Below are positions 1-34,410 of a stretch of DNA of 34,410 nt, one piece after another. A model generated the notes under the pieces. The model was given only the letters and a program-made list of their open reading frames with translations. It did not search any database and was not told the origin of the DNA. Every line of letters starts with the position of its first letter. Positions within the stretch are counted from its first letter, which is position 1. This stretch comes from Gammaproteobacteria bacterium (GTDB taxonomy: Bacteria; Pseudomonadota; Gammaproteobacteria; Pseudomonadales; Azotimanducaceae). Position numbers and translations under genes: made by a program. Location: NCBI GenBank assembly GCA_026706665.1, contig JAPOYI010000180.1:1-34410 (forward strand), in the 5' to 3' direction.

Positions 1-78
1 CTGGACGGGGCGCGCCATGGACGCCAGCATGCCACGTCCCGATAGTAATGTCTACTTATTATAGAGACGGTACACTAG
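1..78. repeat. Left copy of 78-bp terminal inverted repeat
   Basis: Bases 1-78 match the reverse complement of 34333-34410 with a single mismatch at base 56 (T here, C in the other copy; both give a Thr codon). The first 55 bases are identical. Homology ends sharply at base 78/79. The repeat lies inside a DUF433-like coding frame, so it is not a transposon end by appearance. Confidence 0.95.
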
Positions 79-92
79 GACGCACAGCGTGA
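1..92 (+). pseudogene. Truncated DUF433-like fragment in left terminal repeat
   Basis: Read from base 3, the frame is open from the window edge to a TGA at 90-92. The first 25 codons match the frame at the right end of the window on the opposite strand, which continues into a DUF433-like protein. Here the match stops after the residues RDGTL, at base 78, and the frame ends four codons later (GRTA, stop). This looks like a 5' or middle piece of a DUF433 gene cut by a rearrangement. It overlaps the 3' end of the convergent membrane-protein gene. The family assignment depends on the right-hand copy. Confidence 0.5.
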
Positions 93-369
93 GCACCGCC
101 GTGAGCGCCCATCCGACCTTCACGAGCCAAAGCGTGTCCGGGGATCGCCGCAGCCGGAGTATCGCTCCGAGAGCCGCGACCGCGGACAGGAGCGCGGTGA
201 ATCCCCCCGCCCCGGGAACCTCTGTCCAGGAATAGCTCGCCGTCACTGGCGAAAGGCTCGGCCACTCGACGGACAGTTCTACGGTAGGCCAGAACACGCC
301 TACGAGAATGAGAACGGCAGCCAGAAGCTGCAGCGATAGCGTCACTGCCTTAGACTCGACCCGAAACAC
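52..369 (-). CDS. Small membrane protein of unknown function
   Basis: A 105-aa protein with three hydrophobic stretches: about residues 10-27 (LQLLAAVLILVGVFW), 55-75 (GGFTALLSAVAALGAIL) and 82-101 (LVKVGWALTAVLTLCVLVY). It is therefore probably an inner-membrane protein. I chose the GTG start at 369 because AAAGGAG (383-377) lies 7 nt upstream. A TTG at 420 is also in frame but has no such site. The last codons and the stop lie inside the left terminal repeat and overlap the DUF433 fragment tail to tail. The protein C-terminus may therefore have been created or altered at the repeat junction. I do not recognise the family. Confidence 0.55.
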   Translation of the reverse strand: MFRVESKAVTLSLQLLAAVLILVGVFWPTVELSVEWPSLSPVTASYSWTEVPGAGGFTALLSAVAALGAILRLRRSPDTLWLVKVGWALTAVLTLCVLVYRLYNK

Positions 370-479
370 GCGACAACTCCTTTCAGCCCGTGCCTCCAAG
401 ACTATTGCGGGCTCGCACAAAAGAGAAGCCCCGACCTGATAGGTTCGCGGCTTGGTCGCTGGATGGCAAAGAGGCCAGC

Positions 480-725
480 CTACCGGTCTTCAACCGACTC
501 CACCAACGAGCGCAGCTTGAAAAAGCCCGCCGACGTGGGAACGCCGCGAAGACCTCTCTCGCTTTCCTCCACCAAGCCTTTGATCCGCTCCATGTGAGCA
601 ACCAGGTCAGCGGTGCCGTAGCTGCCAAGCGATTTGATGACCGCATGACTGGTCATCGCATGATTCTCGCCCAGGTCCAGCAGGTACGGTATCGCACCCG
701 TGTCACCGGACATGGCCAGCCCCAT
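480..725 (-). pseudogene. Possible remnant of a HEAT-repeat-like protein
   Basis: An 81-codon frame whose first half (AIPYLLDLGENHAMTSHAV then IKSLGSYG) reads like one alpha-helical HEAT or ARM repeat. The frame stays open for eight codons before the ATG and is then closed by a stop. No ribosome binding site precedes the ATG. It could be the tail of a decayed larger gene or a chance frame. It sits in an accessory edge next to a recombinase, where decayed fragments are common. Confidence 0.25.
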
Positions 726-817
726 AACCGCCAGGTCGAAAACCCTGGTCTAACCTCCATGGCGTTTACTCCCCTTTCGGATGACTGAACGCAGCGTCTC
801 CGCCGTGCGAGCTACGC

Positions 818-835
818 TTAACTCGCGTTAACCGA
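818..835 (+). repeat. Left 18-bp inverted repeat beside recombinase
   Basis: Sequence TTAACTCGCGTTAACCGA. It is the exact reverse complement of 1968-1985. The core is a dyad with 5-bp arms (TTAAC/GTTAA) around a 4-bp centre, the shape expected of a tyrosine-recombinase core site or of an autoregulatory operator. It ends 17 nt before the recombinase start codon. Confidence 0.85.
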
Positions 836-852
836 TGCGGAGAGATGTAGAA

Positions 853-1959
853 ATGACTTTTGGATCAATGCCCCATGCCCGACCCGGCGACCCGATTCCC
901 CCAATCCGCGAACGCGGCGGCTTGCGGCCCTTGCTGCTCGTCTTCGTTCGCGGCGTCGCGAGACGTCTGGAGAGGAACCCGCGCGGCGTGGCGCGAACCC
1001 TGGCGTGCCTCGACATAGGACTGGCGATCGGGCAGCTCCACACCGCGGCCCTGGCGGCCACCACCCGAAAGGCTTACGCGGGCGCGCTGCGTCGCTTCGA
1101 CGACTGGCTGGGGGGACGACCACCCACGGACAGGTTCCTCGCGAGGCACCTCGACGAGATGTTCCGGCGAGGGCTCGCCCCGGCCAGCGCCGCACTCGTG
1201 GTCGCCGCCCTCCGGCGGGCGGTGCGCGATCTGAACAGGGCCGGTCGCCCTTGCCACGAGCATCCGGTCGGACCCGTCACGGTCGAGCGGCTCGAGCGGT
1301 ACCGTCGAGAAGCCGCCGACCGAGGGCGCGGACAGGCAGCTCCCCTTCTCTGGGAGGACGCCGACCGGATGAGCGAATGCGCCGAAACCCTCGGCGGCCT
1401 GCGAGGCGTGCGCGATGCGGCTCTGGTCGGCGTCGCCTCCCACGCGATGCTCCGCGTCTCGGAGGTCTCCCGCCTGGACGCCGACGACGTGTCGCCGCAA
1501 CCCGACGGCTCCGCGCTCCTGAAGATTCGTCGGAGCAAGACCGACCAGTATGGCGAGGGAGCGGTGCTCCACGTCTGCAGGGACGCCGCCGGACGCCTGG
1601 AGCGCTGGATGGCGACGGCCGGCATCGAATCCGGTCCGCTGTTCCGTCCCGTCAAGGGCGCCGCCATCCAGGCCGCGCGACTGGGAACCGGCGCCGTCCG
1701 CGCGGCGATCAAACGCCGGGCGGCCGAGGCGGGAGTCGCCCGGCGTGTGTCGGGACATTCGCTGCGCGTTGGCGCCGCGCAGTCCCTGGCAGAACGCGGC
1801 GTGTCGCTGGCGGAGCTGCAGGTGATCGGTCGCTGGACATCGCCCGCGATGCCCGGCCGCTACGTGCGCGGGCAGAAAGCCTCCAGAGGCGCCGTGGCCC
1901 GACTCCGGGGCAATAGGACAAAAATTTGCAAAAATCGCTTGCAAAGCGAGAAATGGTAG
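853..1959 (+). CDS. Tyrosine recombinase/integrase
   Basis: A 368-aa site-specific recombinase. The N-terminal half has a SAM-like core-binding domain (about residues 50-140). The C-terminal catalytic domain shows the full active-site set: Arg201 (MLRVSE), Lys229 (RRSKTDQYG), His302 and Arg305 (GHSLRVG), Trp328 in place of the second His (GRWTS), and the nucleophile Tyr337 (GRYVRG). The start at 853 is preferred because GGAGAG (839-844) lies 8 nt upstream; an ATG at 835 is also in frame. The last 15 codons turn AT-rich and contain a repeated TTGCAAA (1926-1932, 1939-1945). This hints that the 3' end is also a recombination or binding region. It is unrelated to the P4-type integrase next to it. 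The catalytic set is complete, so the gene may be active. Confidence 0.88.
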   Translation: MTFGSMPHARPGDPIPPIRERGGLRPLLLVFVRGVARRLERNPRGVARTLACLDIGLAIGQLHTAALAATTRKAYAGALRRFDDWLGGRPPTDRFLARHLDEMFRRGLAPASAALVVAALRRAVRDLNRAGRPCHEHPVGPVTVERLERYRREAADRGRGQAAPLLWEDADRMSECAETLGGLRGVRDAALVGVASHAMLRVSEVSRLDADDVSPQPDGSALLKIRRSKTDQYGEGAVLHVCRDAAGRLERWMATAGIESGPLFRPVKGAAIQAARLGTGAVRAAIKRRAAEAGVARRVSGHSLRVGAAQSLAERGVSLAELQVIGRWTSPAMPGRYVRGQKASRGAVARLRGNRTKICKNRLQSEKW

Positions 1960-1967
1960 CGTTAGGC

Positions 1968-1985
1968 TCGGTTAACGCGAGTTAA
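1968..1985 (-). repeat. Right 18-bp inverted repeat beside recombinase
   Basis: Sequence TCGGTTAACGCGAGTTAA, the exact reverse complement of 818-835. It starts 9 nt after the recombinase stop codon. Flanking bases differ from those of the left copy. Confidence 0.85.
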
Positions 1986-2102
1986 TCGACCACATATGTC
2001 GTTACTGCGCGGACAAAGTAGACTCTAACCCCTTCCCTTATCCTCGTCACATGCGACCCCCGCCGGATCCCGCGCTTGACATTATTTTCGGGTAGCGACG
2101 AC

Positions 2103-2120
2103 GCAGGTGCTGCTACCTGC
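2103..2120 (-). terminator. Hairpin after P4-type integrase, weak terminator candidate
   Basis: GCAGGT and ACCTGC form a 6-bp stem around a 6-nt loop, just past the 3' end of the minus-strand integrase. No T-run follows on the minus strand, so intrinsic termination is doubtful. Confidence 0.3.
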
Positions 2121-2122
2121 TG

Positions 2123-3265
2123 CTATCCCGGCATGCAGTCAGCCCACCGCTGCATTACAAGCCGTCGCTTCTCCAGCAGATCATCCCGCGCGTAGGCCGC
2201 GACCGTTGCCGAGCCCTCGACGTGTGCCAGCGCGAACTCCGAAAGCAGCTCGTCCACGTCATGTTCTCGCGCCCAGTCCTTGAAGCTCGACCGGAACCCG
2301 TGGCCCGACGCCGCGATCCCCGCCTGGCGCAGCGCCTGCGTCATCACCTTGTCGCCCACCATCGCCCCCGGACGCGAGCCGGGGAACGCCAGACCGCCGC
2401 CGCGCACGTCCGCGCGCGCCTCCCGAAGCAGGTCCAGTGCCTGGGTGGACAGGGGCACCCGGTGCGCCTTGCCCGTCTTCATCGACTCCGCGGGCTTCGT
2501 CCATACCGCCGCCTCGAGGTCGAACTGCTCCCAGGTCGCCCGCCGCACCTCGATCTGCCGCGCCGCCGTCAGGGCCGTGAACCGGATCGCCCGCTTCGTC
2601 GAGGACGCGCAGTTCGTGGCGTCGATCTTCGCCAGCGCAGCGCCCACCTCCGACCAGTGCAGGGCGTCGTGATGCTTCGGACCCGCCGCCCGCTTCGTCA
2701 GGCTCCGGCGCACAATCTCCACCGGCGAGCCCTCCGACCGGTACTCGTTGATCCGCGCCCACTCCAGCACCGACGTGATCGCCGCCCCCGCGGTCTTCGC
2801 CACCGCGTGCTTGCCAGAAAGGGCTATCGGGCGCAGGACCTCGTACACCGCCGCGCTGCCCACCTGGTCCACCGGCATGCCCCCCAGCTTCGGCAGCACG
2901 TACCTGTCCACCGCCATGCGCCAGTTGCGCGACGGGCTCTTCGTCCGCCAGGTCTCCAGCTTCTCCGTGAAGCACCCTTCCTCCGCCTTGGCGAAGGTTG
3001 GCGCCCGAACGCGCCGGGGATCTCCTCCCGTTCGTGCGATCGCTCTATTGTCCGCCGCCGTTCGTCGTGCGTCGGCCAGCCGCACCAGCTCCGCGCTACC
3101 CAGCCCGAGATCGACGCGGCGGCCGTGTATGGTCAGGCGCTGTATCCACTGGCGCGTGCCGCGCTTCGTCACCCGCAGCATGAGGCCGTTGCCATCGACA
3201 TAGCTGCCGGGAGCGGCGGTGCGCACCATTGCGGCGGAAAGGGCGTTGCGGCATAGTCGCGGCAT
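2123..3265 (-). CDS. P4-type tyrosine integrase with DUF4102 arm-binding domain
   Basis: A 380-aa phage/island integrase. The N-terminal segment (about residues 10-85; DGNGLMLRVTKRGTRQWIQ, then LGLGSAELVRLADARR and GGDPRR) is a DUF4102-type arm-DNA-binding domain. The catalytic residues are Arg236 (TAARQIEVRR), Lys263 (MKTGKAHRVPL), His322 and Arg325 (GHGFRSSF), His348 (LAHVEG) and Tyr358 (VAAYARDDLLEKRR). The start at 3265 is chosen by homology, since the open frame runs on to 3601 without family-like sequence. Its upstream region holds an 11-bp direct repeat that could be arm-type sites. Such integrases mark genomic islands, often at a tRNA, but I see no tRNA or att duplication here. The frame is intact. 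Confidence 0.9.
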   Translation of the reverse strand: MPRLCRNALSAAMVRTAAPGSYVDGNGLMLRVTKRGTRQWIQRLTIHGRRVDLGLGSAELVRLADARRTAADNRAIARTGGDPRRVRAPTFAKAEEGCFTEKLETWRTKSPSRNWRMAVDRYVLPKLGGMPVDQVGSAAVYEVLRPIALSGKHAVAKTAGAAITSVLEWARINEYRSEGSPVEIVRRSLTKRAAGPKHHDALHWSEVGAALAKIDATNCASSTKRAIRFTALTAARQIEVRRATWEQFDLEAAVWTKPAESMKTGKAHRVPLSTQALDLLREARADVRGGGLAFPGSRPGAMVGDKVMTQALRQAGIAASGHGFRSSFKDWAREHDVDELLSEFALAHVEGSATVAAYARDDLLEKRRLVMQRWADCMPG

Positions 3266-3516
3266 CGGGGCAGGTTCCGTGAGAGTGTCTGCGGAGCCTA
3301 CATCACGCGTAGGATGAACACAATGAATCCCACAAAAAACCGCGCTGGTAGCGATGTGTTGCGCATCTTTGTGAGTCGCAGTCCCGGCGCGATCATTACC
3401 AAAAAGGTATTTATTATCAAAAAGGTATACTACTTCTTGACGCTCTGTGGGCTTGCGTGCACATGTGCCTAGGCGGTTGCAGGCGACTGTACGGCGCAGT
3501 CCCCTAGCCGCGTGAC
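3266..3516. other. Integrase/ACAD divergent intergenic region
   Basis: A 251-nt region, more AT-rich than its surroundings. It contains the 11-bp direct repeat described separately and presumably the divergent promoters for the P4-type integrase and the acyl-CoA dehydrogenase. No clear -35/-10 pair could be fixed for either gene. Confidence 0.5.
3400..3428 (+). repeat. Two direct copies of CAAAAAGGTAT, 18-bp period
   Basis: CAAAAAGGTAT occurs at 3400-3410 and 3418-3428 in an AT-rich patch upstream of the minus-strand integrase. Position and spacing fit arm-type integrase or excisionase sites, or a repressor operator; the role is inferred. Confidence 0.7.
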
Positions 3517-4620
3517 GTGCCGGAACTGCTGACGCCGGAACTGTCGCGACTACGCGACGAGACGGATGCGTTCGCGCGGGACGTGCTGGCGCCCCTTGCA
3601 ACCGAGTTTCCCGCCAGCCGGAAACGGATCATCGACGCCTCGAAGGCGGCCGGGCTGTTCTTCATGACCCAGCCAAGGGCCTTCGGCGGCAGTGAGGCGA
3701 GCACGCCGGCCATGACCGTGGCACGGGACACGCTGGCAAGTCACAACCTGTCCCATTTGCCCGTCTTCGGTCCCGGGCCCGGCGTGCTGGCGGGCGTTGG
3801 CGAACCCCTCAAGAGCAGCCACCTCGCCCCCCTCATGGCCGGCAAGAAACGCGGTGCCTTCGCCTTCACCGAACCCGACGACGCCCCCCATCCCACTAGT
3901 GGACGCGTCGAGGGCAATACGTTGACGATCAATGGTCAGAAATCCTATGTGACCGGCGGCGCCCAGGCGGACTTCGTCGCCGCGCTGGTGGAAGTCGAGG
4001 GCGGAGGCCCCGCCATGGTCGTGATCGACACAGACGCGGCCGGCGTCAGGACGAGGGAGGTCTTCAGTTCCCTCGACGGCACGCAACACGCCTGGTTCGA
4101 GTTCGACAACGTCCGCGTCCCGGCGGCGCACATCGTGGGCAAGCCGGGCGAAGGCCTGCCCCGGGCCCTTCGACAGATCGGCGACATTCGCATCAGCGTC
4201 GCAGCCGAGTCCGTCGGCCTCATGCGCTGGGTGCTCGACTACCTGACCTCACACCTGGAAGTGCCGCACCGCAGCGGAACTCCGCTCGGGCGCCGGGAAG
4301 GCGTGCGGCTGCGCTACGCCGACCTGCGCATCAAGGCCTATGCCGCGCGCAGCATGGTCTACCGCACGGCCCGGCTCGCCGATGCCGGCGAGAACACGGT
4401 GAACGAAGCCATCGCGTGCAAGGTCTTCGCAACGGAAGCCGTGGGCGACGTCGTCGACACCGCCATTCAACTCGTGGGCGGCAGGGCGCTGACGGTCGGG
4501 CATCCCCTTGAAACCCTGTATCGACGCGTTCGCGCGCTGCGCCTCGCGGAAGGCGCGAACGACATCCTGCGACTGAACCTTGCCCGGGGGCGGCTTGACC
4601 TGGACAAGGGCCGAATCTGA
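3517..4620 (+). CDS. Acyl-CoA dehydrogenase family protein
   Basis: A 367-aa flavoprotein of the ACAD superfamily, expected to oxidise an acyl-CoA at the alpha-beta bond with FAD and pass electrons to ETF. The N-terminal helical domain starts directly (PELLTPELSRLRDETDAFA). The FAD/substrate signature is seen at about residues 112-121 (GAFAFTEPDD) and the C-terminal helical domain from about 225. Glu345 in LAEGANDILR is the candidate catalytic base at the position used in short/branched-chain enzymes. The start is GTG at 3517; an in-frame stop lies at 3505-3507 and no better start exists. No strong ribosome binding site is seen. The stop overlaps the ATG of the M16 protease gene by 1 nt, so the two are probably translated together. 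The substrate is unknown. Confidence 0.85.
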   Translation: MPELLTPELSRLRDETDAFARDVLAPLATEFPASRKRIIDASKAAGLFFMTQPRAFGGSEASTPAMTVARDTLASHNLSHLPVFGPGPGVLAGVGEPLKSSHLAPLMAGKKRGAFAFTEPDDAPHPTSGRVEGNTLTINGQKSYVTGGAQADFVAALVEVEGGGPAMVVIDTDAAGVRTREVFSSLDGTQHAWFEFDNVRVPAAHIVGKPGEGLPRALRQIGDIRISVAAESVGLMRWVLDYLTSHLEVPHRSGTPLGRREGVRLRYADLRIKAYAARSMVYRTARLADAGENTVNEAIACKVFATEAVGDVVDTAIQLVGGRALTVGHPLETLYRRVRALRLAEGANDILRLNLARGRLDLDKGRI

Positions 4621-7496
4621 TGAAGACAAGGGAGGCGACGACCGTGTCCCATATCACGGCGATCCACAACCGGCTTCGAAGCGGCATCACGAAGATCGTC
4701 TGGATTCCGGTGGCCTCTGCTGCGGTCGCCTGTCTCGTCGCCTGTCAAACCCTCTGGCAGGATCCGCAGCAGCCGATCAAGAGCCCGAACGATGAACGCG
4801 AGTACCGCTACATCGAATTGCCCAACAAGCTGCGCGCCCTGCTCATCCACGCCCCCGACAGCGACAAGTCCGCCGCCGCCGTCAGCGTGGCACGGGGCAG
4901 CGACCACGACCCCGACGCCCATCCCGGACTTGCGCACTTCGTCGAGCACATGCTGTTCATCGCCACGGAGAAGTACCCCGAGGTCAACGCCTACCACGAG
5001 TTCATCGAAAAGCATGGCGGCTGGTGGAACGGCTACACCGACAGCCACCACACTACGTACTATTTCGACATCAAGCCGGACCGGTTCGCGGAAGCGCTGG
5101 ACCGGATTGCGCAGTTCTTCATCGCGCCGCTCTTCGACCCCGACTACGTCGAGAGAGAAAAGAACGCTGTTCACTCGGAGTACCAGCTGCAGGTCAAGCA
5201 GGATGGTTGGCGAGGCTACGCGGTCTACCAGCAGCTGATGAATCCCGTGCATCCAGGATCGAGATTCGACATCGGCAGCATCGACACACTAAAGGACGCT
5301 GGCATCAAAGATGTGCGGTCCTTCTTCGAAACCAACTACTCTGCCGATACAACCACCGTCGCCGTACTCGGCGCGGACGACCTCGACAGCCTGGAAGTGC
5401 TGGTGCGCGAGCGGTTCTCGGCGATGGCGAATCGGAACCTCGGGCCGATTCCAGCCAACCCGCCCTCCTTTACACCGGGGAGCCTACCGGCAAACTACGC
5501 TTGGCAGACACTTGAGAATACCAAGAGCCTGCAAATCTCCTTCCCCGTGCCGCCACTCGAACCCCACTACCGCAGCAAGCCGACCGCCTATCTCGGCCAC
5601 TTGATCCACCACGAGGGGCCGGACAGTCTATACGACGTGTTGCACCGCCGAGGCTGGATCAAATCGCTGACCGCCGGGGGTAGCAGCCTGGATAGCGAAA
5701 ACGCGTCGTTCGACATTTCGATCGGGTTGACGGACAAGGGAAGACCGCATACCGACGAAATCTCAGGCCTCGTATACGCTTGGATCGACAAGATCAGAGA
5801 CGACGGGATTGCCGCTTGGCGCTATCGGGAGATCGCCTACATGTACCGCATAGCCTTCCGGTTTCAGGAACGGGGTTCGCCCGTCGGAACCGTCGTCTCG
5901 GCCGCCGAGGCCCTGGTGCACTATCCCCCGGAGGACCTGCTCCGCGCCGGTTACCTGATGGAGTCTTTCGACGAGACGCTCATTCGCGGCTACCTCGACC
6001 GCCTTGTGCCTGAGAACTCGCTGGTTTCATTCTCCGGTCCCGACGTCGAGGGCGATCTGCTAGAGCCCATGTTCGATGTCCGCTACCGCGTGGGTCCCGG
6101 CATCGCACCGGTCGAGGTCGAGGCGCCATTCGTACTTCCTGAGCCAAATCCCTACCTGCCGGAAGACCTGGAGTTGGCGATCCAACCGGGGCCGCTGGCA
6201 CCACCGGTCCGCATCCAGACGGATTCGCAGATCGAACTCTGGCACGCGCCCGATACGGAGTTTCGCACACCCCGTGCCAGCGTAGGGCTGCGCCTGTGGC
6301 CGGCGCGCGCCCTCGAAAGTCCGGCCGACAGCGCCCTCAACGCGCTCTACGGTCGGCTGGTCAGGCAGGCGCTCAATGCGCGAGCATACGCATCGCAAAT
6401 GGCTGGCATCGGCTACCGATTCCGGTCGACCTGGAGCGGATTCGATCTCGCAGCCTGGGGATATCACGATAACCTCGACATCCTGTTCGACGAGATTCTC
6501 GCTGCCTTCGCGGATACTCCCATCGATCCCGAGCTATTCGCTGTTGCGCGTACCGAGCAAATCAAGACCTACGTCAATATGCGTTTCAGGCATCCATACG
6601 TGCAAGTCGCGAACGCCATCGGCCAGACTTTGCACCCTGATATCTGGGACTGGGAGGTGCTGCTGGAGGCGGCCCGAAACGCCACGCCCGAGTCGCTCGA
6701 GGCCTGGCGTCGCGAAATGGTACGCGGTGTCAGAGCTACTCTCTTCGTCCACGGCAACCTGACCGAACCGGACGCGCGAAACTTGGCCGCCATAGCGGCG
6801 CGTCATCTTGCGGTTTCGAACGCCGCGCCTGATCTTTCCGTCGCGACGGTGCTAGAAGGCGCGCGCCGCATCGAACGCGAGGTCGATCACGACGACGCGG
6901 TCTACCTGCTTTACCTGCAGGGAGACGGTCCAACGTTCGGGGAACGAGCCCGCCTGGGGCTCCTGGGCCGTATGCTCGGACCTCGCTATTTCAAGGCGTT
7001 GCGCACCGAGCAGCAACGAGGCTACGTCGTTCAGGCCTACCGCCACAGTGTTGAAAGGCACCCGGGGATCGTTTTTGTCGTGCAATCGCCGGGCACCGAC
7101 GCGGCTGGCCTCGAGGCGGCGACGACGGCCTTCATCGAAGCACAGCGCGAGTGGCTCCGGGAGATTCCGCCGGAGGAGCTCGAAGACCACAAGCGCGGCT
7201 ACATCGCCGCGCTCACCCGGCGCGATCAAAACCTGATGGACCGGTTTTCACGACTGCGAGGGGATCTTCATGATCGCGTGCTCACTTTCGATTCTGCGAA
7301 ACGACTTGCCGACGCCGTGGCCGTCCTCGATGCGACAACATTGTCGCTCGCCTACGAACGACTGATCGATCCCGCGACGGGTAACCGCCTGACCATTTTC
7401 AGTCGCGGTGGCTTCGATTCCGCACCAGCCGCAGACCAAACCGTCACCGACGAGAGCACAGCCGAGTTTCGGATGTCCTCCCGCGACGTCGAATAG
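4620..7496 (+). CDS. Lipoprotein M16A (pitrilysin/insulysin-type) metalloprotease
   Basis: A 958-aa zinc protease of the pitrilysin/insulysin family; the length is close to that of E. coli pitrilysin. The inverted zinc motif is complete: His106-x-x-Glu109-His110 (AHFVEHML), with Glu187 77 residues after His110 as third ligand and Glu180 as the supporting conserved Glu. The N-terminus has a hydrophobic stretch (about 24-41) ending in a lipobox, LVAC, with Cys42 as the lipidated residue. The enzyme is thus probably anchored in the periplasm or outer membrane, where it would degrade peptides. E. coli pitrilysin is soluble and periplasmic, so the lipoprotein form is a variation. The start overlaps the stop of the acyl-CoA dehydrogenase gene. 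The C-terminal half is the usual inactive M16 repeat. Confidence 0.92.
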   Translation: MKTREATTVSHITAIHNRLRSGITKIVWIPVASAAVACLVACQTLWQDPQQPIKSPNDEREYRYIELPNKLRALLIHAPDSDKSAAAVSVARGSDHDPDAHPGLAHFVEHMLFIATEKYPEVNAYHEFIEKHGGWWNGYTDSHHTTYYFDIKPDRFAEALDRIAQFFIAPLFDPDYVEREKNAVHSEYQLQVKQDGWRGYAVYQQLMNPVHPGSRFDIGSIDTLKDAGIKDVRSFFETNYSADTTTVAVLGADDLDSLEVLVRERFSAMANRNLGPIPANPPSFTPGSLPANYAWQTLENTKSLQISFPVPPLEPHYRSKPTAYLGHLIHHEGPDSLYDVLHRRGWIKSLTAGGSSLDSENASFDISIGLTDKGRPHTDEISGLVYAWIDKIRDDGIAAWRYREIAYMYRIAFRFQERGSPVGTVVSAAEALVHYPPEDLLRAGYLMESFDETLIRGYLDRLVPENSLVSFSGPDVEGDLLEPMFDVRYRVGPGIAPVEVEAPFVLPEPNPYLPEDLELAIQPGPLAPPVRIQTDSQIELWHAPDTEFRTPRASVGLRLWPARALESPADSALNALYGRLVRQALNARAYASQMAGIGYRFRSTWSGFDLAAWGYHDNLDILFDEILAAFADTPIDPELFAVARTEQIKTYVNMRFRHPYVQVANAIGQTLHPDIWDWEVLLEAARNATPESLEAWRREMVRGVRATLFVHGNLTEPDARNLAAIAARHLAVSNAAPDLSVATVLEGARRIEREVDHDDAVYLLYLQGDGPTFGERARLGLLGRMLGPRYFKALRTEQQRGYVVQAYRHSVERHPGIVFVVQSPGTDAAGLEAATTAFIEAQREWLREIPPEELEDHKRGYIAALTRRDQNLMDRFSRLRGDLHDRVLTFDSAKRLADAVAVLDATTLSLAYERLIDPATGNRLTIFSRGGFDSAPAADQTVTDESTAEFRMSSRDVE

Positions 7497-7606
7497 CCGT
7501 TGGCCCGGCACCCGTCCGGTCGAAGACGTCGGAGTGGCGAATCCAGTGGACCATTTCGCTATTATTGCCGCCCCGCCTCTCGCCTGGTAACTGCAAACCC
7601 TCCCAC

Positions 7607-8764
7607 ATGACGCGCTTGCTCAAGATCGTCCTGCCGGTGGCGTTCATCGTCGCAGCGGTCGTCGCGTCGTTCGCCATGATCCAGGGCCGCCCTGAATCGG
7701 CGAAGGAAGCCGTGCCAAAGCCGGCGTTGCTGGTATCCGTGGCGACCGCCAGGCGGGAGGCCACGGAGTTCGTAGTCAGGTCCCGGGGCGTGGTGTCGCC
7801 CCGTACGCAGACAACCCTGGTGTCCGAGGTGTCCGGCCAGATATCGGAAGTGTCTCCCGCCTTTGTCAGCGGCGGCTTCTTCGGACGCGGGGACGTGTTG
7901 ATCCGTATCGACCCGCGCAACTACGAGACACTCCTGAAACGTGCCAGCGCCGAGGTGGCCAGGGCCCGCACGGCAGTCGCCACGGAGAACGCCCTGGCCG
8001 GATACGCATTCGAAGACTGGGAACGTCTGCGTGAACTCAACGCCGAGGCCGGACCCGCTTCGGAACTCACGTTGCGAAAACCCCAGCTTCAGCAGGCGCT
8101 CGCCGAACTGGAGTCGAAGCAGGCGGAACTGGAGAAAGCCCGGGAGGATCTGCGCCGGACTGTCATTCGCGCGCCGTACGACGGCATGGTGCGCGAGAAG
8201 CTCGCCGACGTCGGCCAGTACGTGAATGTCGGCGCGCAGCTCGTGCGCGCGTTCGCGGTGGACCAGGCCGAGGTTCGATTGCCCGTGACACAGCGGGACC
8301 TGCGTTTCATCGATCTCAGGAAACTCGATTCCGGCGGGGAGCTGCCGGTGGTGCTGAGCGCCGATCTCGGAGGCCGGCTGTTCGAGTGGGAAGCGCGCGT
8401 GGTGCGTTCCGAGGGCGTCTTCGACCCGGGGAGCGGAGTACTGTACGTCGTCGCGCAAGTCGACGACCCCTATGGCCTCGGCGGGAGCGGACGAGAGCCG
8501 CTCCGCATGGGCACGTTCGTGACAGCCGCAATTGCCGGTCTGCCGGGCGGCGAACTGATCGCCGTGCCGCGGCACGCCCTGTCCCGCGGCACGACGTTGT
8601 GGATCGTGGATCGGGACTCCACGATACAGCCACGCATCGTGGGAGTGGTGCGAAGCGACGAAGAGACGGCGTACCTCGAAAGCGGCGTCGCCGACGGCGA
8701 GGTCTACGTCACCACGCCCATAGACCATCCGTTGCCCGGAATGCGGGTAAGGCTCGATGGCTGA
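7607..8764 (+). CDS. RND efflux periplasmic adaptor (membrane fusion protein)
   Basis: A 385-aa HlyD/AcrA-family adaptor that would link the inner-membrane RND pump to an outer-membrane channel. One N-terminal membrane anchor is seen (about residues 4-22), with no lipobox Cys. A lipoyl-like barrel follows (SGQISEVSPAFVSGG, then RGDVLIRIDP), then a coiled-coil hairpin (about 105-185, rich in Ala, Glu, Leu and Lys), the returning lipoyl half (IRAPYDGMVREK) and beta-barrel and membrane-proximal domains. The ATG at 7607 is preferred over an in-frame TTG at 7565 because the signal anchor follows at once. The stop overlaps the pump gene by 8 nt. No outer-membrane TolC-like partner is encoded here. 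Confidence 0.9.
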   Translation: MTRLLKIVLPVAFIVAAVVASFAMIQGRPESAKEAVPKPALLVSVATARREATEFVVRSRGVVSPRTQTTLVSEVSGQISEVSPAFVSGGFFGRGDVLIRIDPRNYETLLKRASAEVARARTAVATENALAGYAFEDWERLRELNAEAGPASELTLRKPQLQQALAELESKQAELEKAREDLRRTVIRAPYDGMVREKLADVGQYVNVGAQLVRAFAVDQAEVRLPVTQRDLRFIDLRKLDSGGELPVVLSADLGGRLFEWEARVVRSEGVFDPGSGVLYVVAQVDDPYGLGGSGREPLRMGTFVTAAIAGLPGGELIAVPRHALSRGTTLWIVDRDSTIQPRIVGVVRSDEETAYLESGVADGEVYVTTPIDHPLPGMRVRLDG

Positions 8765-11700
8765 AACCCAAGCCCCGCCGGTACCGCCGGAGTTGCGCGG
8801 ATTGATCGGATGGTTCGCCCGCAACCACGTGGCGGCGAACCTGCTTATGTTCTGCATCATTGGCGTGGGCATCTGGTCCCTGTTCACCGTCAAGAAAGAG
8901 AGCTTCCCGGACATGGGTTCCGACGATGTCACCGTGTCCGTGCAGTATCGGGGAGGAGCCCCCGAAGAAGTCGCGGAAGGCGTGGTCGTGAAGATCGAGC
9001 AGGCGATCGAGTCGATCCAGGGCATCAGCGAGATCCAATCCACCGCCATGGAAGGCATGGGGCGAGTCGTCGCGGAAGTCGAACATGGCTACGACATCAA
9101 CACGGTCGCGAACGACATCAAGGTGGCCGTCGACGGTATTTCGACATTCCCCGGCGAAACCGAAAGGCCCGTGATCTCCAAGCAGGAATTCACCTTCGGG
9201 ATCTTGAGCGTCCAGGTCCACGGAAACCTGGACGAGGCTTCCATGAAGGAACTCGCGGAGAACCTGCGCGACGAGATCGCGGCCCTCCCGGAGGTGCCCC
9301 TGGCCGAAGTGACCGGTTCCCGCGCGTTCGAGATATCCATCGAGATCTCCGAGCAGACGCTGCGCCAGTACGGGCTGACCCTGAGCCAGGTCGCGCAGAC
9401 CATTCGCCAGTGGTCCATCGACCTGCCCGGCGGCGCGATCCGGTCCGAATCCGGCCAGATCCGGCTGCGGACCACGGGCCAGGCATACACGGGCACCGAG
9501 TTCGAACAGATCGTTCTCCTGACGCGGCCGGATGGAACAAGGGTCCGGCTCGGCGACGTCGCAGAAATCCGCGACGGGTTTGTCGAGGTCGAGAGCTATT
9601 CGTTCTTCAACGGCGCGCGCAGCTTCGGCATCAATGTCCTGGGGGACCGGACCAGCAACGAGATCGAGATCAGCGAGGTGGTCCATCGATTCATCGAGGA
9701 ACGGCAGGCAACCCTGCCGGAAGGGGTGGAGCTGACCCCGTGGTCCGACAGGACCTACTACCTCAAGGGCCGGCTCAATCTCATGCTGAAGAACATGGCG
9801 CTCGGCGGCCTGCTTGTATTGGCGATCCTCGGCATTTTCCTGCACATGAAGATCGCCGCGTGGGTGGTGGTCGGCCTGCCCGTCGCGTTCCTCGGCGCCA
9901 TGGCGATGCTGCCGCTTCCGTTCGTGGACGTGACGATCAACATCATGAGCCTGTTCGCGTTCATCCTCGTCCTGGGGATCGTGGTCGACGATGCCATCAT
10001 CATTGCCGAGAGCGCCTACACGTATACCGAGCAGCGCGGCTATGACGTCCGCGCCATCGTCGCCGGCGCGCGGCGCGTGGCGATCCCCGCGACCTTCGGC
10101 GTGCTGACGACGATCGTCGCTTTCGTACCCATGCTGCTGGTCCGCGCGCGCATGGAGCCGCTGTTCGAATCGCTGGCCTGGGTGGTGATCTTCTGCCTGC
10201 TGTTCTCGCTCGTCGAGTCGAAACTCATCCTGCCGTCGCACCTCGCAATCATGAGGTCGTCTCACGGCCCCAAGGCCGGCGTTGCCGACTGGGTCGACCG
10301 CAACCTGAAGCGCTTCGCGGACAGGGTCTACAAGCCGTTCCTCCGCCGGGCCATCGCTTACCGCTACGCGACGCTCGCCTTCTTCGTCAGCCTGCTGATC
10401 CTGGTGTTCGGCGTGATTGCAAGCGGCACGCTGCGCTACGTGTTCTTTCCGGAAATCGACAACGACTTCGTCAGGGCCGAGGTGGAACTGCAGGAAGGCG
10501 CGCCCGACAGCCTCATCCTGGACATCGTGCATCGCATGGATGCCGCCCTGCGCGAGATCAACGAGGAGGTCAGGGCCGAGACCGGGATCGGCATCGATGT
10601 CGCGGAGAACATGTTCGCCTACGTGAGCGAAGGAACAAGGGCGAGCGTGCGGGTCGAACTCGCCAAGGGCAGCGAACGTCCGGTGACGCTGAAGGACGTC
10701 GAGAACCGATGGCGGGGAAAGGTCGGCGAAATCGCTGGAACCAAGGAACTGAGGTTCTACTCCTCCATGCGGATGGGCGGCAGGGCCAATATCGAGCTGG
10801 CCCTCTTGGGCAACAATTATCCGCAGGTCGAAGCGGCCGCCGAGGAACTTGCCGAACACCTGCGGACCTACGAAGGCGTCTTCGAGGTCCGCAGCTCTTC
10901 CGCGGCCGGACCGGAGGAAATCAAGCTCAGGGTCAAGCCGGAAGCCGAAGCCATGGGCGTCACCCTGGCGGACCTCGCCCGGCAGGTGCGAGAAGCCTTC
11001 TACGGGGCGGAAGTGCAACGCATCCAGCGGGACAGCCACGAAATCCGGGTGATGGTGCGGTATCCCCGGTCGGAGCGCCGATCGGTCGGCAACCTGGAGA
11101 ACATGTGGTTCCGCCTGCCGAACGGTCGGGAACTCCCCTTCGACGCCGTCGCCGAATACGACATCGTGCGCGGCTACAACGCCTTGCAGCGGCTGGACGG
11201 ACGCAATTCGGTCACCGTGAGGGCGAACGCCGACACGAACGTAGCGGAGCCCACCCGAATCGTCGACGACATCCGCCGGGACTTCATACCAGGGCTGCTG
11301 AACCGGCACCCCGGGGTCACGCTGGAACTCACCGGCAGTTCGATGGCGGAACGCATGGGGCTCGAACAGCTCGGTTACGCCTTCCTGGCGGCGCTGTTCG
11401 GGATCTACGCGCTGCTGGCGATTCCACTTCGCTCCTACATCCAGCCGCTGATCATCATGAGCGCCATCCCGTTCGGCATCGTCGGCGCCGTTGTTGGCCA
11501 CATGATTCTCGGTCTCGCCCTCAACTCGGTATCGATCATCGGATTCATCGCGCTGTCCGGCGTCGTCGTCAACGACAGCCTCATCATGATCGATTTCGTC
11601 AACAGGGCGGCAGCGAGCGGCATGTCGCCGATGGAGGCGGCGATTCAGTCCGGCGCGGCACGCCTGCGCCCCATTTTGCTCACTTCCCTTACGACCTTCT

Positions 11701-11888
11701 TCGGCCTGGCGCCAATGATCGCCGAGACATCCATGCAGGCGCAGATGGTCATTCCGATGGCGGTCTCGCTCGCGTTCGGCATCCTGTTCGCGACCGTCAT
11801 CACGCTGGTGCTGGTGCCGTGCGTGTACAACATCGTTGCCGATGCAAGGAGGCCACCCGTAGAGGGTCTTCAGCCGTCACGCGCCTGA
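8757..11888 (+). CDS. RND-family efflux transporter (AcrB/MexB-like)
   Basis: A 1043-aa inner-membrane proton-driven pump of the AcrB/MexB superfamily, with the expected length and two-fold layout. TM1 lies at about residues 23-43. A long periplasmic loop follows, then TM2-TM6 (about 340-480), a second periplasmic loop, and TM8-TM12 (about 870-1030). The proton-relay Asp pair in TM4 is present as Asp411-Asp412 (GIVVDDAIIIAES). The start overlaps the adaptor stop by 8 nt, so the two form one translational unit. Substrate cannot be read from the sequence. CusA-type metal residues were not identified, so a multidrug or metabolite substrate is more likely than heavy metal. Confidence 0.93.
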   Translation: MAETQAPPVPPELRGLIGWFARNHVAANLLMFCIIGVGIWSLFTVKKESFPDMGSDDVTVSVQYRGGAPEEVAEGVVVKIEQAIESIQGISEIQSTAMEGMGRVVAEVEHGYDINTVANDIKVAVDGISTFPGETERPVISKQEFTFGILSVQVHGNLDEASMKELAENLRDEIAALPEVPLAEVTGSRAFEISIEISEQTLRQYGLTLSQVAQTIRQWSIDLPGGAIRSESGQIRLRTTGQAYTGTEFEQIVLLTRPDGTRVRLGDVAEIRDGFVEVESYSFFNGARSFGINVLGDRTSNEIEISEVVHRFIEERQATLPEGVELTPWSDRTYYLKGRLNLMLKNMALGGLLVLAILGIFLHMKIAAWVVVGLPVAFLGAMAMLPLPFVDVTINIMSLFAFILVLGIVVDDAIIIAESAYTYTEQRGYDVRAIVAGARRVAIPATFGVLTTIVAFVPMLLVRARMEPLFESLAWVVIFCLLFSLVESKLILPSHLAIMRSSHGPKAGVADWVDRNLKRFADRVYKPFLRRAIAYRYATLAFFVSLLILVFGVIASGTLRYVFFPEIDNDFVRAEVELQEGAPDSLILDIVHRMDAALREINEEVRAETGIGIDVAENMFAYVSEGTRASVRVELAKGSERPVTLKDVENRWRGKVGEIAGTKELRFYSSMRMGGRANIELALLGNNYPQVEAAAEELAEHLRTYEGVFEVRSSSAAGPEEIKLRVKPEAEAMGVTLADLARQVREAFYGAEVQRIQRDSHEIRVMVRYPRSERRSVGNLENMWFRLPNGRELPFDAVAEYDIVRGYNALQRLDGRNSVTVRANADTNVAEPTRIVDDIRRDFIPGLLNRHPGVTLELTGSSMAERMGLEQLGYAFLAALFGIYALLAIPLRSYIQPLIIMSAIPFGIVGAVVGHMILGLALNSVSIIGFIALSGVVVNDSLIMIDFVNRAAASGMSPMEAAIQSGAARLRPILLTSLTTFFGLAPMIAETSMQAQMVIPMAVSLAFGILFATVITLVLVPCVYNIVADARRPPVEGLQPSRA

Positions 11889-11926
11889 CCCACCGGATCA
11901 AGGCGGATGGCACGCGTGAACGGCGG

Positions 11927-12211
11927 TCAGGTATCGGACTCGCGAAGCCCGAAAGCGCGCTCCTCGAATACCCTGTTGCCGTTCACTACAACCTTGAGCC
12001 TGCCATCCCGGTAGTAGCGGGCTTCGACATACCGGTGTTCCTCCCAGTACAGCTCGACATTGGTCCACACGTACAAGGGATCGCGATCGGACGGTTCCCG
12101 CCGCTTGCGCAGACAACCGTTGAGCCATAGCTCAAGCCCACCGTCCGCCGTCAGGGTCACGCGGACGGTCTTGTGTCCGACCGGGAGATCGACCGACCCT
12201 GCCGCCGACAT
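11927..12211 (-). CDS. Small beta-rich protein of unknown function
   Basis: A 94-aa protein starting at the ATG at 12211, with GGGAG 4 nt upstream. It lies 14 nt after the stop of the VOC gene, so it is almost certainly co-transcribed. Alternating hydrophobic and polar residues (KTVRVTLTADGGLELWLNG; RYVEARYYRDGRLKVVVNG) predict a small all-beta fold with two similar strand-turn-strand units, each ending in NG. There is no signal peptide or membrane segment. I do not recognise the family. Position suggests a partner of the VOC protein. The reading frame is also open upstream, but that part overlaps the VOC gene in another frame and is a shadow. Confidence 0.6.
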   Translation of the reverse strand: MSAAGSVDLPVGHKTVRVTLTADGGLELWLNGCLRKRREPSDRDPLYVWTNVELYWEEHRYVEARYYRDGRLKVVVNGNRVFEERAFGLRESDT

Positions 12212-12225
12212 GCCGCTCCCGACGG

Positions 12226-12714
12226 TCAGTCCGCCGCAGTTTCCAGGGGCTCTTCGAGTTGCTCTTCCAGCTTGAAGGGGAACGAACCGCCGAAGGGACC
12301 GCCTTTCTCGGTCCATTGCCACCTGGACCTCGGCAGCTCGTAGTAGATCTCGATCTCGTTGTCGTCGGGGTCCAGCAGGTAGACGCCGAGGGAGAGCCCG
12401 TGATCGGCGATGTGCTTGATGCGGATCTCGTTTTCCCTTAGCCGGTTGTAGAGTTCCTGCAGGTCTTCGAATGACTTCATCTGCCAGGCCATGTGCGCCT
12501 GGCCGACCCGCGACTGATCCGGTCCGGGGGCGTCGGGCCCCAACTCGAAGGTGGCCAGTTCGTGAGACTTGTCGGTGTTGGCCGACATGAAGCAGGATCG
12601 TTCCGACTTCACCATTATCGTAAGGCCCATGATTCGCGTGTAGAAGTCGACCGAGCGCTCCAGTTCGCGGACCCGCATCACCACATGGCCCAAATGCATC
12701 GGCGTGAGTGACAT
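12226..12714 (-). CDS. VOC-superfamily protein (extradiol dioxygenase/glyoxalase-like)
   Basis: A 162-aa protein with two beta-alpha-beta-beta-beta modules of the vicinal oxygen chelate fold. Candidate metal ligands sit where the family places them: His10 (HLGHVVM), His74 (GQAHMAW) and Glu122 in the closing DPDDNEIEIYYE segment. This arrangement resembles catechol 2,3-dioxygenase-type VOC enzymes more than glyoxalase I, but the substrate is open. An AGGAAGAG stretch upstream of the ATG serves as ribosome binding site. It is followed by a 94-aa gene in the same operon. The upstream radical SAM gene is on the same strand with a 36-nt gap, so all three may be one transcript. Confidence 0.8.
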   Translation of the reverse strand: MSLTPMHLGHVVMRVRELERSVDFYTRIMGLTIMVKSERSCFMSANTDKSHELATFELGPDAPGPDQSRVGQAHMAWQMKSFEDLQELYNRLRENEIRIKHIADHGLSLGVYLLDPDDNEIEIYYELPRSRWQWTEKGGPFGGSFPFKLEEQLEEPLETAAD

Positions 12715-12750
12715 TGACTTTCTCTCTTCCTCGACCTTCCTCGACGCGCC

Positions 12751-13824
12751 CTAGAATAACTCCATCTGCCCTCTCGGGCGAAAAAGGTCCGTCCTCTGTG
12801 CCGGCATGTCGGCATCCACGCCGTGCTTGCGCGTCGCGATGGCGTGCCGCTTCGCCAGCAACTCGGCGAAGGCCCCCTCCCCGCGCATTCGCGTCCCCCA
12901 CTCTGACCGGTAATCGCGCCCGCCCCGCATGTCGCGAACACGATTCATCACGTGCTCGGCCTTCAGCGGATAGTGTTCGTCCAGCCACTCCCTGAACAGG
13001 TCCTTCACCTCGAAAGGCAGCCGCAGGAGGATGTAGCGCACCGTTCGCGCACCGGCGTTGGCAGCCGCTTCAACGATCGCTTCAAGTTCGTGGTCGTTGA
13101 TGACCGGGATCATCGGCGCCGCCATCACGGCAACCGGCACCCCGGCTTCCGCCATCGCCTCGACAACGCGCAGGCGCGCGGCGGGCGACGCGGTTCTTGG
13201 TTCGAGCTTCGTCTTGAGCGCATTGTCCAGAGTCGTGATGCTCACCATGACCGAGACCAGGTCCTGTTCCGCAAGTTGCCTCAGGAGGTCGAGATCCCGC
13301 AGCACGAGGGATCCCTTGGTCGTGATGCTGACGGGATGCCGGTAGGCGAGCAGTGTCTCGAGTACCTGCCGCGTGATGCGGAAACGTTTCTCCGCCGGTT
13401 GGTACGGGTCCGTATTCGTGCCCATGGCGATGGTCGAACAGGCGTAGCGTGGATGGTCGAGTGCTTCCTCGAGGCGCGCCACGACATCCGTCTTGTAGAA
13501 GATCTTCGTTTCGAAATCGAGTCCCGGCGAGAGGTCCAGGTAGGAATGCGTAGGCCTCGCGAAACAGTAGACGCAACCGTGCTCGCAACCCTTGTAGGCG
13601 TTGATCGACCGGTCGAAGGGGATGTCCGGCGAGGTATTCGTCGCGATGAGGTTCTTCGTCAGGTCCGGATAGAAAGACGTCTTCGGCGACGACGATGGAA
13701 ACTCGACCGTCTCCGTGGCAGACCACCCGTCGTCCACCAACTCGCTACGCTCGGTATCGAAACGGCCCGCCGGATTGGACACGGCGCCGCGCCCCTTGTG
13801 GAACTGCTTCCGATTCAGCGTCAT
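12751..13824 (-). CDS. PA0069/Rv2578c-family radical SAM protein
   Basis: A 357-aa radical SAM protein. The 4Fe-4S binding motif CxxxCxxC is Cys80, Cys84 and Cys87 (CEHGCVYCFARP). The N-terminal signature HKGRGAVSNPAGRFD and the segment AMGTNTDPYQPAE are typical of the PA0069/Rv2578c family. That family is related to DNA photolesion (spore photoproduct) lyase-like proteins, but its reaction is not established to my knowledge. The ATG at 13824 gives the family N-terminus. A near-consensus LexA operator sits 16-31 nt upstream, which suggests DNA-damage induction. It lies divergent from the PdxA-like gene. The ribosome binding site is weak, so the mRNA may have a very short leader. Confidence 0.9.
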   Translation of the reverse strand: MTLNRKQFHKGRGAVSNPAGRFDTERSELVDDGWSATETVEFPSSSPKTSFYPDLTKNLIATNTSPDIPFDRSINAYKGCEHGCVYCFARPTHSYLDLSPGLDFETKIFYKTDVVARLEEALDHPRYACSTIAMGTNTDPYQPAEKRFRITRQVLETLLAYRHPVSITTKGSLVLRDLDLLRQLAEQDLVSVMVSITTLDNALKTKLEPRTASPAARLRVVEAMAEAGVPVAVMAAPMIPVINDHELEAIVEAAANAGARTVRYILLRLPFEVKDLFREWLDEHYPLKAEHVMNRVRDMRGGRDYRSEWGTRMRGEGAFAELLAKRHAIATRKHGVDADMPAQRTDLFRPRGQMELF

Positions 13825-13840
13825 TGGGTACGAACCCTAT

Positions 13841-13856
13841 ATGTATGCGCATACAG
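13841..13856 (-). promoter_or_regulatory. Near-consensus LexA (SOS) box upstream of radical SAM gene
   Basis: On the minus strand the site reads CTGT-ATGCGCAT-ACAT, seven of eight conserved positions of the gammaproteobacterial CTGT-N8-ACAG operator. Its centre is a perfect 14-bp palindrome (13842-13855). It lies 16 nt before the radical SAM ATG and could cover a TTGAAC/TAGGGT promoter with 17-nt spacing. LexA control is inferred. Confidence 0.55.
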
Positions 13857-13947
13857 GTTCAAGTGCGGTGCAAATCAATCCATTCCGGTACATCACGAGG
13901 GGACCTGATAACCTCCCCCGAAAGTCCCCGGCGCAGGAGTCGCGTGG

Positions 13948-14967
13948 TTGAAACCCAAAGCGTCACCACCACTCGCGATCACGATGGGCGATGCCTCCGG
14001 CGTCGGGCCCGAAATCGTCCTGAGACGATTCGCCGATGGGCTGCTGGATGAGGCGACGGTCGTCTATGGCGACGCGTCCATCCTCGACGCCGGCGCGGAC
14101 CTGCTGGGCCTCGGCCTCCGCTCGCACCTCATCGCGCATCCGTCCGGTCTTCGATCGGGCAAACTCAATGTCGTCGATCTCGGACGCCTCGACGCCACGG
14201 ACCTGACACCAGGCCGGCTCAACACCAGGGCAGGCGCCGCCGCCCGGGACTACGTGGAAGCGGCAGCGCGCGATGCACTCTCGGGCCGGGTGGCCGGAAT
14301 CGTCACGATGCCGATGAACAAGTACGCGACCCGGGAAAGCGATCCCGACTTCGTCGGCCACACGGAACTCATCGCCGCGCTTTGCGGCGTGCGCGATCAC
14401 TGTCCGATGCTTGCGACCCGGGACGTGGCGGTCACCCATGTCAGTACCCACGTACCACTGTCCGAAGCGATCCGCTCTGTCACCCGCCCGCGGGTGCGCT
14501 CGGTCATCGAACTCACGCACCGAACGCTGTCCCGCTTCCTGCCCCGACCGCGGATCGCCGTGTGCGGACTGAATCCCCACGCGAGCGAGAACGGGCTGTT
14601 CGGCACGGAGGAATCAGAGATCATCTCGCCCGCCATAGAGGCGGCGCGGCGGGACGGCATCGACGCATCCGGTCCTCACCCCGCCGACACGGTCTTCTAC
14701 CAGGCGATCCACCGCGACCGCTTCGACGCGATCGTCTGCATGTACCACGACCAGGGCCACGGCCCGATGAAGCTCGCGAGCTTCGAGTCCGCCGTGAACG
14801 TCACCATCGGGCTCCCCATCGTCCGCACCTCGGTCGATCACGGCACCGCCTTCGACATCGCGTGGCAGGGTGAAGCGTTCACGGAGTCGCTGGGGCACGC
14901 CCTGGACTATGCCTGGAAGCTTGTCGGGGCGGGAGCGGGAGTCGACCAGGTCGCGACCGAAGCTTGA
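13948..14967 (+). CDS. pdxA: PdxA-family 4-phosphohydroxythreonine/4-phosphothreonate dehydrogenase
   Basis: A 339-aa NAD-dependent dehydrogenase/decarboxylase of the PdxA family. Metal-ligand histidines align with E. coli PdxA: His168 (STHVPL), His211 (NPHA) and His267 (MYHDQG). The GHTE motif (His138) and the ITMGDASGVGPEI N-terminus are also present. The metal-site segment reads YHDQGHGPMKL, where biosynthetic PdxA has YHDQGLPVLK. The downstream text (GLPIVRTSVDHGTAFDIA) is family-wide. The HG variant resembles PdxA2-type enzymes that act on phosphorylated threonates in sugar-acid breakdown, so a catabolic role is as likely as vitamin B6 synthesis. The start is TTG, supported by AGGAG (13935-13939) 8 nt upstream. 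Neither pdxJ nor a DUF1537 kinase is nearby. Confidence 0.85.
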   Translation: MKPKASPPLAITMGDASGVGPEIVLRRFADGLLDEATVVYGDASILDAGADLLGLGLRSHLIAHPSGLRSGKLNVVDLGRLDATDLTPGRLNTRAGAAARDYVEAAARDALSGRVAGIVTMPMNKYATRESDPDFVGHTELIAALCGVRDHCPMLATRDVAVTHVSTHVPLSEAIRSVTRPRVRSVIELTHRTLSRFLPRPRIAVCGLNPHASENGLFGTEESEIISPAIEAARRDGIDASGPHPADTVFYQAIHRDRFDAIVCMYHDQGHGPMKLASFESAVNVTIGLPIVRTSVDHGTAFDIAWQGEAFTESLGHALDYAWKLVGAGAGVDQVATEA

Positions 14968-15021
14968 CAGTCTCACCAACGCCGCCATTATCCCCGCCTT
15001 GAGCGACAGGAGCGGCGCACC

Positions 15022-15360
15022 GTGAATCAGGCCGGGCAATACTGTTCGAACGCCATGCAGGCGCGCTTCAGGCGCGACGGATTCCTGGCGCCCGTACCCA
15101 TCATGGACGCAGCCGACGCTGCCAGCCACCATGAACAGTTGGAACACGCCGAGGCCGTGTGCGGCGACCTTCACTACCAGGCGAAGGTCTACGCCAACCT
15201 CCGCCCGCCACTGGAACTCGCTACCAATCCCGATAGGTTCCACCACCCCGGAGTGGATGTCCCCGCGCCGGCGGACCCGAATCCCAACGCTATCGCGCGA
15301 CAGCGCGACCTCGACCGCCAGGTCCGCGAAACCATGGGAGAGAAGTCCTGCCGCCCATGA
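15022..15360 (+). pseudogene. Internally deleted phytanoyl-CoA dioxygenase (PhyH)-like remnant
   Basis: A 112-codon frame. Residues about 13-70 (ARFRRDGFLAPVPIMDA, then the segment ending LATNP) read like the N-terminus of PhyH-type Fe(II)/2-oxoglutarate oxygenases. The rest (VPAPADPNPNAIARQRDLD) resembles the tail of such proteins. The central barrel of about 150-200 residues with the HxD...H iron site is absent, so it cannot be an active oxygenase. The frame was kept across the apparent deletion, and its stop overlaps the ATG of the sulfotransferase gene (ATGA). It may now act only as a leader for that gene, or be a small protein in its own right. Confidence 0.5.
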
Positions 15361-16010
15361 TCGTCTCCCACCGGCACCGTTTCATTTTCTTCGCCGTGCC
15401 GAGAACCGGCACCCACGCGGTGCGTGAGGCCCTGCGGAGGTGCCTGGGAGACGAAGACTGGCAGCAGCAGTCGCTTACCGAACACGTGCGGTTACCCATC
15501 CCGGCACTCGCGCGCGTCGGCCATGGCCACCTCACGTTGCGCCAGATCATTGCCCATCTGCCCCAAGCGATGTGCCGCGACTACTTCAAGTTCGCCTTCG
15601 TGCGCAACCCCTACGACCGTTTCGTATCGGTATGCGCGATGCTCAACCGGCGAAACCCCGACTACCGGGGCCGGGAAACGGGATTCATGAAACGGGCGAT
15701 CCAGGCGCCCCGGTTTCAGGCGCGCGCGCTGGTGCGACCGCAACGAGACATGCTGGTCGACGGCGGCGGCGAACTCGGCATGGACTTCATCGGGCGGTTC
15801 GAGGACCTGCAGCGGTCGTTCGGCGAGGCGTGCCGGCGGATCGGGATCCCGGAACGGGACCTTGCGCGCAGCAACGCGACGGACCACCGCGATTACACGA
15901 CCTACTACGACGACGAGCTGCTCGGCCTGGTGAACGACTTCTACCGGCTGGATTTCGATAGTCTGGGCTATGAGATGCCCGTCACCGCAAGAACGATGTC
16001 ATGCGCCTGA
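15357..16010 (+). CDS. Sulfotransferase family 2-like protein
   Basis: A 217-aa cytosolic-type sulfotransferase with no signal peptide. The 5'-phosphosulfate loop is residues 14-20 (VPRTGTH) and the 3'-phosphate motif is at about 80-90 (FVRNPYDRFVS), both typical of carbohydrate-type Sulfotransfer_2 enzymes that use PAPS. It is shorter than many family members but has a coherent C-terminus. It starts at an ATGA overlap with the PhyH-like remnant and overlaps the next gene by 10 nt, so the three frames are translationally coupled. The acceptor is unknown. The coupled hydroxylase-like gene suggests that both enzymes modify the same product. Confidence 0.82.
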   Translation: MIVSHRHRFIFFAVPRTGTHAVREALRRCLGDEDWQQQSLTEHVRLPIPALARVGHGHLTLRQIIAHLPQAMCRDYFKFAFVRNPYDRFVSVCAMLNRRNPDYRGRETGFMKRAIQAPRFQARALVRPQRDMLVDGGGELGMDFIGRFEDLQRSFGEACRRIGIPERDLARSNATDHRDYTTYYDDELLGLVNDFYRLDFDSLGYEMPVTARTMSCA

Positions 16011-16963
16011 GCCGACCCTTCATCCGCCTGCCGTTCAGCTTCGATGCCGGCAGGCTGGCCGAAGAGGCCTCCCGGTTCGCGCCGGACCGATGGATGGCGC
16101 ATCCGAGCGGCTTGCCCGGCAACTCCGCGATCGCGCTCATTTCCAGCGAAGGCGGCGACAACGACTCGTTCGAGGGCGAGAAGAATCCGACGCCGCATCT
16201 CGTCGAATGCGAATACATGCGCCAGGTGATGGCGAGTTTCGGGGAAGTCCTGTCCCGCTCGCGGCTGATGAAGATCGACGCCCGCTCGGAGCTCAACCTG
16301 CACGTCGACTTCAACTACCACTGGTTCAGCCGCGTACGCATCCACATCCCCGTCGTCACGGACCCGTCGGTGATCTTCCACTGCGGGACGGCGAGCCTGC
16401 ACATGCGCCCGGGCGAGTGCTGGATCTTCGATTCATGGCGGCGCCACCGGGTCGTCAACCCGAGCGAGCGGGACCGCATACACCTGGTCATCGACACCGG
16501 CGGCTCGTCGCGTTTCTGGGACATGGTGCGCGCCGCGGAAGACAGCGACCCGTCAGAAACGGCCAGGAACGCCACGTTCATCGCCTTCGAACCCGGCAGG
16601 GAGGTCTCGCTCAGAACCGAGAGATTCGCCAGTCTGCCGGTGATGGCGCCGGGAGAATGCACCGCGCTGATCGAGGACCTGATCGCAGACTTCGCCGAGA
16701 ACCCGGAAAACGATCCGCAGCTCGTCGCCACCTACGTCTCACTGATGCGAGGTTTCGCAAGCGATTGGCGCGAGCTCTGGCTCCTGTACGGCCACCGTCC
16801 GGAAGGCCTGGTGCACTACCGCGCGCTGATCGCCAACACGCGCCGCCGGCTGCATCCGAACATGCGCGCGCTCACGGTCAGGAGCAACCGTATCGGCGTG
16901 AACGCGATCTTCGCCCAACGGGTCCTGAATGCCGCCCTCGCGCCGGACGCGCGGATGGAGTGA
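16001..16963 (+). CDS. Aspartyl/asparaginyl beta-hydroxylase-like oxygenase
   Basis: A 320-aa protein with an Asp_Arg_Hydrox-type cupin. The iron ligands are probably His101, Asp103 (NLHVDFN) and His149 (RRHRVVN). Arg159 (ERDRIHLVID) probably binds 2-oxoglutarate. The segments RVRIHIPVVTDPSVIFHCG and GECWIFDSWRRH are family hallmarks. The C-terminal 130 residues form a separate helical region without a recognised motif. It overlaps the sulfotransferase gene by 10 nt. The family hydroxylates Asp/Asn in proteins or peptides, or free amino acids. Pairing with a sulfotransferase suggests hydroxylation followed by O-sulfation, which is inference. The gene ends 22 nt from the convergent TPR-sulfotransferase gene. 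Confidence 0.85.
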   Translation: MRLSRPFIRLPFSFDAGRLAEEASRFAPDRWMAHPSGLPGNSAIALISSEGGDNDSFEGEKNPTPHLVECEYMRQVMASFGEVLSRSRLMKIDARSELNLHVDFNYHWFSRVRIHIPVVTDPSVIFHCGTASLHMRPGECWIFDSWRRHRVVNPSERDRIHLVIDTGGSSRFWDMVRAAEDSDPSETARNATFIAFEPGREVSLRTERFASLPVMAPGECTALIEDLIADFAENPENDPQLVATYVSLMRGFASDWRELWLLYGHRPEGLVHYRALIANTRRRLHPNMRALTVRSNRIGVNAIFAQRVLNAALAPDARME

Positions 16964-16985
16964 TACCCGGACCACATATCGGACA

Positions 16986-18980
16986 CTAGTCGATCCCGTA
17001 ACGCCCGCGCGCCTCCGGGCCCAGCGCTTCCTTCAACGGGTCAAGCCACGCTTCATAATGCCGCCACTGCTCCAGCCCCGTCCGGTAGATGGGCTGGCGA
17101 ACCTGCTCGGCACTGGGTGTGCGGATGCTGCGTTCGGTCTGGTGGTAGTCGACGCAGGCCTGCTCGAACGGCAAGCCGCAGAAGTCGAGAATGCGCCGCA
17201 CCTGTCCTTCCAGGTCGTCGACCACGGATTCATGCTGGACGCGCAGCACAAAGTCCGGCAGCACCTCGTCCCAGTGATCCATCAGCTTGACGTACTGACG
17301 GTAGTAGTTGCCGATCTCGTGCAAGCCGTAGGAAAACTCCTGGCCCTCCCCGAATAGTTGCTTGTAGCCGCTGAAACAGCAGGCCATGGGATGCCGGCGC
17401 GCGTCGATGACCTTCGCATTGGGCAGGATGAGCCTGATGAGCCCGACGTGGAAGAAGTTGTTCGGCATCTTGTCGACGAAGAACGGGGCGGTTCCCCGGT
17501 AGACCCGCGTGTCCTCGATGAACTGTTCGCCGAACCTGAGGAACAGGTCGTCCTCGATCTCGCCGAGTATTCGGGGATACCTGGGCGGCGCATTCGGCGC
17601 GTCCCGGCCTCGCAGGCGTTTGGCCAGATTCAGGATGTTGTGAAGCTCCATAGTCCCGTCCACCGCCGAATGCGACGACAGAATCTGCTCCAGCAGGGTC
17701 GAACCGGCGCGTGGCAGCCCCACCACGAAGATCGGATCCGGCGCGTCGAATCCAACACTGTCCCTGCGGGCGAAGAGTTCTTCGGTACAGACTTCGATCT
17801 GGCTGTCGATTCTCACCTGCAGGTGCCTGGGGTCGTGATAGGTGGACGGCTTCTTCAGGTCGTTGCCCTGCCGGTAGAACTCGAACGACCGTTCGTAATC
17901 CCGCTCTTGCTCATAGGCGTCCCCGAGAGCGAAACAGACCTGGATGCGGTCGCTCTCGCCGGTGGCGGCGGCCGTCACCAGGGATTCCATCTGCGCCAGT
18001 TCATCGTCGGTGAATTCGTGTGACTTCGTGTTCGCCAGGCTCCAGTAGGCGTCGCCGTGGTCCGGCTTGATCCGGTACGCCTCCCGGTAAAGCGCCACGG
18101 CCTTGTCGATCTGGCCGCCCGACTTGTGCACATGCGCGAGCGAAACCGGGAAGAAGTGGTTATCCGGGTGGTGTCGCATCAGGCGCTCGTAGGTCTCGAT
18201 GGCCGCGTCATTCCTGCCGACGCCCGCGCAGGCAGCCGCATACAACGCGCGAACATGGTTCTCGTCGTCGGGGTATTCGGCCAGCAGTTGCTCCGCCTGC
18301 TCGAAAGCTCTCGCGAACTTCTGCATTCGCATCAGGATGTTTGCGTACTGGATGCGCGCCTCGCGGTGCGACGGGTGGAACTCGACGCAGCTCTCAAGCA
18401 GGAACTCGGCCTCGTCGAACGTCCCGTTGCGTGTCGCGACTTCCGCGAGGAGCCGCATTCCCTCGACGTGGGTCCTGTTGGATTGCAGGAAGTGCTTGCA
18501 CAGGCGCTCGGCGTCCGCCAGACGGTTATCCGACAGGTAGCTGATGACGGCGAGAAGTTCGGCCGGCAACGACTCCAGGAAGGTGAGCTGATCCTGGACA
18601 GCCTTCAGGCGCTCGCTGTTGCCGCTGTCGTGGTAGAGCTTGGCAAGACACTTCCAACTGTTCACCAGTGACGGGTCGGCGGCGATCGCGCGCTCGAACG
18701 CCGCGCCTGCGCGGGGAAGATTCTCAAGGGCGATGTAGTTGTAGCCCGTTTCCTGGTGCGCGCGACCGAAGCCGGGCCTGGAGTCGAGAATGCCGGCCAG
18801 CGTGGCGAGCGCGGCAGTCCACTGGTGCTGATGGCGCTGGGCGACCGCCAGCGCGTACAGCGCCTCGATATTGTTCGGTTCCTTCGCGAGAACCTGGCCC
18901 ATCAGGCGCGCCGCCCGAGCCGGCGCGCCATCGCTCAACAAGCTCTGCGCTTGCCGCACGATCGGATCGCTTTCGGACAC
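16986..18980 (-). CDS. TPR-repeat sulfotransferase
   Basis: A 664-aa protein. Residues 1-375 are about ten tetratricopeptide-like helical repeats (for example LYALAVAQRHQHQWTAALA). The C-terminal domain from about 413 is a PAPS-dependent sulfotransferase with the 5'-phosphosulfate loop VVGLPRAGSTLLEQ (about 419-432) and later the motif DARRHPMACCFSGY for 3'-phosphate binding. No signal peptide. TPR-sulfotransferases of this layout are common next to TonB-dependent receptors, which is the case here: the receptor gene lies 83 nt upstream on the same strand. The acceptor is unknown. The repeats probably bind a protein or peptide partner. Confidence 0.9.
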   Translation of the reverse strand: MSESDPIVRQAQSLLSDGAPARAARLMGQVLAKEPNNIEALYALAVAQRHQHQWTAALATLAGILDSRPGFGRAHQETGYNYIALENLPRAGAAFERAIAADPSLVNSWKCLAKLYHDSGNSERLKAVQDQLTFLESLPAELLAVISYLSDNRLADAERLCKHFLQSNRTHVEGMRLLAEVATRNGTFDEAEFLLESCVEFHPSHREARIQYANILMRMQKFARAFEQAEQLLAEYPDDENHVRALYAAACAGVGRNDAAIETYERLMRHHPDNHFFPVSLAHVHKSGGQIDKAVALYREAYRIKPDHGDAYWSLANTKSHEFTDDELAQMESLVTAAATGESDRIQVCFALGDAYEQERDYERSFEFYRQGNDLKKPSTYHDPRHLQVRIDSQIEVCTEELFARRDSVGFDAPDPIFVVGLPRAGSTLLEQILSSHSAVDGTMELHNILNLAKRLRGRDAPNAPPRYPRILGEIEDDLFLRFGEQFIEDTRVYRGTAPFFVDKMPNNFFHVGLIRLILPNAKVIDARRHPMACCFSGYKQLFGEGQEFSYGLHEIGNYYRQYVKLMDHWDEVLPDFVLRVQHESVVDDLEGQVRRILDFCGLPFEQACVDYHQTERSIRTPSAEQVRQPIYRTGLEQWRHYEAWLDPLKEALGPEARGRYGID

Positions 18981-18998
18981 GTTGACAGCAGCGGAAGG

Positions 18999-19012
18999 GC
19001 CGGACGTCCGGC
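18999..19012. repeat. Perfect 14-bp palindrome between receptor and TPR-sulfotransferase genes
   Basis: GCCGGACGTCCGGC is a perfect palindrome in the 83-nt gap between the two minus-strand genes. It could fold as a GC-rich hairpin limiting read-through or stabilising the upstream mRNA, or serve as an operator. No T-run follows. Confidence 0.5.
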
Positions 19013-19063
19013 GCCCGGCCCGCCGATTCGCCCCGCTACGCCTCGCCGCCTGCTGAACAGCGG

Positions 19064-21970
19064 TCAGTCGAGCTCATAGAAGATCCTGAAGCCGATGGTG
19101 CGCGGTCTCTGTACACTCACAAACGGCGTGTAGTGGGCCGCGACCTGGGCGATCTGGCCATCTTCGTTGGTCAGGTTGTTGACGAACAGTTCGGCGCCCC
19201 ATCCTTCCCACTGCTCCTGCTCAATGCCGAAGGCCACGTTCACGGTCGTTGCGGCGGGATTGACAAAACGCGAGTTCCTCGGCAATCGGGAGTCAATCTC
19301 GACGGTGCCGAAGGTGCCACCCTCGTCCTGCCACTCCAGGCCCGAGTAGCTGCCAGACTGTTGAAAGATCGTGTCATCCATGAACTCCGCGTTGCCGACG
19401 ATGCCGGAGACGTGTTTCGCCCGATAACTCAGGCTGCCAAGCAGATAGGCGCTGCCTCCCATAGGGTTGATATCGAAGCTGTAACGCACCCTGACGTTGC
19501 CGGCGAAGGCTGGTGCCAGCGGCAGTTCACTCCCCACCGGGACCGCGATGCCCTGCAGTTGCGGGTTCAGGCGAGTCAGTTCGGTGGCAAGCAGACTGAA
19601 AGAACCCGACACCGTCAGCTGGTGGCTGACCGCCCATTGAAAATCCACGTCCAGGCCACTGCTCTCGGCATCACCGACATTCTCGATGAAGTACAGGAAC
19701 GCAACGTTGGACGGGTCGAAGCGCGACACCTGCAGCTCGTTGATCGTGTTCCGGTAATAGGTCGCGTTCAGCTGGAGGAACCCGTCAAGCAACTCGCCTT
19801 TCGCGCCGATCTCGAAACTGGACAGCTCGTCGCTCAACGCCACTGCGGGCACGACGTAGTTCTGGTAGACGCCCGACTGATTCGTCGAGAGCTGACCGGC
19901 GTTTCGGTTCGCCGTGGCCGGACGAAATCCCTCGGCGTAGGACGCGAAGAGCATCATGTTTTCCGTCGGCCGAAAACTGATCGACGCCTTCATGATGGTG
20001 TCGGTCTCGTTTACGGAGCCATCAGGTTGCAGGTTTTCGATATCCAGGTGCCCGCTCCTGATCGCATCCAGCGTCGCCTGGTTGCTGCCGCCGCCCCGGA
20101 ACATGTCCCGGGCCCCGTTCGGGCTGCGGGCGTTCAGTATCACGCTGTCGCTGCCGCTCTCGTTGTACTGGCCCAACGTCACGAGGCGCGCCGTCACGTC
20201 GTTGCTGAACGCGTGGCTGTTGCAACGCCCGTCGACCGTCCTCACGGAGTTGCCGAATCCCTGCGGTTCGATCCCGTAGCGACACCCGAAGGAAAAGTTG
20301 GCCGCGCCGGTCAACTGCGTGGTGAGGTCGTAGTAACGGGCGCTCAGCGATACCGACACCGCATCCGAAATGTCCATCGCGACTTCGCCGAAAAGCGCCA
20401 CCTGTTCCTCGGTGCGGGTGAAGTCGTTGAAGAACGTCGTGAACGGGCTGCGCGGCCCGGACGTGTTGATTCCCTCGGTGGGAACGGACACGTTGCCAAG
20501 CTGGAAGCCGTCGCCGGAATTGTCGTTGTAGTAGCTGCTGATGTGCTCGGCGAAGGCAGGATTGGAGGAGGCATACTGGAAATCGCCGACATGGTTGGTT
20601 TCCACGTCGTTGATGTACAGGCCGCCCAGCAACCTCATCCGCCTTTCGGGGTCCGTGGTGACCCGAAACTCGTGGGTGGTGCGGGCGTTGGAGCTCTCCT
20701 CCGTGTACTGCTTGGTCGGGTCATAACAGTTGTTGACATCCGTGGCATCGTAGACGTTGCCGCTGCAGAGGTAGTAGGTGATGTAGCCGCCACCATTGTT
20801 GTAGTGCGTGTAGTCGATGATGCTGTCGATATCGCGGCTCAACGTGCCGCCGGTGTAGATCAAGTCCAGTTGGCCGAGTCGTCCGTTGAGCGTCCACGTG
20901 GTCAGGCCGAAACTGTCGCGGTTGTACTCGGGGGAAAACCGCGCCGTCGCGTTGTCCTGATCCAGGTTCGGGTCGACGATGAACGAGCCCTCCGCCTCCA
21001 GCGTCTGCGAGGTGTGCTGAATCAGCACATCCCAGTTGTCGCTCAAGGCCCAGGCCGCGCCAATGCGGCCGCCGCGATAGGACGCCTCGTTCCAGTCGTC
21101 CTGCACGAGAGCGTCGTTGCGCGCAATCGCGACCGAGTCGGCGCCCGTGAGATCCGGACCGTACCCGGCGACATTGTTGCGGTCGACCACCTCGCCGCTG
21201 GGTACGAACGTCGCGGGAACATTGTCCACCCAGCCTCCCTGGGTGTCGCTGTAAACGACGGCGCGAACCGCCAGCGCATCCGACATCGGCAGGTTCAGCC
21301 AGCCGCTGGCCCCGCTCGTGTCGGCGCCGTCCGAGGTAGTGGCGAACTTGGCATTGAATCCGGAAGCGACCTTGCCATGCTGCGGCTTGCGAGTGATCAG
21401 CCGCACGGTGCCGGACTGCGAACTCTCGCCGAACAACGTGCCCTGCGGCCCGGACAGTACCTCGATGCGTTCCAGGTCCACCGCGTAGACATCGAGGTTG
21501 CGCGCGCCGAAGGACACGGGCAGCTCGTCCACGTAGAGCGCCACTCCCGGCGTCGAACCCTGCGCGGGGGCGACGGTCGGGCCGGTCTGCTCGGTAGCGC
21601 TGCCGCGGATATAAAGCTCCTTCTTGCCAGGACCATTCCCCGCGCTCACGACGTTCGGCAGGTACTCGACGTATTCGTCGAACGTCTCGATACCGAGTTC
21701 CTGTACCGTATACCCGGTGACCGCCTGCACGGAGATGGGCACATCCTGCAGGCTCTCCTCCCGCTTGGTGGCGGTGACGACGATCACCTCGGGAGCGAGG
21801 CGCCGGTCGGCCTCCGGCTCGACCTCTACGCCAGTCCCTTCAGCAGCAGAAGCTCCACCCGCACCCGCGACAATGGCCGAAATGGCGATCCCCAACGGCT
21901 TTCTCTTCCATGTTGCGGGACCGGGTGTGTTGCGCCCTCGATTCCTGTCATACATACGTTGCGTCTTCAT
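19064..21970 (-). CDS. TonB-dependent outer-membrane receptor
   Basis: A 968-aa receptor. A long signal peptide is seen (hydrophobic core about residues 26-42, GIAISAIVAGAGGASA). Then come a TonB-box-like segment (PEVIVVTATKREESLQDVPISV), the plug domain (about 65-190, with YIRGSA and IEVLSGPQGTLFGES), and a beta-barrel ending in Tyr-Glu-Leu-Asp (FRIFYELD). The VTATKREE start places it in the large IroN/FyuA/CirA-like class common in Caulobacter and aquatic gammaproteobacteria, where substrates are often glycans, terpenoids or other carbon compounds rather than siderophores. The ATG at 21970 has GGGAGGGAG 7 nt upstream; an in-frame start at 22000 is less likely. It is followed by the TPR-sulfotransferase gene and divergent from the AraC-type regulator. 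Confidence 0.93.
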   Translation of the reverse strand: MKTQRMYDRNRGRNTPGPATWKRKPLGIAISAIVAGAGGASAAEGTGVEVEPEADRRLAPEVIVVTATKREESLQDVPISVQAVTGYTVQELGIETFDEYVEYLPNVVSAGNGPGKKELYIRGSATEQTGPTVAPAQGSTPGVALYVDELPVSFGARNLDVYAVDLERIEVLSGPQGTLFGESSQSGTVRLITRKPQHGKVASGFNAKFATTSDGADTSGASGWLNLPMSDALAVRAVVYSDTQGGWVDNVPATFVPSGEVVDRNNVAGYGPDLTGADSVAIARNDALVQDDWNEASYRGGRIGAAWALSDNWDVLIQHTSQTLEAEGSFIVDPNLDQDNATARFSPEYNRDSFGLTTWTLNGRLGQLDLIYTGGTLSRDIDSIIDYTHYNNGGGYITYYLCSGNVYDATDVNNCYDPTKQYTEESSNARTTHEFRVTTDPERRMRLLGGLYINDVETNHVGDFQYASSNPAFAEHISSYYNDNSGDGFQLGNVSVPTEGINTSGPRSPFTTFFNDFTRTEEQVALFGEVAMDISDAVSVSLSARYYDLTTQLTGAANFSFGCRYGIEPQGFGNSVRTVDGRCNSHAFSNDVTARLVTLGQYNESGSDSVILNARSPNGARDMFRGGGSNQATLDAIRSGHLDIENLQPDGSVNETDTIMKASISFRPTENMMLFASYAEGFRPATANRNAGQLSTNQSGVYQNYVVPAVALSDELSSFEIGAKGELLDGFLQLNATYYRNTINELQVSRFDPSNVAFLYFIENVGDAESSGLDVDFQWAVSHQLTVSGSFSLLATELTRLNPQLQGIAVPVGSELPLAPAFAGNVRVRYSFDINPMGGSAYLLGSLSYRAKHVSGIVGNAEFMDDTIFQQSGSYSGLEWQDEGGTFGTVEIDSRLPRNSRFVNPAATTVNVAFGIEQEQWEGWGAELFVNNLTNEDGQIAQVAAHYTPFVSVQRPRTIGFRIFYELD

Positions 21971-22028
21971 CGGACAGCTCCCTCCCCAACCTAGGTGCAA
22001 CCTATTACTAGCCGCGTCCTAATGCAAC

Positions 22029-22044
22029 GGTCCAAAGGTCCAAA
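22029..22044 (+). promoter_or_regulatory. Tandem GGTCCAAA repeat in the divergent promoter region
   Basis: GGTCCAAA occurs twice without spacing between the receptor gene and the AraC-type regulator gene. It could be an operator half-site pair. I cannot link it to a named regulator. Confidence 0.35.
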
Positions 22045-22152
22045 CAGGGCACCAGAAACTCGAGAAAGGTGATTGGATGGCCGATCATTGTGCGCGAGCA
22101 GCGAAAGCGCGACACTCAGGCACATTTCTCGAAAGCGGCTATCGAACCACGC

Positions 22153-23136
22153 ATGAGTGACGGCAGGTTTCCTTGCGGACATGGTGACGAACCGACACGG
22201 GTCGCCTTCCTGATGACGCGGGACTACACCATCGTGACGCTCACCAGCGCGATCGCCGTGTTGCGCATGGCCAACCGGTTGAGCGAGCGCCAGCTCTATC
22301 GCTGGACCTGCCTGACCCTCGATGGCAAACCGGTACCATCCAGCGACGGTTTGCGCCTCGTACCCGACGGGGAAGCAGGTTCCCTCGATCGGCCGGATAT
22401 GCTGTTCGTCTGCGGCGGCTACCACTGCGAGCGGCACTGCAGCAGGGTGTTGCTCGACACGTTGCACGGCTTCGCCAAGCGCGGCGTGCCCCTGGGCGCG
22501 CTTTGCACCGGTTCACACTTCCTCGCCGCCGCGGGACTTCTGGACGGCTACCGCTGCGCGATCCACTGGGAAAACCTGTCCAGCCTGCGCGAGCAGTTCC
22601 CCCGCGTACATGTATCGTCCCGGCTGTTCGAGATCGACCGCGACCGTTTCACGTGTTCGGGCGGGATCAGTTCCATCGACATGATGCTGAACCTGGTCCA
22701 GGCCGCCCATGGACAGGAACTGGCGCGGGACATTACCGAGCAGATCATCCTCGAGCGAGTGCGCACCGAGAACGACATGCAGCGGACGCCGCTGCACCAT
22801 CAGCTCGGCGCCGTGAACCAGCAAAGCCTGGTCGATGCCGTCGCCCTGATGGAAGCCAACATCGAGGAACCGCTGACCCTCGGCGAGGTGGCCGAATACA
22901 CGGATATCTCGTCGCGCCAGCTCGAGCGCCTGTTTCACGAGTACCTGGAATGCACGCCGTCCCGCTACTACCTGGACCTGCGGCTGAACCAGGGCCGCCT
23001 GCTGCTGCTGCAGACCAGCATGTCGGTCACCGAAATCGCCTCCCGGTGCGGATTCTCGACCGCCGCGCGGTTCGGAAAATCCTACGTCGCAAAGTACGGA
23101 AAACGGCCAACCGACGAGCGTCGTCCAGCACCCTGA
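22153..23136 (+). CDS. GATase1-like/AraC-type transcriptional regulator (GbdR/CdhR-type)
   Basis: A 327-aa regulator. The N-terminal half is a DJ-1/PfpI-type class I glutamine amidotransferase-like sensor domain (about residues 15-190; LFVCGGYHCERHC, ALCTGSHFLAAAGLLDG). The C-terminal half has two AraC helix-turn-helix motifs (about 220-325; LTLGEVAEYTDISSRQLERL and MSVTEIASRCGFSTAARFGK). In Pseudomonas this architecture includes GbdR, SouR, CdhR and ArgR, which sense betaine, sarcosine, carnitine and arginine. That fits the methyl-catabolism genes downstream. The start at 22153 matches the usual family N-terminus; a GTG at 22069 is in frame but adds unrelated sequence. It is divergent from the TonB receptor gene and may control both sides. 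Confidence 0.87.
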   Translation: MSDGRFPCGHGDEPTRVAFLMTRDYTIVTLTSAIAVLRMANRLSERQLYRWTCLTLDGKPVPSSDGLRLVPDGEAGSLDRPDMLFVCGGYHCERHCSRVLLDTLHGFAKRGVPLGALCTGSHFLAAAGLLDGYRCAIHWENLSSLREQFPRVHVSSRLFEIDRDRFTCSGGISSIDMMLNLVQAAHGQELARDITEQIILERVRTENDMQRTPLHHQLGAVNQQSLVDAVALMEANIEEPLTLGEVAEYTDISSRQLERLFHEYLECTPSRYYLDLRLNQGRLLLLQTSMSVTEIASRCGFSTAARFGKSYVAKYGKRPTDERRPAP

Positions 23137-23437
23137 CCAGCACACCGAAAACGTGCGATCCGAGGCGTTTTCGGATGTCGCTTTTCGACTATTCGGTGTC
23201 GCCTGAATCGGCGTCCCGGCGCGGGTTCCGGACCCAGCCCCGGCGGGAATCCGAGCACGGGGCGGATCTCGCGCAAAATCGGCCGGAGATGTAGCGCCGC
23301 CCACGGGTCGCCTCGCGACCAATCGATGTCGCCTTTGGCAGCAATGGTACACGCGAGTTCAGGCAATCTGCCGCCGGTTGCCGACACGGGCGGGTGGCCC
23401 GAAGAGGCGATCTCCAATTCGGTCCAAGGGGAGTCAC
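23137..23437. other. 301-nt leader region before the methyl-catabolism operon
   Basis: There is no gene here. It holds a 9-bp inverted repeat (23145-23174) after the regulator gene and the ribosome binding site AAGGGG just before the demethylase start at 23438. It must contain the promoter if the downstream genes are transcribed apart from the regulator. I could not recognise a glycine, SAM or tetrahydrofolate riboswitch. Confidence 0.5.
23145..23174 (+). terminator. Inverted repeat after regulator gene, possible terminator
   Basis: CCGAAAACG (23145-23153) pairs with CGTTTTCGG (23166-23174) across a 12-nt loop, just after the regulator stop. No uninterrupted T-run follows at once, so it could equally be an operator for the downstream promoter. 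Confidence 0.35.
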
Positions 23438-24784
23438 ATGACCACTGATACGGGCGATAACGGAGTCGTTCGGTATTCCGGCCTGCGCCAATGCGCGAGC
23501 GTCGACCAGTCGGACCGAAAAGTTCCGATCAACCTTCGCCAGTCGGGCCCCACCCCGGTTGGACTCCTCATCTCGACCCGCGTGCGCAAGTCACCGTACT
23601 GGCATCTCTCCATGGAGGCGGGCTGCTGGCGGGCAACGGTCTACAACCGCGTTTATCACCCTCGCGGCTACGTGCGACCGGAAGACGGCGGCGCCATGGC
23701 GGAATACGACGCTCTGGTCAACCACGTGACCCTATGGAACGTGGCGGTGGAGCGGCAGATCCAGGTCAAGGGACCGGACGCGGAGAAGTTCGTCAACCAC
23801 GTCATCACGCGCGACGCCACCCGCATCGCGCCGATGCGCGGCAAATACGTCATTCTCTGCAACGAAGACGGCGGCGTACTGAACGACCCCGTGCTGCTGC
23901 GGGTCGCCGATGACGAGTTCTGGTTCTCTCTCGCCGACAGCGATATCGAGATGTGGCTCAGGGGCGTCAACCTGGGGCTTCACTGCAATGTCGGAATCGC
24001 CGAGATCGATGTCGCGCCCGTGCAGATCCAGGGTCCGAAGTCGGAAGCGCTGATGGTGGACCTCTTCGGCGAGCGGGTGCGCGACATTCCCTACTACGGC
24101 CTCATGGAAGGCCAGGTGAACGGTCGCGACGTCATCGTCTCGCAAACCGGGTTTACCGGCGAGAAGGGCTACGAGATCTATCTCGGGGACGCGACCCTCT
24201 ACGCGGAAGACCTCTGGTACGGGGTGCTCGAGGCAGGTGAGCGACATCAGCTCTTGGTCACGGCCCCGGCCCACCACCGTCGCATTGCCGCCGGGATCCT
24301 GTCCTGGGGCCAGGACCTGGACCAGGAAACCCTGCCCTTCCAGTGCAACCTCGGCTACCAGGTTCCGCGCAGAAAGCAGGCGGACTACGTTGGCAAGCGG
24401 GCGCTCGAAGCGGCAAGGCGCGCCGTGGAGGCCAGCGCTCCCCCTTTTCGCAACGTGCTCGTCGGTATCGTCTTCGGCGGTCGTCCAGTGACCGACTACG
24501 CCAACGACTTCTGGCTCATTTCCTCGAGCGCCGGAGACGATCACGTGGGCTACGTCACTTCGCCGTGGTTCTCCCCGGAACTCGAGACCAACATCGCGTT
24601 GGCCTACGTCCCGTGGGAAATGCGCGATGTCGGGACCGGGCTGCGCGTGCATCTTCCACCCGAATACGCCGAGCGTCCCGGCGAACCGGTGGACGGCGAG
24701 ATTGTGGAAGTGCCGTTTCGTCCGTCGGTTAACCCGAACATCCGGGAAGTGGCGCGAAGCCGCGGTCGCGACAGCGTCGACTGA
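23438..24784 (+). CDS. GcvT-family demethylase, DmdA-like
   Basis: A 448-aa tetrahydrofolate-dependent aminomethyltransferase-fold protein (GCV_T plus GCV_T_C). From about residue 45 the text follows the DMSP demethylase DmdA pattern: [10 protein letters not shown], a TVYN segment, [40 protein letters not shown], then [12 protein letters not shown]. The predicted reaction is transfer of a methyl group from a sulfonium or ammonium compound to tetrahydrofolate, giving 5-methyl-THF. The next gene, encoding a MetF-FTHFS fusion, would use that product. A 40-residue N-terminal extension precedes the domain. The ATG at 23438 has AAGGGG 6 nt upstream. DMSP versus a betaine as substrate cannot be settled from sequence. 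The nearby betaine-type regulator and dimethylglycine dehydrogenase argue for a wider methylated-amine role. Confidence 0.78.
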
Positions 24785-24789
24785 AAGCC

Positions 24790-27354
24790 ATGGATGCGTT
24801 GTACGACAGCGTCGCCGCGCTCAATGCGATAGACATGCTGGACACGCAACGAGAGCTGGTCCGGCACGCCTCGGTAGAACTCTCGCCCCGGCAACTGGTA
24901 TCGACGGGCCCGCTCACGGACTACCTGTCCCGCGGAACGCGGGTCTACATCCCATCCATCCCGGGCGCCGCGTGGCGGGAAACCATGGCCGCCTGCCAGC
25001 GCCTCACCGCGGAGGCCATGCTGCCTGTGCCCCACCTGCCCGCACGATTGATGAAGAGCGAGGCGCAACTGGACAACAGGCTGGGCGAACTCGCCGAAGC
25101 AGACGTCAGCGAACTGTTGCTGGTCGCTGGCGACCACGAGCGCGCGGCGGGCCCTTACCGGGATACGCTCGACGTGCTCGAGTCCGGCAAGCTCGTCGAG
25201 CACGGCTTCCGCCGCCTCGGCGTCACCGCTTACCCGGAAGGACATCCCCTGGCGGCGCGCGGGGAACTCGAAGCGGCCCTGTCTCGAAAGATCGCCTACG
25301 CGAGCGCCACCGATACCCATATGTGGATCGTCACGCAGTTCACCTTCGCATCGGCACACGCCATCGCCTGGCTCGCGGCGATGCGGGATCGGGGCTGTCC
25401 GCTGCCGGTCTACATCGGCCTGCCGGGGCCTGCCCGGCTGCGCACCCTGTTGGCGTACGCCGCACACTGCGGCGTACGCGCCTCCGCGCGGGCGCTGACC
25501 CGGCAACCCAGCGTAATACGGTTGCTGAAGAGCTGGTCGCCGGACGAACTGCTGCAGGGGTTGGCGCAATACCGGGTTGAGTCCACCGGCACGACTCTCA
25601 CCGGTATCCATCTGTTTACCTTCGGCGGGCTGCCCCGCACGTCCCGCTGGCTGCGCGCCAACGGGGCGACAACCCGAAATGTTGCCGCTTCCCCCGCAAC
25701 CGCCCCGGAAGTCGCCCGCAATGTTCCCGGTCTGCGTCCCATCATTCCCCTGGCCGAAGCGCGCCTCGGCATCGGGCCGCATCTGCTGACACCCTACGGG
25801 CACTACAAGGCAAAGCTGTCACTCGCCGAGACCGGCCTGGCGCCGAAAAAGGATGGCAAACTGGTGCTGGTCACCGCCATCTCGCCGACCGCCGCCGGCG
25901 AAGGCAAGACCACCACCAGCATCGGGCTCACCGATGCGCTCAACCTGCTCGGCGCGCGGGCCGCGGCCTGTCTGCGCGAACCGTCGCTCGGCCCCTGTTT
26001 CGGAATGAAGGGCGGCGCAACCGGCGGCGGCCGGGCCCGGGTCATGCCGGAGACGGACATCAACCTGCATTTCAACGGCGACATGCACGCCATCTCGACG
26101 GCGCACAACCTGCTCGCCGCCGTTGTCGACAGTCACCTCTACTGGAAAAACCCGCTCGACATCGACCCGGATACGATCTCCTGGCGCCGCGTCATGGACC
26201 TCAACGACCGCGCGTTGCGCGAGGTGGAACTCAACCTCGGCCGCGGCGCCCACCGCTCCAGCGGTTTCGATATCACCGCCGCGTCCGAAGTCATGGCCGT
26301 GCTCTGCCTTGCGAACGACACCGAGGACCTGCAGCAGCGCCTCGGCCGCATCGTCGTCGCCCGCGACCGGAAGGGCGATCCGGTCACGGCCAGTGACCTC
26401 GGCGTCGACGGGGCGATGGCCGCCGTGCTCAGCGATGCCCTGCAACCGAACATCGTGCAAACCCTCGAAGGCAACGTGGCCTTCATTCATGGCGGCCCCT
26501 TCGCCAACATCGCCCACGGCTGCAACTCGGTTGTCGCAACGCGGAGAGCCCTCGGGCTTTCTGACGTAGTGGTCACCGAAGCGGGCTTCGGGGCAGACCT
26601 GGGTGCGGAGAAGTTCCTCGACATCAAGTGCCGCCAATCCGGCCTGCGTCCGGATGCGGCGGTGCTGGTGTGCACGGTCCGGGCACTCAAGCTGCACGGT
26701 GGAGCCGAGCAGCGCGACCTCGAGAAACCGGACGCGGCAGCCGTTCGCGCCGGGGCGCCGAACCTTGGGCGTCATGTCGCAAACCTCAAAAGGTATGGCT
26801 TGAAGCCCGTAATCGCGATCAACCGCTTCGACACGGATACCGACGACGAGATTGCCGCCATTCGGGCGATCGCCAACCAATACGGCATCGAAGCGGTCGT
26901 AGCTACCCATTGGGCGGACGGCGGCGCCGGGGCCACGACGCTGGCTCGTGCCGTGCTCGACAGCTTCGAACAGGGCTCCCCGACGGTCGAACTGCTCTAC
27001 CCGGACGATATTCCCCTGCGGGACAAGATCGAGGCGATCGCGACCGGTCTCTACGGCGCTTCCGGGATATCGGTGAGTTCAACCGCCGCAGGCCAGCTCG
27101 ATGCGTTCGAAAAGCTCGGCTATGGCCATCTTCCGGTCTGCATCGCGAAGACGCAATACAGCTTCTCCGCCGACCCGAAAGCCAGGGGCGCGCCAGAGGG
27201 CCACGTGCTCCCGGTCAGGGAGGCGCGACTCGCCGCCGGGGCCGGATTTGTCGTCGTCATCTGCGGAGACATCATGACGATGCCCGGCCTGCCGCGCCGC
27301 CCCGCCGCCCTCGATGTCGGGGTTGACGCGCAGGGGCAGGTCACCGGACTGTAG
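24790..27354 (+). CDS. Fusion of methylenetetrahydrofolate reductase and formate-tetrahydrofolate ligase
   Basis: One uninterrupted 854-codon frame. Residues about 20-290 are a MetF-type TIM barrel: Glu30 (ASVELSPR), Asp115 in [22 protein letters not shown], Gln183 in VTQFTF, and [10 protein letters not shown]. Residues about 308-854 are a full-length formate-tetrahydrofolate ligase: GHYKAKLSL, the ATP loop [11 protein letters not shown] (366-376), [14 protein letters not shown], and the closing [15 protein letters not shown] short Ala/Thr-rich linker (about 291-308) joins them. In an oxidative direction the first half would turn methyl-THF into methylene-THF, and the second would release formate from 10-formyl-THF with ATP formation. 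The step between, normally done by FolD, is not in the protein. The gene starts 5 nt after the demethylase stop. Confidence 0.9.
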
Positions 27355-27372
27355 CCCGCCGGTTCTCGCAGC

Positions 27373-28203
27373 GTGAACACGGCGGTGGCGTTCGAACGTT
27401 GGAGACCCGGAACAACGCCACGGCGCTTAAGCGAAACATTGTTCGACGGCGCATTGATCGTATTCGACGGCCTGAGGCCCGTCGCGCGACTGGTGGACCG
27501 CGTGCGGGCAATCCTCGCGGAGACCTTCGAGACGGAGGAATCCGCCGTCGCCGAGCGCCACCTGTCTGCCGTGACATTTCGCCGCCTGGCAATACAGGCG
27601 CGCGAGGCGGTCGCCACCGATGCGGCCGTTGTCCGGCATTGGTGGGACGCGCTGGCGGTGATCGGCTACCGGCGGGAGGCGACCTGGCTCGACCAGATCC
27701 GGTTGCGCGTCGTCCCGTCACGGGGCGATATCGAACACCAGCGCCTGCAGGCGGTGCCCCCGCACAGGGATACGTGGGGATCCGGCATCATGGCCCAGAT
27801 CAACTGGTGGTTGCCGCTGTATCCACTGGCCGAGAGCAGCACGATGTTGCTCTGGCCGGACGTCTTTCGTCATCCCATCGCGAACAATAGCGGTGAGTGG
27901 AGCTTCGAAGCGTTCAGGAACGGCAGAGAGAACGGCTATCCGCTGCTTCCGGTTGCCTGCAGGCGCCCCGTCCAGCCCCGGGCGCCCGTGCTCATCGAGC
28001 CCGGCCAACTGTTAGGCTTTTCGGCTGCGCACCTGCACGCTGGTGTGAGCGATGCATCGGGGCGGACCCGCTTCGGCGTCGATACGCGCTCGGTGTGGGA
28101 ACCGGACCGCAGCGCGGGCCGCGGCGCGCCGAACGTGGACGGCGCGGCCCGGGAAGAGATGTGGCGCTGGTTCCGCCCGCCAAGGGTCAACGGGGAACGG
28201 TAG
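27373..28203 (+). CDS. 2-oxoglutarate/Fe(II) oxygenase-like protein
   Basis: A 276-aa protein whose centre resembles PhyH-like non-haem iron oxygenases. The iron triad is probably His131 and Asp133 (PPHRDTWG) with His220 or His222 (FSAAHLHAGV). Arg233 (GRTRFGVDTR) would bind 2-oxoglutarate. The segment AQINWWLPLYPL between them fits the double-stranded beta-helix. The start is GTG; no strong ribosome binding site is seen. It lies 18 nt after the fusion gene and directly abuts the dehydrogenase gene (TAG then ATG), so it belongs to the operon. A role in oxidative demethylation or hydroxylation of the methylated substrate is plausible but inferred. The N-terminal 80 residues have no recognised motif. 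Confidence 0.65.
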   Translation: MNTAVAFERWRPGTTPRRLSETLFDGALIVFDGLRPVARLVDRVRAILAETFETEESAVAERHLSAVTFRRLAIQAREAVATDAAVVRHWWDALAVIGYRREATWLDQIRLRVVPSRGDIEHQRLQAVPPHRDTWGSGIMAQINWWLPLYPLAESSTMLLWPDVFRHPIANNSGEWSFEAFRNGRENGYPLLPVACRRPVQPRAPVLIEPGQLLGFSAAHLHAGVSDASGRTRFGVDTRSVWEPDRSAGRGAPNVDGAAREEMWRWFRPPRVNGER

Positions 28204-30636
28204 ATGGCGCAACATGCCAGAGTCGTGGTCATCGGCGGCGGAGTCGTCGGCGTCGCGACGCTCTATCACCTGGCGGCCAAGGGCTGGTCGGACGTGGCGC
28301 TGCTGGAGCGCAAGGAACTGACGTCCGGGGCGACCTGGCACGCCGCCGGCCTGTTGCCGCTGTTCAACATGAGCTACTCGGTGGGTCAGATTCACAAGTA
28401 CTCGGTGAATCTCTACCGCCGGCTCGCGGAGGAGACCGGCGACGACGTGGGTCTGCGCACCGTCGGCAACATACGCCTCGCCATGACGCCGGACCGGATG
28501 GACGAATACCGCCAGTACGCCGGCGTCGCCAAAACGATCGGCGTCAACGTCGAGTACCTCACCCCCGACGAGGTCTGCGAGATCTGGCCACTGGCGGTCA
28601 CCGACGGCCTCATCGGCGCCATCCGCCACCCCGACGACGGTTACATTCAGCCCGCCGATCTCACTCAGGCCCTGGCCCGGGGCGCCCGCGCCAGGGGCGC
28701 GGTAATCCATCGCCAGACCTGCGTGACGGGTATCGAACAGACTTCCAGCGGCGAGTGGCTCGTGCGGACCGACAAAAGCGACTGGATCGCCGAGCACGTC
28801 GTCTCCGCCACGGGCAACTTCGCGCGGCGCACCGGCGCCATGATCGGCCTCGATATCCCGGTGCTGCCGGTACAGCACCAGTACATCGTCACCGAGACGC
28901 ATCCCGATATCCTTGCCCGACACGCTGAGGGTTGGCCGGAGATGGGCGTCTTGCGCGAATCCGACGGCTCCTGGTACATGCGCGAAGAAGCCGGCGGGCT
29001 GCTGCTCGGGCCGTACGAGAAAGGAGCTCCAGCGTGCTACCTGGACGGCCCGGACGCAGAGAGCGAGTACGAACTCTTCAACGACGACATCGACCGCCTG
29101 ATGCCGCACATCGAGTCGGCCATTCACCGCGTGCCCGCGTTCGCCGAGTTGGGCATCAAGCAGGTCTACAACGGCGCCATCGCCTATACCCCCGATGGCA
29201 GCCCCATCATCGGGCCGGCCTGGGACAGGCGCAATTTCTGGCTCAACGAGGGCCACAGCTTCGGCATCACCGCCGCCGCCGGCGCAGGCTGGCAGCTTGC
29301 CGAGTGGATCGTCGAAGGCGAGCCCACCATCGACATGCTCGGCGTCGACCCGCGCCGTTTCGGCGACTACGCCACCGGCGCCTATCTCAAGACCAAGAAC
29401 GAAGAGGCCTACGCCAACGTGTTCACGGTGCACTATCCCGACGAGGAGCGGCCCGCCGCGCGACCGCTGCGCACGGCTCCGTGCTACGGGCGGATGCGGG
29501 ACCTGGGCGCGGTGTTCGGGCAGAAGTTCGGCTGGGAGCGGCCGAACTGGTTCGCGCCGGAGGGCGTCGCCCAGGAAGACCACTGGTCGTTCCGCCGCTC
29601 GCGCTGGTTCGAGCCCGTGGGCGAAGAATGCCGCAACGTTCGCGACAACGTCGGCCTGCTCGACATGACCGCCTTTGCCAAGGCCCGTGTCAGCGGTCCG
29701 GGCGCCGCGGCGTTTCTCGACGGTTTCGTCGCCAATCGCCTGCCGAGGACGGGCCGCATCGGCCTCTGCCACGCGCTCAACTCGCTGGGCGGCGTGCACT
29801 CCGAGTTCACCATCCACCGGGAGGCGGCGGATCGCTTCTACCTGGTTTCGGCCGGGGCCTTCCAGCGGCTGGACCACGACTTTCTGCGGCGCCAGATGCC
29901 GACGGATGGATCGGTCATTTTCGAGAACCTCACGGCCGCCATGGGCGTGCTGGTCATCGCCGGACCGAAATCCCGCGAACTCCTTTCTCGCGTCTGCGAC
30001 ACCGACCTCGGGAACGCCGCGTTCCGTTGGCTGACCGGCAAGGACGCGACCATCGGCCTCGCGCCCGTAAAGCTCCTGCGGCTCAATTTCGTCGGCGAAC
30101 TCGGCTGGGAGATCCACCACGGCATCGAGTACCAGAACACCATCTTCGACGCGCTGATGGAGGCCGGGACCGACCTGGGCTTGAGGCCCTTCGGCATCCG
30201 CGCCATGGACTCGCTCCGCGTCGAGAAGTCCTACCGCATGATCGGCTCGGAAATGTCCATCGAGTACGCGGCCCTGGAATCCGGCCTCGACCGATTCGTT
30301 CGCCTCGACAAGGGCGACTTCGTGGGCCGCGCCGGACTCCTCGAATGGCACCAGCGCGGATTCGCCAACTGTTTCGTCACGCTGGCGGTGGACGGTCCGG
30401 AAGATGCCGATCCCATCGGCAACAACCCGCTTTACGTCGACGGGCGGATGGTCGGCAGGGCTACCAGCGGCAACTACGGCTTCCGGCTCGAGCAGTCCAT
30501 CGCGCTGGCGATGGTGCGCCCGGAGCTCGCCGAGATCGGCACCGCGGTCGACATCGAGATTCTCGGCGAGAGATACCCCGCACGCGTGGTGCAGGAAAGT
30601 CCCTGGGATCCCGACAACGCGCGGTTGCGCGCGTGA
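28204..30636 (+). CDS. Dimethylglycine/sarcosine dehydrogenase-like flavoprotein with GcvT domain
   Basis: An 810-aa protein with the DMGDH/SARDH layout. An N-terminal DAO-type FAD domain carries VVVIGGGVVGVATLYHL with Gly11, Gly13 and Gly16. His46 in GATWHAAG is at the site of covalent FAD attachment in mitochondrial dimethylglycine and sarcosine dehydrogenases. An FAO_M linker (about 375-430) follows, then a GcvT fold (about 435-700) and GCV_T_C (about 715-800). Known relatives oxidatively demethylate dimethylglycine or sarcosine and pass the one-carbon unit to THF as methylene-THF. That product can enter the same folate pool as the fusion enzyme. The stop TGA shares its last base with the first unit of the 44-bp repeat array. 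Confidence 0.9.
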   Translation: MAQHARVVVIGGGVVGVATLYHLAAKGWSDVALLERKELTSGATWHAAGLLPLFNMSYSVGQIHKYSVNLYRRLAEETGDDVGLRTVGNIRLAMTPDRMDEYRQYAGVAKTIGVNVEYLTPDEVCEIWPLAVTDGLIGAIRHPDDGYIQPADLTQALARGARARGAVIHRQTCVTGIEQTSSGEWLVRTDKSDWIAEHVVSATGNFARRTGAMIGLDIPVLPVQHQYIVTETHPDILARHAEGWPEMGVLRESDGSWYMREEAGGLLLGPYEKGAPACYLDGPDAESEYELFNDDIDRLMPHIESAIHRVPAFAELGIKQVYNGAIAYTPDGSPIIGPAWDRRNFWLNEGHSFGITAAAGAGWQLAEWIVEGEPTIDMLGVDPRRFGDYATGAYLKTKNEEAYANVFTVHYPDEERPAARPLRTAPCYGRMRDLGAVFGQKFGWERPNWFAPEGVAQEDHWSFRRSRWFEPVGEECRNVRDNVGLLDMTAFAKARVSGPGAAAFLDGFVANRLPRTGRIGLCHALNSLGGVHSEFTIHREAADRFYLVSAGAFQRLDHDFLRRQMPTDGSVIFENLTAAMGVLVIAGPKSRELLSRVCDTDLGNAAFRWLTGKDATIGLAPVKLLRLNFVGELGWEIHHGIEYQNTIFDALMEAGTDLGLRPFGIRAMDSLRVEKSYRMIGSEMSIEYAALESGLDRFVRLDKGDFVGRAGLLEWHQRGFANCFVTLAVDGPEDADPIGNNPLYVDGRMVGRATSGNYGFRLEQSIALAMVRPELAEIGTAVDIEILGERYPARVVQESPWDPDNARLRA

Positions 30637-31070
30637 GAGCCTTCAGCCGGGGAGCGCGAGGGGCACCCCTCGCATGAAAAGAGCCTTCAGCCGGGGAGCG
30701 CGAGGGGCACCCCTCGCATGAAAAGAGCCTTCAGCCGGGGAGCGCGAGGGGCACCCCTCGCATGAAAAGAGCCTTCAGCCGGGGAGCGCGAGGGGCACCC
30801 CTCGCATGAAAAGAGCCTTCAGCCGGGGAGCGCGAGGGGCACCCCTCGCATGAAAAGAGCCTTCAGCCGGGGAGCGCGAGGGGGAACCCTCGCATGAAAA
30901 GAGCCTTCAGCCGGGGAGCGCGAGGGGGAACCCTCGCATGAAAAGAGCCTTCAGCCGGGGAGCGCGAGGGGGAACCCTCGCATGAAAAGAGCCTTCAGCC
31001 GGGGAGCGCGAGGGGGAACCCTCGCATGAAAAGAGCCTTCAGCCGGGGAGCGCGAGGGGGAACCCCTCGC
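30636..31070 (+). repeat. Array of ten 44-bp tandem repeats with hairpins
   Basis: Units begin at 30636, 30680, 30724, 30768, 30812, 30856, 30900, 30944, 30988 and 31032 (the last partial). Each starts AGAGCCTTCAGCCGGGGAGC and then forms a hairpin at unit positions 21-38. In units 1-5 the stem GCGAGGG/CCCTCGC closes on GCAC; in units 6-9 it closes on GGAA, a GNRA-type loop. Unit 10 has GCGAGGGG-GAA-CCCCTCGC. Apart from the loop, units 1-9 are identical. The array fills the gap between the dehydrogenase and the MttB-like gene. Units 1-9 end in CATGAAA, creating a start codon that overlaps the preceding mini-ORF stop (ATGA). Confidence 0.97.
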
Positions 31071-31118
31071 ACGAGAGCCGCCCGTGGGGATTCGATAAGC
31101 TATAGCTCCAGCGTCTAG
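30674..31118 (+). other. Chain of nine overlapping mini-ORFs inside the repeat array
   Basis: ATG codons occur every 44 nt from 30674 to 31026. The first four frames encode MKRAFSRGARGAPLA, and the next four MKRAFSRGARGGTLA. Each stops at a TGA that overlaps the next ATG (ATGA), because 48 nt of frame minus a 4-nt overlap equals the 44-nt period. The ninth runs 30 codons to a TAG at 31116-31118. That TAG overlaps the GGGAG ribosome binding site of the MttB-like gene. No ribosome binding site other than the repeated GGGGAGCG is seen. Whether these frames are translated is unknown, and they may be a by-product of the repeat. Confidence 0.45.
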
Positions 31119-31129
31119 GGAGAACTGCC

Positions 31130-32671
31130 ATGGCAAGACGATCAGGCGGTAGACGGGCGCGCAAGGCCCAGCGCGCCGCGCCCCTGGCCGAAGCGGCCAA
31201 GCCGGTCCGGCCGGGACACATCGGCGGACAGTTCCAGCCCCTGTCCGCGGACGGCGTCGAGGCCATCGTGGAAAACGCGTTCAGGATCCTGGACCGTGTG
31301 GGTTTCGCCGACGCCACGCCCCGCTGCATCGAAACCTGCACCGCGGTCGGCGCCGTGCTCGGCGACGACGGGCGTCTGCGCATGCCGCGAAGCCTGGTCG
31401 AACGGACGTTGCAGCTTGCCCGCCGGAACCTGGTGCTGCACGGCCAGGACCCGCGGTGGGACCTGAGCTTAAGCGGCGCGAAGGTGCACTTCTCCACCGC
31501 CGGCGCCGCGGTCATGGTGGCGGACTCGGACAACGACCTTTACCGGGACTCCGAGGCGCAGGATCTCTACGACATGGCGCGCATCGCGGACACCTGCGAG
31601 CACATTCACATGTTTCAGCGGACCTGTGTTCCCCGGGACGTTCCCGACAACTACGCGCTGGATATCAATACGCTCTACTGCTGCGTGATGGGCACCAGCA
31701 AGCACGTCGGTTCGAGCTGGACCATCGGTCCGCACGTCGAGAAGAGCCTCGAGATGCTGCACATGATCGCGGGCGGCGAAGCTGAGTGGCGGGCGCGCCC
31801 CTTCGTTAGCCAGTCCAACTGCTTCGTCGTGCCGCCGCTCAAGTTCGCCACCGATGCCCTCGAATGCCTGCGCGTCGCGGTCGAGGGCGGCATGCCGGTA
31901 TTGCTGCTGTCGGCGGGCCAGGCCGGCGCGACGGCGCCCGCCTATCTTGCCGGGACGGTCTCCCAGGCCTGGGCGGAGTGCCTCGGCGGACTGGTCTACG
32001 TGAACGCCATCGAACCCGGCGCGCCGGCGATTCTCGGCGCCTGGCCGTTCGTCTCGGACCTGCGCACCGGGGCGATGAGCGGTGGCTCGCCAGAGCAGGG
32101 CCTGCTATCCGCCGCCTGCGCCCAGGTCGGCAACCACCTCGACCTGCCCTTCGGCACCGCCTGCGGCATGAGCGATGCCAAGTTTCCGGACTTTCAGGCG
32201 GGCGCGGAACGTGGTTCAACGGTGCTGGCAGCCGCTCTGTCCGGGGCGAACATCGTCTATGAAGCCGCGGGCATGTACGCCAGCCTGTTGGGCACTTGCC
32301 CTGAGAGCCTGGTGCTGGACAACGACCTGCTTGGCGCTGTCGGGCGCGCTACCCGCGGGATCGAGGTTAACTCCGACACGTTGAGCTTCGCCGAGATCGA
32401 ACAGATCTGCAGCAGCGGAGAAGGCCATTACCTGGGATCCGCGAACACCCTGCAGGTGATGCAGAGCGAGTACTTCTATCCGGACTTCAGCGACCGCACC
32501 AGCCCCAACGTCTGGGAGGAACTGGGCAAGCCGGTGCTGCTGCAGGAGGCAATCAAGAAGACGCGGGATATCCTCGCCACCCACGTGCCCCGGCACGTCA
32601 GCGACGAGGTCGACGCGCGAGTGCGGGCGGAGTTTCCAGTCTTTCTTTCTCCTGCGGCGATGGGGCGCTGA
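31130..32671 (+). CDS. MttB-superfamily (trimethylamine/betaine) methyltransferase, non-pyrrolysine
   Basis: A 513-aa TIM-barrel methyltransferase of the MttB superfamily, of normal length. Segments such as FSTAGAAVMVADSD, FVSQSNCFVVPPLKF, ECLRVAVEGGMPV, GAMSGGSPEQGLL and LPFGTACGMSDAKFPD are typical. The frame has no internal TAG, so it is not a pyrrolysine enzyme. Relatives without pyrrolysine demethylate quaternary amines such as glycine betaine, proline betaine or carnitine, giving the methyl to a corrinoid protein. No corrinoid protein gene is present in the window. The start at 31130 is supported by AGGGAG 7 nt upstream. The first 25 residues are basic and atypical. It is probably the end of the methyl-catabolism operon, after the repeat array. 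Confidence 0.88.
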   Translation: MARRSGGRRARKAQRAAPLAEAAKPVRPGHIGGQFQPLSADGVEAIVENAFRILDRVGFADATPRCIETCTAVGAVLGDDGRLRMPRSLVERTLQLARRNLVLHGQDPRWDLSLSGAKVHFSTAGAAVMVADSDNDLYRDSEAQDLYDMARIADTCEHIHMFQRTCVPRDVPDNYALDINTLYCCVMGTSKHVGSSWTIGPHVEKSLEMLHMIAGGEAEWRARPFVSQSNCFVVPPLKFATDALECLRVAVEGGMPVLLLSAGQAGATAPAYLAGTVSQAWAECLGGLVYVNAIEPGAPAILGAWPFVSDLRTGAMSGGSPEQGLLSAACAQVGNHLDLPFGTACGMSDAKFPDFQAGAERGSTVLAAALSGANIVYEAAGMYASLLGTCPESLVLDNDLLGAVGRATRGIEVNSDTLSFAEIEQICSSGEGHYLGSANTLQVMQSEYFYPDFSDRTSPNVWEELGKPVLLQEAIKKTRDILATHVPRHVSDEVDARVRAEFPVFLSPAAMGR

Positions 32672-32697
32672 CCAAGAGTTGACGGCGAAAGGAACAC

Positions 32698-32958
32698 ATG
32701 ACCAAGACCGCTACTGCCCCCTACGACATTGCCAAGCACCTTCGCACACGCGAGGAGATGGCGGCGTACCTGGAAGCCTCCATCGATGAGTCAGGCGGCA
32801 ATGCCACGTTTGTGGCCAATGCGCTCGGCGACATCGCCCGTGCGAAGGGCATGGCGCAGGCGGCGAGCGACGTCGGGCTGTCCGAGGAAAGCCTCCACAA
32901 GGCGCTCTCGGGGGAGCGTAATCCGTCGTTCGAGACCATCAAGGGGCTTCTGGAATGA
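32698..32958 (+). CDS. Orphan HigA-like antidote protein, C-terminally short
   Basis: An 86-aa protein of the HigA-like putative antidote group (TIGR02684 type): the N-terminal IAKHLRTREEMAAYLEAS segment, then an Xre-type helix-turn-helix (about 50-80; MAQAASDVGLSEESLHKALSGERNPSFETI). Family members usually continue for about 10-15 residues past this point; here a stop follows GLLE at once. The upstream gene is the MttB-like methyltransferase, not the usual RelE/HigB-type toxin, so this is an orphan. GGA of AAAGGAACAC serves as ribosome binding site. The stop overlaps the next ATG (ATGA). Confidence 0.75.
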   Translation: MTKTATAPYDIAKHLRTREEMAAYLEASIDESGGNATFVANALGDIARAKGMAQAASDVGLSEESLHKALSGERNPSFETIKGLLE

Positions 32959-33182
32959 GCGAATTCGTGATCTGCATTGACAATCGAAGCAATCCGGCCA
33001 GTCTGATCGTCGGCAAGGCGTACCTCACTGTGGAAGATGACCAAGCACAGGACCGCGGCTTGCTCAGGGTCATGGATGAGGATGCGTCGGAACCGGATGG
33101 CTACCTTTACGCAGCCTCGATGTTCGCGCCCGTGGAGTTGCCCGACATAGCCAAGAGAGCTCTGTTGGCGACCGGTCGCTGA
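32955..33182 (+). CDS. Small acidic protein of unknown function
   Basis: A 75-aa protein (FVICIDNRSNPASLIVGKAY; EDASEPDGYLYAASMFAPVE) that starts within the stop codon of the antidote gene. It looks like a small compact alpha/beta protein without membrane segments. The pattern ICIDN...SL.VGK.Y...DD.A...G..RV.DE...DGYLY....F resembles a recurring short bacterial protein I have no function for. Translational coupling to the antidote suggests that the pair forms one unit, perhaps replacing a lost toxin. Confidence 0.65.
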   Translation: MSEFVICIDNRSNPASLIVGKAYLTVEDDQAQDRGLLRVMDEDASEPDGYLYAASMFAPVELPDIAKRALLATGR

Positions 33183-33357
33183 CAGCAGCCAAGGTTTCTC
33201 GCGACGAGGCGAATGTCCAACAGGGCTGGTCCCGCTTGAGGAGGCTTTATTTTCGTGTCGTGTACACCACGAACGTTTCGTCATCGCGGTCTTCGTCCTT
33301 CGTTGTGGGAATGCAGCACCGGACCGCAATTGCCAGCGGTCCGTGCGGAGCGAAGGT

Positions 33358-33759
33358 TCAAGCCTCGATGAGTCGCCTGGGCGCAACGATCTCCACACCC
33401 CGGAAAGGGTTGAGTTCCAAAAGGTCATCGTCTCCCGTGATGATGGTCGTCGCGCGGCCGTTGACCGCGACTTCCAGGATGTGGTCGTCCTTTGGATCCC
33501 GACAGGCGCGGACAACTTCGTCAATCTCCACCAACTCGCACTCTCGTGTCAGGGCCAAGAGGAAGTCGTCCCGGTCCGTCCGGGTCAGGTAACGGTCAAA
33601 CTTCGAGCGGCCAAGCACACGGCGGAGCTCCGAGAGAGAAGCGTCGGAAACCAGTATCGTCCCGCTACGCCGCGCATGTTCGAAAGCCTTGCCCGGGACC
33701 GAATCATTGAAAAGCAGCGCGCTTACGACCACGTTGGCGTCGAGAACGAAGCGGGTCAT
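33358..33759 (-). CDS. PIN-domain toxin (VapC-like ribonuclease)
   Basis: A 133-aa PIN-domain protein. The acidic metal site includes Asp7 (FVLDANVVVSAL), Glu44 (LSELRRVL), Asp91/Asp92 (RDPKDDHILEVAV) and Asp109/Asp110 (ITGDDDLLEL). This matches the putative-toxin PIN family, magnesium-dependent RNases in type II toxin-antitoxin systems. Its ATG overlaps the stop of the upstream antitoxin gene (ATGA), the usual antitoxin-first order. It ends 175 nt from the convergent small protein gene. Confidence 0.85.
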   Translation of the reverse strand: MTRFVLDANVVVSALLFNDSVPGKAFEHARRSGTILVSDASLSELRRVLGRSKFDRYLTRTDRDDFLLALTRECELVEIDEVVRACRDPKDDHILEVAVNGRATTIITGDDDLLELNPFRGVEIVAPRRLIEA

Positions 33760-33980
33760 CCGTCATCGAGAATCGACCTCATTATCTCCGGCGTGAGGCC
33801 GCGCCGCTGCGCGTTCCGGCTGACTTCGCGCATGACTTGTTGGAGTGACCTTCGGGACTCCGTCGCCTCGCGCAGGCGGAGATTGACGAGCGCGTCGAGC
33901 TTGCGCCGGTCGCTGGTCGAGGCGGAACGGTAGGAGTCGGCAACATCGGTGTCGACCGACACGGTGATCTGTTCTGCCAC
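33756..33980 (-). CDS. Antitoxin partner of the PIN toxin
   Basis: A 74-aa protein starting at a GTG (33980) with GGAG 5 nt upstream. A longer ATG frame from 34058 has no such site and adds unrelated sequence. The N-terminal strand (AEQITVSVDTDVADSYRSAS) followed by two helices looks like a ribbon-helix-helix or a related DNA-binding antitoxin, which would bind the operon promoter and block the toxin with its C-terminus (GLTPEIMRSILDDG). It overlaps the PIN toxin gene by 4 nt. The family name is not certain. Confidence 0.7.
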   Translation of the reverse strand: MAEQITVSVDTDVADSYRSASTSDRRKLDALVNLRLREATESRRSLQQVMREVSRNAQRRGLTPEIMRSILDDG

Positions 33981-34141
33981 AGCGTCTCCGTTTCGTCTCT
34001 CGGCTGATCGAGCATAGCACACGCACCCCAGAAGGAGTCCTGACGAGCCCGGAGCCAAGCCAGATCACATGCATGAATTCTGGGAATCGCGGGCGATGGC
34101 TGCGAGGCTGGGCTCAGACATTCATTCGTCGATGAGGAACT

Positions 34142-34410
34142 TCAACGCGTGGCGGGCAGGTCGTCGAGGGCAGTTTCGCTCGTCATGGCCGGCTCGCGCG
34201 CACGCCAGAAGGGCTCCCTGCGGGGCCGGCCGCGGCGGGGATAGGCCCGCGCATAGATCGTGGCCAACTCGATCTGCGACTCCGAGAGCTGCGGAAACGC
34301 TTCGTGGATTGCCCGTGCACTGTCACCGTTCGCTAGTGTACCGTCTCTATAATAGGTAGACATTACTATCGGGACGTGGCATGCTGGCGTCCATGGCGCG
34401 CCCCGTCCAG
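34142..34410 (-). CDS. DUF433-like protein, 5' end outside the window
   Basis: The frame is open from the window edge, through the terminal repeat, to a stop at 34142 (about 88 codons). The core AIHEAFPQLSESQIELATIYARAYP followed by RRGRPRRE fits the second half of DUF433 proteins (a short helical unit often acting as antitoxin to a PIN-like DUF5615 toxin). Upstream, HVPIVMSTYYRDGTL reads like the first half. An internal ATG at 34363 is possible, but the family pattern continues upstream of it, so the real start is probably off the window. The first 25 codons are shared with the left window end. Confidence 0.55.
   Translation of the reverse strand, partial: GRGAPWTPACHVPIVMSTYYRDGTLANGDSARAIHEAFPQLSESQIELATIYARAYPRRGRPRREPFWRAREPAMTSETALDDLPATR
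34333..34410. repeat. Right copy of 78-bp terminal inverted repeat
   Basis: The reverse complement of 1-78 with one mismatch (34355 pairs with base 56). The outer 55 bases are exact. Here the repeat continues smoothly into a DUF433-like frame, so this is the more intact of the two copies. Confidence 0.95.

Follow-up and report, generated by a model that had tools for sequence, protein, structure and literature searches.

The window analyzed here is the whole of a 34,410-nucleotide stretch of gammaproteobacterial DNA. On its plus strand, positions 24790-27354 hold one open frame of 854 codons (854 aa), which begins with ATG, contains zero internal stops and encodes, as the original prediction had proposed, an MTHFR (methylenetetrahydrofolate reductase) domain and an FTHFS (formate-tetrahydrofolate ligase) domain in a single chain. 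The MTHFR domain covers residues 23-288 (24856-25653, plus strand) and is followed by a disordered linker (residues 293-313; 25666-25728, plus strand) and by the FTHFS domain (residues 314-854, 541 residues; 25729-27351, plus strand).

The FTHFS half matched Pfam PF01268 above the gathering score (E 3e-238, 792.1 bits, profile positions 11-555 of 556), aligned over its full length with solved FTHFS structures and shared 45-65% identity with free enzymes outside the genus in our order and phylum samples. The P-loop lysine and the LREPS arginine, which we take to have the roles usually given to them in FTHFS, were present in 51 of 51 aligned sequences. Judged by its sequence, the FTHFS domain is complete, with predicted ligase activity.

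The N-terminal half gave no Pfam match at E 1e-3, was not reported by a PF02219 search of its own genome, and scored 29.8 bits with the NCBIfam model of canonical MetF (TIGR00676), below the curated cut-off of 293.7. A phmmer search against PDB sequences matched residues 23-288 to 7xg9 and 7xlf at 4e-42, with the Thermus MTHFR far behind (7e-8). According to the names in the Foldseek result, both entries are the MTHFR of Sphingobium sp. SYK-6. Foldseek on the first part of our structural model gave a TM-score, by target length, of 0.85-0.86 for 7xg9 and 0.70-0.72 for E. coli 1b5t. Residues E30, D115, Q183, and H274 were found in all eight fused copies; over all 82 alignment rows, the motif columns held E in 81 (one gap), D in 67, and Q in 82, and these residues presumably play their accepted roles in MTHFR. 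Sequence and modeled fold place the N-terminal half in the MTHFR family, yet remote from textbook MetF, with the SYK-6 enzyme as its nearest solved relative.

An AlphaFold2 model of the monomer without FolD (mean pLDDT 78.5, pTM 0.60) consisted of two folded parts joined by a disordered linker (pLDDT below 50), with further weak stretches within FTHFS and at its end. The second part matched FTHFS structures with TM-scores, by target length, of 0.87-0.89, and with such a linker and pTM the orientation of the domains in the model was undefined. The description of the linker as short and Ala/Thr-rich held for the window's species but not among relatives, where both length and letters differ: the distance from FGGL to YGH[YH]KAKL was 58, 67-69, or 86 residues in the eight fused copies. 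We therefore rejected an Ala/Thr linker as a signature of the fusion.

Conservation, distribution, and origin of the fusion

We found the fusion in eight of the nine genomes of the genus, in each as the sole FTHFS match. In the ninth genome (64% complete), FTHFS had no match and the demethylase matched remotely at best (26%). Three of the genomes with the fusion are single contigs (G002, G004, and G008); in G002 and G008, the halves came up as separate matches but share one 912-codon frame. Within the genus, the fusion persisted even where the MTHFR halves had diverged to 47-48% identity. Simple dN/dS estimates from seven pairs ranged from 0.10 to 0.28 for the MTHFR part and from 0.07 to 0.27 for the FTHFS part; both halves are under purifying selection. 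The linker gave values from 0.10 to 2.7, with 28-56 codons, few sites, and gaps in several pairs.

In the window's copy and in L039, no in-frame ATG, GTG, or TTG occurs from residue 278 to residue 358, a stretch that runs 23 residues beyond the first letter of the conserved FTHFS motif YGHYKAK. Thus, in these two copies, the ligase is without an obvious start of its own in that region. The remaining six fused copies do have such codons there and may use an internal FTHFS start. The doubt attached to the original prediction, a frameshift or a missing stop between the halves, found no evidence in its favor. Because the same arrangement recurs in eight genomes, three of them single-contig, and because FTHFS has no start of its own in the window and L039, we consider it extremely improbable that an assembly or sequencing error removed a stop or shifted the frame.

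A search for relatives of the MTHFR half found 174, and the best 80 loci of these 174 were examined. MTHFR and FTHFS were both present in 50 loci. The seven fused ones all belong to the window's genus and come from the same genomes as G001-G005, G007, and G008; in the remaining 43, the two are separate neighboring genes. Outside the genus, no fusion was seen among 97 relatives (the nine of the genus included), in 293 genomes of the order (two fused, both of the window's genus), or among the matches listed for 397 genomes of the phylum (where the window's copy was the sole case), in samples that overlap and with few candidates scored per genome. Two FTHFS frames of more than 900 codons outside the genus (G130 and G713) came without a reported MTHFR match at the thresholds and candidate caps applied. 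Among 147 matching plasmid records, none had one place covering 80% of the query. Nor did an MTHFR-FTHFS fusion appear in the literature among the matches listed. The fusion is a genuine, narrowly distributed single-chain architecture; the architecture is new, and the activities of its components are known.

The unfused sets, found in Marinobacter, Enterovibrio, Grimontia, Roseospira, and gammaproteobacterial MAGs, resemble the window in having the same three genes, demethylase, MTHFR, and FTHFS, in the same order, but differ in that the genes are separate. Identity to the window's FTHFS was 61-66% in the four named genera and 73-75% in those of the MAG loci L044-L052 that were aligned. In 42 of the 43 unfused loci, the MTHFR stop and a candidate FTHFS start were at most about 120 bases apart, the exception being L101, in which FTHFS is split between two frames. 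If the listed ATG starts are used, the two genes share about 4 or 20 bases in several Marinobacter loci. Because the separate genes are close or possibly overlapping, the loss of one stop together with alignment of the frames would suffice to join them. The best account of the fusion is such a stop loss between two genes of a known operon type, in which the stop between adjacent, often overlapping genes would have been lost.

Whether this happened once or twice was addressed with trees, from which fourteen Marinobacter loci were left out in the case of the FTHFS, MTHFR, and three-gene alignments. The single-gene trees did not reject one fused clade (p-AU 0.237 for FTHFS and 0.162 for MTHFR). 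The three-gene concatenate rejected it (p-AU 0.0004), because the unfused loci L044-L053 fall between two fused groups. An RpoB tree, with 22 rows from 25 genomes (two without a match and one partial match dropped; several rows partial), grouped its five fused genomes together (97*) and set the ten genomes of L044-L053 apart as a separate clade (99*). Thus, either a single fusion with conflicting gene trees or two separate fusions may have taken place; the RpoB grouping fits a single event, while the three-gene tree prefers two.

Alternatively, a single lineage may have fixed the stop loss without the fused chain working any better than separate enzymes. Unfused neighbors are the common state, the listed starts in several Marinobacter loci imply overlapping genes, and the linker varies freely, all of which favors a neutral event. 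Against it, the fusion is kept in all eight genomes of the genus in which an FTHFS was found, across the divergence of the MTHFR half given above. We regard a neutral origin as a serious possibility, though one that we would not bet on.

The adjacent demethylase and its neighborhood

The fusion had been described as standing directly behind a demethylase, and it does. The upstream gene (DEM; 23438-24784, plus strand) encodes a putative GcvT/DmdA-like THF-dependent demethylase (PF01571, 1.2e-39). Its start was chosen by eye in an ORF that opens at 23378, and five bases separate its stop at 24784 from the ATG of the fusion at 24790. The closest solved relative of DEM by sequence is the DMSP demethylase DmdA (PDB 3tfh, 5e-42). 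However, DEM reached 262.2 bits with the DmdA model PRK12486, below the cut-off of 410, and the tryptophan of the SGW motif of DmdA, which we take to be a DMSP contact, is replaced by phenylalanine in all eight fused loci and in 61 of 63 sequences overall (tryptophan in the other two). Thus, we rejected DmdA as a name for DEM. Its substrate is most likely the osmolyte glycine betaine, as suggested by the neighboring genes. A second demethylase, 36-37% identical to that of the operon, was present in G008 (C1:2408322-2409377) and G002 (C1:3290477-3291532) and is possibly a true DmdA. For L003, L005, and L006, a triple fusion of demethylase, MTHFR, and FTHFS was considered on account of long open frames ahead of the fusion; it was rejected because the upstream residues are not demethylase-like and the demethylase lies in another, overlapping frame.

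Upstream of DEM lies a gene for a GbdR-like AraC/DJ-1 regulator (22069-23136, plus strand; NF052371, 393.4 bits, below the cut-off of 480). Downstream of the fusion, a 276-aa protein without a Pfam or NCBIfam match at E 1e-3 (27373-28203, plus strand) is followed by a dimethylglycine/sarcosine dehydrogenase-like protein (DMGDH) with the Pfam domains DAO, FAO_M, and GCV_T (28204-30636, plus strand). The 276-aa protein has a homologue in 11 of 49 three-gene loci and, by eye, an HxD...H pattern resembling Fe/2-oxoglutarate oxygenases.

We then surveyed the neighbors of these 49 loci, which have demethylase, MTHFR, and FTHFS, in flanks of up to 7 kb, with SoxA and SoxB from L096, DgcA from L092, and serine dehydratase from L085 as additional queries. 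Homologues of GbdR were found in 39 loci, DMGDH in 26 (at least 250 bits), SoxB in 6, SoxA in 1, DgcA in 4, and serine dehydratase in 12. At least one of GbdR, DMGDH, SoxA, SoxB, and DgcA was present in 45 of the 49 loci and absent from the flanks in 4. The corresponding counts were 4 of 11 for loci that have demethylase and MTHFR but lack FTHFS, and 6 of 20 for filter-passing loci with MTHFR but no demethylase. The four three-gene loci without any of the five, and the count of 4 in 11, weigh against glycine betaine as the substrate. In L096 and L104, the gene order is demethylase, MTHFR, DMGDH, SoxB, SoxA. The GbdR-like regulator, the dimethylglycine dehydrogenase, and, in relatives, the sarcosine oxidase point to glycine betaine catabolism, and these neighbors suggest that the operon is best read as serving the catabolism of glycine betaine and dimethylglycine.

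A gene for an MTTB-family methyltransferase lies further downstream (31130-32671, plus strand; PF06253, 5.7e-109). Its score of 320.9 bits is below the trimethylamine methyltransferase cut-off of 525, and the protein could be a betaine methyltransferase of the MtgB type, a possibility that counts against the betaine reading of DEM. It had a match in six of the nine genomes of the genus and none in the single-contig genomes G002 and G008, which keep the demethylase, the fusion, and DMGDH; thus, the MTTB protein is no constant partner of the operon. Two phage-integrase family genes near one contig end (835-1956, plus strand, and 2126-3601, minus strand) possibly mark an island border.

In the available part of PMC12478193, the mechanism of the first betaine step in marine bacteria is described as unknown before the Mtg route, save for a predicted Pelagibacter gene. 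The same text reports that Ruegeria pomeroyi raised its production of a MetF paralogue when supplied with glycine betaine. The MtgBCD and MetF2 system of that organism resembles the present one, as the betaine methyl group passes to THF and a dedicated MetF paralogue is proposed to oxidize methyl-THF; it differs in that methyl transfer is cobalamin-dependent, and no fusion is mentioned in that part of the paper (PMC12478193). Among the matches listed, we did not find a THF-dependent glycine betaine demethylase in the literature, and none is described in the available portions of PMC3691474 and PMC7487153. The unfused gene set is a candidate for a THF-dependent first step by which Marinobacter, Vibrionaceae, and other proteobacteria would degrade glycine betaine. 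Some of these hosts may already possess a different first step, because DgcA, a later step of the Rieske route GbcAB, is reported from most Marinobacter species and from Grimontia and Enterovibrio (PMC12093977, as far as its accessible text goes).

Proposed direction and role of the fused enzyme

In the pathway that we propose, DEM would methylate THF, with glycine betaine as the most likely methyl donor, and the fused MTHFR domain would oxidize the resulting methyl-THF to methylene-THF. FolD, encoded elsewhere, would convert this to 10-formyl-THF, from which the fused FTHFS domain, acting in reverse, would release formate and make ATP. The THF left by FTHFS would return to DEM and to the enzymes acting on dimethylglycine and sarcosine. 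We consider it fairly probable that the fusion is such a catabolic bifunctional enzyme, combining the first and last steps from methyl-THF to formate and ATP. Its main gain would probably be a fixed 1:1 dosage and the co-localization of the entry and exit enzymes.

The closest known counterpart is found in Sphingobium lignivorans SYK-6, in which a reversed MTHFR is reported to oxidize the methyl-THF made by the T-protein-like demethylase LigM (PMC12585457). The genes ligM, metF, and ligH (FTHFS) of SYK-6 are numbered consecutively by locus tag, and KT2440 could grow on vanillate through LigM only with MetF, LigH, and a host mutation, according to the available part of PMC12997858. The two systems share a GcvT-like THF demethylase, an MTHFR that is oxidative in SYK-6 and probably so here, and an FTHFS. 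The SYK-6 set, however, consists of three separate proteins and serves aromatic O-demethylation, whereas here MTHFR and FTHFS are joined, in a context that points to the catabolism of glycine betaine. In SAR11, methyl-THF oxidation via metF, folD, and fhs has been proposed, and an aminomethyltransferase gene adjoins metF (PMC3160333, available part).

The oxidative direction, already suspected from the position of the fusion, is favored by two further points: the closest solved relative of the MTHFR half is the SYK-6 enzyme, and the window's genome carries three other MTHFR-family genes, one of them clearly canonical (G000:C117, 274.5 bits). Both observations, together with the gene order with the demethylase and the GbdR-like regulator, argue against a biosynthetic role, in which FTHFS would make formyl-THF from formate and MTHFR would supply methyl-THF for methionine. 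The MTHFR and FTHFS reactions are both reversible in principle, and the fused FTHFS is the only one found, which leaves some room for a biosynthetic role; on balance, we judge it quite unlikely.

The distribution of PurU bears on the same question. None was found above the cut-off in the single-contig genomes G002, G004, and G008, so that FTHFS is the only recognized route there from formyl-THF to formate; in the window's genome, PurU gave only short matches below the cut-off. PurU above the cut-off was present in four of the nine genomes (G001, G003, G005, and G007), which counts against the catabolic reading, and FTHFS may run forward instead.

FolD was represented above the cut-off by one gene in seven of the nine genomes, never near the fusion: it lay more than 700 kb away in the three single-contig genomes and on a different contig in the others. 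The remaining two genomes, which are 71% and 64% complete, had no match. This location, together with a linker too poorly conserved in length and sequence to offer a docking motif, and a monomer model without FolD that gives no reliable domain orientation, speaks against a metabolon, raised as an idea in the original prediction, in which the chain would bind FolD between its domains and channel folate from methyl-THF to formate. On the other side, the fused steps are non-consecutive, so that FolD must act between them, and a flexible linker would permit its binding. We therefore view channeling through a bound FolD as unlikely. A bolder form of the catabolic reading is a cobalamin-free, oxygen-independent pathway of betaine demethylation, in which the demethylase would feed methyl-THF to the fused MTHFR-FTHFS scaffold and, with FolD recruited, an FTHFS oligomer carrying MTHFR domains would turn methyl groups into formate and ATP as a one-particle machine; this, too, appears improbable to us.

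C1-THF synthase (MTHFD1) consists of a FolD-like domain and FTHFS. Like the window's fusion, it has a folate redox enzyme N-terminal to FTHFS. However, MTHFD1 fuses consecutive steps, while here FolD is skipped and MTHFR stands in its place. By uniting two steps that are not neighbors on the folate ladder, the fusion offers a natural test of whether it makes a difference to co-localize the entry and exit enzymes while the middle enzyme is free.

Relatives of the MTHFR half also occurred in other arrangements. In G079 (L022:6554-10039), an MTHFR remnant without the part matching query residues 67-246 lies between the demethylase and the FTHFS frame, and a second MTHFR-like copy is found elsewhere (L023); a full-length MTHFR gene occupies that place in three members of the same genus group, G138, G169, and G351. 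Gemmatimonadota and some gammaproteobacterial MAG loci (L056, L058, L061, L079, L080, L083, L088, and others) have the MTHFR relative in a locus that lacks FTHFS. L082, L083, and L088 have their demethylase on the opposite strand, and in L056 the MTHFR relative adjoins a gene resembling gamma-butyrobetaine or 2-trimethylaminoethylphosphonate dioxygenase, with scores below the cut-offs of the models.
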